Shown: positions 1-64,000, counted from the stretch's first letter. The stretch is DNA of 64,000 bases from Calditerrivibrio sp. (GCA_026415135.1 JAOAHS010000035.1:1-64000); one strand, 5' to 3'. The notes: a model not told the origin generated them from the sequence alone. Numbers and translations: made by a program.

Positions 1-369
1 GATCTGGATGGATTTATCTCTGTTGTTAGCTCAATATTTGCCTCAATACCTTATGATGATGGGATGAGGCTTAATGAGGGTAGTTTTCACACGTTATTTT
101 ATCTTATGGTATCAGCTGGTGGCCTTCCAGCGAGGAGTCAGATGCTCAACTACAGTGGTAGGATAGATATGGTGTTGGAGATGAGGGATAAGGTGTATAT
201 CTTTGAGTTTAAGTGTAATCAGAGTGCAGAGGTTGCCCTTAATCAGATCAAGGAGAAGGACTATCATAGGCAGTACTTATTCAGCGGTAAGACCATATTC
301 CTTATCGGCATAAATTTTAGTACCGAAAAGAGAAATGTCCAAGAGTTTAGATCACTAAAACTCAGCTAA
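1..369 (+). CDS. PD-(D/E)XK nuclease-like protein, C-terminal part (5' cut by window)
   Basis: The frame is open from base 1, so the gene begins upstream of the window; the first internal ATG is at 64. The visible 122 residues contain a GRID...V-E...FEFK pattern (Asp of GRID, then Glu-x-Lys of FEFK). This is the catalytic core of the PD-(D/E)XK fold found at the C-terminus of the AAA-ATPase-like/DUF1703 family (PF09820 plus PF08011). Members are common, multi-copy and of uncertain function. The gene stops at TAA 367-369. The ATPase half cannot be seen, so the assignment rests on the nuclease-like tail alone. Confidence 0.7.
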   Translation, partial: DLDGFISVVSSIFASIPYDDGMRLNEGSFHTLFYLMVSAGGLPARSQMLNYSGRIDMVLEMRDKVYIFEFKCNQSAEVALNQIKEKDYHRQYLFSGKTIFLIGINFSTEKRNVQEFRSLKLS

Positions 370-427
370 TCAGATCAGCCTATAAAAATTGAACAGGAAA
401 TCTGTGGGCTGATTACATTATTACCGC

Positions 428-456
428 TTGCTTTTTAAATTCTAATGTACTAAAAT
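428..456 (+). promoter_or_regulatory. Probable sigma-70 promoter for tRNA-Arg
   Basis: TTGCTT at 428-433 and TAAAAT at 451-456 are separated by 17 bases, with the tRNA beginning 26 bases further on. An imperfect inverted repeat (ATCAGCC near 375, GGCTGAT near 410) lies between the upstream stop and this site and may end the upstream transcript. Prediction from consensus only. Confidence 0.5.
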
Positions 457-481
457 CCCAATAAAGACTGCATTTTATATA

Positions 482-554
482 GGGCGATTAGCTCAGGTGG
501 ATAGAGCATAGGTCTCCGGAACCTAGTGCGGGGGTTCGAGTCCCTCATCGCCCG
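482..554 (+). tRNA. tRNA-Arg (anticodon CCG)
   Basis: The 73-base cloverleaf has acceptor strand GGGCGAT (482-488) pairing with ATCGCCC (547-553) and discriminator G554. The D-arm reads TAGCTCAGGTGGATAGAGCA, the anticodon stem TAGGT/ACCTA encloses loop CTCCGGA, and the T-loop is GGTTCGAGTCC. The loop gives anticodon CCG, decoding CGG arginine codons. No CCA is encoded, so it must be added after transcription; a CCA-adding-type enzyme gene lies at 40383-41690. Confidence 0.97.
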
Positions 555-555
555 T

Positions 556-2106
556 TTATTGCAACTGCTCCCTTTCTTGAAGCACCATCTCTTTAAGTTT
601 CCTTTTCAAAACTTTACCTGTAGCTGTCATAGGGATATCTTCTTTAATATAAATACTTTTGGGAAGTTTAAAGTTTGCCAAATGCTTCTTTAAATACTCC
701 CTTAAACCATTTATATCTACTTTTGCACCCTCTTTTGGTTTTATAAATGCTATAGGTACCTCACCACTCTGCTTATCCGGAATCCCAATAACCGCAGCTG
801 CCTCCACACCTTCATATTGATACAGGTACTCCTCTATCTCCCTAGGATACACGTTAAGCCCTTTTACTATTATCAGATCTTTCTTTCTGTCGACTATATA
901 TATGTAGCCCTCTTCATCCAATCTTGCTAAATCGCCGGTAAAAAGCCATCCATTTCTTATTGTAAGAGCTGTAGCATCCTCCATCTTCCAATAACCTTTC
1001 ATAACATTAGGGCCTTTGACGATCAACTCCCCCACCTCACCCACAGGCACTTCAACCTCATCATCATTAACTATCTTCACCTCTACACCCGGTAAAGCAG
1101 GCCCCACAGAATATGGTTTCTGTTTATTCAAAGGGTTTACAGATACGACAGGAGAAGCCTCTGAAAGCCCATACCCTTCGATAATAGGTTTTTTAAACTT
1201 ATTATAAAACTCTTTGATAATCTCCTCGGGTAAAGGTGCACCACCACTTATATGAATTTTTATAGGATAAAGAAACTTGGCAAACCATGATGGTATGTTG
1301 GCTCTGGCAAGAGCTGTGTATATTTGAGGAACACCGAGAAAAAAGTTAGGCCTTTGGAAAAGCAGTATCCTTTTAAAAGATCTCTTCTTTAGCTCCATAA
1401 TAGATGCTAGCACTATAATACCACATCCCACATAAGTAGGTAACAATACACTTGCAGTAAACGTATAGGAATGAAACATCGGTAGCACCAAAAGCACCTT
1501 GTAGGTATGATCAATCTTAAACACCTGCAAACATGCGTCCACATTGCTCAATAGATTGTTATGGGTGAGCATCGCACCTTTTGGGTGTCCAGTTGTCCCT
1601 GATGTATAGATAAACACCGCAAGATCTTCCCGGTTAATCTTTACACCGGGATGACTGTTCGATTCAGACATTGCAAGCTGGTAAAGGTTTAAAGATTCGA
1701 AATCACTATGATCAAACGTAAATATATTTTTTAAACAACTGTTAAGTTTCTTCTGATGTTTTACCACATCGGTGAACTTCGACGAGGTAACAAGCACTTT
1801 TGCCTCAGCATTTGAAATGATATACTGTATCTCCTCCTCCTTAAGAAAAGTATTAAGAGGTACAGCAATCCCCCCCGCTTTTGCAATGCCAAAGTATGTG
1901 ATTATGAACTCGGGAGAGTTCTCTAAAAGTATACAAACCCTATCCCCTTTTGTAATACCAAACTTAAGAAACACTTTGGCTATTCTATTAGTAAGTTCAT
2001 CTACTTCACTGTAGGTAAACTTCTTCCCTTCAAAATATATATACGTCTTATTTGGCCTAATCTTTGCATTAAAAGAGAGGATCTCTCCTAAATTGTTAAA
2101 TTTCAT
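556..2106 (-). CDS. AMP-binding acyl-CoA synthetase (fatty-acid CoA ligase type)
   Basis: 516 residues, full length for the ANL adenylating family. The protein shows the P-loop-like motif YTSGTTGHPKGAMLTH, the A5-type motif EGYGLSEASP, the hinge motif GWLFTGDLA and the C-terminal catalytic lysine region TATGKVLKRKLK. It should activate a carboxylate, most likely a fatty acid, to its acyl-AMP and then its CoA thioester in the cytoplasm; chain-length preference cannot be read from sequence. The ATG at 2106 has GGGGG five bases upstream and overlaps the end of maf by 11 bases, so it is the last gene of the minus-strand operon. Its stop lies next to the tRNA-Arg 3' end. Confidence 0.9.
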   Translation of the reverse strand: MKFNNLGEILSFNAKIRPNKTYIYFEGKKFTYSEVDELTNRIAKVFLKFGITKGDRVCILLENSPEFIITYFGIAKAGGIAVPLNTFLKEEEIQYIISNAEAKVLVTSSKFTDVVKHQKKLNSCLKNIFTFDHSDFESLNLYQLAMSESNSHPGVKINREDLAVFIYTSGTTGHPKGAMLTHNNLLSNVDACLQVFKIDHTYKVLLVLPMFHSYTFTASVLLPTYVGCGIIVLASIMELKKRSFKRILLFQRPNFFLGVPQIYTALARANIPSWFAKFLYPIKIHISGGAPLPEEIIKEFYNKFKKPIIEGYGLSEASPVVSVNPLNKQKPYSVGPALPGVEVKIVNDDEVEVPVGEVGELIVKGPNVMKGYWKMEDATALTIRNGWLFTGDLARLDEEGYIYIVDRKKDLIIVKGLNVYPREIEEYLYQYEGVEAAAVIGIPDKQSGEVPIAFIKPKEGAKVDINGLREYLKKHLANFKLPKSIYIKEDIPMTATGKVLKRKLKEMVLQEREQLQ

Positions 2107-2692
2107 GAAAACCCCCGTAAGGTCTTATTCCAAGCTTAGCAAACACCTCCAAAAGCTTCCCCACAGGTAATCCAACAACAGTATCATAGTTGCCATAAAT
2201 CTTTTCCACAAACAGGCTACCCTTACCTTGAATACCGTAAGCACCAGCTTTATCCATAGGCTCTTCCGAATCGATGTACCAATTGATCATCTCATCAGTA
2301 AGCTTTTTGAAATAGACATCTGTTTTGTCATAAAACTGTTCGTGGATTTTATAATTTTTGTTAACAACCACCACCCCAGTAATCACTTCATGCTTTTTAC
2401 CACTCAAAAACCTAAGCATTTCCTGGGCATCCTTCACATCCTTAGGCTTACCCAATATCCTGCCCTCACAATAAACTATAGTATCCGCAGCCACAATAAA
2501 AGCTTCATCATAGATCCTTGCTACGTCATAAGCCTTTATGGCTGCAACCCTCATCACCTGTTCCTCTATGGGATCTGTTTCATTAAACTCCTCTTTGGTG
2601 TTACTCGTGACATATTGAAAATTTATCCCCAACTTTGTAAAAAGCTCCCTCCTTCTCGGTGAACCACTAGCCAGTATAATCTTTTGATACAT
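2096..2692 (-). CDS. maf: Maf-type nucleoside triphosphate pyrophosphatase
   Basis: 198 residues. The N-terminal ILASGSPRRRELF signature, the central AADTIVY and LGKPKD segments and the late DKAGAYGIQG and VVGLPV motifs are all present in the family order. Maf/YhdE proteins hydrolyse non-canonical or modified nucleotides (dTTP/UTP/pseudo-UTP subclasses) and can affect septation. The start has AAGGGG five bases upstream. It overlaps the upstream Gx gene by 26 bases and the downstream acyl-CoA ligase by 11, indicating translational coupling. Confidence 0.95.
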   Translation of the reverse strand: MYQKIILASGSPRRRELFTKLGINFQYVTSNTKEEFNETDPIEEQVMRVAAIKAYDVARIYDEAFIVAADTIVYCEGRILGKPKDVKDAQEMLRFLSGKKHEVITGVVVVNKNYKIHEQFYDKTDVYFKKLTDEMINWYIDSEEPMDKAGAYGIQGKGSLFVEKIYGNYDTVVGLPVGKLLEVFAKLGIRPYGGFHEI

Positions 2693-3188
2693 ACGAACCC
2701 CTTTTATTTAAAACACTGTTTGATAAATAGCCTATCAAAAAACCTGTTACAACCGCTAAAATTATGAAATAAGGCAAAATTTTTAGAAAAGCAAGATCTT
2801 TTACAACAAAAAGTTTAATAATAATAAATTGCATCGTTATATTTGTAACACTTCCTACAACACTAACAGATACTAACGATGAGTATCTATTTGTCAACTT
2901 ATGATAAAAATACATACTAACGATGGCAACCATCAAGGAGGGGAAAGCGATAATGAGTCTGAAAATAAACCCCGTCGAAAAAATTGCAGTAACTATTGAT
3001 TTTATAGCACCAAGAATAAAAAGGTATTTCAGATCCAAAAGATACACCCCCATAACAACAGGTATATTGGACAACCCTATTCTAACAAACGGTATAGGCA
3101 TAGGTACAAAGTTTTCTAATAAGCCCAAAATAATCGAAAAAGAAGCCAGAGCAGCTACCGTTTTTTCCTTATCTTGTAACACCATCAT
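2667..3188 (-). CDS. Gx transporter family membrane protein (Hpre_diP_synt_I type)
   Basis: 173 residues with five or six hydrophobic segments, including PIPFVRIGLSNIPVVMG and the following FILGAIKSIVTAIFSTGF. This matches PF07456, often mislabelled heptaprenyl diphosphate synthase component I. It resembles small ECF-type S components and is usually found beside NusG-II, ApbE or isoprenoid genes, as here. The substrate is unknown. A GTG-type start at 3209 is possible, but the ATG at 3188 follows a GGGA site and leaves less overlap with the upstream gene. It is not expected to be a catalytic prenyl synthase, since it has no DDxxD motif. Confidence 0.8.
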   Translation of the reverse strand: MMVLQDKEKTVAALASFSIILGLLENFVPMPIPFVRIGLSNIPVVMGVYLLDLKYLFILGAIKSIVTAIFSTGFIFRLIIAFPSLMVAIVSMYFYHKLTNRYSSLVSVSVVGSVTNITMQFIIIKLFVVKDLAFLKILPYFIILAVVTGFLIGYLSNSVLNKRGSYVSKDYTG

Positions 3189-3534
3189 AATCCCTTTTCT
3201 CACATTCAATAACTATAGCCACCCTATTTGGCACACACACCGCAGACTCACCACATGTTTCTATGTACCCAAACTGTAAGCATATTTTATCTTTACAATC
3301 AGAGCTTAGAAACCTCACCTTTCCATCCTTGATCTCCATCTTTACCCTTTTGCCAAATTCAGTCAGATCCAAGACCTGATTCTTACTAAGATCGAGGGGG
3401 TGCTTAACCCCATCAACTATAAGAAATGATCTCTTTTCACCCTCAACGGGTTTAATGATCGCATAGATGGGCAAAACCAAAAAAAGGATCAAAACGATGA
3501 TATCAAACGCCTTAAGTTTAGTCCATTGTCTCAA
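3169..3534 (-). CDS. NusG domain II-containing membrane-anchored protein
   Basis: 121 residues: one N-terminal membrane anchor (LKAFDIIVLILFLVLPIYA) followed by a small beta domain containing VKMEIKDGKVRFLSSDCKDKICLQFGYI and CVPNRVAIVIE. These match the stand-alone NusG_II family (PF07009), a secreted domain unrelated to the transcription factor in function. Three conserved cysteines (in DCKDKIC and CGES...CVPN) lie on the outer side of the membrane and could bind metal or form a disulfide. The gene overlaps apbE by 4 bases and the Gx gene by about 20. The trio ApbE/NusG-II/Gx recurs in bacteria with Rnf or flavin-based redox systems; its role is not established. Confidence 0.8.
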   Translation of the reverse strand: MRQWTKLKAFDIIVLILFLVLPIYAIIKPVEGEKRSFLIVDGVKHPLDLSKNQVLDLTEFGKRVKMEIKDGKVRFLSSDCKDKICLQFGYIETCGESAVCVPNRVAIVIECEKRDYDGVTR

Positions 3535-4481
3535 CGTCTAACCTCATACTGCTCCCATCCGCACAGTTTTTTCATTCTGCCATCTGGTAAATAGAGCAAA
3601 ACAGGGGTATTGAGCTTTTGACAACTTTTTTCCACTTCGTCTGGACTCATAAGAAAATAAGCAGTGGATAATCCATCCGCCATTTCGGTGCTATCTGCTA
3701 TTACACTTACACTTCTGTATCTATCAACAGGCTGTTTAGTTAACGCATCAAAGATATGAATATACTTTTTACCCTTTTCTATAAAAAATCTTTCATAATC
3801 GCCGGATGTTGCAATAGCCTTATCGGCAAGCCTAACGATAGCCAACACCTTTTTCTTATCATCCGGATGCTGAACCCCAATCCTCCACCCTTTCCCCCCT
3901 TTGTCCCCCAAACAAAACATATCTCCCCCAGCGTTAATTATCCCCTCTTTTACTCCCATCTTTTTGAGTAAACTTATAGCCTCATCAACGATCCACCCTT
4001 TAGCATAGGCACCAAGATCTATGCTGGCTTGTTTTTCCTTTATCAAAGTATCCCCTGATATCTTTATCTTTTCAAAACCTACTTCAGCATAGCTCTTCCT
4101 AAGTATAGCATCATTAGGCACAGAAAAGGGACCATCCGGGAAGCCATATAGCTTCATCACTGTATAGATAGTGACATCGAAGCGACCATTCGTTAAACTA
4201 TAAAAAAACCCAGATCGTTTTAAAAGCTCAACAAATCTCGCTTCACTCTGTACCTCTTCAAAGATACCTGCCCTGTTTAGCTTATCAGTATTACTTACTA
4301 CAAGGTAACTTAGCTCATCTATCCTTTTTCTCACAGGCAAAAACTGATCTTTATACCTGGAAGGTAACGTTACCTCCACTACCGTTCCCATTGAAAAAAA
4401 AGTATTTGTATCGTAGCTGTTGGAACAGGCTACCAAAAAAACTAAAGATAAATAGGCAAAGACTTTTTGCACGATGGACAT
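3531..4481 (-). CDS. apbE: FAD:protein FMN transferase (ApbE), lipoprotein
   Basis: 316 residues. The N-terminus has a lipobox (LVFLVACS), so the mature protein should be anchored outside the cytoplasmic membrane. Family motifs are DTNTFFSMGTVVEVTLP, IDLGAYAKGWIVDEA, the GGDM segment and ATSGDYERFF with the downstream HIFD. The enzyme covalently attaches FMN from FAD to threonine or serine of partner proteins such as RnfG/RnfD, NqrB/C or FMN-binding domains. No target gene is present in the window. It overlaps amrS by 40 bases and the NusG-II gene by 4. Confidence 0.93.
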   Translation of the reverse strand: MSIVQKVFAYLSLVFLVACSNSYDTNTFFSMGTVVEVTLPSRYKDQFLPVRKRIDELSYLVVSNTDKLNRAGIFEEVQSEARFVELLKRSGFFYSLTNGRFDVTIYTVMKLYGFPDGPFSVPNDAILRKSYAEVGFEKIKISGDTLIKEKQASIDLGAYAKGWIVDEAISLLKKMGVKEGIINAGGDMFCLGDKGGKGWRIGVQHPDDKKKVLAIVRLADKAIATSGDYERFFIEKGKKYIHIFDALTKQPVDRYRSVSVIADSTEMADGLSTAYFLMSPDEVEKSCQKLNTPVLLYLPDGRMKKLCGWEQYEVRR

Positions 4482-5416
4482 ACGTTATCTTCGATAAATA
4501 AACTAATCCTATAACCGTTTCTACCTATCAGTCTCATACCACAATAGGGGCAAAAAGTATCGTTGTTTGCTGACACATTCCCCAAATAGACATAATGCAA
4601 ATAACCCTTAGCTATGTTAAAAAGCTCTTTGAGGTATTCCATATCGGTTGGTGGGAGATTGAGTTTATAGGAGGGGAAATATCGTGATATATGAAGTGGT
4701 ATCGATCTATCTATCCCGGATAACCACCTACACATCTCTTTGAACTCCGTTTCGGTACTGGTATAGCGCTCAACGGCAAGATGGGTAATCTCCAGATGAA
4801 CATCATGCCTATAAAGGTACTCAATGGTATAAAGTACCTCTTTTAGCCCTCCCCCTAACTTCCTGTACCCCTCTTCACTGAAAGCCTTTAGATCGATATT
4901 GGCAGCATCCAGATAATCCACAAGGGTAGCAAGGGGCTCACTGTTGATAAAGCCATTTGAGACTATAACGTTTTTTAATCCAGCTTGTCTAAACAGCTTA
5001 GCAGTATCATGTACATACTCGAACCAGATTGTTGGTTCGTTGTACGTGTAAGCAATCCCTATAGAAGCATTCTCCTTAGCAATCGACAACAACGCCTCTG
5101 ATGTTATCTTTTCCCTAAAAGTGATATTCTTAGAAATAGTCCAGTTTTGACAAAAAGCGCAGGAAAGGTTACAACCGTTTGTCCCTATAGAGAGTATCTT
5201 GGACCCAGGATAAAAATGGTATAATGGTTTTTTTTCTATGGGATCAATGTTTATCGATGTCACCTCAGCATAGGATGTCTGATATAAAACACCATCTATA
5301 TTCCTTCTGATGAGACAGGCACCTGACTTACCATCTGGAATAGTACAACGATGGGGGCAAAGATGACATCTTACCCTATTTGAATCTATCTTCTCATAAA
5401 AAGAAGCTTCTTTCAT
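4442..5416 (-). CDS. amrS: AmmeMemoRadiSam system radical SAM enzyme AmrS
   Basis: 324 residues. The N-terminal CHLCPHRC and CLIRRN cysteines, the radical-SAM CxxxCxxC loop in GCNLSCAFCQNW, and the C-terminal CPYCGMR / CPSCKK zinc-ribbon-like pair match the AmrS family (formerly called pyruvate formate-lyase activating enzyme-like). The family is associated with AmrB (MEMO) and AmrA (AMMECR1) proteins, neither of which lies in this window. The precise product is not firmly established. The start overlaps the stop of the prenyl synthase gene (ATGA). Confidence 0.9.
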   Translation of the reverse strand: MKEASFYEKIDSNRVRCHLCPHRCTIPDGKSGACLIRRNIDGVLYQTSYAEVTSINIDPIEKKPLYHFYPGSKILSIGTNGCNLSCAFCQNWTISKNITFREKITSEALLSIAKENASIGIAYTYNEPTIWFEYVHDTAKLFRQAGLKNVIVSNGFINSEPLATLVDYLDAANIDLKAFSEEGYRKLGGGLKEVLYTIEYLYRHDVHLEITHLAVERYTSTETEFKEMCRWLSGIDRSIPLHISRYFPSYKLNLPPTDMEYLKELFNIAKGYLHYVYLGNVSANNDTFCPYCGMRLIGRNGYRISLFIEDNVCPSCKKSLPIYL

Positions 5417-6384
5417 CTGTCACGCAGTAGGACATATTCCGATAAAAATGTCAGAGCATCACGATAAACATTTTGAGGAAAAGCTCTTAGGATCTCCTGA
5501 GCCTTTTTGGTGTAACTGTCCACAAATTGCTCAGCTTTGGACTTTATATTATACCTCTTCATCAAATCTGTTATATAATTGATATCTTCCTCTTCAGGTT
5601 CTGAAGATATGATCTTTTTCATCCTTTTAAGTTCTTCATCCCTTGCCAGATCCCTCAAGATGAACATAGGTAGTGTCATTTTACCCTCTTTTAGATCTGT
5701 ACCAGGATTTTTACCTGTTTTTTCTGGATCTCCCAAGTAATCCAATATATCATCACTCATCTGAAAAGAAAGCCCTACTATCCTCCCAAACTCTGCCATA
5801 AGCTTGACATAATCTTCATCCAAACCACATAAAAGGGCACCTATTTCACAACATGCAGAAAAAAGCACCGCTGTTTTTGAATATATGATCTTTTCGTATT
5901 CCTCAAAGGACAGATCGAATTGGGCAGTCTTAATAAGCTGAAATACCTCCCCTTCGCTCATCGTTTTAGCCGCATTGGCCAAAATCATCTGCACCCTCGC
6001 ATCACCATCTTTCACAAGATTGACGAATGCCCTCGAATACAAAAAGTCCCCACACAAAACGGTGATATCGTTACCAAAGATCTGGTTAGCGCTGGGTCGA
6101 CCTCTTCTGAATTTGGCTCCATCAATAACATCATCATGCAATAAAGTGGCAGTATGTATATACTCCACAACACCACTTAAGATAACATCTCTGTCCCCTT
6201 CGTACCCCCCCAACCCGGTAGTCAAAAACATAAACACTGGTCTAAGTCTCTTACCTCCACTTTCAAAGACATAATAAGCAACCTCATTGACCATATTAAC
6301 ATCTGAATCCAAATTCCTTTTAAGCTCCACCTCAAGCTGCTCAAGCTTATCCCTAACCAAAGCCGTAACATCGTTTATATTCAT
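5413..6384 (-). CDS. Polyprenyl diphosphate synthase
   Basis: 323 residues. Both aspartate-rich motifs are present: LLHDDVIDGAKFRRGRPSAN (DDxxD) and QMSDDILDYLGD, as is GGKRLRP near the N-terminus. The enzyme condenses isopentenyl diphosphate onto an allylic primer to make the all-trans chain for quinones (octa- or hepta-prenyl); product length cannot be read reliably. The ATG at 6384 is preceded by GAGGAACG, which is better than the TTG one codon earlier. It is the first gene of the seven-gene minus-strand operon. The quinone prenyltransferase likely using its product is at 46078-46932. Confidence 0.93.
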   Translation of the reverse strand: MNINDVTALVRDKLEQLEVELKRNLDSDVNMVNEVAYYVFESGGKRLRPVFMFLTTGLGGYEGDRDVILSGVVEYIHTATLLHDDVIDGAKFRRGRPSANQIFGNDITVLCGDFLYSRAFVNLVKDGDARVQMILANAAKTMSEGEVFQLIKTAQFDLSFEEYEKIIYSKTAVLFSACCEIGALLCGLDEDYVKLMAEFGRIVGLSFQMSDDILDYLGDPEKTGKNPGTDLKEGKMTLPMFILRDLARDEELKRMKKIISSEPEEEDINYITDLMKRYNIKSKAEQFVDSYTKKAQEILRAFPQNVYRDALTFLSEYVLLRDR

Positions 6385-6430
6385 CAACGTTCCTCAAAAA
6401 GTAGTGGACATTTTCTTTTTTTTGAACAAT

Positions 6431-6459
6431 ATATTATTATAAAAAAAAGGTTTTGTAAA
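6431..6459 (-). promoter_or_regulatory. Probable promoter of the prenyl synthase operon
   Basis: On the minus strand TTTACA (6454-6459) and TAATAT (6431-6436) are separated by 17 bases, about 47 bases upstream of the chosen ATG. It sits in the 82-base gap shared with the divergent gene at 6467. Confidence 0.5.
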
Positions 6460-6466
6460 ATAAAAA

Positions 6467-7168
6467 ATGAATACAGACATTAAAGATTTTGAAGAAAAAA
6501 CCCATTGTTTTAAAAAAATAATAGAAAGCCTAAACTTACCCAAAGCCAAAGAGACTGTTGTTTTTGATGCTTCCCTTAAGGGGTTGTCCATACCCTATTA
6601 TCTGCAAGATCGTATGGGCTATAAAAAGATATATAGTATAAACGATTCCCCAAAAATCCAAAACCGGCATATAGTGCTATTAAGCACGGATCAGAAACTG
6701 GAGACTATAATATCAAACCATAAATCAGACCTTTTCATTGCTCTATCTCCCCCCTTTCTCTTCGAGCATACCTTTGAGTCAGTATATGCAATCAGTAAAA
6801 ACCTGAACGTAGGTGGTAAACTGATAATATCCACATACCCAGATCTTTACGATGAAAAAGGTCAGGATATTTTAGGTATCTTTAGCAATCTTATCGACAT
6901 CCCCATCAAAGAAAAACTCCACCGTCAGCACCTAACCCTTCAAAATGCCTTAAGCAATATCTTTAAAAATATCTCATCGGAGGAGGTACTGGTTAAGGCA
7001 AGTAAAGAAGATATTATAGAACTATTTAATTTAGATCTATTTTATAAAAATCTGTTTTATAATGATATTAAAAATCTACTTGATAATGATATAATTTTCG
7101 AACAGGTGATCTTTGAAGCCTCCGACCTAACCCTTTTATGGCATATAATCTATGGACATAAATTTTAA
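6467..7168 (+). CDS. Uncharacterised protein with degenerate methyltransferase-like fold
   Basis: 233 residues, not recognised as a named family. The layout resembles a class I SAM-dependent methyltransferase: a VVFDASLKG strand-loop where motif I should be, then SDLFIALSPPFLFEHTF and LNVGGKLIISTYP, which looks like the usual LkPGG strand. Motif I lacks the GxGxG glycines, so SAM binding is doubtful. The C-terminal third is Leu/Asp/Asn rich with no motif. No Shine-Dalgarno site precedes the ATG. It lies 11 bases ahead of ridA and is probably cotranscribed with it. Confidence 0.6.
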   Translation: MNTDIKDFEEKTHCFKKIIESLNLPKAKETVVFDASLKGLSIPYYLQDRMGYKKIYSINDSPKIQNRHIVLLSTDQKLETIISNHKSDLFIALSPPFLFEHTFESVYAISKNLNVGGKLIISTYPDLYDEKGQDILGIFSNLIDIPIKEKLHRQHLTLQNALSNIFKNISSEEVLVKASKEDIIELFNLDLFYKNLFYNDIKNLLDNDIIFEQVIFEASDLTLLWHIIYGHKF

Positions 7169-7179
7169 TGAGGTGAACA

Positions 7180-7557
7180 ATGGAATATATCTTTACAGAA
7201 AAAGCTCCCCAGGCCATAGGACCCTATTCGCAAGCTACTAAAGTTGGCAACATGCTTTTTGTATCAGGGCAGATCCCCATCGATCCTAAAACAAACCACA
7301 TCGTTACCGACGGGATAGAGCACCTTACAAGTCTTGTGCTGGAAAATATGCTTAATATCGTGCGCGCTGCAGAATTCGAACTCACAGACATAGCAAAAGT
7401 AACCATATATATCAAAAATATGGATGATTTCTCCAAAATCAACGCTGTCTATGAACAGTTTTTTGGCTCCCATAAACCTGCCAGAGCCGTTGTGGAGGTT
7501 TCAAGACTACCTAAGGATGTCCCCATAGAGATAGAATGCGTTGCCATTAAAAATTAA
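7180..7557 (+). CDS. ridA: RidA family reactive intermediate (enamine/imine) deaminase
   Basis: 125 residues, the standard RidA size. The N-terminal [12 protein letters not shown], the central [12 protein letters not shown], the [16 protein letters not shown] segment and the C-terminal [23 protein letters not shown] signature are all present, including the arginine of PARA that binds the carboxylate. RidA hydrolyses reactive 2-aminoacrylate-type enamines released by PLP enzymes such as threonine and serine dehydratases. The start has a GAGGTGAAC site. The 145-base gap after it carries a promoter for the carboxylase operon and nothing else I can see. Confidence 0.95.
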
Positions 7558-7642
7558 AACATCATTTTCTTGTTATAAAAACTATAAAAAATCTGCTTTT
7601 TTCTCGATATGTTTAATTTTTAATTGATCTAAAACTAACATC

Positions 7643-7673
7643 TTGACATATATTCAAAATTGTGTTTTATTAT
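7643..7673 (+). promoter_or_regulatory. Probable promoter of the propionyl-CoA carboxylase operon
   Basis: TTGACA at 7643-7648 is followed 17 bases later by TTTATT (7666-7671), overlapping TATTAT (7668-7673). The start codon chosen for the downstream gene is at 7703 with GGGGGA in front. Confidence 0.6.
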
Positions 7674-7702
7674 CGCAGCAAATAAGTAAGGGGGATTTGT
7701 TT

Positions 7703-9247
7703 ATGGAAGAGTTGATAAAAAAGCTTCAGCAGTTAAATGAACAAGCTGAGCTCGGCGGTGGTATTGAAAGAATCAAAAAAATGCACGCCCAGGGTAAGCT
7801 CACCGCAAGGGAAAGGATCGAAAAACTCCTTGACAAAGGGACCTTTGTTGAACTTGACAAGTTTGTTGTACACAGGTGCAACTATTTTGGCATGGAGAAA
7901 AACAAGATTTTAGGGGATGGGGTTGTAACTGGCTATGGTAAAATAAATGGTAGAACAGTTTTTGTCTTTGCCCAAGACTTCACAGTCTTTGGTGGGTCAT
8001 TGTCTGAAATGTTTGCTAAAAAGATATGCAAAATAATGGACCTTGCAATGGAGGTAGGTGCACCCGTCATAGGTCTAAACGACTCTGGTGGTGCAAGGAT
8101 TCAGGAAGGTGTTTTATCCCTTGCAGGGTATGCCGATATATTTTTGAGAAACAGTTTGGCATCAGGCGTTATCCCCCAGATATCTGCCATCATGGGGCCA
8201 TGCGCTGGTGGAGCTGTTTATTCCCCTGCTCTAACTGACTTTATCTTCATGGTAAAGGAAACCAGCTACATGTTTATCACAGGGCCTGAAGTTGTTAAGA
8301 CGGTTACCAGTGAGGATGTTACCAAAGAGGAGCTCGGTGGTGCCATGACCCATAACACTAAGACGGGTGTTGCCCACTTTGCCGCTGAAAACGATACAGA
8401 TTGTCTTTTAAAGATTCGAGAGCTATTAAGCTACCTACCATCAAACAATATGGAAGATGCTCCAATAGTACCCACAAAGGATGACCCCAACAGGACGGAT
8501 ATGTCCATTAGAAATATCGTTCCAGTAGATCCCAACAAGCCCTACGATATGAAAGAGATCATTATAAAAGTTGTGGACGATGGGAACTTCTTTGAAGTCC
8601 AAGAACACTACGCTAAAAACCTAATTGTAGGTTTTGGAAGGCTAAACGGTAAAACCGTAGGTATAGTTGCAAATCAACCTTCTGTTATGGCGGGAGCCCT
8701 TGATATAAACTCATCCATTAAAGGTGCAAGGTTTGTTAGGTTCTGCGATGCCTTTAATATACCATTACTCACATTCGTTGACGTTCCTGGATTTATGCCA
8801 GGCGTTGCTCAGGAGTACGGTGGTATCATAAAACATGGTGCAAAGCTGCTTTATGCTTACTGCGAAGCCACAGTACCAAAGGTTACAGTTATCACCAGAA
8901 AGGCTTATGGTGGTGCTTACGACGTTTTAAGCTCCAAACATGTTAGGGGTGATATAAACTATGCCTACCCAACAGCAGAGATTGCAGTTATGGGGCCAGA
9001 TGGTGCTGTTCAGATCCTTTTCAGCAAAGAGGTTGCCTCCGCTCCAGACCCAGTAGCTAAAAAGAAAGAGCTCGTAGAGCAATACAGAGAGACCTTTGCA
9101 AACCCATACAGAGCAGCTGAATTGGGCTTTATAGATGAGGTGATTCTCCCAGAGGAAACAAGGCCAAAAGTAATTCAGGCATTTGAGCTTCTTGCTAACA
9201 AAAGACAGTCTATCCCACCCAAGAAGCATGATAACTTGCCACTTTAA
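7703..9247 (+). CDS. pccB: Acyl-CoA carboxylase carboxyltransferase (propionyl-CoA carboxylase beta)
   Basis: 514 residues. The two crotonase-like halves are visible: N-terminal [34 protein letters not shown] and [14 protein letters not shown]-terminal [20 protein letters not shown] and [11 protein letters not shown]. Together with the biotin carboxylase and biotin carrier encoded next, it should carboxylate propionyl-CoA to methylmalonyl-CoA. A methylmalonyl-CoA decarboxylase direction is an alternative, but no membrane beta subunit is nearby. An upstream in-frame TTG at 7643 is rejected because it falls in the -35 hexamer; ATG 7703 has a strong site. Confidence 0.93.
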
Positions 9248-9265
9248 TCACTAAGGGAGGACACT

Positions 9266-10783
9266 ATGCCTGAGATAAAAAAAGTACTGGTAGCAAACAG
9301 AGGCGAAATAGCCATAAGAATCTTCAGAACCTGCAGAAAAATGGGTATAAAGACAGTAGCCATCTATACCCATGTTGATAGAAAAGCACCCCACGTTAGG
9401 TATGCCGATGAGGCATACTGTATTACCGATGGCCCGGGAGATACAAGCTATCTTAAAAAAGATAGGATTGTGGCTATCGCAAAAAAGGTTGGTGCCGCAA
9501 TCCATCCCGGCTACGGTTTTTATGCTGAAAATGGTGACTTTAGAAGACTCTGCGACGCAGAGGGTGTCATCTTTATCGGACCATCTGCTGAGCATATAGA
9601 TATGATGGGTAGTAAAACAGGCGCAAGAGCCGTAATGGCTGAAGCTGGTGTTCCCACCGTACCAGGGACAAAGAACCCTATAAGGGATGTGGAAGAGGCC
9701 AAAAAGATCGCCAGAGAGATAGGATACCCCATAATGCTCAAAGCTGTTTACGGTGGTGGTGGAAAAGGGATGAGGCTTGTCCATAAAGAGGAGGATTTTG
9801 ACTCCGCTTTTAGGATGGCAAGTAGCGAAGCCCTAAACGCCTTCGGTAATGGCGACGTTTATATGGAAAAGTTTATCGTCCAGCCCCATCATGTGGAGGT
9901 GCAGGTTTTGGGCGATATGCACGGCAACGCCATACACCTTTTTGATAGGGAATGTTCCATCCAGAGGAGGCATCAAAAGGTAATCGAAGAAGCACCATCC
10001 CCATTCATCTCCCAGGAGACAAGGGAAAAGATGTGTAAAGTGGCTGCAGAGGCTATCAAGAAGATAGGATACTTCAGTGCTGGTACTCTGGAATTTATAG
10101 TCGGCGCTGATCAAAACTTCTATTTCCTAGAAATGAACACAAGGCTTCAGGTGGAGCATCCTATCACCGAGATGATCACAGGTGTAGATATAGTAAGGGA
10201 GATGATCCTTGTAGCTGAAGGTAAACCTTTAAGCTACAAACAGGAGGATATCTCCATACATGGTCACGCTATAGAGTGCAGGATCTACGCAGAAGATCCC
10301 ACAAACAATTTTGCACCATCACCCGGGCTACTTACCGTTTATCAAACACCAGAAGGTCCCAATGTAAGGGTGGAAAGTGGTGCCTATCAAGGGTATGAAA
10401 TCCCTCTTTATTACGACCCGATGATAGCAAAAGTGTGTGCTAACAGCAAGACAAGGGAAGGCGCCATCGAGAATATGAAGCGTATACTTTCTGAATACAT
10501 GATTTCTGGTATAAAGACTTCTATCCCATTCCACATGAGTGTTTTAAAGAATGAAACATTTTTAAGTGGGAACTACGATACTGGCTTTATAGACAATAAA
10601 TTTGACATGGAAGAGTTGAAAAGAAGAGAGCATTTGGATCCTACCGTTTCTGTGATAGTGGCAAGTATAAAACAGTTATTATCAGAGAAGCTTGCCGCCT
10701 CCCGTGCCGTTACCAGACCTGATGTCGGTCAATCAGACTGGAAACGTTTTGGTAGAATGATAAATCTTAGCAAGACTGTCTAA
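9266..10783 (+). CDS. Biotin carboxylase subunit (propionyl-CoA carboxylase alpha type)
   Basis: 505 residues: N-terminal VLVANRGEIAIRIFRTC, the ATP-grasp glycine loop YGGGGKGMRLV, and the signatures FDRECSIQRRHQKVIEEAPSP and FLEMNTRLQVEHPITE. The final roughly 50 residues extend past the usual AccC length and carry no biotinyl domain. It carries out ATP- and bicarbonate-dependent carboxylation of biotin on the separate carrier encoded next. Start preceded by GGGAGGACACT. It lies 18 bases after pccB and 12 before the carrier gene. A general acetyl-CoA carboxylase role cannot be excluded but is less likely in this operon. Confidence 0.92.
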   Translation: MPEIKKVLVANRGEIAIRIFRTCRKMGIKTVAIYTHVDRKAPHVRYADEAYCITDGPGDTSYLKKDRIVAIAKKVGAAIHPGYGFYAENGDFRRLCDAEGVIFIGPSAEHIDMMGSKTGARAVMAEAGVPTVPGTKNPIRDVEEAKKIAREIGYPIMLKAVYGGGGKGMRLVHKEEDFDSAFRMASSEALNAFGNGDVYMEKFIVQPHHVEVQVLGDMHGNAIHLFDRECSIQRRHQKVIEEAPSPFISQETREKMCKVAAEAIKKIGYFSAGTLEFIVGADQNFYFLEMNTRLQVEHPITEMITGVDIVREMILVAEGKPLSYKQEDISIHGHAIECRIYAEDPTNNFAPSPGLLTVYQTPEGPNVRVESGAYQGYEIPLYYDPMIAKVCANSKTREGAIENMKRILSEYMISGIKTSIPFHMSVLKNETFLSGNYDTGFIDNKFDMEELKRREHLDPTVSVIVASIKQLLSEKLAASRAVTRPDVGQSDWKRFGRMINLSKTV

Positions 10784-10795
10784 GGGGAGGGTATC

Positions 10796-11329
10796 ATGGC
10801 TGTTAAGAGACAATATTTTGCAACAGTAGAAGGCTTTGAAGGGGAATTTGAGGTAAACCTGACAGAAAACGCCCCCGCCGACTACACAGTTTCCGTAAAT
10901 GGTAAGGAGTACAGAGTTGATTTCGAACAGATCAACGAAACGATTTACTCTGTAATAATCAATGGTCAGTCATACGCCGTCGATATGACCACAAAAGGGG
11001 ATAAATACGATATTATCGTCAATGGTGACCACTTCAACGTAGAAGTTTTAGATGAGATGAAGAGACTTATGAAGATGAGGACATCCTCCACCGTAGAAGG
11101 GCGTCAGGTAATCGAAGCCCCAATGCCCGGATACATCTGGAAAATGCTAAAGGAAGTGGGGGATGAGGTCAAAGCTGGTGAACCTATAATGATACTCGTG
11201 GCCATGAAGATGGAAAATGAGATCAAGTCACCAAAGGATGGCGTAATTCAGGAGATCTTTGTCAAAGCAAGCGAAAACCCACAGGAAAGTACCGTCAACA
11301 TCGGTGACAAACTGGCTGTTGTAGAATAA
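10796..11329 (+). CDS. Biotin carboxyl carrier protein
   Basis: 177 residues. The C-terminal biotinyl domain includes EAPMPGYIWKMLKEVGDEVKAGEP and the biotinylation motif VAMKMEN with Lys138. The first 90 residues hold three tandem copies of a beta-strand unit (VSVNGKEYRVDF, VIINGQSYAVDM, IIVNGDHFNVEV) spaced about 22 residues. This resembles the BT domain that holds biotin carboxylase and carboxyltransferase together in PCC holoenzymes. It should swing carboxybiotin between the two preceding subunits. Having BC and BCCP on separate chains, rather than fused as in many PccA proteins, is notable. Confidence 0.92.
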   Translation: MAVKRQYFATVEGFEGEFEVNLTENAPADYTVSVNGKEYRVDFEQINETIYSVIINGQSYAVDMTTKGDKYDIIVNGDHFNVEVLDEMKRLMKMRTSSTVEGRQVIEAPMPGYIWKMLKEVGDEVKAGEPIMILVAMKMENEIKSPKDGVIQEIFVKASENPQESTVNIGDKLAVVE

Positions 11330-11333
11330 TATA

Positions 11334-11351
11334 GGGAGGGGAAACCCTCCC
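11334..11351 (+). terminator. Intra-operon hairpin with GAAA tetraloop
   Basis: GGGAGGG (11334-11340) and CCCTCCC (11345-11351) form a perfect 7-bp stem closed by GAAA, followed by an A/T-rich stretch containing a five-T run. It sits between the carrier gene and the mutase. It could act as a partial terminator setting carboxylase-to-mutase ratio, or as a 3' stabiliser of the upstream message. Confidence 0.55.
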
Positions 11352-11377
11352 AAATATTTTTAGTTAAAAGGTGACCT

Positions 11378-13525
11378 ATGGCAGAATTCAAGAAATATAC
11401 CTACAAAGAATGGGAAGAAAAAGCAAAAAAAGAGATAAAAAGTGACGCCTTAGATAGATTGATGTGGCATACACCCGAAGGCTTTACAGTAAAACCCCTC
11501 TACACTCTGGAAGATCTCAACACAGTTTCCCATGACATAAATAGCTTTCCAGGCTTACCCCCTTTTACGAGGGGACCTATGGCCACAATGTACGCTGGTA
11601 AACCCTGGACAGTACGCCAATACGCTGGGTTCTCTACGGCTGAAGAGTCCAACGCTTTTTATAAAAGAAATCTAGCTGCTGGGCAACAGGGGCTATCTGT
11701 AGCCTTTGATCTTGCTACCCACAGAGGTTATGATTCCGATCATCCACGGGTCATAGGTGACGTGGGTAAGGCGGGTGTTGCGATAGACTCTGTAGAGGAC
11801 ATGAAAATCCTTTTCGACGGGATACCTCTGGATAAGGTATCTGTTTCTATGACGATGAACGGAGCCGTTATCCCAATAATGGCTTTCTTCATAGTTGCCG
11901 CAGAAGAGCAGGGGGTATCACAGGATAAGCTTTCTGGTACCATCCAAAACGACATCCTAAAAGAGTTCATGGTAAGAAATACATACATCTATCCCCCAGA
12001 GCCATCTATGAGGATCATTGCCGATATCATCGAATATACCAGCAAATATATGCCAAAATTTAACTCTATAAGTATTAGCGGCTATCATATTCAAGAAGCA
12101 GGAGCAAATAGCGCCCTTGAACTTGCTTTTACACTGGCAGATGGGCTTGAATACGTAAGAGCTGCCCTATCGAGGGGTTTGGATATTGACGCTTTTGCGC
12201 CAAGATTATCCTTTTTCTTTGCTATAGGTATGAATTTCTTTATGGAAATAGCAAAACTTAGAGCAGCACGAACACTCTGGGCAAAACTGATGAGTCAGTT
12301 TAACCCAAAGGATCCAAGATCGATGGCACTTAGAACCCATTGCCAGACCTCTGGTTGGAGCCTAACGGCACAGGACCCATACAACAACGTAATAAGAACA
12401 ACGATAGAAGCCTTAGCTGCAGTATTAGGCGGAACCCAGTCGCTACACACAAACGCTTTGGATGAAGCCATCGCACTACCTACAGATTTTTCAGCTCGCA
12501 TTGCCCGCAATACACAACTTATCATCCAGGAGGAGAGCAACATCTGTAACGTAATCGACCCTCTTGGGGGTTCCTATTACGTAGAAGCCCTCACCGACGC
12601 CTTGATAAAAGAGGCTGAAAAGATAATCGCAGAGGTAGAAGCCTTAGGCGGTATGACAAAAGCGATAGAATCGGGTATGCCAAAACTAAAGATAGAGGAA
12701 TCTGCAGCTAAAAAGCAAGCAAGAATTGATAGTGGGCTTGATGTCATCGTTGGTGTAAATAAATACAAACTGGAAAAAGAGGAGCCCATAGATGTCCTTG
12801 TTATAGACAATACCACAGTGAGAAACAAACAGATCCAGAGGCTAAATGAGATAAAAGCCAAAAGGGATAACAAGGCTGTAAAAGAAGCCCTCGAAAAGGT
12901 AACAGAAGCCGCCAGATCTAACGAGAAAAACCTTTTAGAATTTGCTGTCCAGGCAGCACGACTAAGAGCTACTCTTGGAGAGATTTCAGACGCTATGGAA
13001 GCTGTGTTTGGCAGATATAAAGCCGAGATAAGGCTGCAAACTGGTATCTATGGTAATGCTTACGGAGATAAAGGAATGATTGAAGAGGTAAGAACACTTG
13101 TTAAACAGTTTGAAGAGGAAGAGGGTAGAAGGCCACGTATCTTAGTGGTAAAGATGGGTCAGGATGGTCACGATAGGGGTGTAAAGGTTGTGGCTACTGC
13201 TTTGGCTGATATGGGGTTTGATGTGGATGTGGGGCCTCTTTTCCAAACACCAGAGGAAGCAGCTAAAATGGCTATAGAAAATGACGTCCATGCTGTAGGT
13301 GTTTCCACATTAGCGGCAGGCCACAATACTCTTGTGCCTGCATTGGTGGAAGAGCTCAAAAAATTGGATGGGGATGATATAGTTGTCTTTGTAGGTGGGG
13401 TAATCCCTCCTCAGGATTACGAGTTTTTATATAAAGCAGGAGCAAGTGCTGTTTTCGGACCAGGTACCAATATTGTAGAATCAGCAAAGGTTATCTTAGA
13501 ATGTATAAAAAATAAAAAGAAATGA
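11378..13525 (+). CDS. Methylmalonyl-CoA mutase, single-chain
   Basis: 715 residues, the length of catalytic single-chain or MutB-type mutases. The N-terminal TIM barrel carries [24 protein letters not shown] and the TASGWS-like segment [14 protein letters not shown]. The C-terminal cobalamin domain carries GQDGHDRG, whose His598 is the lower cobalt ligand, and GGVIPPQDY. It interconverts methylmalonyl-CoA and succinyl-CoA with adenosylcobalamin. With the carboxylase it links propionyl-CoA to the TCA cycle. The 3' end overlaps meaB by 4 bases. No second mutase subunit, B12 riboswitch or epimerase gene is seen. Confidence 0.96.
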
Positions 13526-14505
13526 TGAAAATAGATCAACTATACCAAGGGGTGCTTTCTGGAAACAGAAGGCACCTTGCTAAAGCAATCACTTTAATAG
13601 AGAGCAAAAAGAATACCGACAAGGTGTTAGCCTCCGAGCTCCTATCCCACCTTATGCCTTACACTGGTAACTCCATTAGGGTTGGTATCAGTGGCGTACC
13701 CGGCGCTGGGAAAAGCACCTTTATAGAAACTTTTGGAAAGTTTCTCATAAACAAAGGGTATAAAGTGGCGGTACTTGCGGTGGATCCTTCATCCCAGATA
13801 TCCGGTGGTAGTATTTTGGGAGACAAAACGAGAATGGAGGAGCTCTCCAAAGAGGAAAATGCCTTCATACGCCCATCACCATCAGGGGATTCCTTAGGTG
13901 GTGTAGCGAGAAAAACAAGGGAAGCAATGCTACTATGTGAGGCAGCAGGATACAACTTTATTATAATAGAAACAGTGGGTGTTGGTCAATCTGAGGTAAC
14001 CGTATCAAATATGGTGGATATCTTCACCCTTATCCAGGTACCCAACACAGGTGATGAGCTTCAGGGGATGAAGCGGGGTATCATGGAGATAGCCGATATC
14101 ATACTCATAAACAAATCTGAAGGGGATAACAGGCAAAAAGCAGAGTTAGCAAAAAAACAGATAGAATTTGCCCTTCACCTGACATTAGAACAAAACCCCC
14201 TGTGGAAAACACCAGTAATACTGGTAAGTGCACTAACTTCCGAAGGTGTGGACGAATTTTGGAGTATGATAATAAAATATAAAGATATAATGACCCGTTC
14301 TGGGCAGTTTGAAAAGAAGAGAGGGGAACAAAATGTATCCTGGATGTGGTCTTATATCATGGATAACCTCAAAGATAGCCTTACCTCAAACCAGAAGGTG
14401 AAACAACTCATCACAGAAATAAACGATAAAGTGAAGAAAGGGGCAATGAACCCAACAAAAGCTGGTGAAGAGATCCTCAGCTGCTATTTTAGTTCATTTA
14501 ATTGA
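13522..14505 (+). CDS. meaB: Methylmalonyl-CoA mutase-associated GTPase MeaB
   Basis: 327 residues. The G3E-type P-loop [15 protein letters not shown], the segment [21 protein letters not shown], the switch [10 protein letters not shown] and the NKSEGDN base-recognition motif match MeaB/ArgK. It protects and reloads the mutase with adenosylcobalamin using GTP. ATGATG start overlaps the mutase stop, which fits a stoichiometric partner. The older label LAO/AO transport ATPase is misleading. It ends 5 bases from the convergent symporter gene, with no hairpin between. Confidence 0.96.
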
Positions 14506-14509
14506 ACTG

Positions 14510-15913
14510 TTAAAACTCCTCTAACGTGTGCTTTTTACCATCATACGTAACCAGGCTAACCAATATTATAGCAACACAGCTAGCCAAGAAACCAAACATC
14601 TTTGATGGTAAATCTTCAAACATCAAGCTAAAAAATATCCATACCAACAGCCCAGTGATAGAACCTGTGATAACCCCTTTTGCTGTGGTTTTTTTCCAAA
14701 ATATGGCAAAAAGGAAAGGAGCAGTAAAGGATGTCAAAAGTATCGTCCAGGACTCAAGACAGAGCTCATAGATCTTTTCAAAATATAAAGCCAATAAAAG
14801 GGATAACATACCAATAACTACCACAGAAATCCTACAAACTTTTAACTTTTGCTCATCCGTAGCATCTTTCTTGAAGTAGGGATAGAGGTTTTCACCAATC
14901 AAACTTGCTGGAGCAAGCAGTGCCGTATCAGCAGTACTCATCACCGCAGACAAAAGGGCACCTATGAATATAATGAGCAGTGGAAAGGGTAAATATAGTT
15001 TAGCAAGATCTATTATGATAGAATTTTCAGAGCTTGCCTGCTGGGGTAGAAGCTTAATAGCCCAAATACCTAACAACACTGGAACAAGCCCTAATGTCCA
15101 ATAAAGAACTCCAGCGGTAATTGATGACGACCGAGCAACCCTAACATTTTTAGAACCCAAAATCCTTGCAACAAGATCCTGTCCCCCCAGCGAACCAAAC
15201 CCCACTATCATCCAAGCTTCAAGATAATTGAGCCAATCAACAGGCTTATCAGAGTTTGGGAAAAAGCTGTACATCTCAGAAGGGATACCTACTATTTGAC
15301 CAGCATGGTTAACAAGTATTTGAATAAAAAGGAACACTACACCTATAACTATAAATACCATCTGAACAAGGTCGGTAACAGCCACAGCATAAAGACCGCC
15401 AGAGTATGTATAAGTGATCACAACAGCAGCACTTATTAGTATCGCCACCTTTATATCTATCGGCATAAACGCCGAAAAGATGGTGCCAAAGGCTAACATC
15501 TGAGCCCCAATCCATCCAATATAGGGTGGGAGATAAATTAAAGCCATTATAAATCCAACATGCTTACTAAATCTTCTTTCAAAAAAGTCTATATTGGTGG
15601 TAATATTATATTTATAAAGAGCAGGAGCTATAAAAAGACCAGATATGATAAGACACAGACCAGCACCAAAAGGATCAGCAATAACGCCCAATATTCCTTC
15701 TTTGTTTGCCGTAGTGGAAGATCCTAAAACAGTCTCAGCACCAAACCAAGTGGCAAAGACAGTACCTAAAGCCAAAGGAAAAGATAATCGTCTCCCAGCG
15801 ATGACAAAGTCTATAGAATTTTTGATATACTTGCCAGCCCAAAAACCTATAATCAACATCGCCACAATATATACAATAACACCTACAAGTATATATTGAT
15901 TAAACTCTCCCAC
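14510..15913 (-). CDS. Sodium:solute symporter family protein
   Basis: 467 residues with about 13 membrane segments. Family features are FVIAGRRLSFPLALGTVFATWFGAETVLGSS near the N-terminus, YTYSGGLYAVAVTDLVQM in the middle and SAVMSTADTALLAPASLIGENLY towards the end. It is in the SSS/SLC5 family (proline, pantothenate or monocarboxylate carriers); the substrate cannot be set from sequence. GTG at 15913 is chosen because AAGGGG lies six bases before it and the first membrane helix follows at once. ATG 15940 and ATG 15985 lack ribosome sites, and the frame's far TTG at 16018 falls inside a terminator hairpin. Confidence 0.88.
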   Translation of the reverse strand: MGEFNQYILVGVIVYIVAMLIIGFWAGKYIKNSIDFVIAGRRLSFPLALGTVFATWFGAETVLGSSTTANKEGILGVIADPFGAGLCLIISGLFIAPALYKYNITTNIDFFERRFSKHVGFIMALIYLPPYIGWIGAQMLAFGTIFSAFMPIDIKVAILISAAVVITYTYSGGLYAVAVTDLVQMVFIVIGVVFLFIQILVNHAGQIVGIPSEMYSFFPNSDKPVDWLNYLEAWMIVGFGSLGGQDLVARILGSKNVRVARSSSITAGVLYWTLGLVPVLLGIWAIKLLPQQASSENSIIIDLAKLYLPFPLLIIFIGALLSAVMSTADTALLAPASLIGENLYPYFKKDATDEQKLKVCRISVVVIGMLSLLLALYFEKIYELCLESWTILLTSFTAPFLFAIFWKKTTAKGVITGSITGLLVWIFFSLMFEDLPSKMFGFLASCVAIILVSLVTYDGKKHTLEEF

Positions 15914-15989
15914 ACCATACCCCTTGCCGTTTTTTGACATGAAATGTATTAAATCGATAAAAAAGTCAATAGAAAAATTAAACATTAAT

Positions 15990-16016
15990 AAAAAAGCCGG
16001 AGCACTTGGCTCCGGC
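15990..16016 (-). terminator. Strong Rho-independent terminator (minus strand)
   Basis: Perfect 8-bp stem GCCGGAGC/GCTCCGGC (15996-16003 with 16009-16016), 5-base loop, followed on the minus strand by six T residues. It lies after ahcY and before the symporter. It can end ahcY transcripts, end the short RNA proposed at 15990-16065, or attenuate the symporter. Confidence 0.9.
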
Positions 16017-16065
16017 AATCTCCATATATTTTAAGGAGGGGGGAGGAGGGTCTTTGTAACCTTCT
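15990..16065 (-). ncRNA. Candidate short C-rich RNA or attenuated leader
   Basis: A near-consensus promoter (16072-16100) would start a transcript at about 16065 that meets the strong terminator after about 76 bases. The transcript carries a pyrimidine tract with three CCTCC units (16032-16050 region), complementary to Shine-Dalgarno sequences, as in CU-rich regulatory RNAs. No open reading frame of useful length is visible. The alternative is a leader controlling the symporter. Whether it is an independent RNA is inference. Confidence 0.4.
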
Positions 16066-16071
16066 GCGTTT

Positions 16072-16100
16072 AATATATTAAACATTTATCATTTTGTCAA
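16072..16100 (-). promoter_or_regulatory. Near-consensus promoter between ahcY and the symporter
   Basis: On the minus strand TTGACA (16095-16100) and TATATT (16072-16077) are separated by exactly 17 bases. It lies 30 bases beyond the ahcY stop, so it does not serve ahcY. Confidence 0.65.
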
Positions 16101-16129
16101 TAGGAAAAATTAATTTTTTTAATATTTTT

Positions 16130-17530
16130 TTAATACCTGTAGTGGGCAGGCTTGTAAGGCCCATCCACACCTACTCCAATATATTTTGCCTGCTCCTCTG
16201 TCAGCCTTGTAAGCTTTACACCAATCTTTTCAAGATGTAATCTTGCCACCTCTTCATCAAGAAGCTTTGGAAGGATATAAACACCGGGCTTATAGATACC
16301 TTTATTTTTCCATAGGTCTATCTGAGCAAGGACCTGATTGCTAAAGGATGCCGACATAACAAAGGATGGGTGTCCGGTAGCACAGCCCAAATTAACAAGG
16401 CGCCCCTCAGCAAGTAGATAGATGGAATGTCCATCTGGGAAAGTATATTTATCCACCTGTGGCTTGATATTTACCTTTTTGATACCGGGATAGGAGTCAA
16501 GCTTGGCCACCTGGATCTCGTTGTCAAAATGTCCTATATTGCACACTATCGCCTGATCCTTCATCCTTTCCATATGCTCTATGGTTATCACATCTCTGTT
16601 ACCAGTAGCTGTAACATAAATATCGGCAATGCCCAACGTATCCTCCACAGTAGTCACCTGATACCCTTCCATTGCCGCTTGAAGGGCACAAATGGGGTCT
16701 ATCTCAGTCACTATCACCCTTGCCCCTTGTCCCCTCAAAGCCTGAGCAGAGCCTTTACCAACCTCACCATAACCACACACAACGGCCACTTTACCAGCTA
16801 TCATCACATCCATAGCCCTTTTAATCCCATCAAGCAGGGACTCCCTACAACCATATATATTGTCAAATTTTGATTTTGTAACCGAATCGTTTACATTTAT
16901 TGCTGGGATAAGCAACTCACCTTTTTCCATCATCTGATACAATCTATGGACACCTGTGGTAGTCTCTTCAGAAACGCCGTAAAGCTCTTCAAGTACCTTA
17001 TGCCACTTGCGATTATCCTGGCTGAGTATCACCTTTATCCTTTTTAAAAGCTCCCTTTCATCCTCAGAGTCAGAGTTGTATTCTATTACGGATGGGTCTT
17101 TCTCCGCTTTGTACCCAAGATGGACCATCAATGTAGCATCACCGCCATCATCCACTATGAGATTTGGGCCTTTTCCACCCGGAAAGGTCAAAGACTGTTC
17201 AATACACCACCAGTACTCCTCAAGGGTCTCCCCTTTCCATGCAAATACAGGGATACCAGCTTTTGCGATTGCAGCAGCTGCGTGATCCTGCGTGGAAAAT
17301 ATGTTACAACTGGACCATCTTACTTCAGCCCCTAATTCCACAAGGGTCTCAATCAACACAGCAGTCTGTATCGTCATGTGTAAAGAGCCTGATATCCTTG
17401 CACCCTTTAAGGGCTTATCCTTTGCATATTTTTTTCTAATAGCCATAAGACCAGGCATTTCATGTTCTGCTATCTCGATCTCTTTTCTACCCAACTCCCA
17501 AAGGGATATATCTTTTACCTTGTAATCCAT
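16130..17530 (-). CDS. ahcY: Adenosylhomocysteinase
   Basis: 466 residues. Substrate and NAD motifs are [31 protein letters not shown] and the Rossmann loop [20 protein letters not shown], with the closing KPAHYRY C-terminus. The length reflects the roughly 40-residue insertion of the bacterial/eukaryotic long form. It hydrolyses S-adenosylhomocysteine to adenosine and homocysteine, relieving methyltransferase inhibition; homocysteine can be used by sulfur-amino-acid genes such as those at 62303 onwards. RBS GAGGTG precedes the ATG. Confidence 0.97.
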
Positions 17531-17558
17531 CGCTAATCACCTCGATAATATTTATTTA

Positions 17559-17587
17559 TTTATACAAAATTATTGAAGATTATTCAA
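17559..17587 (-). promoter_or_regulatory. Probable ahcY promoter
   Basis: Minus-strand TTGAAT (17582-17587) and TATAAA (17559-17564) are spaced by 17 bases. The -35 element overlaps the stop codon of the upstream sensor kinase gene. I looked for an SAH riboswitch here and saw none; the leader is only about 20 bases. Confidence 0.55.
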
Positions 17588-20127
17588 CTTGATTTTGCAT
17601 GTTTAAGGATCAACTCTTTTATCTGAACAAGGGTAAAAGGCTTTGGCAGTGAATCGTTAAAACCGAAATCTCTGCACCTTTCCATTAGATAACTATCAGC
17701 ATAACCACTAACTGCAATAATGGGTACATTTTGGTCGACTCTTCTTATCTTTGACGCAAGTTCTACTCCGCCCATCTTGCCGGGTACTGTTAAATCTGAA
17801 ATGATTATATCAAACCTTTCATTCTTTTCCAGTGCCTCCAGATAGATTGATAAAGCTTCCTCTCCAGATTTTGTGGTAGTAACATCCAATCCTATCTTGG
17901 ATAGCATATTCACATAAAAGTCTAAAATAAACTCCTCATCATCCATCACCAACACCTTCAGTTTCTTAGGCACCTTTGTAAACTGAGAGTGATCACCACT
18001 GGTGGCTTTTTCCCCTTCGGCTATAGGTAGATATATATAAAATTTAGTGCCTACACCCACCTCAGAATCCACATCTATGGCACCACCGTGCTTTTCGATA
18101 ATAGAATAACATATAGATAAACCCAACCCCGATCCAAGCTCCTTTGTGGTAAAAAAAGGATCGAAAATCTTACTCAGGTTCTCCTTAGGTATGCCAGGTC
18201 CATCATCGGCAAAGGTGATCTTTACATACCTACCATCTTTTAGCTTATAAGGGTTATTTGGGGGAAGTACCACATTTTCACATTTGACATAGATATTGCC
18301 ACCATCTGGCATCGCTTGTTTAGTATTTAATGTAAGGTTATCAAAGACTCTACCCAACTGCTCCAAATCTACATACACATTATGTAGATCTTTAGGGATA
18401 TCAAAATGGGCAGCCACATTGGAACCAGATAGGTGAAATTTTATCGTTTCCTCAAGCCATGGATGAAGGGCATTTATCTTACACATGGGTGCTCCACCCT
18501 TTGAAAATGTTAGTAGCTGGCTGGCAAGGTTTTTACCCCTTTCTATGGCTATTTTTGTTTTCTCAAGAAAATGTTTTACCTTATCCTCTGAAGAATAGAT
18601 TATACCCAATTCCACATACCCGAAGATCCCCTGTAAGATATTGTTAAAATCATGGGCTATGCCACCAGCAAGATACCCAAGGGATTGAAGTTTTGAGGTT
18701 TTATTAATATGTTCCATAAGTTTATGCTTTTCTGTTACATCAATGATGATACCAACAATCTTGTTAGGGTTGCCTGTACTATCCCTTTCCAATACACTGC
18801 CATAATCGCTGACCCATCTCCATTCTCCGTTTTTGTGTCTTAATCTAAACTCCACTGCAAAATGATCTGTTTCCCCTTTTATAAATCTATTTAATTCGTC
18901 AAAGGCTTTTTTGAAATCTTCAGGATGTGTATGCTGCTCCCATACATCGTAAGTGACAGATACAAGCTCTTCTAATCTATATCCAAACATCTCTGCTATC
19001 TTTTCATCGATGGTTATATGACCCGTCTTAATATCGAGAATCCAATAGCCAGCGTTTGATCCCTTTAAAGCTGCGTTCAAAATCTCTCTGTTCTTATCTG
19101 CCTCGACATGTAATCTCTTTATCTTTCTACTATATGAAGCTAAATAAAAGACCAAAACAACAATCACTGTACCCAAAAACAAAAAACCATAAATCTGTAG
19201 CTTATAATTATACCAAACATCTTTTAATTCTATCTTAAAAGGGGTATCAAAGGGTCTAACCCTCATAGCCTTCATGATCTCTTCCACTAGTAGATAGTTG
19301 TTTGGAACGTCAAACATGTATATATCGGTTTTTTTCAAAAACTCATCATTATGACTCATGCTTAGCAACAATGACATTACCCTATTTTTCAGATAATCGT
19401 CGGTATAGCTCAATGCCGAAACCACCCATCCGGGATAGAGATCGGTTGATAAAGCAAAAGGGTAAGCTTTTAGACTTCTAATATTAATTATTTTCAGTTT
19501 ACTAACATCTACTCTATGCTGAAACCTCTCCAAAATACCTGCCCTAATAAACCCAGCATCCACATCACCTTTTATAACAGCCTCCACAATCTCCAACTGT
19601 TTTGTGGATATCTCCTTAAACTTCAAACTGCTAACTTCTACCCCAACCTTCTTAAGCTCATACAACTGGGCATAATACGCATACAAGCCAGCATTCATCT
19701 TAGGGATACCGATAGTTTTCCCTTTTAGATCCTTTAAATTATTGATATCTATTCTATCATACCTTGTTATAATCACTCCACCCTCCGCATATACAGGACT
19801 ATCATTATACCTACTAATGATAGTGGAGATGGGGGTCATAATGTTTTTCTCATGTTTTAATTGGATATAGAAGGATGGGTTTACCACTACAAAATCTATC
19901 TTTCTTAGGTCGATATGCTTTTCCATCTCATCATGGGTAAGCGGCAGGATGTTAAATCTATATCCCTTACAGTGGATCGTGAGATAATCGGCAATAGGTT
20001 GCCAAATTTTTAAAATATATTCCCTTTCCAAATAGTGCAAAACACCTATATTTATAGTTTTTATATCTTCTGCATAACTATAGGAAAGAAACAGAATAAA
20101 AAAGATGAAGGCAGATATTTTTCTCAT
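17584..20127 (-). CDS. Hybrid sensor kinase with PhnD-type periplasmic sensor, PAS, HATPase and REC
   Basis: 847 residues: signal peptide (MRKISAFIFFILFLSYSYA), PhnD-like binding domain about 22-300 (INIGVLHYLERE, GKTIGIPKMNAGLYAYY, KGDVDAGFIRAG), membrane helix (IYGFLFLGTVIVVLVFYLAS), PAS fold, histidine box LAGGIAHDFNNILQGIFGY, ATPase boxes DGPGIPKENLSKIFDPFF and GSGLGLSICYSI, and a receiver domain (VMDDEEFI, IISDLTVPG). It should sense a ligand outside and phosphorelay internally to its receiver domain; a histidine phosphotransferase or further regulator is not nearby. The ATG at 20127, one base after the upstream stop, has GGGGGA. The longer frame start at 20187 is rejected. Confidence 0.9.
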   Translation of the reverse strand: MRKISAFIFFILFLSYSYAEDIKTINIGVLHYLEREYILKIWQPIADYLTIHCKGYRFNILPLTHDEMEKHIDLRKIDFVVVNPSFYIQLKHEKNIMTPISTIISRYNDSPVYAEGGVIITRYDRIDINNLKDLKGKTIGIPKMNAGLYAYYAQLYELKKVGVEVSSLKFKEISTKQLEIVEAVIKGDVDAGFIRAGILERFQHRVDVSKLKIINIRSLKAYPFALSTDLYPGWVVSALSYTDDYLKNRVMSLLLSMSHNDEFLKKTDIYMFDVPNNYLLVEEIMKAMRVRPFDTPFKIELKDVWYNYKLQIYGFLFLGTVIVVLVFYLASYSRKIKRLHVEADKNREILNAALKGSNAGYWILDIKTGHITIDEKIAEMFGYRLEELVSVTYDVWEQHTHPEDFKKAFDELNRFIKGETDHFAVEFRLRHKNGEWRWVSDYGSVLERDSTGNPNKIVGIIIDVTEKHKLMEHINKTSKLQSLGYLAGGIAHDFNNILQGIFGYVELGIIYSSEDKVKHFLEKTKIAIERGKNLASQLLTFSKGGAPMCKINALHPWLEETIKFHLSGSNVAAHFDIPKDLHNVYVDLEQLGRVFDNLTLNTKQAMPDGGNIYVKCENVVLPPNNPYKLKDGRYVKITFADDGPGIPKENLSKIFDPFFTTKELGSGLGLSICYSIIEKHGGAIDVDSEVGVGTKFYIYLPIAEGEKATSGDHSQFTKVPKKLKVLVMDDEEFILDFYVNMLSKIGLDVTTTKSGEEALSIYLEALEKNERFDIIISDLTVPGKMGGVELASKIRRVDQNVPIIAVSGYADSYLMERCRDFGFNDSLPKPFTLVQIKELILKHAKSS

Positions 20128-20128
20128 C

Positions 20129-21064
20129 TCAATCCCCCAGAAATTCATCGGTAACAAAATTAGTGGATACCCTCCCTCCTTTAACAATCTCCCAATTCGT
20201 CATCAGTGACTCCAATTCCTTTGCAGTCTTAAGTACTTGGCCGGTGACTTTAAGCATATCCCTGTTGTGAGTAAGAGAGGGGATGTTAACCCCGTCAAAT
20301 GACTTTTTAATACTCTCTACATCAACATCCATATAACTTGCGATGGAGTAATAGAAGTCCCACTTGTTATAAACGCTTTTCTCTAACGCTTTAAAATACC
20401 CTTTTAAAAGCTTTTTAAGCTCTGTTTTTTTATCCTTTAAAGCCCCCCTTTTAACCACAAGGACATCAACAACAGTATCCGGAATCTCTCTACTATCAAA
20501 GATAACTTTCCCCCCTTTTTTTATCATCGCATCAGCAAAGGGTGAAAAAGATATGGAAGCATCGATATTACCCTTCTCCCATTCGGCAAGATGCCTGGAA
20601 ACAGGCAGATCTACCACCTCAATATCTTTGGTGGATAGACCCCTTTTTTTGAAGAATTTATTAAGCATTAGAGCACCAAGCCCATTATGCTCCACAGCTA
20701 CCCTTTTCCCTTTTATGTCAGAATACTTCTCCTTTAACACCACCATATCAGCACCAACAGATATATCAAATACCAAAACAACTACCACATCCACCCCTTC
20801 ATTTAACACCCTAATAGCTTCATCAAGGGTAAGCCCACCGGCGTCTATACTACCGTTTTTAAGCTTGCTAATAGTTTCAGATGCTGATGCTGTTCTAACG
20901 ATCTCCACATTACCTACAAATCGATTTTCTTTAGCAAATGTGATAATTTCGTAAGGTGCCCAATGATGAAAACCAATTTTAAGAGGTGTATTTTCATACA
21001 GACAGCCTGCCGTTAACAAGATAATAAAAACGGCAATAAACAGCTTTAATGAATACTTTAACAT
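20129..21064 (-). CDS. ABC-type substrate-binding lipoprotein (SsuA/NMT1 family)
   Basis: 311 residues. Signal peptide ends in lipobox LTAGC. The mature protein has LKIGFHHWAPYEIITFAKENRF, SETISKLKNGSIDAGGLTLDEAIR, LKEKYSDIKGKRVAVEHNGLGALML and NIDASISFSPFADAMI, the signatures of NitT/TauT/THI5-like binding proteins. No ABC permease or ATPase gene is in the neighbourhood; instead the next gene, one base away, is a sensor kinase with its own binding domain. It may therefore deliver ligand to signalling rather than transport. ATG 21064 has GAGGG five bases upstream; the GTG two codons earlier is less likely. Confidence 0.88.
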   Translation of the reverse strand: MLKYSLKLFIAVFIILLTAGCLYENTPLKIGFHHWAPYEIITFAKENRFVGNVEIVRTASASETISKLKNGSIDAGGLTLDEAIRVLNEGVDVVVVLVFDISVGADMVVLKEKYSDIKGKRVAVEHNGLGALMLNKFFKKRGLSTKDIEVVDLPVSRHLAEWEKGNIDASISFSPFADAMIKKGGKVIFDSREIPDTVVDVLVVKRGALKDKKTELKKLLKGYFKALEKSVYNKWDFYYSIASYMDVDVESIKKSFDGVNIPSLTHNRDMLKVTGQVLKTAKELESLMTNWEIVKGGRVSTNFVTDEFLGD

Positions 21065-21084
21065 AATCACCCTCTAATACTATT

Positions 21085-21663
21085 TTAGATGGGTGGTCTT
21101 GATTTGTCAAATAAATCTGGCAATTTTTTTGAACAATCCTTTATGTATCTCTCCCCTTCACTGTATATACAGCCACAATACTGTTGTCTGTAGATATTCA
21201 TCTGTTTACTAAGTGTAATCCCCTCTTTCCACCCTTCCCTAAAATCTTCATAGTAAAACTCCAAACCATACTCTCCAGCATAACGTTCACCTAAAGCCTT
21301 TATCTCCTCATGGTTTTGGTATTTACTGTATAAGAGGGTGGTACTGAAAATACTGAAATTATACTTTTTTGCAAAATGAGCTGTATTTTTCAATCTCATC
21401 GCATAGCATTCACGGCATCTATCTAACTTTGAAACATCTTTGAATCTAAAGAAATCAGTCAAGCCATAATATTCATCATAGTGGGTTGCTACACCAAACT
21501 GTTTATTAACTATTATTGTGTTTTCCAATCTCCTATAAAACTCTTGAGATGGATGGATGTTAGGATTATAGAAGTAGCCCACCACCTGAAATCTATCTTT
21601 AAGCACCCTTATCGGATATATGGAACATGGTCCACAACATTGATGTAGCAATATCTTTTTCAT
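21085..21663 (-). CDS. queH: Epoxyqueuosine reductase QueH
   Basis: 192 residues with the QueH (DUF208) cysteine pattern: LLHQCCGPCSIYP at the N-terminus, DRCRECYAMRL in the middle and QQYCGCIYS near the end. QueH reduces epoxyqueuosine to queuosine in tRNA wobble positions and is the non-B12, metal/FeS-dependent replacement for QueG. Other queuosine genes are not in the window. It lies 34 bases after the TrpB2-like gene and 20 before the binding lipoprotein, so it may share their transcript without shared function. Confidence 0.93.
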   Translation of the reverse strand: MKKILLHQCCGPCSIYPIRVLKDRFQVVGYFYNPNIHPSQEFYRRLENTIIVNKQFGVATHYDEYYGLTDFFRFKDVSKLDRCRECYAMRLKNTAHFAKKYNFSIFSTTLLYSKYQNHEEIKALGERYAGEYGLEFYYEDFREGWKEGITLSKQMNIYRQQYCGCIYSEGERYIKDCSKKLPDLFDKSRPPI

Positions 21664-21697
21664 GTCATTGAGATTGGGGATGGATAGACATCCCCGT

Positions 21698-23047
21698 TTA
21701 TATTTTTGGTAAATGCTTTAAAGATTCTTTGATAGCTTCTTCTGGGTATTCATAATCGGACAATTTACCTTCAAGGAACGCATCATAAGAACCCATGTCA
21801 AAAAGCCCATGTCCACTAAGGCAGAAAAGTAGTGTCTTACTTTCCCCAGTTTCTTTACATCTGATGGCATCTTTGATAGTAGCAGCTATAGCATGGGAGG
21901 ATTCAGGTGCAGGCACGATAGCCTCTGTTTGAGCAAAAAGCAAACCAGCCTTAAACACCTCTGATTGCTGGACAGCCTCAGCACCTATCAAACCTTTGTG
22001 ATACAGGTAACTCACTATAGGGGAATCCCCATGATACCTAAGCCCTCCAGCATGGATAGCAGGTGGCTCAAAATCGTGTCCCAATGTGTACATCTTCATA
22101 ATAGGGGTTAATTTTGCCTCATCACCAAAATCGTATTCATACACCCCTTTCGTAAGGGTAGGGCAACTTGCCGGTTCTACAGCTATCGCCTCCACTTTTT
22201 TATCACCCTTTAAAAGCTTTTCCAGAAAAGGAAAAGCTATTCCACCAAAATTGGATCCTCCGCCACAGGATGCGTATATCTTATCTGGGTAATCCCCTAT
22301 GATTTCAAACTGTCTTATTGCCTCAAGCCCTATAACCGTCTGGTGTAATAGAACATGGTTGAGCACACTACCCAAAGCATAGTTTGTATCCCCCCTACTT
22401 GCAGCCTCTTCAACAGCTTCACTTATTGCAATACCGAGACTACCGTTAGATTCTGGGTTACGTTTTAGGACCTCTCTGCCAGCATTAGTAAGATCAGAAG
22501 GGCTGGGGATAACTTCAGCCCCAAACAACCTCATGAACGACTTCCTATAAGGCTTTTGGTAATAACTGACTTTTACCATATATACACGACACTCGATATC
22601 AAACATCTTGCAGGCAAGGGATAGGGCACTACCCCACTGGCCTGCACCTGTCTCCGTTGTAAGACGCTTTACATTGTTGATTTTGTTGTAATAAGCTTGG
22701 GCCACAGCAGTATTAGGCTTGTGGCTACCAGCGGGTGAGACCCCTTCATATTTATAATAGATTTTCGCTGGTGTCCCAAGTGCCTCCTCAAGTCTTTTGG
22801 CTCTGATTAGGGGTGAAGGCCTCCAGATTGAAAGCACATCCAAGACCTTTTCTGGTATATCTATCCATTTCTTTTCAGACATCTCCTGCTCAATCAACTG
22901 GGGCGGGAATATGACTTTCATTTCATCAAAGGTAACAGGTTTCCCTGTAAATGGACTAATAGGTGGATCCATAGGGGATGGAAGATCAGCAAGTATATTA
23001 TACCACTGTTTTGGCATCTCCTCTGTTTTTAGATATATTTTACTCAT
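21698..23047 (-). CDS. TrpB2-like PLP-dependent beta-synthase
   Basis: 449 residues. It has the TrpB2-type N-terminal extension ([20 protein letters not shown]), the PLP-lysine motif [34 protein letters not shown] and the phosphate-binding CGGGSNFGG. TrpB2 enzymes catalyse tryptophan synthesis from indole and serine, often without a TrpA partner; no trpA is near. ATG 23047 with GGAGG five bases upstream is clearly the start; the extra 18 codons upstream are non-coding. Other fates, such as indole salvage or serine-type lyase activity, remain possible. Confidence 0.9.
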
Positions 23048-23113
23048 AGTGTCCTCCAAGAAAGTTAAAAATCTTTTAACAATTTTTAATAAATAAATCA
23101 AGTTTTAATAACA

Positions 23114-23665
23114 TCAGTGGTAGATAAGTACCATTACAGCTTTCAATGTCTCACCAGCTGGGTTTATATAACTATGTTGGTTATGAGCAAAAAAACTTAT
23201 ATACTCATCCTTCTCTATTTTAAAGACATTTCCATCGATAATCATCTCAAGACAACCCTCAACAACCGCTACAAACTCTTCCACATTACCCTTATGGGGT
23301 TCCGCATCATATCTTATCCCCCCTTCCATCTCCAAAAAATATATCTCAAAAGGTACTTTGGGATCAAAGGGAATCACCGGATAAACTCTATATCTGCCAT
23401 CCAACTCTATTAACGCATTTTGATGTTTTATCCTACCCACTTTTACATCGGAAAAATTCTTAGAAAAGAGAGATGTAAAAGATACCTTAAGACCGTTTGC
23501 TATCTTCCAGACTGTCGCAATCGTGGGGACAGAATTGCCTGTCTCTATCTGCCTCAACATACTTTTACTAACACCAGTAAGTTCCGATAGCTGTTCGAGA
23601 CTCAGCCCCCTTTCCATTCTGATTTTTTTTAGATTTTCTGAGATATCATTACAGATCTGTTCCAT
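23114..23665 (-). CDS. XRE-cupin transcriptional regulator
   Basis: 183 residues: helix-turn-helix about 8-62 (LKKIRMERGLSLEQLSELTG and SKSMLRQIETGNSVPTIATV) and a C-terminal cupin about 105-180 (PHKGNVEEFVAVVEGCLEMII, NQHSYINPAGETLKAVMVL). Proteins of this type usually regulate amino acid or small-molecule transport genes and bind ligand in the cupin. The ATG at 23665 has an AGGAGA site; the longer frame start at 23698 is rejected. Divergent azlCD across interlocked promoters suggests it controls both itself and the exporter. Confidence 0.92.
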   Translation of the reverse strand: MEQICNDISENLKKIRMERGLSLEQLSELTGVSKSMLRQIETGNSVPTIATVWKIANGLKVSFTSLFSKNFSDVKVGRIKHQNALIELDGRYRVYPVIPFDPKVPFEIYFLEMEGGIRYDAEPHKGNVEEFVAVVEGCLEMIIDGNVFKIEKDEYISFFAHNQHSYINPAGETLKAVMVLIYH

Positions 23666-23677
23666 ATAACATTCTCC

Positions 23678-23706
23678 TTGACAATATATTAAACACAAGG
23701 TATTGT
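23678..23706 (+). promoter_or_regulatory. azlC promoter
   Basis: TTGACA (23678-23683), 17-base spacer, TATTGT (23701-23706). The transcript would start near 23713. The -35 element overlaps the first copy of the 11-base repeat. Confidence 0.55.
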
Positions 23707-23736
23707 TTTATATATTATCCTAACAGACAATATATT
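23680..23736. repeat. Paired 11-base direct repeat, candidate operator
   Basis: GACAATATATT occurs at 23680-23690 and again at 23726-23736. Each copy overlaps a -35 element: the first that of azlC, the second that of the XRE-cupin gene. The placement suggests binding sites for the XRE-cupin regulator; this is inference. Confidence 0.5.
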
Positions 23737-23740
23737 GCAA
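23712..23740 (-). promoter_or_regulatory. Promoter of the XRE-cupin gene
   Basis: Minus-strand TTGCAA (23735-23740) and TAATAT (23712-23717) with a 17-base spacer. It faces the azlC promoter, so the two predicted transcripts would overlap at their 5' ends. Confidence 0.5.
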
Positions 23741-23760
23741 CAACATATTTTGAGGTAAAC

Positions 23761-24444
23761 ATGAACGCTTTTTTAAAAGGTACGAAAGATGTTTCACCCT
23801 TTATCACAGGAGTAGCTCCATTTGGGCTTATCTACGGTGTGACAGCTGCCCAATCAGATCTAAGCTTTTTACAATCCTTTACCATGTCCCAGATAATCTT
23901 TGCTGGAGCATCCCAGATCGCTCTTATAGAGCAGCTTAAAAGCAATAGCTCTTTTTTTATAATTGTGATAACAGTTTTTATGATCAATTTGAGAATGGCA
24001 ATGTACAGTGCTTCCATTGCACCATATTACAAAGAAATACCCCTCTATAAAAAAGCTATCATGGCCTATTTTTTAGTTGATCAAGCCTATGCTGTCACAA
24101 TATCCAATATCCTAAAAGATGACCAGACTGATAGGTTTTGGTACTACATGGGCACTGGGGTTACAATGTGGTTTGTCTGGCAGATTTCATCCCTCTTAGG
24201 GATCTTGGTAGGCGCTACAATCCCTACATACCTTTCCCTCGAATTTGCCATCCCCCTTACTTTTATAGCTCTGCTGGTAGGTTTTTTAAAAGAAAAAAGA
24301 TATATTGTCACCGCATTGGTATCTGGAGCTCTTATGGTCGTCCTCAAAAATCTACCTTTTAACACAGGATTCTTCATTGCAGTATTTGTAGGAGTATATG
24401 TCGGGAAAGCATATGAGAGATGGTTCTATGCAGCAGATGAATGA
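23761..24444 (+). CDS. azlC: AzlC family permease (branched-chain amino acid exporter large subunit)
   Basis: 227 residues with about six membrane helices. The N-terminal GTKDVSPFITGVAPFGLIYG and the following SQIIFAGASQIALIEQL and INLRMAMYSASIAPYYKEIP are the AzlC signature. With AzlD it forms an exporter of branched-chain amino acids or analogues. Start preceded by TGAGGTAAAC. It overlaps azlD by 17 bases and is divergent from the XRE-cupin regulator. Confidence 0.94.
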   Translation: MNAFLKGTKDVSPFITGVAPFGLIYGVTAAQSDLSFLQSFTMSQIIFAGASQIALIEQLKSNSSFFIIVITVFMINLRMAMYSASIAPYYKEIPLYKKAIMAYFLVDQAYAVTISNILKDDQTDRFWYYMGTGVTMWFVWQISSLLGILVGATIPTYLSLEFAIPLTFIALLVGFLKEKRYIVTALVSGALMVVLKNLPFNTGFFIAVFVGVYVGKAYERWFYAADE

Positions 24445-24757
24445 TATTACGATCTGGTGGCTGATCATTGTTTGTGGGGTAATCACTTTTTTCATAAGAT
24501 TTTCCTTCTTTCAGCTGGTAAATGACAAAATGGTAAACAGGATCAAAGATCTTTTGGGATATATGCCTGCAAGTATCTTTGCCGCCATTGTAGCAGGTGG
24601 TGTATTTAACAATGGCTTAAATAGCCTAACCCTTAACAATTTTAAGATCTATGCCGCAATAGTTGCCTTCTTCATAGCTATAAAATTCAGAGGCACCATC
24701 ATAACGATACTATCAGGTTTATTGGTGCTGTGGAGCTTGAAGTACTTTATTGTATAG
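24428..24757 (+). CDS. azlD: AzlD family small membrane partner of AzlC
   Basis: About 109 residues with four hydrophobic segments. ITIWWLIIVCGVITFFIRFSFF followed by LGYMPASIFAAIVAGGVF is the AzlD pattern. The gene starts inside azlC; ATG codons at 24398, 24413, 24428 and 24437 are in frame. I prefer 24428 because family members begin just ahead of the first helix, but ribosome sites do not decide it. Expression is probably coupled to azlC termination. Confidence 0.9.
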   Translation: MQQMNDITIWWLIIVCGVITFFIRFSFFQLVNDKMVNRIKDLLGYMPASIFAAIVAGGVFNNGLNSLTLNNFKIYAAIVAFFIAIKFRGTIITILSGLLVLWSLKYFIV

Positions 24758-24759
24758 CA

Positions 24760-24783
24760 TTAGAGGGGTTTAGCCCCCTCTAA
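24760..24783. terminator. Hairpin between convergent azlD and barrel genes
   Basis: TTAGAGGGG (24760-24768) pairs perfectly with CCCCTCTAA (24775-24783) around a 6-base loop. T tracts are weak on both sides, so termination strength is uncertain, but the position between convergent stops fits a shared terminator. Confidence 0.55.
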
Positions 24784-24787
24784 ACAT

Positions 24788-26275
24788 TTAAAACTCTATG
24801 GATAGATTTGCCTGCAATCTTGCTTCATTTGGGTAATCCTTCCCATCATATTGGGACTTTTTACCAGAAAAAGCCACACCAAGATCAGCTCTTATAAGAT
24901 ACAGATTGATCCCTAAACCTGCCGTATACATAAGCCCTATATCAGTTTCTGCTATGTTTTTATAGGCACCCGCCCTTAACGCCAAAAACTTTAACACATC
25001 CCATTCCACTCCAACACCCACATTCTGACTCTTATACCCTTCAACTGCCGTTTCATTTTTTGTGACATCAGCATCAGCAGCTACCGTAAGCGTCTCAAAG
25101 GGGTTCCAAGCTATACCAATTCTGCCTTGAGGTTTGATCTTATACTCACCACTACCAAGTCTATCGAATTTAGGAGAGTTCAGATATTTTGCCACAGCAC
25201 CCACTTTTAACCAATTGTTTGGCATCCAAAGGGCACCCACATCAACTGCAACATTGTTGGACTCTTCATATTTATCTTTTATATCTTTTACAACATCTTT
25301 AGAATCATTATTGAAAATCGTGATCTTATGCTCATAAACCCTACCTTTCATAAGCTTAAGATTTACACCCAAAGCAAAAGAATCCCCTATAGGATGACCA
25401 TAGGTTATGGGTACCTCTAATAGGGCTATACCATTTACATCTATGGAACTGGTATTCTTATCTATCGTTTTACCATTTGTAGAAGCACTGACAGAATTCC
25501 CGATCAGCTTCACAGCATCTGCTACATAAGTAGAGGGTATGCCAGAATTAGAAAGCTGGGCAGCAGCTTGGTTGATTATATCAATCGCTTGATCACTCGT
25601 AAAACCAGCATTTGTAAGCACATTTTGTAAAGTCGAAACCGTTGAGGATCCGAAGTAACTATTTGCAGTGGAGGAAATTGTACTGGATCCATTACCATCG
25701 GTAGTGCCGTTTACAATGGCATTTATAACATTAGCTGTGTTAGTCGAAGCTGTAAAACCGATATTTTCCAAATCCAGTGTTGGCCTACCAGAAGCCTCCA
25801 ATAGACCATAAATACCTATGCCCACCCTTTTTATTCTACTTGCAAGAGCAGCATTGCTATTTAGTGTAAGGGCACCACCCTTATCCTTTATTTTAGTAAG
25901 ATAAGATAAAAGCTTTACAGCATTTTCATAATCAGATGGACTAAGATTTGATGCGTTTGTTGCAATATTGGATAGGGCGTCATAGTTTATTTTAGACAGC
26001 TCATCCACACTCTCACCGAGATCGTTATTAAGTCTGACCCCAGCACCCAACTGCGCATTTATACCAAACTTCTTCTTTTCAAGGGTCTCTTTACCCTCTT
26101 TACCATAAAATCCAAATATTGCAGGGTTATAATACTGAGCCGTAGCATCAAAAGTAGATGCAACACCCACACCACCCATACCCAACTGCCTTGCACCTAT
26201 CGGCTGAAACTCCATAGCATTTGCAAGGCTGACCGTAAGTCCCAACATTGCTAATATAGCTAATATCTTTTTCAT
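24788..26275 (-). CDS. Outer-membrane beta-barrel protein of the TraF_2 type
   Basis: 495 residues: signal peptide MKKILAILAMLGLTVSLANA, then MEFQPIGARQLGMGGVGVAS and ATAQYYNPAIFGFYG, typical of PF13729 (called conjugal transfer TraF but mostly chromosomal barrels related to FadL/PorV-like proteins). C-terminal strands end in LSIEF, the aromatic terminus recognised by the BAM machinery. A long Ser/Thr/Asn/Ala-rich stretch (about 150-260) is probably surface loop. No conjugation genes are present, so a transfer role is unlikely. The start lies 2 bases after the RsbW-like gene. Confidence 0.8.
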   Translation of the reverse strand: MKKILAILAMLGLTVSLANAMEFQPIGARQLGMGGVGVASTFDATAQYYNPAIFGFYGKEGKETLEKKKFGINAQLGAGVRLNNDLGESVDELSKINYDALSNIATNASNLSPSDYENAVKLLSYLTKIKDKGGALTLNSNAALASRIKRVGIGIYGLLEASGRPTLDLENIGFTASTNTANVINAIVNGTTDGNGSSTISSTANSYFGSSTVSTLQNVLTNAGFTSDQAIDIINQAAAQLSNSGIPSTYVADAVKLIGNSVSASTNGKTIDKNTSSIDVNGIALLEVPITYGHPIGDSFALGVNLKLMKGRVYEHKITIFNNDSKDVVKDIKDKYEESNNVAVDVGALWMPNNWLKVGAVAKYLNSPKFDRLGSGEYKIKPQGRIGIAWNPFETLTVAADADVTKNETAVEGYKSQNVGVGVEWDVLKFLALRAGAYKNIAETDIGLMYTAGLGINLYLIRADLGVAFSGKKSQYDGKDYPNEARLQANLSIEF

Positions 26276-26277
26276 GA

Positions 26278-26730
26278 TTAACCCCCTTTTGTCCTACTGG
26301 ATAATTTTTTTGTCATGTAAAACTTGTACTCACCATTTTCATAGCTATAGGAGACTTCATCCACTATCTTTTTGATTATATAAAGCCCACGCCCAGAATC
26401 CTGTGTCTCTTCGATATCTTCAATATCCACCTTAGTCCGTTCGAAATTGAATCCTTCACCGAAATCAGTCACCTCTATCTTCAATTCATCCTTGCCGATC
26501 TCAATCAAAAGCTTCACAGGCAGTTCCTCTTTCTCCCTATTGCCATGCTTGATGGCATTAGCAATCGCTTCAGTGACCGCCAGATTGAGCTTGAAAGATA
26601 GATCCTCAAAATCCCCATTGCTCAACTCACTTTTTGCTCCACTGATGAAGGTTTCCACCAGATCACCTATGAGTGGTAGTAGCTTTATATTGCTCGGCAG
26701 TGTAAGCTCAAGCTTGATTGTTTGACTCAT
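26278..26730 (-). CDS. RsbW-like serine kinase / ATP-binding anti-sigma protein
   Basis: 150 residues. GHKL ATPase motifs are VTEAIANAIKHGN (N box), VTDFGEGF (G1) and DSGRGLYIIKKIVDEV (G2), the layout of RsbW/SpoIIAB anti-sigma kinases. It overlaps the STAS gene upstream by 23 bases, so the pair is probably a partner-switching module in which the kinase phosphorylates the STAS serine. No sigma factor or PP2C phosphatase gene is nearby, so the output is unknown. Confidence 0.88.
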   Translation of the reverse strand: MSQTIKLELTLPSNIKLLPLIGDLVETFISGAKSELSNGDFEDLSFKLNLAVTEAIANAIKHGNREKEELPVKLLIEIGKDELKIEVTDFGEGFNFERTKVDIEDIEETQDSGRGLYIIKKIVDEVSYSYENGEYKFYMTKKLSSRTKGG

Positions 26731-27055
26731 CCCTAAACCTCTTGTAATCCTCTTCAGACTTAAAAATTTTTACAATCCCTAAAAGCCCAACAATCTGTAA
26801 GATCCCAGCTACTCTGTCGTTTACACCCATCAGCCCAAAAACTCTGTTCGATTTTTTAAATTTTTTGTAATATCCCACTATTATACCTAACCCAGAGCTA
26901 TCAATAAACTGTAGCCCAGACATATCCAACAAAATATCTTTATCCATTTTAAGTTTATTCAGCTCTTCATTTAGCTCATTCACATTACTGACATCTATAC
27001 GCTTTAGATCGATTCTGGCGATGGTATAGCCATCTTTTTCTGAGATATGTAACAT
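26708..27055 (-). CDS. STAS domain anti-sigma factor antagonist
   Basis: 115 residues. LLDMSGLQFIDSSGLGIIVGYYKKFK carries the conserved Asp-Ser-Ser-Gly phosphorylation site of SpoIIAA/RsbV-type proteins. First gene of a three-gene minus-strand operon with an RsbW-like kinase and a barrel protein. A second STAS protein of the same size lies at 38232-38564. Confidence 0.93.
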   Translation of the reverse strand: MLHISEKDGYTIARIDLKRIDVSNVNELNEELNKLKMDKDILLDMSGLQFIDSSGLGIIVGYYKKFKKSNRVFGLMGVNDRVAGILQIVGLLGIVKIFKSEEDYKRFRDESNNQA

Positions 27056-27098
27056 TACACCCCCTTTAATTAATTATAGCACAGAAATCAATTTTTTG

Positions 27099-27127
27099 TT
27101 GAAAATATAATAAAAATTTCATACATT
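27099..27127 (+). promoter_or_regulatory. Probable promoter of the pyrophosphatase gene
   Basis: TTGAAA (27099-27104) and TACATT (27122-27127) spaced by 17 bases, 22 bases before the chosen ATG. Confidence 0.45.
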
Positions 27128-27149
27128 CTAAAAAAATATGGGGGCATCT

Positions 27150-28793
27150 ATGGAAAAAGTTTATATAGTAGGTCATAAAAATCCAGACACAGACTCCATC
27201 TGCTCTGCATACTGTTACGCCTATCTGAAAAATAAAATAGATCCAAAGTTCAACTACATACCAGCAAGATGCGGAAACCTCAACAATCAAACCAAATATA
27301 TATTCTCAAAGTTTAACATTGAACCCCCGATCTTTCTAAAAGATATCTACCCAAAAGTTTATGATGTAATGACTAAACATGTCTTCGCCAACAACTACAA
27401 CGATCCATTATCAAATATCATGAGAAATATAAAAGAGCTTGGTATAAGGCTAACACCGATAGTGGACGATAACAACAGGTATCTCGGAATAGCCAGTGTT
27501 TTCGAAATCGCCGCTTTTTTTATGCAAAATGAGGATGGAGAAAGGCCCTATTACACCTTTAGACTCGACAATTTTCCAAAGGCAATCTCCGGTTATTTCC
27601 TAAAAAGGTCAAATATAGATGAACTTAAAGCAACAATCATGATAGGTGCAATGCCTTATGAAAGGTTTGTTAAAAGGCTCGATTCATTAGGTGCTAAAAA
27701 CGTAGTGTTAGTTGTTGGCAAACGCAGGGACATCATAACCTATGCTATGGAAAAAGGTACCCCTGCAATCATTGTAACAGGTTTAGAAAACGAAAAAGAT
27801 TTTGATATAGATTTTTCTAGGTATGGTGGCAGTATATATATCTCGAACTTAGACACTGCAGAATCTGTTAGGAGACTCACCCTCTCCGTTCCTTGCAAGT
27901 CCATCATGGGGGAAACAAACACAATTCGCCCAGAAGACTATATAGAAACAGCAAAAGAACTCATGCTCAAAGAAAACAGAAGGGGTTTACCAGTAGTAGA
28001 TGATGATGGTTTTCTCATTGGAATAATAACCCGTTCGGATATCATTAAAAAACCAGAAAACAAAATAATACTCATGGATCATAACGAACTTAACCAAGCT
28101 ATTGATGGTGCAGAATCCGCTGAGATATTAGAGATAGTGGACCACCACAGATTAGGAACGATAAAGACCAAAAAGCCCGTTATGTTTTATGCAAAACCTG
28201 TTGGTAGCACCTGTACCCTTGTATATCAACAGTTTAAATTGAACAATGTCCAGATCCCCAAAAATATCGCCTATCTACTCGCATCAGGTATCCTTGCTGA
28301 TACTATAATACTTAAATCTCCCACAACAACTGATGAGGATAAAATTGCATTAGAAGAACTCTCATCCATTGGTGGATTCGATTTCGTCGAGTTTGGGAAA
28401 GAGATCTTTTCTTCAACGGATAGTTTAAAAAATAGAACACCATCAGATATCATAAATACCGATTTCAAGACATATACAGAGTTTGGTATAAATTTTGGTG
28501 TGGGTCAAGTGGAGTTAGTGAACATCGACGAGCTAAAAGAAGTTAAGTCAGACTTAATCTCGGAACTTCAAAATATCAAAAATAAAAACAACTTACATTT
28601 TGCCATGCTCCTTGTAACTGATATCATTACAGAAAATAGTATCCTTTTATGCACAGGATTCAAACCCATCGAAAAGATCATCAAATATAGAAAGATAGAC
28701 GATAACTCCTTCGATCTACCCGGTGTACTTTCACGAAAGAAACAACTTTTGCCAGAAATATTAAGAACTCTTGAGGAGCTAAGTTCAAAGTAA
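27150..28793 (+). CDS. Manganese-dependent inorganic pyrophosphatase with CBS and DRTGG domains
   Basis: 547 residues. Family II DHH pyrophosphatase: VGHKNPDTDSICSAY near the start, then CBS domain 1, a DRTGG domain, CBS domain 2 (RGLPVVDDDGFLIGIITRSDI), the DHH motif VDHHRLG and the C-terminal DHHA2 part. It hydrolyses PPi in the cytoplasm, and the inserted CBS pair lets adenine nucleotides (AMP/ADP inhibiting, Ap4A activating) control it. ATG 27150 has GGGGGC four bases upstream; an ATG four codons earlier is less likely. Confidence 0.94.
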   Translation: MEKVYIVGHKNPDTDSICSAYCYAYLKNKIDPKFNYIPARCGNLNNQTKYIFSKFNIEPPIFLKDIYPKVYDVMTKHVFANNYNDPLSNIMRNIKELGIRLTPIVDDNNRYLGIASVFEIAAFFMQNEDGERPYYTFRLDNFPKAISGYFLKRSNIDELKATIMIGAMPYERFVKRLDSLGAKNVVLVVGKRRDIITYAMEKGTPAIIVTGLENEKDFDIDFSRYGGSIYISNLDTAESVRRLTLSVPCKSIMGETNTIRPEDYIETAKELMLKENRRGLPVVDDDGFLIGIITRSDIIKKPENKIILMDHNELNQAIDGAESAEILEIVDHHRLGTIKTKKPVMFYAKPVGSTCTLVYQQFKLNNVQIPKNIAYLLASGILADTIILKSPTTTDEDKIALEELSSIGGFDFVEFGKEIFSSTDSLKNRTPSDIINTDFKTYTEFGINFGVGQVELVNIDELKEVKSDLISELQNIKNKNNLHFAMLLVTDIITENSILLCTGFKPIEKIIKYRKIDDNSFDLPGVLSRKKQLLPEILRTLEELSSK

Positions 28794-28857
28794 AGCCTTT
28801 CACCACACCCCTTTATACAATATCCAAAACTTTCTATTAATTATACAACATATTTTA

Positions 28858-28886
28858 TTGACATCCTTTTAAATTTAATTTAACAT
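28858..28886 (+). promoter_or_regulatory. Promoter of dctQM
   Basis: TTGACA (28858-28863) and TAACAT (28881-28886) with a 17-base spacer. GGAGGT follows before dctQ, at an unusually long 12-base distance from the ATG. Confidence 0.6.
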
Positions 28887-28935
28887 GACCCTAACGTTTT
28901 TTTCAATAAAATGAACAGGAGGTAGATAACAACAA

Positions 28936-29463
28936 ATGAAGACCATTATTAAGATAGCCGACAAAATCAGCGGTTTTTTTGGTTATATCGGTGCTTGGCT
29001 AACCACTGTCCTTGTGCTCGTGATCATGTATGATGTTATTACTCGTTACCTTTTAAGCAGCAGTAAGATTTGGATCCAAGAGATGGAATGGCATATATTT
29101 GCCGTCATTATACTTTTTGGTTCTGCCTATACTCTACGCCAAAACGGTCATGTGCGAGTAGATGTTATCTATGGCAAGCTTTCTGCTAAAAAAAGAGCAA
29201 TTATCGATTTATTAGGTGTCCTTATCCTTCTTATACCCTTTAGCATACTTATCATCTATACCTCTAAAGAGTTTGTTTTGTCATCCTGGCAGGTTAGAGA
29301 AGGATCACCTGATCCCGGCGGACTTCCAGCTCGTTACATTTTAAAAGCTCTCATACCCTTCGGTTTTATACTGCTCATAAATCAAGGGATCTCAATGTTT
29401 CTTAAAGCAGTTTTAACCCTTCAGGGGGACACAAGTTATTACAAAGAAAAAACACATCATTAG
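28936..29463 (+). CDS. dctQ: TRAP transporter small permease subunit
   Basis: 175 residues with four membrane helices. MYDVITRYLL, WIQEMEWHIFAVIILFGSAYTLRQNGHVRVDV and the following loop are the DctQ/TRAP small-subunit signature. It pairs with the large permease encoded 10 bases downstream to take up an organic acid or related anion with sodium or protons. Confidence 0.95.
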   Translation: MKTIIKIADKISGFFGYIGAWLTTVLVLVIMYDVITRYLLSSSKIWIQEMEWHIFAVIILFGSAYTLRQNGHVRVDVIYGKLSAKKRAIIDLLGVLILLIPFSILIIYTSKEFVLSSWQVREGSPDPGGLPARYILKALIPFGFILLINQGISMFLKAVLTLQGDTSYYKEKTHH

Positions 29464-29473
29464 GAGATAGACG

Positions 29474-30784
29474 ATGAGTGCATTATTCTTATTTGTGGTG
29501 GTGTTTGGATGCTTGCTCATAGGTTTCCCCGTTTCTTTCACTTTAGGCGGTGTATCGATGATTTATGGGCTAATAAGTTTTGGACCGAGCCTTTTCGATC
29601 TTATGCCACTGAGGATATGGGGTAGCATCACAAACTTTGTTTTAGTCGCAGTACCCCTTTTTGTTTATATGGGTGTAATGCTCGAAAAATCTGGTATAGC
29701 TGAAGAGATGCTCGAGACGATGGCTTTGCTCTTTGGTAAAATCAGAGGTGGCATGGCCATTTCAGTTATTGTGGTAGGTGCTATGCTTGCAGCAGCAACA
29801 GGTATCGTTGGAGCTACTGTGGTCACAATGGGTCTGTTAAGTTTACCTACTATGGTAAAAAGAGGTTATAACATACCCCTTGCCTGTGGTACCATCTGTG
29901 CAGCAGGAACATTGGGGCAGATAATACCTCCAAGTATCGCTCTCGTTTTAATAGCCAGTGTTTTCAATCTTTCAATAGGGGATATTTATCTGGGTGCTTT
30001 TTTACCGGGCTTTTTACTGGTTGGATTATATCTAATATATATTTTTATAATTGCAATATTTAAAGGTGATCAGGTACCTGCCATGCCTGAAGAAGAACTG
30101 GCACGTTTTAAAAAAGATAAAATGCTTAGACGTGTTTTCTTTGCCTTTTTGTTACCTATGTCACTGATAGTGGCAGTTTTAGGTTCGATATTTGCTGGGA
30201 TTGCTTCCCCCACTGAATCAGCAGCTGTTGGTGCTTTTGGTGCTACGATACTTGCCCTTGCCAAAAGATCGTTAAACTATAAAAAGGCAATGGCAGTTAT
30301 GTATGATACAATGAATTTGACAGCCATGGTTTTCATTTTGCTCATAGGTGCTGCAGCTTTTGGACTCGTTTTTAGAGGATTGGGTGGTGACAATGCAATC
30401 ATAGAATTTATAGAAAAAACTAATATGTCCCCTATGGGCTTTTTAATACTCGTCAATATTATTATTTTTATAGCTGGTTTTTTCATAGATTATATAGAGA
30501 TCACCTTTATAATCCTACCAATTGTCGGCCCTATTTTCCAGCAGATGGGGTTGGATCTCCTCTGGATAGGTGTACTTATAGGCCTCAACTTTCAAACCAG
30601 CTTCCTAACACCACCTTTCGGTTTCTCCCTGTTTTATCTACAAAGTGTTGCCCCAAAAGGTATAACAATAACACACATTTATAGAGGGATTATCCCTTTT
30701 ATCATACTCCAGTTAATTGCTCTTGCTATCTTGATTATCTATCCAGATTTAGCCCTGTGGCTACCAAAGGTATTGTCCAAATAA
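29474..30784 (+). CDS. dctM: TRAP transporter large permease subunit
   Basis: 436 residues, about 12 membrane helices. GFPVSFTLGGVSMIYGL, VPLFVYMGVMLEKSGIAEEML, GAMLAAATGIVGATVVTMG and GQIIPPSIALVLIASV are DctM signatures. It provides the ion-coupled transport path for the periplasmic binding protein encoded on the opposite strand at 30825. RBS TAGGAG precedes the ATG. Ends at a bidirectional terminator. Confidence 0.96.
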   Translation: MSALFLFVVVFGCLLIGFPVSFTLGGVSMIYGLISFGPSLFDLMPLRIWGSITNFVLVAVPLFVYMGVMLEKSGIAEEMLETMALLFGKIRGGMAISVIVVGAMLAAATGIVGATVVTMGLLSLPTMVKRGYNIPLACGTICAAGTLGQIIPPSIALVLIASVFNLSIGDIYLGAFLPGFLLVGLYLIYIFIIAIFKGDQVPAMPEEELARFKKDKMLRRVFFAFLLPMSLIVAVLGSIFAGIASPTESAAVGAFGATILALAKRSLNYKKAMAVMYDTMNLTAMVFILLIGAAAFGLVFRGLGGDNAIIEFIEKTNMSPMGFLILVNIIIFIAGFFIDYIEITFIILPIVGPIFQQMGLDLLWIGVLIGLNFQTSFLTPPFGFSLFYLQSVAPKGITITHIYRGIIPFIILQLIALAILIIYPDLALWLPKVLSK

Positions 30785-30794
30785 AAAGCTTTTT

Positions 30795-30826
30795 AAAAAA
30801 AAGCGGGGAATAAACCCCGCTTTTTT
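30795..30826. terminator. Bidirectional terminator between dctM and dctP
   Basis: A perfect stem with G+C core AGCGGGG/CCCCGCT (30802-30808 with 30815-30821), flanked by six or more A on the left and T on the right, so it works as a Rho-independent terminator in both directions. It ends both convergent TRAP transcripts. Confidence 0.9.
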
Positions 30827-31916
30827 ACATAAGGCTAGTATAGTAGGGTATCTCAGATATCTTAGCCCAGTCATCCACTTTCTTACTAAAAGCATTAAAA
30901 CTATTAAATACTTTTTTAGATATTGGATCCTTTGATGTAATCTCCTCGATAACTTCCACAGATGCCTTTTTAAACTCCTGTAAAACATCTTTAGGGAAAG
31001 GCTTTAGATTTACTTTGTGCTCATTGATCAACTTTTGCAGGTACTCATTGTTTTTCGCTTCAAAAGTAGCAAGCATCCAGGCATTAGATCTGTACATAGC
31101 TGTGTATACAATCTCCTGCAGATCTTTTGGTAGAGAGTCGTAAACCTTTTTGTTTATAAATGCTTCAAGTACCGTTCCTGGCTCATGCCATCCTGGATAG
31201 TAATAAAATTTGGCAACCTTATAAAATCCCATCAGGTAATCATGGTATGGGCCAACCCACTCTGTAGCATCTATAACACCTCTTTCAAGGTTTGAATAGA
31301 TTTCACCACCTGCCACATTTATAGCTGATCCACCTAACTTAGTGATAACTTTGCCTCCAAGACCAGGTATCCTCATCTTAAGGCCCTTGATGTCAGCTAC
31401 AGACTTGATCTCCTTTCTAAACCATCCACCCATCTGTACACCTGTGTTACCTGCAGGGAATGGTTTAAGGTTAAACGCTGCATATACTTCATCCCAAAGC
31501 TGCTGTCCACCACCAGCATAAAGCCAGGCATTCATCCCTTGAGCATTCATACCAAATGGCACTGCAGCAAAGAATTGAGCAGCTTGTGATTTACCAGCCC
31601 AATAATAGGATGCCCCATGCCCCATCTCAACGGTACCAGCACTAACAGCATTGAAAGCCTCTAATGCTGGTACAAGCTCACCAGCCCCATATACATGGAT
31701 CTTGATCCTACCCTCAGACATCGTTTCAATCCATTTGGCAAGCATAACTGCACCTTCACCCATAACCGGGAAATTGGGTGGCCACGTGGTAACCATCTTC
31801 CACTGGTATTTTTGACTTGCATGAATTGCAGGGGCCCCTATAGTAAGAGCAGTCCCCGCAGCTGCTGCAACACCTGCAGTCTTAATGAACTGTCTTCTTG
31901 AAATTTTTTTACTCAT
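30825..31916 (-). CDS. dctP: TRAP transporter substrate-binding protein, Tat-exported
   Basis: 363 residues. The N-terminus has a twin-arginine signal (SRRQFIKTAGVAAAAG...PAIHA). The mature part, YQWKMVTTWPPNFPVMGEGA, GRIKIHVYGAGELVPALEAF and GLKMRIPGLGGKVITKLGGSA, matches the solute-binding family 7 (DctP) with the conserved arginine of MRIPG that holds the ligand carboxylate. The substrate is unknown; several relatives bind 2-oxo acids. It is unusual in being convergent with its permease genes and preceded by a sensor kinase. A GGAGG site precedes the ATG. Confidence 0.95.
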   Translation of the reverse strand: MSKKISRRQFIKTAGVAAAAGTALTIGAPAIHASQKYQWKMVTTWPPNFPVMGEGAVMLAKWIETMSEGRIKIHVYGAGELVPALEAFNAVSAGTVEMGHGASYYWAGKSQAAQFFAAVPFGMNAQGMNAWLYAGGGQQLWDEVYAAFNLKPFPAGNTGVQMGGWFRKEIKSVADIKGLKMRIPGLGGKVITKLGGSAINVAGGEIYSNLERGVIDATEWVGPYHDYLMGFYKVAKFYYYPGWHEPGTVLEAFINKKVYDSLPKDLQEIVYTAMYRSNAWMLATFEAKNNEYLQKLINEHKVNLKPFPKDVLQEFKKASVEVIEEITSKDPISKKVFNSFNAFSKKVDDWAKISEIPYYTSLM

Positions 31917-31945
31917 TATAAACCTCCATGGGTTAAGTTATATGT

Positions 31946-31974
31946 ATATTATTCATTTATTGATTAAAAATCAA
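31946..31974 (-). promoter_or_regulatory. Probable dctP promoter
   Basis: Minus-strand TTGATT (31969-31974) and TAATAT (31946-31951), 17-base spacer, between the kinase stop and dctP. It would let dctP be expressed independently of the kinase. Confidence 0.5.
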
Positions 31975-31997
31975 GTTTTTTATTCTTTTTTTTCAGT

Positions 31998-33836
31998 TTA
32001 TATTCTTAAGTCTGTTTTGATCTGTTCTAACGTCTTTTCAGCATAATAGGGAAGATAGATATAAAAGGTAGTACCCACCCCTTTTTCGCTCTCAACAAAT
32101 ATATATCCATCATGCTCCAAAACCACCTTTTTTACAAGAGCAAGGCCGATCCCTGTCCCTTCCGGTTTGGTACTATAATAGAGATCGAAGATCCTCTCCT
32201 TATCCTCTTCTGCAATACCATGCCCATAGTCTTTTACAGTGATCTCCACATATCTCTTCTTTGGTAGATTGCTGTAACCGCCATTGGTGTTATCGATATT
32301 TCTTATGGTTATCTTAATTGGATTATTAGAGATACCATATTGAGCCTGAAGAGCATTGATAAGCAGATTTTGAATAGATTGGGAAAGGCTTATTTCATCA
32401 CCATATATTAACCACAAATTGTCATCACAATCGATATCAAAGCTGATAAAAGTACCATCTATTTTACACACCTTCGATGTGGACTCAACTATCTCCTTTA
32501 AGTCAACAAGCTTTTTCTCAGCCACCTTAGAGGAGGTAAGCTCTAACATCTTCTTAGCAATATCCGCAGACTTATTAAGGGATGTCGCTATCTCGTCTAT
32601 TAGTTTGGAAACTTCAAAGTTATCAGCAAACCTTTTTTTAAGAATATATACTCTTGCATTTGCAGAAAAGATCGAATTTCCAATATCATGGAAGATCCCA
32701 CCCGCTATGATCTTGATGGCTTCATTTTTAGCCATATCCAGAAGTCTCTGCTGGGAGCTTTTAATATTATCTATTAGTTCATTTAATTTATCTTTTATTA
32801 GGCTAAACTCCTTATAGTCATATTTTTCATCTATTTCGAACCTTTTTATTTTGCCAAGACCAACATCTATCATGGAAATGCTACTGGCAATACTCAATAG
32901 AGGATTGTTAAGATATTTAATAATTATTATACTACATATCATAACAACTACAGTTATGATTATTGTAAGCGCTAAAATTTCGTTTTTCGTTTTGTAATAA
33001 GGCACGAGAGCTTCCTCAATGGGGTAATTACCCCCTAAGATCCATCCAAACTCTTTTATATGGACAAAAGTGGACAAGAAATGCAACCCTCTGGAATTTA
33101 CAGTCTCACCAACACCCTCAAAACCCTCTATCGCAGCATCAAATAGCCTATTCACACCTACAGGCACATCATTTTTGGCTATTCTCTCATTGTCTGGATG
33201 AAAGATAAAAAACCTGTTTTTGTTATATATAAAGTAGTAGCCATTGTAACCAATTTTATGATTCTGGAGAGCACCTATCGGATTGGAAGGAGACTGTATG
33301 TTTATCCCTCCAGCAACGATATATTTAATCTCATCCTTTACTATAACCGGAACTGTTATCATAATAGCATACTTCCCACTCTTAGTGGAAACATAGGGTT
33401 CTGAAACATAAGGCTTTTTCGTCTGTAAGGTTTTTCTGTAATACTCTCTGAAGGAGAAATCTAAGCCTATCCGCTCATTTCTTATAAAAGGGGTCTCTGC
33501 TAAGAGCTTACCAGATGCATCAAAAACAAAAAGACCGTTATCAAACACATTCAACAATGTCTTATATCTATCAAGAACCTCTTGAAGCTTTGTTGGGTTA
33601 GGATCAATGTTTTCTACATGTATAGCTACATCAGCCAGTATCCGTTGGGATCTTATAATAAAATTCTCTATATTTTTAGCTACTAGTTTTGCTTCAGTAA
33701 GACGTAGTTCACCAGTGGTCTTTATGACATTACTCCTTATAGATGGAATAAGGAGATTATAGGCAACCGTAGCCACAATGATTATAAAAAGAATTGAGAC
33801 AACAATTATCCTATTTAAAATAGACTTTTTTTTCAT
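31998..33836 (-). CDS. Membrane sensor histidine kinase with extracytoplasmic Cache domain
   Basis: 612 residues: helix 1 (IIVVSILFIIIVATVAYNLL), a dCache sensor about 35-285 containing GLDFSFREYYRKTL, KPYVSEPYVSTKSGKYAIMITVPV and IGYNGYYFIYNK, helix 2 (ILALTIIITVVVMICSIIII), a linker, histidine box GGIFHDIGNSIFSANARVYIL, and ATPase boxes (VKDYGHGI, GTGIGLALVKKVV). Cache domains of this kind bind organic acids or amines. It lies just upstream of dctP on the same strand, so it may sense the TRAP substrate. No response regulator is adjacent. ATG 33836 chosen over one 7 codons earlier. Confidence 0.9.
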   Translation of the reverse strand: MKKKSILNRIIVVSILFIIIVATVAYNLLIPSIRSNVIKTTGELRLTEAKLVAKNIENFIIRSQRILADVAIHVENIDPNPTKLQEVLDRYKTLLNVFDNGLFVFDASGKLLAETPFIRNERIGLDFSFREYYRKTLQTKKPYVSEPYVSTKSGKYAIMITVPVIVKDEIKYIVAGGINIQSPSNPIGALQNHKIGYNGYYFIYNKNRFFIFHPDNERIAKNDVPVGVNRLFDAAIEGFEGVGETVNSRGLHFLSTFVHIKEFGWILGGNYPIEEALVPYYKTKNEILALTIIITVVVMICSIIIIKYLNNPLLSIASSISMIDVGLGKIKRFEIDEKYDYKEFSLIKDKLNELIDNIKSSQQRLLDMAKNEAIKIIAGGIFHDIGNSIFSANARVYILKKRFADNFEVSKLIDEIATSLNKSADIAKKMLELTSSKVAEKKLVDLKEIVESTSKVCKIDGTFISFDIDCDDNLWLIYGDEISLSQSIQNLLINALQAQYGISNNPIKITIRNIDNTNGGYSNLPKKRYVEITVKDYGHGIAEEDKERIFDLYYSTKPEGTGIGLALVKKVVLEHDGYIFVESEKGVGTTFYIYLPYYAEKTLEQIKTDLRI

Positions 33837-33892
33837 AATTTTTAACCTATATTGCAAAAATTAAAATTATTCAACACGTATTATTTTAGTAT

Positions 33893-33921
33893 TTGACAAA
33901 TATGAAGATATACAATATCAT
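33893..33921 (+). promoter_or_regulatory. Promoter of the small cytochrome c gene
   Basis: TTGACA (33893-33898) and TATCAT (33916-33921), 17-base spacer. The transcript would start about 10 bases ahead of the ATG. Confidence 0.6.
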
Positions 33922-33937
33922 GCATTAGGCGGATTAG

Positions 33938-34183
33938 ATGAGATTTATCCTAATTACGATTTCATCCATAATAATATCGGGATTTTCTTTTGCAAAAACC
34001 TCCCAAAGCGACTACGATGTTTTTGTTCAGAAATGCAGTACCTGCCACGGATTAGAACTTATAGAGAAGAAGAAAAAAACTAAAGATGAATGGAAAAACA
34101 CGTTAAAGAGGATGCAAAGGTATGGTGCGAAATATGATGGAAAGGAAAACCAAATTCTAAACTATTTAATAAATAAGAAATAG
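33938..34183 (+). CDS. Small secreted monohaem cytochrome c
   Basis: 81 residues. Signal peptide MRFILITISSIIISGFSFAK, then FVQKCSTCHGLELIEKKKK with one CxxCH haem site and MQRYGAKYDG, whose Met may be the distal ligand. The size suits a periplasmic electron carrier or a photosynthesis-unrelated class I fragment. It stands alone, divergent from the Cache kinase, so its partner is unknown. Confidence 0.85.
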   Translation: MRFILITISSIIISGFSFAKTSQSDYDVFVQKCSTCHGLELIEKKKKTKDEWKNTLKRMQRYGAKYDGKENQILNYLINKK

Positions 34184-34202
34184 CCTCTTGCTTAAAAATA
34201 TA

Positions 34203-34230
34203 TAGACAAATCCCGAAATATTGTTATAAT
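34203..34230 (+). promoter_or_regulatory. Promoter of tRNA-Ser
   Basis: TAGACA (34203-34208), 16-base spacer, TATAAT (34225-34230, perfect -10). The tRNA starts 13 bases later. It may also drive the 4.5S RNA. Confidence 0.65.
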
Positions 34231-34242
34231 AGTTTTTCACTT

Positions 34243-34332
34243 GGAGAGGTGTCCGAGCCCGGTTTAAGGAGCACGCCTGGAGAGCGTGTGTAGGGTAATC
34301 CCCTACCGCGGGTTCAAATCCCGCCCTCTCCG
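34243..34332 (+). tRNA. tRNA-Ser (anticodon GGA)
   Basis: 90-base class II tRNA: acceptor GGAGAGG (34243-34249) pairs with CCTCTCC (34325-34331), discriminator G34332. Anticodon stem CACGC/GCGTG encloses CTGGAGA, giving anticodon GGA for UCC/UCU codons. A long variable arm (TGTAGGGTAATCCCCTACC) confirms serine class. CCA is not encoded. Confidence 0.97.
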
Positions 34333-34336
34333 TTTG

Positions 34337-34355
34337 TCCACTAAGCTTTAGTGGA
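34337..34355 (+). other. Perfect hairpin between tRNA-Ser and 4.5S RNA
   Basis: TCCACTAA (34337-34344) and TTAGTGGA (34348-34355) form an 8-bp stem with a 3-base loop. There is no T tract, so it is more likely a processing signal than a terminator. Confidence 0.5.
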
Positions 34356-34363
34356 TATTAATA

Positions 34364-34464
34364 GCTCGATGGGGACTTTGCAATGATAAGGCTGTGAACC
34401 CCGCCAGGTCCGGAAGGAAGCAACGGTAGCAGTCAAGTCATGTGCCGAAGCAACCCTATCGGGC
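34364..34464 (+). ncRNA. ffs: Signal recognition particle RNA, small bacterial type (4.5S)
   Basis: The conserved apical region GCCAGGTCCGGAAGGAAGCA with the GGAA tetraloop and the asymmetric loop partner GGTAGCAGT is present. The ends pair over 11 positions: GCTCGATGGGG (34364-34374) with CCCTATCGGGC (34454-34464). A T-rich stretch follows. It binds Ffh to target membrane proteins. An open frame that runs through it from 34442 is not coding here. Confidence 0.96.
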
Positions 34465-34507
34465 TTTTATTAAAAATAAAAAAGACAAAACTCATATAGA
34501 GGGAGAT

Positions 34508-36379
34508 ATGTTAAGACATTTCAGAAATCAGAAAAAGGTTTTATCTATTTTTTTGTGGATAGTAATTGCTTCCTTCATCGGTACAATCTTTTTAGTCTGG
34601 GGGGTAGGTGGTAAAAGTGGACAAAAAACCTATGCCATTAAGATAAACAACCATGTAGTCAGCTTTAATGAATACAAATCCGCATACGAAAGTATATCCA
34701 ACACCTACAAACAGATATTTGGAACAAACATAGATGCAAAGATAATATCCAAACAGGTCACTGATGAATTGATAGCTAAATATCTGCTCTTAGATGAAGC
34801 AAACAGACTCAAGATACCTGTGACCGATGCCGAAGTCCTCGAGGAGATCAAAAAAACCCCTGCCTTTTCTGTAAATGGACAATTTGACAAAAATCGTTAT
34901 TTAGAGGTTTTAAGACTAAACGGTCTAACCCCAGAAGCCTTTGAAAATGAGATAAGGGTCAACATTCTCCTTACCAAGATGAAAAGTTTTATTGCCACTA
35001 CCGTTTACGTAAATGATGCAGAGATACTTAAAGAATATAGAATGCGCAATAAATCGGCAGAGATATCCTATATCAAAGTAACCCCATCCCAGTTTTTAAA
35101 CGATGTAAAAGTAGACGATAAATCGCTGGAAAAATTCTATCTCGATAACAAAAATCAGTTTTTAGAACCTACAAAGATCAAAGTGAGGTACGTGGAGTTC
35201 TCACCAAATATGGTTAAATTCACAGATAACCTTTCGGAACAAGAGCTCCAGAGCTATTACCTAAAAAACAAAGACAAATACAATCAAACAGAACAGATAA
35301 AAGCAAGGCATATACTGATCAAAATAGACAACTTTCAGGACAACACTTCATTATCAAAAGCCCTCTCAAAAGCAGAAGACATATATAAAAAAGCTAAAAG
35401 CGGTGCAAAATTTGAAGACCTGGCAAGGGAATTCTCGGATGATATTTCAAAAAACAATGGGGGTGATCTCGGTTTTGTTAAAAGGGGGATGATGGTAAAA
35501 GAGTTTGAAGATGCTCTTTTTGCTCTCAAAGAAGGTGAAATTAGTAAACCTGTCAAAACCCCTTTTGGCTATCACATTATAAAAAATGAGAAGTACATCC
35601 CAAACAAAACCTTCACCTACGAAGATGTCAAAGAACAGATAAAGAAAGAGCTTTCAAGCGAAAGATTTAATACAATCTATAGACAAGAGGTCCAGACAAA
35701 ATACAAAGAGATACAATCTGCCGGTAACATATCCGCCTATACACTGAAAAATAAAGATGCTCTAAACGTAAAGGAATCCGATTACATAACCGAAGCCGAC
35801 AACACCACCTTTATACCAGCTGACATCAAATCTGAGTTATTAAAAATGGAAAAGTCCGAATTATCATCAATTTACACTATAAATGGCAAATATTACATTT
35901 TTGAAATAGCTGATAAGATAAACCCCACAGTTCCCCCACTTGATAAGATCAAAGAAAATGTAAAAAAGGCTTTTATAGAACAGGAGGCATTCAATATAGC
36001 AAAAAAGAAATCCGAAGAAGCTGTCAAAAAGCAAAACATAGAAGAAGCAGCTAAGTATCTCAACCTTCAAATTCAAAACCTTCCTCCTTTCCGAAAGATC
36101 GACCCTATTCCTACCATCGGTATAAACAGTACCATCACTGAGGCGATCTTTAATACGAAATCACCAGGTATGGTGTCAAAACCTTTACAACACGGTAACG
36201 ACTTTTATGTTATCTTTGTAAAAAACTTTATCCCGGCAACAGACGAAAAACTTACAGAGCAGAAAGCTTCCATTTCCCAATATCTATTGAACCTAAAACA
36301 GACCGAAGCCTACAACAGCTATTTGGCAAAACTAAAAAAGGATGCAAAAATAGACATATCCAGCAATCTCATTGAATAA
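34508..36379 (+). CDS. ppiD: PpiD-type periplasmic peptidyl-prolyl isomerase/chaperone
   Basis: 623 residues. MLRHFRNQKKVLSIFLWIVI provides the N-terminal cytoplasmic tail and anchor typical of PpiD, followed by a SurA-N-like chaperone region (ELIAKYLLLDEANRLKIPVTD), a parvulin domain about 275-370 (KARHILIKI, FEDLAREFSDDISKNNGGDLG, PFGYHIIK) and a C-terminal chaperone half. It assists folding of secreted and outer-membrane proteins. ATG 34508 has an AGGGAGAT site; the longer frame from 34442 starts inside the 4.5S RNA and is rejected. Confidence 0.92.
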   Translation: MLRHFRNQKKVLSIFLWIVIASFIGTIFLVWGVGGKSGQKTYAIKINNHVVSFNEYKSAYESISNTYKQIFGTNIDAKIISKQVTDELIAKYLLLDEANRLKIPVTDAEVLEEIKKTPAFSVNGQFDKNRYLEVLRLNGLTPEAFENEIRVNILLTKMKSFIATTVYVNDAEILKEYRMRNKSAEISYIKVTPSQFLNDVKVDDKSLEKFYLDNKNQFLEPTKIKVRYVEFSPNMVKFTDNLSEQELQSYYLKNKDKYNQTEQIKARHILIKIDNFQDNTSLSKALSKAEDIYKKAKSGAKFEDLAREFSDDISKNNGGDLGFVKRGMMVKEFEDALFALKEGEISKPVKTPFGYHIIKNEKYIPNKTFTYEDVKEQIKKELSSERFNTIYRQEVQTKYKEIQSAGNISAYTLKNKDALNVKESDYITEADNTTFIPADIKSELLKMEKSELSSIYTINGKYYIFEIADKINPTVPPLDKIKENVKKAFIEQEAFNIAKKKSEEAVKKQNIEEAAKYLNLQIQNLPPFRKIDPIPTIGINSTITEAIFNTKSPGMVSKPLQHGNDFYVIFVKNFIPATDEKLTEQKASISQYLLNLKQTEAYNSYLAKLKKDAKIDISSNLIE

Positions 36380-36401
36380 AAGGTGGCCCAACCACCTTTT
36401 T
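36378..36401 (+). terminator. Rho-independent terminator after ppiD
   Basis: AAGGTGG (36380-36386) pairs with CCACCTT (36392-36398) around a 5-base loop, followed by a T run. Confidence 0.8.
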
Positions 36402-36437
36402 CCCCTAAACATATACAAATTTTGTTCGATAATGATA

Positions 36438-36465
36438 TTGATTATTTTTTTTTCCTGGCTATAAT
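36438..36465 (+). promoter_or_regulatory. Promoter of the chemoreceptor gene
   Basis: TTGATT (36438-36443), 16-base spacer, TATAAT (36460-36465). A flagellar sigma-28 motif was not seen. Confidence 0.55.
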
Positions 36466-36493
36466 TATACTTAGTTAGTTTTAGGAGGTTAGA

Positions 36494-38209
36494 ATGAAGC
36501 TTAGCACGAAAATTAATGGTATCATCGCTGTTGTTCTCCTTATTTTCTTTAGTATTGTTTTCTTTGTTAGCTCCAAAGTAGCAAAAGATACCGCCATCAC
36601 CTCAGCAGTCAATAATTCAAGATCTGTTGTAATAGTTGCTGAAGGTGTAAGGGAATTTATGGGTAAAAAACTTGAGGCTGATATATACAATATGGAAGCA
36701 GCCAAAAAGGATATAAACAAATTTATGCTGGTTGTCCCCGTTGTCAGCTCTATGAAAATCATGCAGGCCAAAGCAGAAGAGATGGGGATAAAATTTAAAG
36801 CTCCAAAAATTCAGCCACGAAATCCCATTAACACACCAGATGAATTGGAAGTAAAGATACTTGAGATGCTTGCCAAAAAAGATACTGGTAGTGGTCCAAC
36901 GCCCGAGCATTATGAAATAGATGAAAAGTCTGGATATATCAGATATTTCAAAGCAGTAAGGCTAACCAAAGAGTGCGAATGGTGTCATGGAGATCCTGCC
37001 ACATCCAAGCAATTGTGGGGCAATGATCAAGGGCTTGATCCCACCGGCGTTAAAATGGAAAACTGGAGGGCAGGGGAGATCCATGGAGCTTTTGAAATCT
37101 TCACCCCCCTTAAACCGATCATGGCTACTATCAACAAAAACCTCATCAGGGATTTTATATTTTTAATTATCATCATCATACTAATTACTCTTTTTATCTA
37201 CTATTTCAATCAAAGATTTATCATAAAACCGCTACAAGATGTCTCAATGGCCCTTAATCGTGTGGCAAATGGAGATTTCACAGTATCTCTCGAGGTGAAG
37301 TCAAACGACGAAATCGGCATGTTAGCAAAAGATCTAAACAAAATGGTTAACGATATAAAATCATCTTTAGATATCGTTGCCAACTCCATCGATCAACTCG
37401 CCTCCACATCTGCTGAGCTCTCATCAAATGCAGAGATGATTGCTGCAGGAGCCTTAGAACAAGCAGAGCAAGCATCTACTACAGCATCAGCTGTTGAAGA
37501 AGTGAATGCCACAGTTGTAGAAGTGGCTCAAAATGCTGCAAATGTTGCAAACAGTGCCAACATAGCAAAAGAGCAGGTTATAAAAGGGCACGCAATAGTT
37601 TCAGAAACCAAAAAGATGATGGAAAAGATCGCAGAAACTGTATCCCATTCTGCCAATACAGTCAGAACGCTTGGTGAATCAAGTGAACAGATCGGTCAGA
37701 TCATTCAAGTCATCGATGATATAGCAGATCAAACCAACCTTCTTGCCCTTAACGCAGCTATAGAGGCTGCCAGAGCAGGAGAACATGGTAGGGGCTTTGC
37801 AGTCGTGGCGGATGAAGTAAGAAAGCTTGCAGAAAAAACTGTGAAAGCTACTAAAGAGATCGCTGAAATGATCGAAAACATACAGGCAGATACTGGCGGA
37901 GCTGTAGCAAGCATGCAAGAGGGTGTAGAACATGTGGAAGAAGGTAAACAGAAGGCAGAAGAAGCAACTGCAGCCCTTGATGAAATCAAAGCAAGCGTAG
38001 AAAGTGTGAGTTATGAGGTTTCCCAGATAGCAAGAGCTACAGATGAACAGTCCAAAGCAACAGAATTGATGGCTCAAAGTGTGGAAAACATCTCAAAAGT
38101 AGCTTCAGAAAACTCCATTGCTTCAAAGGAATCTGCTCAGGCTGTTGAACAGCTATCCAGACTTGCCTCAGACCTACAGGCGATGATAAACAGGTTTAAA
38201 CTAAGATAA
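36494..38209 (+). CDS. Methyl-accepting chemotaxis protein with c-type haem sensor domain
   Basis: 571 residues: helix 1 ([18 protein letters not shown]), a Tll0287/DUF3365-like sensor about 30-200 with haem motif ECEWCHGDP (Cys161, Cys164, His165), helix 2 ([18 protein letters not shown]), HAMP about 240-290, and the signalling domain with hairpin [19 protein letters not shown]. Covalent haem outside the membrane suggests sensing of redox state, oxygen or nitric oxide. No C-terminal CheR tether is seen. Strong RBS AGGAGG. No chemotaxis genes are nearby. Confidence 0.93.
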
Positions 38210-38233
38210 GAGGGCCAAAAGCCCTCTTTTTTT
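38209..38233 (+). terminator. Terminator after the chemoreceptor
   Basis: AGAGGGC (38209-38215) pairs with GCCCTCT (38221-38227), loop CAAAA, then a run of T. It overlaps the end of the convergent STAS gene. Confidence 0.85.
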
Positions 38234-38564
38234 ATTTGAGGGCATCATTTTTTGATTTATAAATCTTAAGCACTTTGTCCAGATTCGTTATCTGCAGTAT
38301 TTCAACAACCCTTTGGGTTGGAGCAATCAATCTAACATCCCCACCATTTTTTCTACAGGTACTTATCTTACCCACAAGAGCTCCCAAACCACTGGAATCG
38401 ATAAAATTCGTCTGGGATAGATCTATAAGCAATAAATAATAACCTTTATCCACGAGTTCTGTCATCTTATCTTTGAAGGGCATTGAGTTACTGGCATCAA
38501 GACGGTTTGGTATCTTTATCAGCGCTGCTTTAGATTCTTCAATTATTTCACAAATAACATCCAT
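38232..38564 (-). CDS. STAS domain protein (anti-sigma factor antagonist type)
   Basis: 110 residues. LLIDLSQTNFIDSSGLGALVGKIST carries the Asp-Ser-Ser-Gly phosphoacceptor site. VRLIAPTQRVVEILQITNLDKVLKIY matches the C-terminal helix-strand pattern. It stands alone without a kinase or phosphatase. It is similar in size and arrangement to the STAS protein at 26708, whose kinase at 26278 might also act on it. Confidence 0.92.
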   Translation of the reverse strand: MDVICEIIEESKAALIKIPNRLDASNSMPFKDKMTELVDKGYYLLLIDLSQTNFIDSSGLGALVGKISTCRKNGGDVRLIAPTQRVVEILQITNLDKVLKIYKSKNDALK

Positions 38565-38645
38565 ATAACACCCCTATTCATTTATGTAAATCATACTTTA
38601 TATTAAATATTAAAAGGGAAAAATCAATAAAAATATTGAAATATC

Positions 38646-40142
38646 ATGCGCAATCTGTTAACTAAAATCAGTATGAATATATTTACCATCACAAAATCGA
38701 AAACGATATTTATCTTACCTCTTGTATCAGCCCTTCTGCTTACACTTAGCGCTCCAGGGCATGATCAGTCCTACTTCCTCTTCATAGCCTTTGTCCCCAT
38801 TATGATCTCTATCCTTTTACTACCTAATAGATGGCTCCTACTAACTATACTCTTTACTTATACCTATTCATTGTATAACTTTTTCTGGGTCACAGAGACT
38901 GTTAACTATTTCGGAGATGTAGATCTCTGGATAAGAGCTGTACTATGGTTTTTAATGGCGACATATATATCCCTTTATTACATCCTCTTTTTTTATATTT
39001 TCAAAAAAGTAGAATCCCCCCTAAAAAATAGTTTAGTTTTTGCTGTGTTAGAATTGGTAAGGGGTAAACTATTTACAGGGTTCCCCTGGATGAATGTGGG
39101 GCTACACGCATTAGGATACAAACCATTAGCTCTTAATGCTTTTTTGTTGGGGGAGATAGGTGTTAGTTTTTTGGTGATACTCATAAATATTTACATTACA
39201 TACACTATTTTTAAAGGGAAAAGATATCTATTTGCTCTTATTATCATCATATCACTTTCACACCTAACATACCTCTTACCAAAACCTATAAAGAAATCAG
39301 CCACTTTAGATTTTTCCATCGTTCAGCCATCTTACAACTATCTAAAAAAATGGGATCCGGAGCAAAGGGAGAATGTTACTATTGAAGTACTGTCACTCTT
39401 GGATCAGGCTATTAAAACTAAATCGGATATAGTAGTATCACCTGAATCCTCTTTTCCATTCTTTGTCCAAAATGATCCACATATCTGGAGCTATCTCCTC
39501 ACCCAATCCAAATCTAAACCGATCCTTTTGGGCAATATAAGATACTCCGTAATAGATGGAAAAACTGATCTGTACAATAGCAACTTTTTTTTCAATGACG
39601 AAACCGTAGCTTTATACGATAAAATACATCTTGTCCCATTCGGTGAATACTTCCCCCTAAAGATTATTACAGCACCAATTCAACGCTATTTTTTTGGAGA
39701 TAACTTCGATTTTAAAAATGGTGAAAAGATAGTTTTCTTTGACCTAAAAGGCACAAAAATAGGTAACCTAATATGCTATGAAGATGCGTTTTATGAGCTG
39801 ATGCTAAAAAACATAAAAAATGGTGCCGAAATAATGGTAGTAACCACAAATGACAGTTGGTTTGGTAATTCCCTGGGGCGTTACCAACACTTTGCTATCA
39901 GCCTAATGAGAAGTATTGAAAGTGGTAGAAGTATAATAAGAAGCTCCCAGTCTGGGATTTCAGCCTGCATTCAACCTTATGGGGAGACAACCGCCCAAAA
40001 AGGTCTCAATGAAAAAGGGGTCTTAGAATGCAAAGGTATTACAAACAGTGCAATGACACCCTTTTCCATAATAAGCTACTGGTGGCTTTTGCCGGTAGGA
40101 ATAGTAGCTTTTGTCAGAAAGAGTAAAACTTCAAACAGTTAA
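38646..40142 (+). CDS. lnt: Apolipoprotein N-acyltransferase
   Basis: 498 residues: about six N-terminal membrane helices and a periplasmic nitrilase-like domain. Catalytic residues are at the expected places: Glu267 in VSPESSF, Lys326 in DKIHLVPFGEYFP and Cys377 in LICYEDAFYE. It adds the third acyl chain to lipoproteins, which implies a diderm envelope, consistent with several lipoproteins here. No clear ribosome site precedes the first ATG, and an ATG nine codons later is possible. Its stop overlaps the end of the convergent small gene. Confidence 0.95.
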   Translation: MRNLLTKISMNIFTITKSKTIFILPLVSALLLTLSAPGHDQSYFLFIAFVPIMISILLLPNRWLLLTILFTYTYSLYNFFWVTETVNYFGDVDLWIRAVLWFLMATYISLYYILFFYIFKKVESPLKNSLVFAVLELVRGKLFTGFPWMNVGLHALGYKPLALNAFLLGEIGVSFLVILINIYITYTIFKGKRYLFALIIIISLSHLTYLLPKPIKKSATLDFSIVQPSYNYLKKWDPEQRENVTIEVLSLLDQAIKTKSDIVVSPESSFPFFVQNDPHIWSYLLTQSKSKPILLGNIRYSVIDGKTDLYNSNFFFNDETVALYDKIHLVPFGEYFPLKIITAPIQRYFFGDNFDFKNGEKIVFFDLKGTKIGNLICYEDAFYELMLKNIKNGAEIMVVTTNDSWFGNSLGRYQHFAISLMRSIESGRSIIRSSQSGISACIQPYGETTAQKGLNEKGVLECKGITNSAMTPFSIISYWWLLPVGIVAFVRKSKTSNS

Positions 40143-40324
40143 GATCCCTCCGATTCCCCTTTTTTCTTATGCTCTTTATAAGGGATCGGCTCAGGCTTGC
40201 AAAGTTTCTTTTCCTTGTTGGCCACTCTTCCACACGACTTACAATAGTACTTTGGATCTTCTATCGCATCCAAAAACTTTTCCAGATCATCCTTTGGGGA
40301 GATTTTACACATCGTTTTTGCCAT
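40139..40324 (-). CDS. Small cysteine-rich protein, uncharacterised
   Basis: 61 residues with a strong GGAGG site six bases before the ATG, which supports real expression. KYYCKSCGRVANKEKKLCKPEP gives three cysteines in the order CxxC...C, a possible small metal-binding site together with one more Cys near the N-terminus (KTMCKI). The C-terminus is Lys/Glu-rich. I do not recognise a family name. Similar short proteins occur in anaerobic proteobacteria from memory. It may be cotranscribed with nothing; its neighbours are on other strands or 58 bases away. Confidence 0.7.
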   Translation of the reverse strand: MAKTMCKISPKDDLEKFLDAIEDPKYYCKSCGRVANKEKKLCKPEPIPYKEHKKKGESEGS

Positions 40325-40382
40325 TTTATTCCTCCTAACTAAAATAGGAATTTAAAAAAAAGAGTTCAAGTACTTATCCCAA

Positions 40383-41690
40383 TCAAATACAATATCCTTT
40401 CACAAACTTAATGGCTTCCTCATAGCTAACCAACAGACCAGCTACCAGACGAAACTGGGTCTCTTTGAGTACCACCCCCAGCTTCTTCCCTTTAGGAAAA
40501 CCCATTTCAATAAGTATCTCCCCATTGATTATGCTCTTTCTGGAAAAATCAAGTCTCGACGATAACAGCTTGATTCTTTCGATGGTTGAATAAAACGATT
40601 CATCATCCCTTTTTTTAGATCTGGCATCGGCAATAGAAAGTAAGATTATCTTATCCAGATACTCATAGTTTTCATAAGCAAACCTTAACAGTGTTATATC
40701 TTTTGTGTTGTTGCTACTGAATTTCCTTATATCTCCATGCCTTTTTACCAGTATTGACACATCCCTGATGATTTTATTGGAAAAAGAGAGCTTCTTGAGT
40801 TCCTTTTCAACGATATATGCACTTATCTCTTCATGACCTAAAAACTTACCCGGTGTAAGCCTGTATCTTTCATCCCCTTTTCCTGTATCATGCAAAAGGG
40901 CAGCAAGAATCATTACAAGACGATCTTCTACACTTAGATGAAAGGGTAAGATGCGAATTAGCTCTTTTGCAACTGATACGGAGTGGGTAAACACATCCTC
41001 AATATGATATTTACCACCATAAAGGGAGATAAGTGACAATGTGGACTCAAACAAAATAGGGATTAAAGCATCATCCACCATCTGCTCAAATGCCATACCC
41101 ACATAATCCCCAGTAAAAAGATATACCAACTCCCTGTTGATTCTTTCTGAGGGTACTGTTTTTAAAAGCTCCTTCTGCTCAATGAGCTTTTTTCTTGTCA
41201 TTTCATCCACATGAAACCCAAATTCCGAAACAAACCTGTAACATCTTAATATCCTCAAAGGATCATCCAAAAACACCCGATCGTAAACCATTTTTATTTT
41301 ACCATTTCGAAGATCCTCAGAATCACCAATTAAACCCTGTTCAAAATGATAAGCAAGGTTATTGATGGTAAAATCCCTATAGGATAGATCTTCATGGATA
41401 CTTTTACCCCTTAGTTTTGATACATCGATGGTATGCCCTTTTGCAGAGATTCTCACATTATCCTTGAAATGAATGACAGTCCCTTTAATATACCTATTCA
41501 GTAAACGGGAAAACTCAAGGTAATCCATTTTTTCAGTTACCACATCAATATCCTTTATAGGTCTATTTAATAGCATATCCCTTACAAAACCACCTACGAA
41601 ATAAAAATCTATCTTTGTATCGTTGTAAAACGTCAAAAAAAGGTCCTTAAAAGGGAAATCAGGTAGTATCAGTAGTCCCTGGGGCGGCAT
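40383..41690 (-). CDS. tRNA nucleotidyltransferase / poly(A) polymerase family with HD domain
   Basis: 435 residues. Nucleotidyltransferase motifs are YFVGGFVRDMLLNRPIKDIDVV (GGxVRD and DxD), the RNA-binding region SYRDFTINNLAYHF and the motif DDPLRILRCYRF; a C-terminal HD domain has LVMILAALLHDTGKG and VEKELKKL. It probably adds CCA to tRNAs, needed because both tRNAs here lack encoded CCA, but an A-adding or poly(A) role cannot be excluded by sequence. GGGAG precedes the ATG. It overlaps the upstream gene by 22 bases. Confidence 0.88.
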   Translation of the reverse strand: MPPQGLLILPDFPFKDLFLTFYNDTKIDFYFVGGFVRDMLLNRPIKDIDVVTEKMDYLEFSRLLNRYIKGTVIHFKDNVRISAKGHTIDVSKLRGKSIHEDLSYRDFTINNLAYHFEQGLIGDSEDLRNGKIKMVYDRVFLDDPLRILRCYRFVSEFGFHVDEMTRKKLIEQKELLKTVPSERINRELVYLFTGDYVGMAFEQMVDDALIPILFESTLSLISLYGGKYHIEDVFTHSVSVAKELIRILPFHLSVEDRLVMILAALLHDTGKGDERYRLTPGKFLGHEEISAYIVEKELKKLSFSNKIIRDVSILVKRHGDIRKFSSNNTKDITLLRFAYENYEYLDKIILLSIADARSKKRDDESFYSTIERIKLLSSRLDFSRKSIINGEILIEMGFPKGKKLGVVLKETQFRLVAGLLVSYEEAIKFVKGYCI

Positions 41691-42259
41691 ATAATCTCCC
41701 TTATCCTAATAAACTGCAAAAAGTTATTTTGATAAGCGGCTCTTAAAACTATCGCTGTATCCAGGCCAGATACAGTTCCACCTATAGATACAATATCTCT
41801 GGTGATATCCTTGATAAGGCCACCGTTTGCAGCCATAACTGCTACCTCAATAGCAGTCTTAAAGCCATTACCAAGTATCTTCAAAGTCTCACCTACTATC
41901 TCTGGCATGTAAAGACCTTCCCATTTCAAGCGAAAGGAACGGGATATCGACGAAAAAAGATGAGTCCCAGTATGTACCTTAATTCCCAGATTTAGCAGTT
42001 TTTCATAAGTAGCTTCACCCATAAACTGCTCATTCAAATCATTAAAACCGGTGTGATACCTTACAGCAACGAGTTCCCCGTTATAGCCCATCTGATCAGC
42101 CATCTCCTTTAGCATCAATGCACTTCTGCCTGTTTCTGTAGGCACAACTATGGTATTGATACCACTGTTTAATGCTTTTTTTAATGCAAATTGTATCGTT
42201 AATTCTGTATTGACAACACCTGCTCTATCAAAGTAATATATGGTTGACTCTTTATACAT
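41669..42259 (-). CDS. Pyruvate kinase alpha/beta (PK_C-like) domain protein
   Basis: 196 residues resembling only the C-terminal allosteric domain of pyruvate kinase: TELTIQFALKKALNSGINTIVVPTETGRSALML and GETLKILGNGFKTAIEVAVMAANGGLI. It lacks the catalytic barrel. Stand-alone copies are common in anaerobes and archaea, and their role is not established. It has a GGAGG site and its start is only 18 bases from the divergent phosphoesterase start. Confidence 0.85.
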   Translation of the reverse strand: MYKESTIYYFDRAGVVNTELTIQFALKKALNSGINTIVVPTETGRSALMLKEMADQMGYNGELVAVRYHTGFNDLNEQFMGEATYEKLLNLGIKVHTGTHLFSSISRSFRLKWEGLYMPEIVGETLKILGNGFKTAIEVAVMAANGGLIKDITRDIVSIGGTVSGLDTAIVLRAAYQNNFLQFIRIREIICRPRDY

Positions 42260-42277
42260 AAAAACCTCCGGTGATGT

Positions 42278-42751
42278 ATGCAGGTACTTATTATATCAGA
42301 TACCCATGTTGATTCAATACAAAAATTGCCCCCAGTTTTAATATCCCTCTTCCCATCATGCGATGCAGTTATACATGCGGGGGATATTGTGGGATTAAAC
42401 ACCTATGAAGAGATGAAAAAACTCAACCCCAAGCTCTATGCAGTAGCTGGCAACATGGACGCATCCTACGGAGTACTTGAGCACACTTTAAGAATCGATC
42501 TTGGACAGATGAGGATAGGTATAACCCATGGTCATATCTATACAAATCTCTACAATGGTCTCATGTACGACTTTAATGACTGTAATATGGTTATCTTTGG
42601 ACATACCCACTCACCCTACTTTAGAAAAGAGAACAATCTTTGGCTTCTAAATCCCGGTAGCACATTTAAAAATAGGTGGAAAACTAAAAATTCTTATGCT
42701 ATATTAAAAATTTACAACAACGACTTTAGAGTAACGTTTTATGATATATAG
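42278..42751 (+). CDS. YfcE/MJ0936-type metallophosphoesterase
   Basis: 157 residues. Metal-binding motifs occur in order: ISDTHVD, VIHAGDIVG, AVAGNMD, ITHGHIY and FGHTHSPY, the calcineurin-like fold. Family members hydrolyse phosphodiesters of unknown physiological substrate. It is the first gene of the long plus-strand run to 49507, 8 bases before the FAD gene. Its promoter must lie inside the divergent gene because only 18 bases separate the two start codons. Confidence 0.92.
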   Translation: MQVLIISDTHVDSIQKLPPVLISLFPSCDAVIHAGDIVGLNTYEEMKKLNPKLYAVAGNMDASYGVLEHTLRIDLGQMRIGITHGHIYTNLYNGLMYDFNDCNMVIFGHTHSPYFRKENNLWLLNPGSTFKNRWKTKNSYAILKIYNNDFRVTFYDI

Positions 42752-42759
42752 AGGTGCTC

Positions 42760-44112
42760 ATGTTTAAAGTAGCTATCGTAGGAGCTGGCAGTGCTGGGAT
42801 TTTTACAGCATATAAGCTCGCAAATCTTAACGGAATAAGTGTAGATCTTTACGAAAAAGGTAGGGATATCACCACCAGAAATAGACAAGAGGTAATGTCA
42901 GGTTTTGGTGGTGCAGGTGCCTTTTCTGATGGTAAATTAACCCTTACCACAGAATTCGGTGGATGGTTAACAGATTTTCTGGATGAAAATAATCTTGAAG
43001 AATTGATAAAAGAAGCCGATGATATCTGGAAAGATGTATCAAACGTTCAGCAAATAGATAGCTCACAAAATTATGAAAAGATCAAAGACCTCGAGTATCT
43101 TTGTTCAAGACACAACCTCAGGCTATATGCAGCAAAGATAAGACATTTGGGTACTGACAACTGCTTATTAGCCGTAAAAAACCTCCAAACCTTTCTAATC
43201 AATTCAAAAAATATACATGTACACTTCGAATGTGCTGTAAAAGATGTAATAATAGAGAATGGGGAAATCAAAGGGCTGATATTGGAGGACGGGACTAAAA
43301 AATATTACGATATCGTTGTTCTTGCTGTTGGAAGAAGTGGCAATAGTTGGATGCAGGAGATAGTAAACAGGTATCATATAGAATCTTTTATAAACCCCGT
43401 TGATATTGGAGTCAGAGTAGAAGTCCCCCGTTCCATCACCGACCATTTCACCGACTATCTATATGAGTTTAAAATAAAATACTATACCTCTGAATTTGAG
43501 GATGAAGTAAGGACCTTTTGCGTGAACCCTGGGGGTTTTATCACCATAGAGAAAAATGAAAACAATCTTCTCACTGTCAACGGTCATTCCTACAAAAACA
43601 GAAAAAGTAGCAATACCAACTTTGCCCTTTTGGTATCCACAAAGTTCACAGAACCCTTCAAAGAACCGATAAAATATGGACAGTACATCGCATATTTGGC
43701 AAATATGCTAAGTGGTGGTAGCGTTATAGTTCAAAGGTTTGGTGATCTGATCAGAGGTAGAAGGTCTACCGAAAGTAGGATCAGAAAAAATTTTGTTCAA
43801 CCCACACTGAAAGAAGCCATGCCGGGAGATCTATCTTTTGTTTTACCATACAGGTATCTTTCAAATTTGAAAGAAACCATTATTCAGCTTGATAAGGTAA
43901 TGCCGGGGATGGCAGATCCCAATACGCTTCTATACGGTGTTGAAGCAAAGTTTTATTCCCTTAGAATAAATGTGGATAACAATATGCGATCTGTAAACAT
44001 CAAAAACCTTTACTGTATCGGTGATGGCGCCGGCATAACTAGGGGTATAATTCAAGCATCGGTATCAGGGATTATCGCTGCAAATGATATAAAAAATATC
44101 TTAAGGGGCTAA
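42760..44112 (+). CDS. FAD/NAD(P)-dependent oxidoreductase (HI0933-like dehydrogenase type)
   Basis: 450 residues. N-terminal Rossmann loop KVAIVGAGSAGIFTAYKLA, then VMSGFGGAGAFSDGKLTLTTEFGG and DIVVLAVGRSGNSWMQEI, with the C-terminal LYCIGDGAGITRGIIQASVSG binding FAD. It resembles uncharacterised proteins annotated as FAD-dependent dehydrogenases near haem genes; the substrate is unknown. ATG 42760 is preceded by GAGGTG. It is 3 bases from hemE, so a haem-pathway oxidation is a reasonable guess only. Confidence 0.85.
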   Translation: MFKVAIVGAGSAGIFTAYKLANLNGISVDLYEKGRDITTRNRQEVMSGFGGAGAFSDGKLTLTTEFGGWLTDFLDENNLEELIKEADDIWKDVSNVQQIDSSQNYEKIKDLEYLCSRHNLRLYAAKIRHLGTDNCLLAVKNLQTFLINSKNIHVHFECAVKDVIIENGEIKGLILEDGTKKYYDIVVLAVGRSGNSWMQEIVNRYHIESFINPVDIGVRVEVPRSITDHFTDYLYEFKIKYYTSEFEDEVRTFCVNPGGFITIEKNENNLLTVNGHSYKNRKSSNTNFALLVSTKFTEPFKEPIKYGQYIAYLANMLSGGSVIVQRFGDLIRGRRSTESRIRKNFVQPTLKEAMPGDLSFVLPYRYLSNLKETIIQLDKVMPGMADPNTLLYGVEAKFYSLRINVDNNMRSVNIKNLYCIGDGAGITRGIIQASVSGIIAANDIKNILRG

Positions 44113-44115
44113 AGT

Positions 44116-45123
44116 ATGAACACTCTTTTACTAGATGTTTTAGAAGGGAAAAAAGTGAAAAGGCCACCCGTCTGGCTCATGCGTCAAGCTGGTAGGTATA
44201 TGCCTGAATACATGGAGGTACGGAGAAAGGTTACCTTTCTTGAGCTGTGCAAAACACCAGAATTAGCAGCAGAAGTGACCCACCAGCCAATAGATATCCT
44301 CGGTGTGGATGCAGCAATCCTATTTTCAGATATTTTGATACCCATCGAACCTATGGGTGTAAACCTTGATTTTAATCCGGCACCAATTATATCAAACCCT
44401 GTAAGAAGTGAACAGGATGCAAATAGACTACGATTGTTAGATCCATACAGTGATGTCCCCTTCGTGATAGAAACAGTAAAGCTTTTAGTGAAATCTCTAA
44501 AAGTTCCCCTTATTGGGTTTTCTGGAGCCCCTTTTACCTTGGCCTGTTATATGGTAGAAGGGGGAGGAAGTAAAAATTTCATAGAAATTAAAAAGATGAT
44601 GCATACAAATACAAAAGCTTATGAAACATTGATGGAGAAATTGACCATAAGCACAACAAAATATCTACAGGCACAAATCGATAATGGCTGCCCTGTTGTT
44701 CAGATATTTGATACCTGGGCAGGTATACTCTCCCCAATGGAGTACCAGACAAAAGTTCTTCCATATGTTAAATCGCTTATAGAAAATCTCAAAAATGCCC
44801 ATATAATCTATTTCGCAAAGGATAGTGCAACCTTTTATAAATATATTTCAGACTTAAACTGTACAGGTATTGGTGTTGACTGGAAAATAGACCTTGATGA
44901 TGCGGATATATCTCTCGGTAGAGGTAGGTTTGTTTTACAAGGTAATCTTGATCCCGTGATCCTTTTCTCTGACAAAGATACCATATCAAGACACGTTAAG
45001 GCAATCATAGAAAAAGGTAAAACCCTAAAAGGGCATATATTCAACCTTGGGCATGGTATTTTGCCTAATTCTCCCGTGGAAAATGTCAAATTCCTTGTGG
45101 ATCTGGTGAAAAACAGTGTCTAA
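44116..45123 (+). CDS. hemE: Uroporphyrinogen decarboxylase
   Basis: 335 residues. The N-terminal RPPVWLMRQAGRYMPEYMEVR signature and the loops FSDILIPIEPMG, GFSGAPFTLACYMVEGGGSKNF and the late GHGILPNSPVENV are conserved. It removes four carboxyls from uroporphyrinogen III to give coproporphyrinogen III. RBS AAGGGG. It overlaps hemH by 8 bases. The coproporphyrinogen and protoporphyrinogen oxidation steps are not recognised in the window. Confidence 0.97.
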   Translation: MNTLLLDVLEGKKVKRPPVWLMRQAGRYMPEYMEVRRKVTFLELCKTPELAAEVTHQPIDILGVDAAILFSDILIPIEPMGVNLDFNPAPIISNPVRSEQDANRLRLLDPYSDVPFVIETVKLLVKSLKVPLIGFSGAPFTLACYMVEGGGSKNFIEIKKMMHTNTKAYETLMEKLTISTTKYLQAQIDNGCPVVQIFDTWAGILSPMEYQTKVLPYVKSLIENLKNAHIIYFAKDSATFYKYISDLNCTGIGVDWKIDLDDADISLGRGRFVLQGNLDPVILFSDKDTISRHVKAIIEKGKTLKGHIFNLGHGILPNSPVENVKFLVDLVKNSV

Positions 45124-46078
45124 TAAATCAGATCTTCTTTACGTGATGTATATGGGTGGCCCAGACTGTTTGGAAGCGATAGAACCCTTTTTATACAATC
45201 TTTTTAACGACAGAAATATAATAGATTTCGGGATCGGTGAGTTACCCCAAAGACTCTTAGCTAAATTTATTGCAAAAAAACGTAGCAAAAAGGTGGCTAA
45301 GGAGTATGAAAAAATGGGGGGGGCGTCACCCCAGCTACCAATAATGAATAGTTTATTGAAAAAGGTTAGCATGTTTTATCATGAAAGGTATGGGAGGCAT
45401 CTTGAAACTGCTGTGGGGATGTGCTATTATCATCCTTATATAAAGGATACAATAAAATACCTCCAGACAGGTGATTTTGACAATATCTACGTAATGACCA
45501 TGTATCCCCAATACTCATATACCACAGCTGGAGCTTGTTTCTCAAGATTTTTCAATGCGATAAATATCTTACCACCTAAAAAAAGTTTCAAGGTTATCCC
45601 CCATTGGCATCTGAATCGATCCTATAACTCCATTTTAATAAGAAATATATTAGAATCCATAAAAGAGCTCAATATAACAACAGATCAGGCACATATCTTA
45701 TTCTCCGCCCACTCACTCCCCTACTACACCATTGACAAAGGGGACCTCTACGTAAAACATATTACAGAACAGATCCATTTTATCATCGACCAGATAAAGC
45801 CCAGATCCTTCTCCTTGTCATATCAGAGCAAAACTGGTAAGATAAGATGGTTAGAGCCTTCTACTGAAGATGAGATAAATAGACTTATCAAAGAACGTTA
45901 CAACAATATCGTAATCTGCCCCATCTCATTTGTTTCTGATCACATAGAAACACTCATAGAAGTAGATGACCAGTATCTGAGTAAACTTAAGGCAAACGGA
46001 ATAAAAGCAAACAGGAGCAAAAGCCTCAATGATGATGATGACTTTGCAAAAGCACTAATCGATATTCTGGTGGAGTAA
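45116..46078 (+). CDS. hemH: Ferrochelatase
   Basis: 320 residues. Canonical signatures are VMYMGGPDCLEAIEPFLYNLF, the active-site motif LFSAHSLPYYTIDKGDLY with its histidine, YQSKTGKIRWLEPSTE and ICPISFVSDHIETLIEVD. It inserts iron into the porphyrin. The GTG start lies within the end of hemE. The presence of protohaem-type ferrochelatase next to hemE suggests the route through protoporphyrin or coproporphyrin rather than the sirohaem route. Confidence 0.95.
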   Translation: MSNKSDLLYVMYMGGPDCLEAIEPFLYNLFNDRNIIDFGIGELPQRLLAKFIAKKRSKKVAKEYEKMGGASPQLPIMNSLLKKVSMFYHERYGRHLETAVGMCYYHPYIKDTIKYLQTGDFDNIYVMTMYPQYSYTTAGACFSRFFNAINILPPKKSFKVIPHWHLNRSYNSILIRNILESIKELNITTDQAHILFSAHSLPYYTIDKGDLYVKHITEQIHFIIDQIKPRSFSLSYQSKTGKIRWLEPSTEDEINRLIKERYNNIVICPISFVSDHIETLIEVDDQYLSKLKANGIKANRSKSLNDDDDFAKALIDILVE

Positions 46079-46932
46079 TGCAAAAGTTAAAAGATTTTTT
46101 GAAGATGATCAAGTTTGAACATTCATTATTTGCTCTACCCTTTGCCTTTACCGGTGCCATTATAGCAGCAAATGGACTACCGAGTTTCAAGCAGATCTTC
46201 TGGATTGCAGTAGCCATGATTGGTGCAAGAAGTGGAGCAATGGGGTTAAACCGGGTTATAGATGCCGAGATAGATAAGTTAAACCCAAGAACAGCCCAAA
46301 GGGAGATCCCAACAGGCAAAATAAAAAAAGGTGAAGCTATAGTCTATATTATCATTTCATTTATCTTGTACGAAATAGCAACCTACCAATTGAATATGTT
46401 AAGTTTTATCCTATCACCTATCCCCATATTGATCTTTTTTATCTATTCTTATACTAAAAGGTTTACTGCCCTATGTCATATCATACTTGGTATAGCACTT
46501 GGGCTTGCACCAGTTGGTGCCTATGTGGCTATTCTTGGTAGAGTAGATATTTCCATACTCCTATTGGGGTTGGGGGTTATGTTTTGGGTAGCAGGCTTTG
46601 ATATAATCTATGCCATACAGGATATAGACTTTGATAGGGAAAAGGGGTTATTTTCCATACCAAGGTTTCTTGGTATCAACGGATCGTTGTGGGTTTCAAG
46701 GGTATTTCATATCATAGCCTTTTCACTGTTTATCTCTGTAAAGTACTTTAGTAACTTGGGTTATTTTTACCTTGTTGGGGTACTGGGCTCAGGATTGTTT
46801 ATGATTTATGAGCACTATATTCTAAAAAAGAGCAATCTACAAAAGCTTTCTATAGCTTTTTTCAATATAAATGCCTACATTAGTCTCGTAATATTTATCT
46901 TTACTTCAATAGATATTTTTGTGGGGAATTGA
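46078..46932 (+). CDS. UbiA-type prenyltransferase (MqnP/UbiA family)
   Basis: 284 residues, eight or nine membrane helices. MIKFEHSLFALPFAFTGAIIA, NRVIDAEIDKLNPRTAQREIPTG (first Asp-rich motif) and DIIYAIQDIDFDREKGLFSIPR (second) match UbiA. It attaches the polyprenyl chain to an aromatic acid for menaquinone or ubiquinone. Adjacent UbiX-like protein makes the futalosine pathway (MqnP) plausible; the aromatic substrate is not set by sequence. Start overlaps the hemH stop (TAATG). Confidence 0.92.
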   Translation: MQKLKDFLKMIKFEHSLFALPFAFTGAIIAANGLPSFKQIFWIAVAMIGARSGAMGLNRVIDAEIDKLNPRTAQREIPTGKIKKGEAIVYIIISFILYEIATYQLNMLSFILSPIPILIFFIYSYTKRFTALCHIILGIALGLAPVGAYVAILGRVDISILLLGLGVMFWVAGFDIIYAIQDIDFDREKGLFSIPRFLGINGSLWVSRVFHIIAFSLFISVKYFSNLGYFYLVGVLGSGLFMIYEHYILKKSNLQKLSIAFFNINAYISLVIFIFTSIDIFVGN

Positions 46933-47534
46933 TGAAAGTTTTTGTGGGAATTACCGGTGCTAGTGGTGCCCAATATGGGATAAAACTGTTACAGGAACTA
47001 AATAGACTTAATAACATCGAGTTACACCTATCTATAACCCCTGACGGTATAACAAATATAAACCTTGAGAGCAGCTTGAAACTTAATTATGGTAAAGATA
47101 TAATAAACGCATTAGCCCTTAATAAAAACAAAACATTTTATCACGACTATCGTGATTTTTCTGCCCCAATATCCAGCGGCTCCTTTAAAATTGAAAAATA
47201 TATCGTATGCCCAGCATCTATGGGCTTCGTTGGTCGAGTTGCATCAGGTATAAGTTCAAACCTTATAGAACGTGCCTCTGATGTAGCCTTAAAAGAGTAT
47301 AGGGAACTTGTAATAGTTTTTAGAGAAGCACCCCTAAACCAGATACACTTAGAAAACCTGCTCAAACTAAGTAGGGCAGGAGCTAAGATTGTCCCCGCTG
47401 CTCCAGGCTTTTATCACAAACCAAAAACATTGGAGGATATAATTTCATTTGTAGTTGGAAAAATCTTTGATATAATATCAATAGAGCACAATCTTTATGA
47501 AAAGTGGGGTACCTTTTATGAAAATGATTTGTAA
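46932..47534 (+). CDS. ubiX: UbiX-type flavin prenyltransferase
   Basis: 200 residues. KVFVGITGASGAQYGIKLLQEL at the N-terminus (FMN loop), DFSAPISSGSFKIEKYIVCPASMGFVGRVASG, and the late REAPLNQIHLENLLKL are UbiX signatures. It builds prenylated FMN used by UbiD-family decarboxylases, here presumably for the quinone intermediate made by the preceding UbiA-like enzyme. No ubiD is in the window. The ATG overlaps the ubiA-like stop (TGATG); a TTG one codon before is unlikely. Confidence 0.94.
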   Translation: MKVFVGITGASGAQYGIKLLQELNRLNNIELHLSITPDGITNINLESSLKLNYGKDIINALALNKNKTFYHDYRDFSAPISSGSFKIEKYIVCPASMGFVGRVASGISSNLIERASDVALKEYRELVIVFREAPLNQIHLENLLKLSRAGAKIVPAAPGFYHKPKTLEDIISFVVGKIFDIISIEHNLYEKWGTFYENDL

Positions 47535-47910
47535 AAAATGTAATGCAGATATCGAAACAGATAAAAAGATCTTTAGTTGCAACGTCTGTGGTGAATCCTA
47601 CGACCTTAATCTTAAAACAGAGGAATATGAGATAAAGCTTTTAAATGGCTTAAAGGTCTCCTCTTTGACCTACGAAGAGATCAAAGAAGGTATCGCAAGG
47701 GGCAAGTATCTTTCTGTGGACTATATAACTTTTCAGGGAGCACCTTGGATGAGGTTGAAAGACTCCGATTTTAGTACATTTCTTCCATCTCTACTTACTG
47801 ACTCTAAAAAAACTGTTGCTAAAACCAAAAATTGGTTTTATCTATTTATCCTATCCTTAGCTGCAAATATTGTAATGTTAGTCTTGATATATATAATTAC
47901 AAAAAAATAG
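47518..47910 (+). CDS. Zinc-ribbon membrane protein, uncharacterised
   Basis: 130 residues. The first 35 residues carry MICKKCNADIETDKKIFSCNVCGESYDL, a CxxC...CxxC zinc ribbon. The middle (SLTYEEIKEGIARGKYLSVDYITFQGAPWMRLKDS) resembles a GYF_2-like segment often seen after ribbons. A single C-terminal membrane helix (WFYLFILSLAANIVMLVLIYII) ends the protein, so the ribbon faces the cytoplasm. The gene starts within the last codons of ubiX. I do not recognise a named family; a membrane-linked regulatory role is a guess. Confidence 0.7.
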   Translation: MKMICKKCNADIETDKKIFSCNVCGESYDLNLKTEEYEIKLLNGLKVSSLTYEEIKEGIARGKYLSVDYITFQGAPWMRLKDSDFSTFLPSLLTDSKKTVAKTKNWFYLFILSLAANIVMLVLIYIITKK

Positions 47911-47926
47911 ACCTATGGAGGCTTAT

Positions 47927-48238
47927 ATGTTTGATAAAGAAAAAAGTATGGACTGGCTTAGAACAAAGATCGAAAAAGGGAAAGAGGAACTTATTAAGTT
48001 TTCTAAAATCAGCAAACTGAAATTGGAGATCTCCACCCTTAGAAAAAGAAAAGATGAACGATACAAATCTATGGGGAAAAGGGCATTTAAAATGGTAGAA
48101 GATGGTCTTTTGGATGATCCCCAGATAGTAGCTGACTATGATGATATAATCAGGATAAACCAAAAGATTGAAGATCTAGAGCTGGAGATAAAGGATATAA
48201 AAGAGAACAAAACCAGCGATAGAACCGATAATGAATGA
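47927..48238 (+). CDS. Coiled-coil protein, uncharacterised
   Basis: 103 residues, strongly charged and predicted helical: KIEKGKEELIKFSKISKLKLEISTLRKRKDERYKSM and INQKIEDLELEIKDIKENK look like two coiled-coil arms around a short turn. It has a GGAGG site five bases before the ATG and overlaps the HDOD gene by 8 bases. Function is unknown; it may be an adaptor for its neighbours. Confidence 0.7.
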   Translation: MFDKEKSMDWLRTKIEKGKEELIKFSKISKLKLEISTLRKRKDERYKSMGKRAFKMVEDGLLDDPQIVADYDDIIRINQKIEDLELEIKDIKENKTSDRTDNE

Positions 48239-49067
48239 TACTGATAAAATAAAAACGATTCTATCAGACATCACTGAATTGCCTCCTATGCCCCAGGTGG
48301 CAGCTCAGGTTTTACAGATAATTGAAAAACCTGACTTTAGTTTCGCTGATCTTGTAGCTGTCATCTCAAAGGATATGAGCATCACCGCAGCTATTTTAAA
48401 ATTAGCAAACTCACCTTTGTTTGGATTAAAGGTGACAATTCAGAATCTCACCCAAGCCATATCCCTATTGGGTATCAACAATCTCAAAAACCTTGTAATT
48501 GCGCTATCCACAAAAGGTCTTTTTGAAGCATCAAAAATAACCTTTTTCGAACAAAAACTCTGGGAACATTCCGTTGCCACAGCCATCTATGCCCGGCTCT
48601 TCTCTATTAAATACCACAGAAGCATTGCAGAAGAGGCCTTTATAATAGGGCTTTTACATGACATAGGGCAGGTTGTCTTATCCATGTATGTGCAAAAGTA
48701 TTCCCTCGTTAAAGAGTTATCCTACGCCCAGGAAGTAGATATTTCCCAATTAGAAAAAGAATATTTAGGTGTGGATCACTCAATGGTGGGAAGCTATCTT
48801 TTGAAAGAATGGGGGTTACCAGAGTTATATATAGACGTTGTAAGAAATCACCACAGTGTTAGTACCTCCTACTACCAGGATATGGCAAAGGTCATCTACA
48901 TAGCCAATAACATGGTAAAGCGATATGGGTTTTCCATCACAGCTGGTTACGATAAAGGTTTTGACGAGTGGTATAGCTCCTTGGGCTATCCAGAAGAGGA
49001 GATCACAGAACTTGAGATGTTCTTTCATGAAATAATACAATCTGAAAAGGAAATGTTAAAACTATGA
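48231..49067 (+). CDS. HDOD domain signalling protein
   Basis: 278 residues. The HDOD core reads LPPMPQVAAQVLQIIEKPDFSFADLVAVISKDMSIT, ILKLANSPLFGL and the HD-like EEAFIIGLLHDIGQVVLSMY, with LLKEWGLPELYIDVVRNHHS. HDOD proteins are usually regulatory, in motility, stress and cyclic-di-GMP circuits, and often non-catalytic. It overlaps both neighbours and so belongs to the same transcript as haem and quinone genes. Confidence 0.9.
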   Translation: MNDTDKIKTILSDITELPPMPQVAAQVLQIIEKPDFSFADLVAVISKDMSITAAILKLANSPLFGLKVTIQNLTQAISLLGINNLKNLVIALSTKGLFEASKITFFEQKLWEHSVATAIYARLFSIKYHRSIAEEAFIIGLLHDIGQVVLSMYVQKYSLVKELSYAQEVDISQLEKEYLGVDHSMVGSYLLKEWGLPELYIDVVRNHHSVSTSYYQDMAKVIYIANNMVKRYGFSITAGYDKGFDEWYSSLGYPEEEITELEMFFHEIIQSEKEMLKL

Positions 49068-49507
49068 AAACCTATTTATATCTATTAGTTATTTTATCAG
49101 TTGTTTTTGGTTGTTCGGTATCTTTTAATTACAAAACCGATAAAACTTTAAAAGAAAGGTACACCTATACTCAAAAAGCCTCCGATCTAAACTTTTATTA
49201 CAACATTAAACATACAGACAGAGAAAAAATCATAGATCTAAATATCAAAAATATCTCAAATATGTTTATAATCGGGCTTTCATTCGATATCACAGACGAA
49301 ATGGGTAAGTTTCAAAAATATGTATATGTGGGTAACTTAAAAAACTTGAACTCTAAAAATATTGAAATAGTAGTGGACAAAAACATCAATAGATTAAAAC
49401 TATCTTATAGATATGAGCTAACACCGGAAGATGCCTTTTTAAATCCAGATGTTACAAAAGACCGCATATACGAAAAGAGCGAAACTACAATTTTGATCAT
49501 AAAATAA
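49064..49507 (+). CDS. Predicted lipoprotein, uncharacterised
   Basis: 147 residues. The signal MKTYLYLLVILSVVFGC ends in a lipobox (VVFGC), so the mature protein starts at Cys17, acylated. The rest is a beta-rich domain (LNFYYNIKHTDREKIIDLNIKNISNMFIIGLSFDITDEMG) of the size of YcfL-like lipoproteins, but the match is loose. It overlaps the HDOD stop by 4 bases and is the last gene of the plus-strand run. It ends 4 bases from the convergent kinase-FapA gene. Confidence 0.75.
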   Translation: MKTYLYLLVILSVVFGCSVSFNYKTDKTLKERYTYTQKASDLNFYYNIKHTDREKIIDLNIKNISNMFIIGLSFDITDEMGKFQKYVYVGNLKNLNSKNIEIVVDKNINRLKLSYRYELTPEDAFLNPDVTKDRIYEKSETTILIIK

Positions 49508-49511
49508 CCTA

Positions 49512-51938
49512 CTAAATAGTGCTACCCATTACCAATTGATCATCTTCGTTTTTGGTGATCACTACCCTTGTTTCGTATTCATCCTTTGTGACCATGAGGG
49601 CATTGCCAATCCTTATCTTTACATCGCTAAACAGATTTCTGCGGATAATGATTATCTCCTTTTGATCGCTCACTAGAAACTCCATATCTGATTGTAAAGA
49701 TTGGAGTTTTTCTTGCAAGATTGCATTCAAACTTTCCAGTTTTTTGAGTTTTTCCACATTAGTCTTATATTCCGTATCAAGAATTGCGTTTTCAAGGGAA
49801 CCATAGCTGGTTATGATCTTTTTAATCTGCAATTTTATCTGACCAATGGATTTGGATATAGTATCTAACTTCTCTAAGGTATCCTGAATCTGTAATTTGA
49901 TACTATTTTTATTGAGTTGATTTATAAAAAGTGACGTTCTTGTGTAGTTTTTAGCACCTGCAATATTGATATCTATCATTCTAGTAGCCTCAATGGTACT
50001 ACCCTGAACCGAACCCACCCCTTTGTAGGAGATAAAATTTTTACAGTTTATTTTGCAATTTCTGGTGTAGTTTGTGATCTCAACAGTATCCCCTGCAATT
50101 ATCTCAGCATCCTGAACAAAATCAGCTTTGACATTTTTCATAGCTTTTATCTTTGTTTGATTTTTACCAAAAACACCTGAGCTGATAATCACAGACCCCC
50201 TCTCCGACTCTATAAAGGCCCCTTCAACAACCCCCTTTATCTTAATATCTCCCCCCGCAAAGACTTTAAAATCAGGTAAAACATCCCCCTTTATCACCAC
50301 ATCACCTTTGTAGTTTATATTTCCAGTAGCAAAATTTACATCCCCATCGATGACTATCATCTCAATTACGTTTACTTTGCCATTGTCATAGTTTACTATG
50401 CCATCGGTTGTGGAAAGCAGCTTAAGACCATCCGAGGAGACATATACATTTTTACCACCCGGTAGTTTTATATCATTACCTGGGGTAGCCTTAATAATGT
50501 TTCCATATACATCGAAGCCATCTATACCCTTAGTTGCTGGTACTTTCAATACGAGGGGATCCCCCTTGTCCACCTGTTGAATAACACTTATATTCCTAAA
50601 ATCGATATTACCCTCTTCATCCTCTTTAGGTTTATACCTATTTTCCTGTTCAAAGAAAAATACCAGATAAGCATCCTCACCCCTCGTGGGTTCAGATCCT
50701 TTTGCTACAAGTGCTATGGCACCTTCAGCCTCAGTGGAGACTTTGGATATATTATCTATCAAATGCCCATGACGAATATTGTTCTTCTTGAGGTAAAAAA
50801 GTACTTCTCTTGGATCAAATCTCTGGGACGTTAGTTTCTTTATGTAACATTCCATATTATCATCCGAGACACTGATATCAAAAGCTGAAAAGATCTTGTT
50901 GTCGATCTTTTTGAAAACTTCACCTATCTCGACCGGTTCACCTGTGGATGAATGTATGGCTGATTGTATCTTCTCTAAATCGTAGTTATAAATATTTTCA
51001 TTTAGTAATCTCTCCTCCAAATCCTTTATATCAATATGGGCAGTAGGATTTGTCTGAATATACATTCTGTTGTTTTGGATGAAAAATCGGTAGGTACTTA
51101 TATCGTACTTTTTATCTTTTATCTTTTCTATAATCTTCTTAAGATCTATAAACAGCTCATTAACTGTCTCATATCTCTGGGCAGGGTTTTTTGACAATGC
51201 CTTGTTTATGATTTTTGCTAAATCAACTTCTACATCGGAATAATAAGCTGGATCTATATAATCAGAGTTTTTTATCTTTAAAATAGTTTCATCATTTAAT
51301 GTATCACCAAAAGGGTGCTCCCTACAAAAGATAAAGTACAAGATACAACCCAGTTGATAGATATCACCTGCAACCGAAGGCTCATAGCTGGAAAAATATT
51401 CAGGAGGCACATAGGGTGGAGGAGAGCTATAGATCCCAAGCTCACTTATAAATGAGTTTTTAGCGATAAAACGCTTAAGATCAAAATTATCTACTTTAAC
51501 AATATCATCAGCATAATATATTGAGTCCACAAAAAGATTTTGATGCAATACCTTAAATGAATGGGCAAAGTCCAAAGCCTCAACAATAGCAGTAGCAATC
51601 TTGAGCTTTTTATTCAAGCTCATATCAAACAATATCTCTTTATTTAAAAAACTATTTTTTATATCGAAATACTCTAATATTTCATAAAGTCTATTTGCTT
51701 CATCCACATGGTAATCTATTACATTCAAGATATTCTTATGGGTTAATTTGGAGGCATTGGTGATATGCCTTATGAACCTATTTTGGATGTTTACAGCTTC
51801 TGTTTGTCTAAAGATATCCACAATCCTAATAAGTATATTACGACGGAATTGTGTATCGATTCCCTTGTAAACTTCCCCAGATGGCAGGGAACATAAATGC
51901 TCCCTGATATCATATCTTTTCAAAAAATAGTTATCCAT
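49512..51938 (-). CDS. Pseudokinase fused to FapA (DUF342) domain
   Basis: 808 residues. About 1-275 is a Ser/Thr kinase fold: SGEVYKG, the HRD region replaced by HQN (132-134), DFG replaced by DNF (150-152), the VAIK lysine by Arg38, a PPE motif at 178-180, GDIYQLG at 201 and Arg265 of the C-lobe. So it is probably catalytically dead. About 290-690 is FapA/DUF342, with repeated beta-helix strands such as INYKGDVVIKGDV and IKGVVEGAFIESERGSVIIS. A coiled coil follows about 690-760. FapA proteins are linked to polar flagella, sporulation or surface assembly. The fusion is unusual; see findings. Confidence 0.85.
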   Translation of the reverse strand: MDNYFLKRYDIREHLCSLPSGEVYKGIDTQFRRNILIRIVDIFRQTEAVNIQNRFIRHITNASKLTHKNILNVIDYHVDEANRLYEILEYFDIKNSFLNKEILFDMSLNKKLKIATAIVEALDFAHSFKVLHQNLFVDSIYYADDIVKVDNFDLKRFIAKNSFISELGIYSSPPPYVPPEYFSSYEPSVAGDIYQLGCILYFIFCREHPFGDTLNDETILKIKNSDYIDPAYYSDVEVDLAKIINKALSKNPAQRYETVNELFIDLKKIIEKIKDKKYDISTYRFFIQNNRMYIQTNPTAHIDIKDLEERLLNENIYNYDLEKIQSAIHSSTGEPVEIGEVFKKIDNKIFSAFDISVSDDNMECYIKKLTSQRFDPREVLFYLKKNNIRHGHLIDNISKVSTEAEGAIALVAKGSEPTRGEDAYLVFFFEQENRYKPKEDEEGNIDFRNISVIQQVDKGDPLVLKVPATKGIDGFDVYGNIIKATPGNDIKLPGGKNVYVSSDGLKLLSTTDGIVNYDNGKVNVIEMIVIDGDVNFATGNINYKGDVVIKGDVLPDFKVFAGGDIKIKGVVEGAFIESERGSVIISSGVFGKNQTKIKAMKNVKADFVQDAEIIAGDTVEITNYTRNCKINCKNFISYKGVGSVQGSTIEATRMIDINIAGAKNYTRTSLFINQLNKNSIKLQIQDTLEKLDTISKSIGQIKLQIKKIITSYGSLENAILDTEYKTNVEKLKKLESLNAILQEKLQSLQSDMEFLVSDQKEIIIIRRNLFSDVKIRIGNALMVTKDEYETRVVITKNEDDQLVMGSTI

Positions 51939-52076
51939 AATTATTTAAATATCATAACAACAACATTATTTCAATAGATTATAAGTGCGTCAGGGGTTTA
52001 AACATTTTAACTTTTTTTTACATATAAATAGACTTTTCTTTACATTTTCCTGATATTGCTTTCCTTGAGGTGATAT

Positions 52077-54410
52077 ATGGGAATTATAGATTTTAACAAT
52101 AGCCGCAAAGAAAGGTTTTTGGCACCCTGCATATTTTTAAGCGGTGATGTAACCGCAGGGATCGAAAGTGAATATCAAACAGCTGTAGAAGGGGATAAAG
52201 AGATTGTTGATCTACCAGTATATTTAAGGAGATCCTCCTACTATTCAAATCTCATAAAAAGAACAAAAAATGGTGAATACCAACCCTACAAACTAAAAGA
52301 GATAGAGGATTACCTAAACGATAACAAAAAAAAGATATGGGAAAACAGTTTTGTCATAATACCCAAAAAACATCTTAATAACTATGTCTTATCACTCATC
52401 GATTACGATATGTTAAGTGATAAAACAGATCCCTCTCTCGGATATAGAAAGGACAAACATCTCTTCGAAACAGTCAACAGAAATGGAGAAAAATGTTTCA
52501 GATTCCCCGTAAGTTATATGCTAAGAATTGCATTAGCAGATTTCATAGGTGAGGTGAAAACCCAAAGCAGTATTGCCGAAAGAGTTGGTAAAAAGTTGTT
52601 AGATCATTTTTCAAACGATAATACCTCTCCTGAAGTAACCTCCTTTTATATCTGCGAAAATATAAAAGAGAACATCGGCGCCCATTTAGCCAAAGAGAAT
52701 GTGAAAAGGTACCTTTTTACACAACTACTAACTGAGTACAGCAATAAAAAGTTCGGACTAATGGACAGCGGTCAAAGGGTCTACGTATACCACTCCCCCT
52801 TAACTCCCACAAGACAACAGAAACTTAATAGTCTGATACCCGACAGTCTCTACAGAGAACTTTTTATAAGCCCATGCCTTGCTGGCTGGAACAGAGGTGA
52901 AGAAAAAAAGAAATACATGGAACTTTGTCACCTTGCCCTATCTAGAAGTCACCTAAACACCCTTGAAAAATTGAAGGATGCTGGTTTAATAAAAAACAAT
53001 CTCATCGTTTTACCAAATACCTCCAACACATCTCTTACCAACAACGGCATCCACATCAGTATTGGGAGCAAATTTCTCACGGATAAGATAAAAAAAGATA
53101 AATCACTGTTCAATCTGTCAGCAGAGAAATATTATTCCGATCTCGTGGTCAAGATTGTGGAACATTTTATCCCCCTTTTAACAGTAACTTACTCCGCATC
53201 AGTCTACAGAATCCCATTTCATAAAATACATCCGGAGACCATATTAGGCTTTTTACCCCATGAGCTTGACTTCACCCATCTAAGGATGATTTACCGCAGA
53301 TGGATAAAAAAAGTTCATAACAAGCGTTTTGGACATCGATTTATGCCAAAAGGTCCCCTCTGGTGGGATATGATCCTTGAAAAAGGGCTAATGCTTAAAG
53401 GGGACTATTTACCTGATTTTAGGGTGTTGGATTATTTTGTATCCATTCTTAGCACAGAGACCGCTTCTGGGCTCGATGGAAAACTCAACAACCAACAATT
53501 ATTAAAAAAAGAACTCCATGAGATGGGCATATTCGATGAAAGGCTTTCCTTTTATGCTCTTTATAGGGGAAGATACGTAGAAAATAATGGTTATAGTGGG
53601 TTTGAAGGGAGATTTTATAGCTGTTTTTACAACCTTTTCGATGATACCAAACACTGTACCAACCTGCAAACCCTTTTTACAGCCCTTGCCTATAAATATA
53701 TCATGTCTGGCAAACTTACCCATCAAGATATTCCGGACACCCCTCACATCGAAAGTGAACGAAGACAGATCTTTTTTGCAACAGCTATTGGGCTACCTAC
53801 CGTATACATAAAAAGCGATACAAAAAACAGCTTTATGCTTTATATCCTCTCCCACTGCGAAAAGATTAGAAACAGCAGAAGATACCCCGGTTATCTTCGG
53901 TTAGAGATAAAAGATTACATGTCAGCTCTATTAAAAATAATAAACAAAGATGCCATCGATATAGCTGAAAATCTCTCAATAATAGATAGCCTCAATGATC
54001 TTAAGATCAGAATAAAAAATGAAAAAGAAACAAATGCATATAAAATTTCAAGAAGTATTACAGCACAACATAATAAAAAATCCCCATTAGATATAAACAG
54101 TGATATTTTCAACAGCGAAATAGAGGAGTTTTATCGCAATCAGCTCCGCTTAAAGCACATAGAGGAAGGGTTTGAGATATTAAAGAATGACATCCTTAAA
54201 AAAATTAAAGAAGGTCTTATCACCAATTATCATACAAAAGATCTCTATCTTTTTGATGAACTTGATAATCTTCTACAAAGAGCTAAAAATAGATTCAACA
54301 ACGGAATACTAACCCTTGAAGATATTACAAAACTACTTTCAATAATGCTCATCGATATCAGTGTCGAAATGGGTTATGGAGGTAAAAATTGCGCAGACAT
54401 TGCTTTATAG
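52077..54410 (+). CDS. Large uncharacterised protein before psd paralogue
   Basis: 777 residues, not recognised. The composition is Lys/Asn/Leu rich and soluble, with no signal peptide or membrane helix. FLSGDVTAGIESEYQTAVEG near residue 20-40 and the conserved-looking TVTYSASVYRIPFHKIHPETILGFLPHELDFTHLRMIYRRW in the middle are the most patterned parts; the GIESEY motif faintly resembles the metal-binding glutamates of glutamate-cysteine ligases, but this is too weak to assign. The C-terminal 150 residues look helical. RBS GAGGTG. It overlaps the next gene by 22 bases, so products are probably needed together. Confidence 0.8.
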   Translation: MGIIDFNNSRKERFLAPCIFLSGDVTAGIESEYQTAVEGDKEIVDLPVYLRRSSYYSNLIKRTKNGEYQPYKLKEIEDYLNDNKKKIWENSFVIIPKKHLNNYVLSLIDYDMLSDKTDPSLGYRKDKHLFETVNRNGEKCFRFPVSYMLRIALADFIGEVKTQSSIAERVGKKLLDHFSNDNTSPEVTSFYICENIKENIGAHLAKENVKRYLFTQLLTEYSNKKFGLMDSGQRVYVYHSPLTPTRQQKLNSLIPDSLYRELFISPCLAGWNRGEEKKKYMELCHLALSRSHLNTLEKLKDAGLIKNNLIVLPNTSNTSLTNNGIHISIGSKFLTDKIKKDKSLFNLSAEKYYSDLVVKIVEHFIPLLTVTYSASVYRIPFHKIHPETILGFLPHELDFTHLRMIYRRWIKKVHNKRFGHRFMPKGPLWWDMILEKGLMLKGDYLPDFRVLDYFVSILSTETASGLDGKLNNQQLLKKELHEMGIFDERLSFYALYRGRYVENNGYSGFEGRFYSCFYNLFDDTKHCTNLQTLFTALAYKYIMSGKLTHQDIPDTPHIESERRQIFFATAIGLPTVYIKSDTKNSFMLYILSHCEKIRNSRRYPGYLRLEIKDYMSALLKIINKDAIDIAENLSIIDSLNDLKIRIKNEKETNAYKISRSITAQHNKKSPLDINSDIFNSEIEEFYRNQLRLKHIEEGFEILKNDILKKIKEGLITNYHTKDLYLFDELDNLLQRAKNRFNNGILTLEDITKLLSIMLIDISVEMGYGGKNCADIAL

Positions 54411-55387
54411 ATAGAAGATCTGGCAAAATGATAGAAGAAAAGCCTTTAGGTGACAAACTCATACATTTTTTATACTCTTCTGTTCGAGAAAAAGCACCCT
54501 TTATCTTTAACTTAGCCATAAGTAAACATACAACGAAACTCCTAAAATACATAAAGTACAATAAAAGCCTAACCAACAATGAGTTTTTAGAATATTGCAA
54601 TAGCCTAAATATAGATACTAGTGAATTATACGAGGTAGAAAAGATCAAAACCATCGAAGACCTTTTCATGAGAAAGATCAGATACTGGGAAACAAGACCT
54701 ATGGATGAAGACATTAACATAATCGTTTCCCCTGCAGACTCTAAAATGGTGGTTGGTTCCCTCTACGATGATCCTTTACTATTGCTAAAAAACAAGTTCT
54801 TCACCATAGAAGAACTACTCTACAAAATAGAATGGATAAAAACCTTCGCTGATGCAGACTATGCCATCTTTAGACTTACCCCAGATGAATATCATTATAA
54901 TCATCTACCGGTATCAGGAGTTGTTCTTGATCACTACGAACTTGACGGAGTGTACCACTCATGTAACCCAGAAGCAACAGTTGCCGTTTATACCCCACTA
55001 TCCAAAAATAGAAGAGTCGTCACAATCATCGACACAGATGTCCCAAACGGTAGTGGTGTAGGTATTGTAGCATTCATCGAAGTGGTCGCCATGATGATAG
55101 GTCAGATATGTCAAGCCTATTCAGAAGTCAAATACGATGATCCTAAACCTTTAACTACAGGGCAATTTGTCAAAAAGGGCCAACCCAAATCGGTCTACAA
55201 ACCGGGTAGCAGCACAGATCTTGTCCTTTTTGAAAAGGGGAGGGTAACTTTCGATGAGGATATCCTCTTACAAACAAGAAGAAGCGATGTGGATAGCAGA
55301 TACTCTATGGGTTTTAAACAGCCTTTAGTTGAGGTTAGAGTTAGAGTTAGAGAAAGGATCGCTACCAATACTAAAAGCAAACATTAA
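54389..55387 (+). CDS. Phosphatidylserine decarboxylase family protein
   Basis: 332 residues. The TTG start at 54389 has GGAGG six bases upstream, and the segment RRHCFIDRRSGKMIEEKPLGDKLIHFLY matches the usual N-terminus. FRLTPDEYHYNHLPVSG keeps the catalytic His. The self-cleavage motif is GSST in YKPGSSTDLVLF rather than the usual LGST/FGST, so the pyruvoyl precursor Ser may be retained but the preceding residue is Pro. The VGA strand reads IEVVAMMIG. It may be a PSD with a different substrate. It is flanked by an unknown protein and an Lgt-like protein. Confidence 0.85.
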   Translation: MRRHCFIDRRSGKMIEEKPLGDKLIHFLYSSVREKAPFIFNLAISKHTTKLLKYIKYNKSLTNNEFLEYCNSLNIDTSELYEVEKIKTIEDLFMRKIRYWETRPMDEDINIIVSPADSKMVVGSLYDDPLLLLKNKFFTIEELLYKIEWIKTFADADYAIFRLTPDEYHYNHLPVSGVVLDHYELDGVYHSCNPEATVAVYTPLSKNRRVVTIIDTDVPNGSGVGIVAFIEVVAMMIGQICQAYSEVKYDDPKPLTTGQFVKKGQPKSVYKPGSSTDLVLFEKGRVTFDEDILLQTRRSDVDSRYSMGFKQPLVEVRVRVRERIATNTKSKH

Positions 55388-55402
55388 TAAGGAGTTTTTA
55401 TT

Positions 55403-56464
55403 ATGGAAAAACTTTTTTTAGCTGTGTTAGCTTTATTTTTAACAATATTATCCTATATCGGAATAAAATATTTTCCCCATGAGAGATTTCAATTCCTATT
55501 TGCATTCCCCTACAAGAAACTTTCAAACGGCAGTTGGCTATCGTTAAATATCACCTTTTATGGCCTTTTTAATGCTATAGCTTATACGACCGGTTCCCTC
55601 TTGGGGGTAATCCTCATGCTCTCTGTTGGTCTTAAACCGATACAGATACTCGTTACCCTTTTTCTGATATTTGTCATCTGTATCCCTGCATCAAAACTAA
55701 TTGCCAAAAGTATAGAGAAATCAAAATCTGGATTCACCGTAGGTGGTGCTGTTTTCGTAGGTGTTTTGATAAGCCCCGTCGCAGTTTTTGTAGCTAGCCT
55801 GTATGGTGATTGGAACTGGGCTCAAATGCTACTTCCTACAATCTCCTCCATGGCGATAGCTTACGCAGTCGGTGAAGGTATAGGTAGACTCGGCTGTTTG
55901 AGCTTTGGATGCTGTTATGGCAAGGCTGTAGATGATATCAACCATCCTTTGCTTAGATCTTTTTTTGAAAGATTTTATACAATCTACACAGGTCGATATA
56001 AGAAAGCCTCCTACTCATCAAATCTTTGTAACAAAAAAACAGTACCTGTTCAAGCTGCGGCCAACATTATCTATTCCATTGTAGCTTTTTTATCCATAAT
56101 TGCCTACATCTATGGCTTTTTTGTTTTATCCACACTTTTAGTAACCTATACCACCCAGCTTTATAGATTCTTTTCTGAGTTTTTAAGAGCTGACTATAGG
56201 GGTGAAGGGAGAATATCCACCTATCAGAAGATGGCTTTACTGAACATGTTGATTATTTCTTTTTATGTTTTTTTAGTTAATGCAGACAACCCCAAACCGG
56301 ATATAAACAATGCCTTAGACCAACTATCCAATGGATGGTTTATACTGAGCTTGATCATTATTTTCTGTACAACCCTTGTTTATACTGGCGTGAGTACAGC
56401 TACCTACAGCATAATAAACTTTAGGCTTTCCAGCAAAGCGATTCAGCCAGCAAAGCCAGAATAG
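55403..56464 (+). CDS. Prolipoprotein diacylglyceryl transferase-like membrane protein
   Basis: 353 residues, about seven membrane helices. YAVGEGIGRLGCLSFGCCYGK and LYRFFSEFLRADYRGEGR match the Lgt family core arginine and glutamate segments, but the usual GRIGNF is GRLGCL with a Cys pair (GCC), and a long lumenal insertion (KASYSSNLCNKKTVPVQ) follows. The true lgt is not in the window, so this may be a paralogue. AAGGAG lies eight bases before the ATG and 15 after the PSD gene. Confidence 0.8.
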   Translation: MEKLFLAVLALFLTILSYIGIKYFPHERFQFLFAFPYKKLSNGSWLSLNITFYGLFNAIAYTTGSLLGVILMLSVGLKPIQILVTLFLIFVICIPASKLIAKSIEKSKSGFTVGGAVFVGVLISPVAVFVASLYGDWNWAQMLLPTISSMAIAYAVGEGIGRLGCLSFGCCYGKAVDDINHPLLRSFFERFYTIYTGRYKKASYSSNLCNKKTVPVQAAANIIYSIVAFLSIIAYIYGFFVLSTLLVTYTTQLYRFFSEFLRADYRGEGRISTYQKMALLNMLIISFYVFLVNADNPKPDINNALDQLSNGWFILSLIIIFCTTLVYTGVSTATYSIINFRLSSKAIQPAKPE

Positions 56465-57105
56465 AAATAGTTACCAAAACCGATCGTATAAAGGATCAAC
56501 CCGTATAAAAGATGCTCTAAATAGACTAAAGGTAGTGATCTTGTTCTTACATAAGTAAAAGAGAATATGTACCCACCCAAAAGGGAAAGTAGCACTGAAA
56601 AAGGATTAAGATATATTACATGTCCAAAAGCAAAGGCAAAGGCACTCAGATGTATTAGCCCCTTTTCCTCTTTTACGAGCGGTGCATATCTGTGAAATAT
56701 AAGTGCCCTGTATATAATCTCCTGGGGGTATACCGCAAGAAAGGTATATATAAGTATAATGTTCACCCATAGGAAGATATCTTTTCTTATGAAAAAAAAT
56801 AGGTATTTGGGGGTAAAATGGGCAATAAAGTAATAAAGCAAACCAGCAAATAGCACAACCTGTATTAAGATCCTAGCATACTCGAGGGTAAGAGGTGGAA
56901 GTCTATAAAATATCTTTTTGTCGAAGTGTTCATCATTGTATAATAGATAAAAAGCAATCATTCCACCCAACAATATGAAAGGTAGCGGTGTAACCTTTAC
57001 TAAAAGAGCCATACCAACGGGTGCACATAAAAATATCAGAAAATACTCCAGCCACAAGTACCCCAGATTTTGTAAAGACAACACCTTTTCATTCAGCTTT
57101 TTCAT
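56443..57105 (-). CDS. CPBP family intramembrane metalloprotease-like protein
   Basis: 220 residues, about seven membrane helices. The CPBP motifs are PQEIIYRALIF, where the usual EExxxR has Gln in place of the first Glu, FAFGHVIYLNP (FxxxH) and YLEHLLYGLILY. CPBP (Abi/Rce1) proteins are membrane proteases or regulators. The 3' end overlaps the Lgt-like gene by 22 bases on the opposite strand. No ribosome site precedes the ATG. The Gln substitution may remove activity. Confidence 0.8.
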   Translation of the reverse strand: MKKLNEKVLSLQNLGYLWLEYFLIFLCAPVGMALLVKVTPLPFILLGGMIAFYLLYNDEHFDKKIFYRLPPLTLEYARILIQVVLFAGLLYYFIAHFTPKYLFFFIRKDIFLWVNIILIYTFLAVYPQEIIYRALIFHRYAPLVKEEKGLIHLSAFAFAFGHVIYLNPFSVLLSLLGGYIFSFTYVRTRSLPLVYLEHLLYGLILYTIGFGNYFYSGFAG

Positions 57106-57155
57106 AATGATATAATTAGCTATTTTTTGTCATATTGCAAGTTTTTGAAACTTTT

Positions 57156-57172
57156 TTTACAAACACTTAACA
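57156..57172 (+). promoter_or_regulatory. Candidate Pho box upstream of the phosphatase
   Basis: TTTACA (57156-57161) and TTAACA (57167-57172) repeat with 11-base spacing, the layout of PhoP boxes in Bacillus and similar to PhoB repeats. The 213-base gap 57106-57318 is otherwise AT-rich and I could not fix a clear -35/-10 pair in it. The downstream gene is an alkaline phosphatase, which fits phosphate control. Confidence 0.35.
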
Positions 57173-57318
57173 AACAAAATGTTACAATATATTCATATTC
57201 CTAACTAAAACTTAAATACATCATATTTTCCTATTTTAGATTTTTTTATATTTTTTTTAACATTTAAAAGAACTACCCTTAACAAATTACTGATATAAGA
57301 TAATAAAGGAGGTGTTCC

Positions 57319-58863
57319 ATGAAAAGACGGGAATTTCTAAAAGCATCAGGCTTTGCAATCGCAGCTTTAGCAACAAGCAAAGAGCTCTTTGCCAAAAAGA
57401 TGGAACCATCAAGAGGACAAGGCATTATCTTTATGGTAGGGGACGGTATGCCACTTGGTGTCATGAAGGGTATGCAAACTATCTTCTCCAAAGAGCTTAG
57501 CTACAATTCAAAGATCTATGAATTGCTAAAAGATCCTAAAGCTGTATTAGCCCTTCAAAACACAAGCTCCCTTTCCAGCGTTGTAACCGATTCTGCACCT
57601 GCATCTGTTGCGTGGAGCACAGGATCTAAAACCCTTAATAGAGTCTTATCCACTTTGCCAGATGGTAGGAATCTCAAAACGATTTTGGAGCTGGCAAAGG
57701 AAAACGGCTTGTCCTGTGGGGTAGTAACCACCACAAGATTGACACACGCAACACCAGCCGCCTGGTATTCCCATAATCAGAACAGGGATAATGAGGATGA
57801 TATAGCCATCGATCTTTTAAAACTACAGCTTGATGTTGCACTCGGAGGTGGTGATAGACATTTTTCACCTGAGGGAAGAAAGGATAAAAAGGACCTTTAT
57901 GCAGAGTTCATGGCAAAAGGTTATGATGTAGTAAAAAACAGGGAAAGCCTAAAAGAGAAGCTTTACAGCAATAGACCATTACTTGGTGTTTTCAGTTCAT
58001 CCCATATCAGTTACTATGTGGACAGGGTTAATGATAAAAATATTGCTTCAACCCAACCAGATTTGCCAGAAATGACCATTGCCGCATTAAATAGATTATC
58101 AAAAAACCCAAAAGGGTTCATCCTTCAAATCGAAGCAGGCAGAATCGATCACGCTTCCCATGCCAACGATGCCTGGAGTGCGATGATGGACTGTTATGAA
58201 TTTGATAAAACTGTCGAAGTAGTACTTGATTTTATCAAAAAGAACCCCAGAACACTGCTCATAATAACCTCTGATCACGGTAACTCTGGATGGGGTATCA
58301 ATGGCACCGGCCCAGAGTACAATGACTCCACCGAAGGATTATTTTTTTATAAACAAAACAAGGCCTCCTTTGAGTACATGATAAAACTGATGAAGAAACA
58401 GGACCAAAAATCAATAAAGGAGATCTTTGAACAGTATACCTCCACCAAAATCTCCCCAGAAGAAGCTGATGCCATCTTCAAAGGTCTTAATGAAAAAAAA
58501 GAATACACAATAAACGATATTTGGTATGAACCAGAAGCAACTATGGGTAGAATATTAGCCCACAGCAAATATCAGTCCTCAGGGGAAAAATTATCAAAAC
58601 CAGCTATTTCTAGAAGGGGGAATGTAAACTGGACATCCACCAACCATACCGCAGAAGACCAGATCGTTATCGCCTATGGGCATAAAGCCCATGAACTGGG
58701 AATTAAAAGTTATATTGACAACACCGATCTTTATTTTGCCATGTCAAAATTTTTAGGTCTCAAATACAAAAACCCAGTCATGACCGAAGAGGAAGCAAGG
58801 TCTTACCTAAAATCTATTTCCATGAAAGAGTGGATGGAGCATCTTAAACTGCATATCTCCTGA
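57319..58863 (+). CDS. Secreted alkaline phosphatase, Tat-exported
   Basis: 514 residues. Twin-arginine-type signal MKRREFLKASGFAIAALATSK. Metal and nucleophile motifs are MVGDGMPLGVM, VTDSAPASVAWSTG with the nucleophile serine, QIEAGRIDHASHANDA and ITSDHGN, and HTAEDQI near the end: the PhoA-type zinc/magnesium enzyme fold. It should release phosphate from esters in the periplasm. RBS AAAGGAGGTG is very strong. A possible Pho box lies about 150 bases upstream. Confidence 0.94.
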   Translation: MKRREFLKASGFAIAALATSKELFAKKMEPSRGQGIIFMVGDGMPLGVMKGMQTIFSKELSYNSKIYELLKDPKAVLALQNTSSLSSVVTDSAPASVAWSTGSKTLNRVLSTLPDGRNLKTILELAKENGLSCGVVTTTRLTHATPAAWYSHNQNRDNEDDIAIDLLKLQLDVALGGGDRHFSPEGRKDKKDLYAEFMAKGYDVVKNRESLKEKLYSNRPLLGVFSSSHISYYVDRVNDKNIASTQPDLPEMTIAALNRLSKNPKGFILQIEAGRIDHASHANDAWSAMMDCYEFDKTVEVVLDFIKKNPRTLLIITSDHGNSGWGINGTGPEYNDSTEGLFFYKQNKASFEYMIKLMKKQDQKSIKEIFEQYTSTKISPEEADAIFKGLNEKKEYTINDIWYEPEATMGRILAHSKYQSSGEKLSKPAISRRGNVNWTSTNHTAEDQIVIAYGHKAHELGIKSYIDNTDLYFAMSKFLGLKYKNPVMTEEEARSYLKSISMKEWMEHLKLHIS

Positions 58864-58867
58864 TCAA

Positions 58868-58902
58868 GAAGCTCCCCGTTATTTGGGGAGCTTTTATTTT
58901 TT
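58868..58902 (+). terminator. Terminator after the alkaline phosphatase
   Basis: AGCTCCCC (58870-58877) pairs with GGGGAGCT (58885-58892) around GTTATTT, then a T-rich run. It overlaps the 3' end of the convergent gene. Confidence 0.85.
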
Positions 58903-59361
58903 TATACCTTTTATGATCTGTTCCATCACCTTCACAGCATCGTTATTTTTAACTGCTACCCAATAGTTGGTATCTTTTAAGAGAAAATAGTAGTTATCCA
59001 TATCCATGCCTGATACATAATAGGCATCTATATCAGCTATCTTAACTTTTTTTAAGCCCATAAATACCTTACTGTGGGGCATTTTACGATGCATCTCTTC
59101 AAATAGTCTCTTAGCTTCGTATTCGTTTTTTGATTTTGAACCCCACATAATTATCAACTTATCTTTAAAGCTGTACTCTGCCACAAAACCGTCCACGAGC
59201 GGAAACCTTGTCCCATGCAACCTGTGTATCTCTTCTATGGCCTCATTACCCTTTACTAGCCTTGTCAAATTTATATTCAGTAGTTTTTTAGGTGGCTCGT
59301 AGCTCCATAGCATGTTGATGAAGGAAACACACATTACTAAGACTAATATAAAAACTCTCAT
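58894..59361 (-). CDS. Secreted protein of unknown function, linked to polyferredoxin
   Basis: 155 residues. Signal peptide MRVFILVLVMCVSFINMLWS, then a globular region with FVAEYSFKDKLIIMWGSKSKNEYEAKRLFEEMHRKMPHS and ADIDAYYVSGMDMDNYYFLLKDTNYWVAVK. No cysteines or metal motifs occur in the mature part. It lies 1 base after the polyferredoxin stop and has GGGGTG before its ATG. It looks like a periplasmic partner of the two redox genes. Family not recognised. Confidence 0.75.
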   Translation of the reverse strand: MRVFILVLVMCVSFINMLWSYEPPKKLLNINLTRLVKGNEAIEEIHRLHGTRFPLVDGFVAEYSFKDKLIIMWGSKSKNEYEAKRLFEEMHRKMPHSKVFMGLKKVKIADIDAYYVSGMDMDNYYFLLKDTNYWVAVKNNDAVKVMEQIIKGIKK

Positions 59362-59362
59362 A

Positions 59363-60853
59363 TCACTGCACCCCCATTGTTCCGCCTTTTTTTACAGCAG
59401 TTATATATATCGCGGGTTTGTCTGTTATTGGGCATTTATATTGACATATACCACAGCCTATACACAAGTCCGGTTTTATTTTCGGTAGATGCACCTTCTT
59501 TTTGAGGCCATCGATGGTGGTAATTTCGCCCACTTCAAAAACAATCGCTTTAGGAGCCGTAGGGCAATGTTCTTCACATACCATACAATTTATCCCAAAA
59601 GCGTAAGGTAGACAACGATCTTTATCGAAATAAGCAGTACCTATAACAAATCTTTTTTTATCTGCCAAGGGAAGATTTTTGATAGCACCCGTAGGGCAGA
59701 TCTGCCCACATAAGTTACAATTGTAAAGACAATAGCCATAGTTAGGATCACCAACTGGCGTCCAAAGCCCTTCCAACCCTGCTTGTAGAAATGCAGGTTG
59801 TAAAAAGTTTTCTGGGCATACTTTCATACAACCACCACATCTTATACAAGTTGATAAAAATTCCGATTCGACAAGTGCTCCGGGAGGTCTTATAAGGTGT
59901 TCATTTCTCATTGGGTCTTTCCTACCTGATTTAATTAGTAAAACTGCTATAAAACCGGACATTAAAGCGTGGATGGAGCTCCTTTTTTCAAGATCGATTT
60001 TAGAATAGGGTAGACTTTTTTCATATTTTAAAACCCCAGTAGGGCACTGCCTGAGGCAATCAAATAGGAGCATACATTCCGAACTTTTTATCTCGCCCAT
60101 CGAAGGTTTCTGGCCTGCATAGCAAGCCCTATCGCAGCGCTGACAGCCACTACACCCATTATATCTCCTGATCTTAAACATAGAAAACTTTGCAATAAAG
60201 CCATACAATGCCCCCAAAGGGCAAAGTGCCACACACCAGAATCTTTTATAATATAAGTTCATCCCAAGGATGAACAAAAAAAATAACCCAACAAACATCG
60301 ATTGATGATAATAAAACCTTTCTCTCCCCATCACATTATAGAAGAGAAAATTCTTAAATACCTCAGGAAATATATTCACATCATAAATCTGGGAAACAAT
60401 CGGCAAAATAAAGATACTCAAACCTTTTACCAATATAGACAGTGGATCAAGGTAGCCTGAAAAGTTTATACCAAAAAGAGATAATGTTACCAATAGGATA
60501 AAAAGATAGTACTTAAGTTTGTGAAGATCATACCTGTAAGTATCCACCTTTTTTGAAAACATACTAACTATGTGATTTAACGTCCCCATTGGACAGACCC
60601 AACCACAAAAAAACCTCCCCATCACCCCAGTAAACAACAAAAAAGGGATAGACCACAAGAAGATAGTCTCAAGCCTGTATGTGGACAGAAGTGTTGTAAG
60701 AGCAACTAACGGATCCACCGCAAAAATATATTTTATCCCCCCTTTCAAAACCAAGCTTTCACTATAAATACCGCTATCAATGATCGCTGATAAAAAAATA
60801 TAAATAAATATTATAAAAAAAATACTCTGGGATATAACCCTAAAGCTTTTCAT
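59363..60853 (-). CDS. Polyferredoxin membrane protein (NapH/MauN type)
   Basis: 496 residues: four or five membrane helices about 1-200, with CGWVCPMG (NapH-type motif) and CVALCPLGALYGF on the inner face, then cysteine clusters CSGCQRCDRACYAGQKP, CIRCGGCMKVCPENF, CNLCGQICPTG, CMVCEEHCPTAP and CIGCGICQYKCPI. This gives several [4Fe-4S] clusters and an electron wire across or along the membrane, probably serving quinol oxidation to a reductase. It overlaps the DUF362 stop by 14 bases. Confidence 0.9.
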   Translation of the reverse strand: MKSFRVISQSIFFIIFIYIFLSAIIDSGIYSESLVLKGGIKYIFAVDPLVALTTLLSTYRLETIFLWSIPFLLFTGVMGRFFCGWVCPMGTLNHIVSMFSKKVDTYRYDLHKLKYYLFILLVTLSLFGINFSGYLDPLSILVKGLSIFILPIVSQIYDVNIFPEVFKNFLFYNVMGRERFYYHQSMFVGLFFLFILGMNLYYKRFWCVALCPLGALYGFIAKFSMFKIRRYNGCSGCQRCDRACYAGQKPSMGEIKSSECMLLFDCLRQCPTGVLKYEKSLPYSKIDLEKRSSIHALMSGFIAVLLIKSGRKDPMRNEHLIRPPGALVESEFLSTCIRCGGCMKVCPENFLQPAFLQAGLEGLWTPVGDPNYGYCLYNCNLCGQICPTGAIKNLPLADKKRFVIGTAYFDKDRCLPYAFGINCMVCEEHCPTAPKAIVFEVGEITTIDGLKKKVHLPKIKPDLCIGCGICQYKCPITDKPAIYITAVKKGGTMGVQ

Positions 60854-61727
60854 ATCTCATACTGATGTTTGTTTTAGCAATATTACCCAAACCGTTTTTA
60901 TACCCCATCACCAGATACTGAACATCTTGGGGATTGACACCCAAAAACTCAGAGGCTATTGCATCAGCCGCTACCACATCAGTACTTACGATTACCCTAT
61001 TGAGCTCCTTTACAAATCTCAGATCCCCACCAGTTGGACCACCCTTTAACATAACCCTTGTGCAATCTACAATAGTTAATGTTGGCTTAAAAAACGCAGC
61101 CAACTCATATATCGCCTGATGTAGATTCTGATGTAAAAAACCCCTATTTCCACCAATTGCACCCATCCAATTCTTCATACCTATCGTTACCCTTGAGGAA
61201 GCATGATCTTTTGCAACTGGTATATTGATCACTTTGTCCGCTTTCTTGAATACTTCAAGGACAGGCCAGTCTGTAAGAAACCTTCCTCCTATATCCATGT
61301 TTTTATAATGTCTACTCTGAGGGATAAAAACATTTGCATTCTCCTTCTGGGCAAAAAGGGGTATTTTTGATAAACTGAACACATTTCTGGCGTTATCACA
61401 GGGGTTATCCGTTACAATCACCTCTTTTGCCCCAGCTTTATAACACAACCTTACAACCTCCGCCACCACTACCGGATTGGTATTGGCAGCGAACTCCGGC
61501 TCCCTTGCCCATGCCATATTAGGCTTAATTGCAACAACATCCCCTTTTTTCACAAACCTTTCAATACCATTTGCCATCTCAACTGCTGCCCGCACCGCTT
61601 TAGCATGATCATTCGACTCGGCAACATATACATCAGATTTACCTATCTCTGATTTGCTATACAATGGGATAGCCATTGCAGCCAGCGTAAAAGAACCTAT
61701 TTCTAAAAATCTCCTTCTATTCACCAT
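60840..61727 (-). CDS. DUF362 domain protein, Tat-exported
   Basis: 295 residues. N-terminal RRRFLEIGSFTLAAMAIPLYS is a twin-arginine-like signal, so it acts outside the membrane. DUF362 signatures include VVAIKPNMAWAREPEFAANTNPVVVAEVVRLCYKAGAKEVIVTDNPCDN, NIPVAKDHASSRVTIGMKNWMGAIGG and a final STDVVAADAIASEFLG. DUF362 proteins are associated with FeS electron transfer; function not proven. It is first of a three-gene unit with polyferredoxin and a secreted protein. GGGGTG lies five bases before the ATG. Confidence 0.9.
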   Translation of the reverse strand: MVNRRRFLEIGSFTLAAMAIPLYSKSEIGKSDVYVAESNDHAKAVRAAVEMANGIERFVKKGDVVAIKPNMAWAREPEFAANTNPVVVAEVVRLCYKAGAKEVIVTDNPCDNARNVFSLSKIPLFAQKENANVFIPQSRHYKNMDIGGRFLTDWPVLEVFKKADKVINIPVAKDHASSRVTIGMKNWMGAIGGNRGFLHQNLHQAIYELAAFFKPTLTIVDCTRVMLKGGPTGGDLRFVKELNRVIVSTDVVAADAIASEFLGVNPQDVQYLVMGYKNGLGNIAKTNISMRYEKL

Positions 61728-61803
61728 ATCTGCACCCCCATAAAGATATTTTAATATAATGTAGAATTAGTTCAACATTTTATTTCATCTCTATCATATT
61801 TAT

Positions 61804-61825
61804 CATAAAAAACATGATTTTTATG
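61804..61825. repeat. 8-base inverted repeat, candidate operator
   Basis: CATAAAAA (61804-61811) and TTTTTATG (61818-61825) flank 6 bases just upstream of the -35 element of the Rrf2 gene promoter. It may be a binding site for that Rrf2 regulator. Confidence 0.4.
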
Positions 61826-61854
61826 TTGACAATTCATCTTTTTCGATATATATT
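61826..61854 (+). promoter_or_regulatory. Promoter of the Rrf2-metY-cysK operon
   Basis: TTGACA (61826-61831), 17-base spacer, TATATT (61849-61854), 20 bases before the ATG of the Rrf2 gene. Divergent start for the DUF362 operon was not identified. Confidence 0.65.
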
Positions 61855-61873
61855 CCTCAAAAAGGCAGGTTAT

Positions 61874-62284
61874 ATGCAAGTTACAGCCCAATCATTATAT
61901 GCGATATATGCTCTATTTTATATAGGTAGGCTTGGCTACCCCATAAAAGCCTCCACCATATCCCACTCCACAGACATACCCAAACGTTTTCTGGAAATCA
62001 CTTTGTCGAAACTAAAAAGCAGCGGCATCCTCGACTCTAAAAAAGGACCTAATGGAGGTTTCTACCTAAAGAGACCCCCATCAGAGATTACGCTATTAGA
62101 GATACTATCTTCAGTTGAAAGCAATCTAAACCTTTTCGAGTGTGAAAAGTATCTTAAAAACAACTGTGTGTTCAAAGAATTATTCTCCAGTATAAATGAA
62201 AAACATAAACAATTATTAAACTCTATAACCCTCGAGGATATACTAAAATCACAATCTCCAGGCTCGCTGGATTTTGTAATATAA
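61874..62284 (+). CDS. Rrf2 family transcriptional regulator (CymR-like)
   Basis: 136 residues. Winged helix: MQVTAQSLYAIYALFYIGRLG, STDIPKRFLEITLSKLKSSGILDSKKGPNGGFYLKRPPSEIT. The three-cysteine FeS site of IscR (CxxxxxCxxxxxxC) is not complete; only CEKYLKNNC follows, so FeS sensing is uncertain. Downstream cysteine and methionine synthesis genes suggest control of sulfur assimilation, similar to CymR. ATG 61874 has AGGCAGG; the 20-codon upstream extension is rejected. Confidence 0.92.
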   Translation: MQVTAQSLYAIYALFYIGRLGYPIKASTISHSTDIPKRFLEITLSKLKSSGILDSKKGPNGGFYLKRPPSEITLLEILSSVESNLNLFECEKYLKNNCVFKELFSSINEKHKQLLNSITLEDILKSQSPGSLDFVI

Positions 62285-62302
62285 AATTTTTAGGAGGAAC
62301 AG

Positions 62303-63586
62303 ATGAAAAACCCCGAATCAATACTTCTTCACTACGGATACGACCCCGATGGAACAGGTGCAAGAGCAGTACCCATCTACCAAACCACCTCTTACCTGTT
62401 CAGGTCCACAGAACATGCAGCAGATCTATTCGCTTTAAAGCAATTCGGTAATATTTACACACGTCTAATGAACCCCACACAGGATGTCCTTGAAAAGAGG
62501 TTAGCTGCCCTTCATGGTGCCACTTCAGCCCTTGTGGTCTCCTCAGGACAAGCAGCTATCACCTACTCAATACTTAATATCACAAGACCGGGAGATAATA
62601 TTGTTTCCACATCCTTTTTATACGGTGGCACATACAATCTTTTTAAGTATACGATGAGAAAGCTCAGTAGAGAGGTAAAATTTGTAGACTCTTCCGATCC
62701 AGATAACTTTGCAAAAGCTATCGATAGCAACACAAAAGCACTATTCATTGAAAGCATCGGCAACCCCAAAAACAATGTAAACGACTATCAGGCCATAGCA
62801 AATATTGCCCATAAACACGGCATCCCCTTAATAGTTGACAATACCGTATCCCCATACATACTTAACCCCTTTGAATTTGGTGCAGATATTGTCATCTATT
62901 CCCTAACAAAATTTGCCTCTGGCAATGGAACCAGCTTAGGAGGAGCTATAATAGAAAAAGGTGATTTCCCCTGGGACAATGGTAGATTCCCTGAAATGAC
63001 AGAACCCGATGAATCATACCATGGTTTAAATTACTGGAACACATTTGGTTCCCACGACAAATCTGTAGTAAAAGGGATCGCTTTTACCATAAAGATAAGG
63101 TTACAGCTTTTAAGGGATATAGGTGCTTGCATTAGCCCCTTCAATGCTTTTTTGATCATAGAAGGTTTAGAAACACTCCCCTTAAGAATGTTAAAACACT
63201 GCGACAATGCCCTTAAAGTAGCCCAATATCTTCAATCTCATCCTAAGGTCAGCTGGGTAAACTACCCCGGTTTAGAGTCCCATCCAGACCATGCCAATGC
63301 TAAAAAATATTTAAAGGGTAATTACGGAGCTATCATAGGCTTCGGTGTAAAAGGGGGGTATGAAGCAGGCAAAAAGTTTATCAATTCGTTGAAAATGATC
63401 TCCCATTTAGCTAATATTGGTGATGCTCGATCTTTAGTCATACACCCAGCTAGTACAACACATCAACAATTAAGCCCTGAGGACAGATTAAAATCTGGCG
63501 TCACAGATGATTTTATTAGACTATCTGTTGGTATAGAAAATGTAGACGATATTATCGAAGATCTTAACAATGCTTTGAATGGGTGA
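62303..63586 (+). CDS. metY: O-acetylhomoserine sulfhydrylase (Met/Cys PLP family)
   Basis: 427 residues. Cys/Met metabolism PLP motifs are [76 protein letters not shown] with the PLP lysine in LTKF, and [15 protein letters not shown]. It makes homocysteine from O-acetylhomoserine and sulfide; it may also act on O-acetylserine. It lies 18 bases after the Rrf2 gene with AGGAGG before the ATG and 8 bases before cysK. Confidence 0.94.
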
Positions 63587-63594
63587 GGTTACCT

Positions 63595-64000
63595 ATGAAC
63601 AACTTCTATGAAAAATACTATTTAACAGTTGGTAATACCCCACTTGTTTTCCTACCAAAAATCAGCAGGTATACGAAAGCAAGGCTATATGCAAAGTTAG
63701 AGAGCCGTAACCCAGCTTTCTCAGTAAAAGATAGGATAGGGTATGCCATGATTATTGATGCCATCCAAAGGGGTACCTTAAAAGAGGGGATGGAGATACT
63801 TGAGCCCACAAGTGGCAATACTGGCATCGCCCTTTCCATGGTCGCAGCATCTATCGGCTTTAAGATAAAGCTAACAATGCCAGAATCTATGAGTATAGAA
63901 AGAAGAGCTCTCATGAAAGCCTTCGGCGCCGAATTGATCCTTACACCAGCTGAAAAAGGTATGAGAGGTGCCATAGAAAAAGTTAACGAACTCATAAGTA
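63595..64000 (+). CDS. cysK: Cysteine synthase (3' end cut by window)
   Basis: The first 135 codons are visible. [22 protein letters not shown], the PLP-lysine motif [15 protein letters not shown] and the substrate-binding loop [24 protein letters not shown] are those of O-acetylserine sulfhydrylase. It would convert O-acetylserine and sulfide to cysteine, next to metY in the same operon. GAGG lies six bases before the ATG. The frame is open at the right edge. Confidence 0.92.

Follow-up and report, generated by a model that had tools for sequence, protein, structure and literature searches.

What do a phosphatidylserine decarboxylase (PSD) paralogue and an Lgt-like membrane protein make when they are encoded directly behind a protein of no recognised family? 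The arrangement occurs in a 64,000-nucleotide stretch of DNA from Calditerrivibrio sp. (GCA_026415135.1, JAOAHS010000035.1:1-64000; hereafter the window), in which the three genes follow one another on the same strand (Table 1; the first gene product is called P1). A preliminary description of the window had assigned the trio to a pathway of its own for a lipid or lipid anchor, apart from the usual synthesis of phosphatidylethanolamine (PE) and lipoproteins. Our analysis supports that reading, since the source genome has a separate psd and a separate lgt and the trio is conserved across phyla, and we consider it likely that the trio makes a special lipid. A literature search for the combination of P1, PSD and Lgt-like gene found nothing.

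Table 1. Features of the trio and its downstream flank, in window coordinates
Feature	Position	Strand	Remarks
P1 gene	52077..54410	+	777 aa; predicted GCS/YbdK/PafA-fold carboxylate-amine ligase, new family
P1 GIESE (GxExE), residues 28-32	52158..52172	+	30/30 relatives; strand 25-32 of model; expected metal-binding glutamates, first strand
P1 NNGIHISIGS, residues 322-331	53040..53069	+	30/30 relatives; strand 325-331; counterpart of GCS2 GxHxxxG
P1 GFEGR, residues 508-512	53598..53612	+	30/30 relatives; strand 508-514; counterpart of GCS2 ExR motif
GGAGG ribosome-binding site of PSD gene, within P1	54378..54382	+	read directly; 6 bases ahead of TTG
PSD paralogue (pyruvoyl-dependent decarboxylase)	54389..55387	+	332 aa; TTG start; PF02666 7.5e-35
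PSD Ser274-Ser275 of GSST	55208..55213	+	in register with LGST; putative self-cleavage site and pyruvoyl serine
Lgt-like integral membrane protein	55403..56464	+	353 aa; PF01790 3.2e-9; putative thioether diacylglyceryl transferase
Lgt-like signature GRLGCLSFGCCYG	55883..55921	+	in place of Lgt GRxGNFxNxE; 22/22 relatives
CPBP/Rce1-like membrane protein	56443..57105	-	PF02517; outside core
Alkaline phosphatase, Tat-like signal peptide	57319..58863	+	PF00245

Layout and conservation of the trio

The gene layout given earlier proved exact to the base: the three ORFs, the 22-base overlap of the P1 and PSD genes (54389-54410), the TTG start of the latter with its GGAGG site, and the gap of 15 bases between the PSD and Lgt-like genes. 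An amino-terminal HCYIER segment common to relatives confirms the TTG start: the homologous proteins open with MQHCYIER in L009 and with MQKHCYIER in L011/L027, and the counterpart here is MRRHCFIDR.

Searching 84,980 species genomes with a P1 profile found 30 P1 loci, in Desulfobacterota, Deferribacterota, Nitrospirota, Nitrospinota, SAR324, Methylomirabilota, Acidobacteriota and Gammaproteobacteria. Because this search picks up fairly close relatives only, the distribution is a lower bound. The PSD gene comes next in all 26 relatives that have a full-length P1 and sufficient downstream sequence, and the Lgt-like gene is third in 23 of 23 with still longer downstream sequence. Conservation as a unit, which the preliminary description had left to be looked for, thus extends in one constant order (P1-PSD-LGT) to 23 further loci from about eight phyla. 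The three proteins also have correlated distance matrices (r 0.57-0.70; permutation p < 0.0005, with 0 of 2000 permutations reaching the observed values). The linkage of the trio is real and not a matter of chance.

Where P1 is truncated (L014, L041 and L043), neither PSD nor Lgt-like gene is left in the locus. In the Calditerrivibrio MAG ZAV-05 (L010/L014), P1 stops at residue 686, and EAL-domain genes follow in place of the other two, which is decay or rearrangement of the module; the same-genus comparison genome (G003) was the Calditerrivibrio nitroreducens MAG PNIN01000074. Just 4 of the 51 genomes of the source genome's phylum have P1, and this patchy spread suggests that P1 was acquired by transfer or lost repeatedly. 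No P1 was found on viral contigs or plasmids.

Elsewhere the source genome has a canonical lgt, whose product carries HGG and GRFGNFANGE, and a short psd that neighbours a CDP-alcohol phosphatidyltransferase gene, which makes the PSD and Lgt of the trio additional copies. The same is true of nearly all other trio genomes, so that the true psd and lgt genes that the preliminary description had suggested seeking are indeed present: at least one further psd occurs in 17 of 20, and a further, far higher-scoring lgt in 18 of 20. The assemblies of the exceptions may be incomplete.

Predicted fold and motifs of P1

P1 has no significant sequence match in Pfam, NCBIfam or the PDB. Two candidate relationships were discarded: a primase-related (PriX) match is weak and confined to one of 30 members, and a NifB-like local match among PDB sequences (E 2.5 over 30 residues) is attributable to chance. 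An AlphaFold (AF2) model built from 30 relatives reached a pLDDT of 88 and a pTM of 0.91. When it was compared with the PDB by Foldseek, ranks 1 to 11 were occupied throughout by gamma-glutamylcysteine synthetases (GCS), bifunctional glutathione synthetases or the Pup ligase PafA, nine at probabilities of 0.99-1.00 and two PafA chains at 0.90-0.93. Dop stood at rank 13, and all remaining matches were of low probability. The E-values were modest, the best being 1.9e-3.

Three motifs, in the family-wide forms GxExE, NNGxHxSxGS and GFExR, are retained in 30 of 30 relatives. A profile alignment with YbdK-type GCS2 proteins pairs GIESEYQT with GIEEEFQT, NNGIHISIGS with FGLHVHIGM and GFEGR with LEVR, in sequential order, and GIESE was also aligned with the GxETE of the Pup-ligase profile. 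The scores against GCS2 and PafA profiles barely exceed those of shuffled sequences (0-4 of 60 shuffles reach the same score), and PF04107, PF04262 and PF03136 gave no match among the 30 P1 members at E 0.1. As the profile score is marginal by itself, the argument for P1 rests on its fold and the register of its motifs. With GCS and PafA as fold neighbours, and with the motifs kept in 30 relatives, P1 is well supported as a predicted new family of carboxylate-amine ligases with the GCS fold. Structure prediction of the 777-residue protein, which had been proposed at the outset, points in this way to a gamma-glutamylcysteine-synthetase-fold ligase that would be the key to the chemistry of the trio.

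P1 shares with GCS and YbdK (PF04262, PF04107) and with PafA and Dop (PF03136) the fold and the same order of GxExE, GxHxxxG and ExR on strands. It differs from them in size (about 777-840 aa against 370-520), in its large insertions and C-terminal helical region, and in its strict linkage to the PSD and Lgt-like genes. Neither of the known glutamate-cysteine ligase families is present in 12 of the 18 trio genomes tested, including the source genome and that of Desulfatibacillum alkenivorans; P1 is therefore the sole candidate found there. With this assignment, a widespread protein family that matches no library receives a name that conveys a function.

The PSD paralogue and the Lgt-like protein

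The PSD paralogue resembles phosphatidylserine decarboxylases of the PRK00723 type (PF02666) over its full length, with 138.7 bits to NF001941, but its scores are far under the NCBIfam equivalog cut-offs and below every one of them. The trio PSDs retain the catalytic Asp, His and Ser, with SP[AC]D in most and YHxxH in 20 of 20. They differ from the PRK00723 type in GSST, with its invariant Ser ahead of the reactive Ser, and in being a second copy in almost all genomes. Since GSST stands in register with LGST, the Ser-Ser pair falls at the putative PSD cleavage site, and a GSST/CSST-type motif, SS[T/V], is found in all 20 trio PSDs. The replacement of LGST by GSST that was noticed in the preliminary description is hence genuine and family-wide, but taken alone it proves no new function and is not diagnostic of one, because the canonical psd of the source genome (L012:6606-7232) has FSSR, also with a Ser before the reactive Ser; we take FGSR to be the usual form at this site in the short PSD family. 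Ser-Ser at the cleavage site is also found in other pyruvoyl enzymes, for example histidine decarboxylase. In view of the FSSR of the canonical psd, GSST was rejected as proof of new chemistry.

For the Lgt-like protein, an AF2 model with a pLDDT of 91 had E. coli Lgt (5azb) as its only high-probability fold match (1.00), and its match to PF01790 is weak (Table 1). Besides the fold, it has in common with Lgt the GR of the signature and RxxSExxRxDxRG, which resembles the second arginine region of Lgt. Unlike Lgt, none of the 22 Lgt-like relatives has GRxGNFxNxE or the histidine of HGG, a residue essential in E. coli Lgt, and TVGGAxF stands in the place of the latter. GRxxCxSFGCCYG, with three Cys, is instead invariant in all 22, and a true lgt is found elsewhere in the genome. 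GRLGC...GCC for GRxGN, first seen in the single sequence from the window, is thus a property of the whole family. Because TVGG and GRxxCxSFGCC replace HGG and GRxGN in 22 of 22 proteins, the Lgt-like enzyme likely acts on an acceptor different from that of Lgt.

A candidate lipid product and its genomic context

From the folds and conserved motifs we infer the following substrates, order of steps and product. Combined, a GCS-fold ligase, a pyruvoyl decarboxylase and a thioether-forming transferase would make gamma-glutamylcysteine, decarboxylate it and attach diacylglyceryl to its thiol. P1 would spend ATP on an amide bond between the gamma-carboxyl of glutamate and the amine of cysteine, whether the cysteine is free or has been lipidated beforehand. 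The PSD paralogue would cleave itself at Ser-Ser to form the pyruvoyl group and would then remove the alpha-carboxyl of the gamma-glutamyl residue, leaving a 4-aminobutyryl amide; a pyruvoyl decarboxylase needs a free alpha-amine beside the carboxylate, and the gamma-glutamyl residue would be chosen as the sole amino-acid end that has one. With phosphatidylglycerol (PG) as donor, the Lgt-like enzyme would load the cysteine thiol with diacylglyceryl or the corresponding ether group. These steps would yield S-(diacyl/dialkylglyceryl)-N-(4-aminobutyryl)cysteine, with a headgroup of C7H14N2O3S (206.073 Da). We see about an even chance that the trio operon makes such a phosphorus-free, zwitterionic thioether glycerolipid, and we propose that this lipid is the butyramide cysteine glycerol class of sulfate reducers starved of phosphorus.

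Ding and colleagues are said to have named butyramide cysteine glycerols in phosphorus-limited D. alkenivorans. Strain DSM 16219 of this species (L022) carries an intact trio. PMC12927429, citing Ding et al. 2024, reports that non-phosphorus lipids increase in D. alkenivorans under phosphate limitation. Tentatively, we go further and propose that a hitherto undescribed three-enzyme pathway, comprising a GCS-fold ligase, a repurposed PSD and a repurposed Lgt, may place an N-(4-aminobutyryl)cysteine head on glycerol in at least eight phyla and so account for an orphan class of lipids in sulfate reducers that lack phosphorus.

Genes flanking the trio differ among loci, and the three genes therefore appear self-sufficient. 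An alkaline phosphatase gene is present downstream of the trio in the window. In the sister species it immediately precedes P1, and in L029, a Deltaproteobacteria MAG, it is part of the putative operon; its occurrence beside the trio in two lineages hints at phosphorus stress. Scored with a Pho-box matrix, only a few trio promoters have well-scoring Pho-box-like sites, and the same matrix gave no significant Pho box in the window, in L022 or in most other trio promoters.

Other readings of the trio were weighed against this evidence. We regard as unlikely that it modifies an amino-phospholipid, in which case P1 would ligate the amine of phosphatidylserine or PE to a carboxylate such as glutamate, the modified head would be decarboxylated by the PSD paralogue, the Lgt-like enzyme would exchange or scavenge diacylglycerol, and the product would retain phosphorus. 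PSD is homologous to enzymes acting on phosphatidylserine, with a good PF02666 score, and a lipid amine is conceivable as a substrate of a GCS-fold ligase; such a scheme, however, offers no clear role for a homologue of enzymes that make thioethers from PG, and the three conserved Cys of the Lgt-like motif, together with the alkaline phosphatase neighbours, point elsewhere. We assign a small probability to another phosphorus-free or special lipid made by the same enzyme logic, for instance with a different thiol or amino acid replacing cysteine or glutamate. The sequence data do not reveal substrate residues, and the great divergence of P1 from GCS leaves room for this, but the fit of three enzyme chemistries to a lipid reported from a carrier species would then be a coincidence.

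Smaller still is the likelihood that the trio builds a peptide or protein lipid anchor, by non-canonical lipoprotein synthesis or Pup-like conjugation, with P1 linking a protein amine to a carboxylate and with diacylglyceryl being added to a cysteine of that protein by the Lgt-like enzyme. Although the fold of P1 also resembles that of PafA, and proteins are the normal substrates of Lgt, the variable flanks of the trio contain neither a conserved small protein nor a conserved protease, the pyruvoyl decarboxylase would have no obvious role, and the Lgt histidine, kept by the genome's own Lgt, is absent from all Lgt-like members. That the PSD and Lgt are ordinary, redundant paralogues doing PE and lipoprotein synthesis beside an unrelated protein is scarcely credible despite their membership in PF02666 and PF01790, given a unit whose conservation spans phyla and that coexists with separate psd and lgt genes, and given the replacement of Lgt signature residues in every Lgt-like member.

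A phosphorus-free thioether lipid from the trio would be, like betaine and ornithine lipids, an aminolipid substituting for phospholipids. BtaA/BtaB and OlsB/OlsA constitute the phosphorus-free lipid pathways for betaine and ornithine lipids, respectively; the trio differs from both in its unrelated enzymes and in its linkages, here a predicted thioether formed by the Lgt-like enzyme. In the trio, Lgt and PSD have likely been recruited into a pathway outside lipoprotein and PE synthesis. If the butyramide cysteine product is right, the trio provides the missing genes, so far identified by nobody, for a lipid class that spares phosphorus in anaerobes; these genes could serve as a metagenome marker, and the lipid could be read as a sediment biomarker.

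Several neighbouring genes were considered alongside the trio. The CPBP gene adjoins it in all three Deferribacterales genomes with an intact trio, in differing arrangements; its linkage is limited to that order, and the protease was not accepted as a core member. A large fusion of an amino-terminal PHP phosphoesterase-like region (with no Pfam match there) to a GT4 glycosyltransferase was seen at L009:14139-16472, L024:5903-8779, L026:219-2627 and L035:891-3743. It lies directly upstream of P1 in L024, L026 and L035, which represent three distant lineages, near P1 in the sister species, and on another contig in the source genome. The fusion may belong to lipid remodelling through glycolipid synthesis; it was rejected as an obligate fourth gene, being present in 20 of 51 genomes of the phylum, most of them without P1. 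In three loci from Desulfobacterales (L017:13392-13820, L032:13404-13823 and L042:12844-13242), the gene after the Lgt-like one encodes a small, apparently membrane-bound protein that belongs to no family. Upstream of P1 in the window, positions 49512-51938 on the minus strand encode an unusual architecture, an amino-terminal protein kinase domain fused to a FapA (DUF342) beta-solenoid protein.
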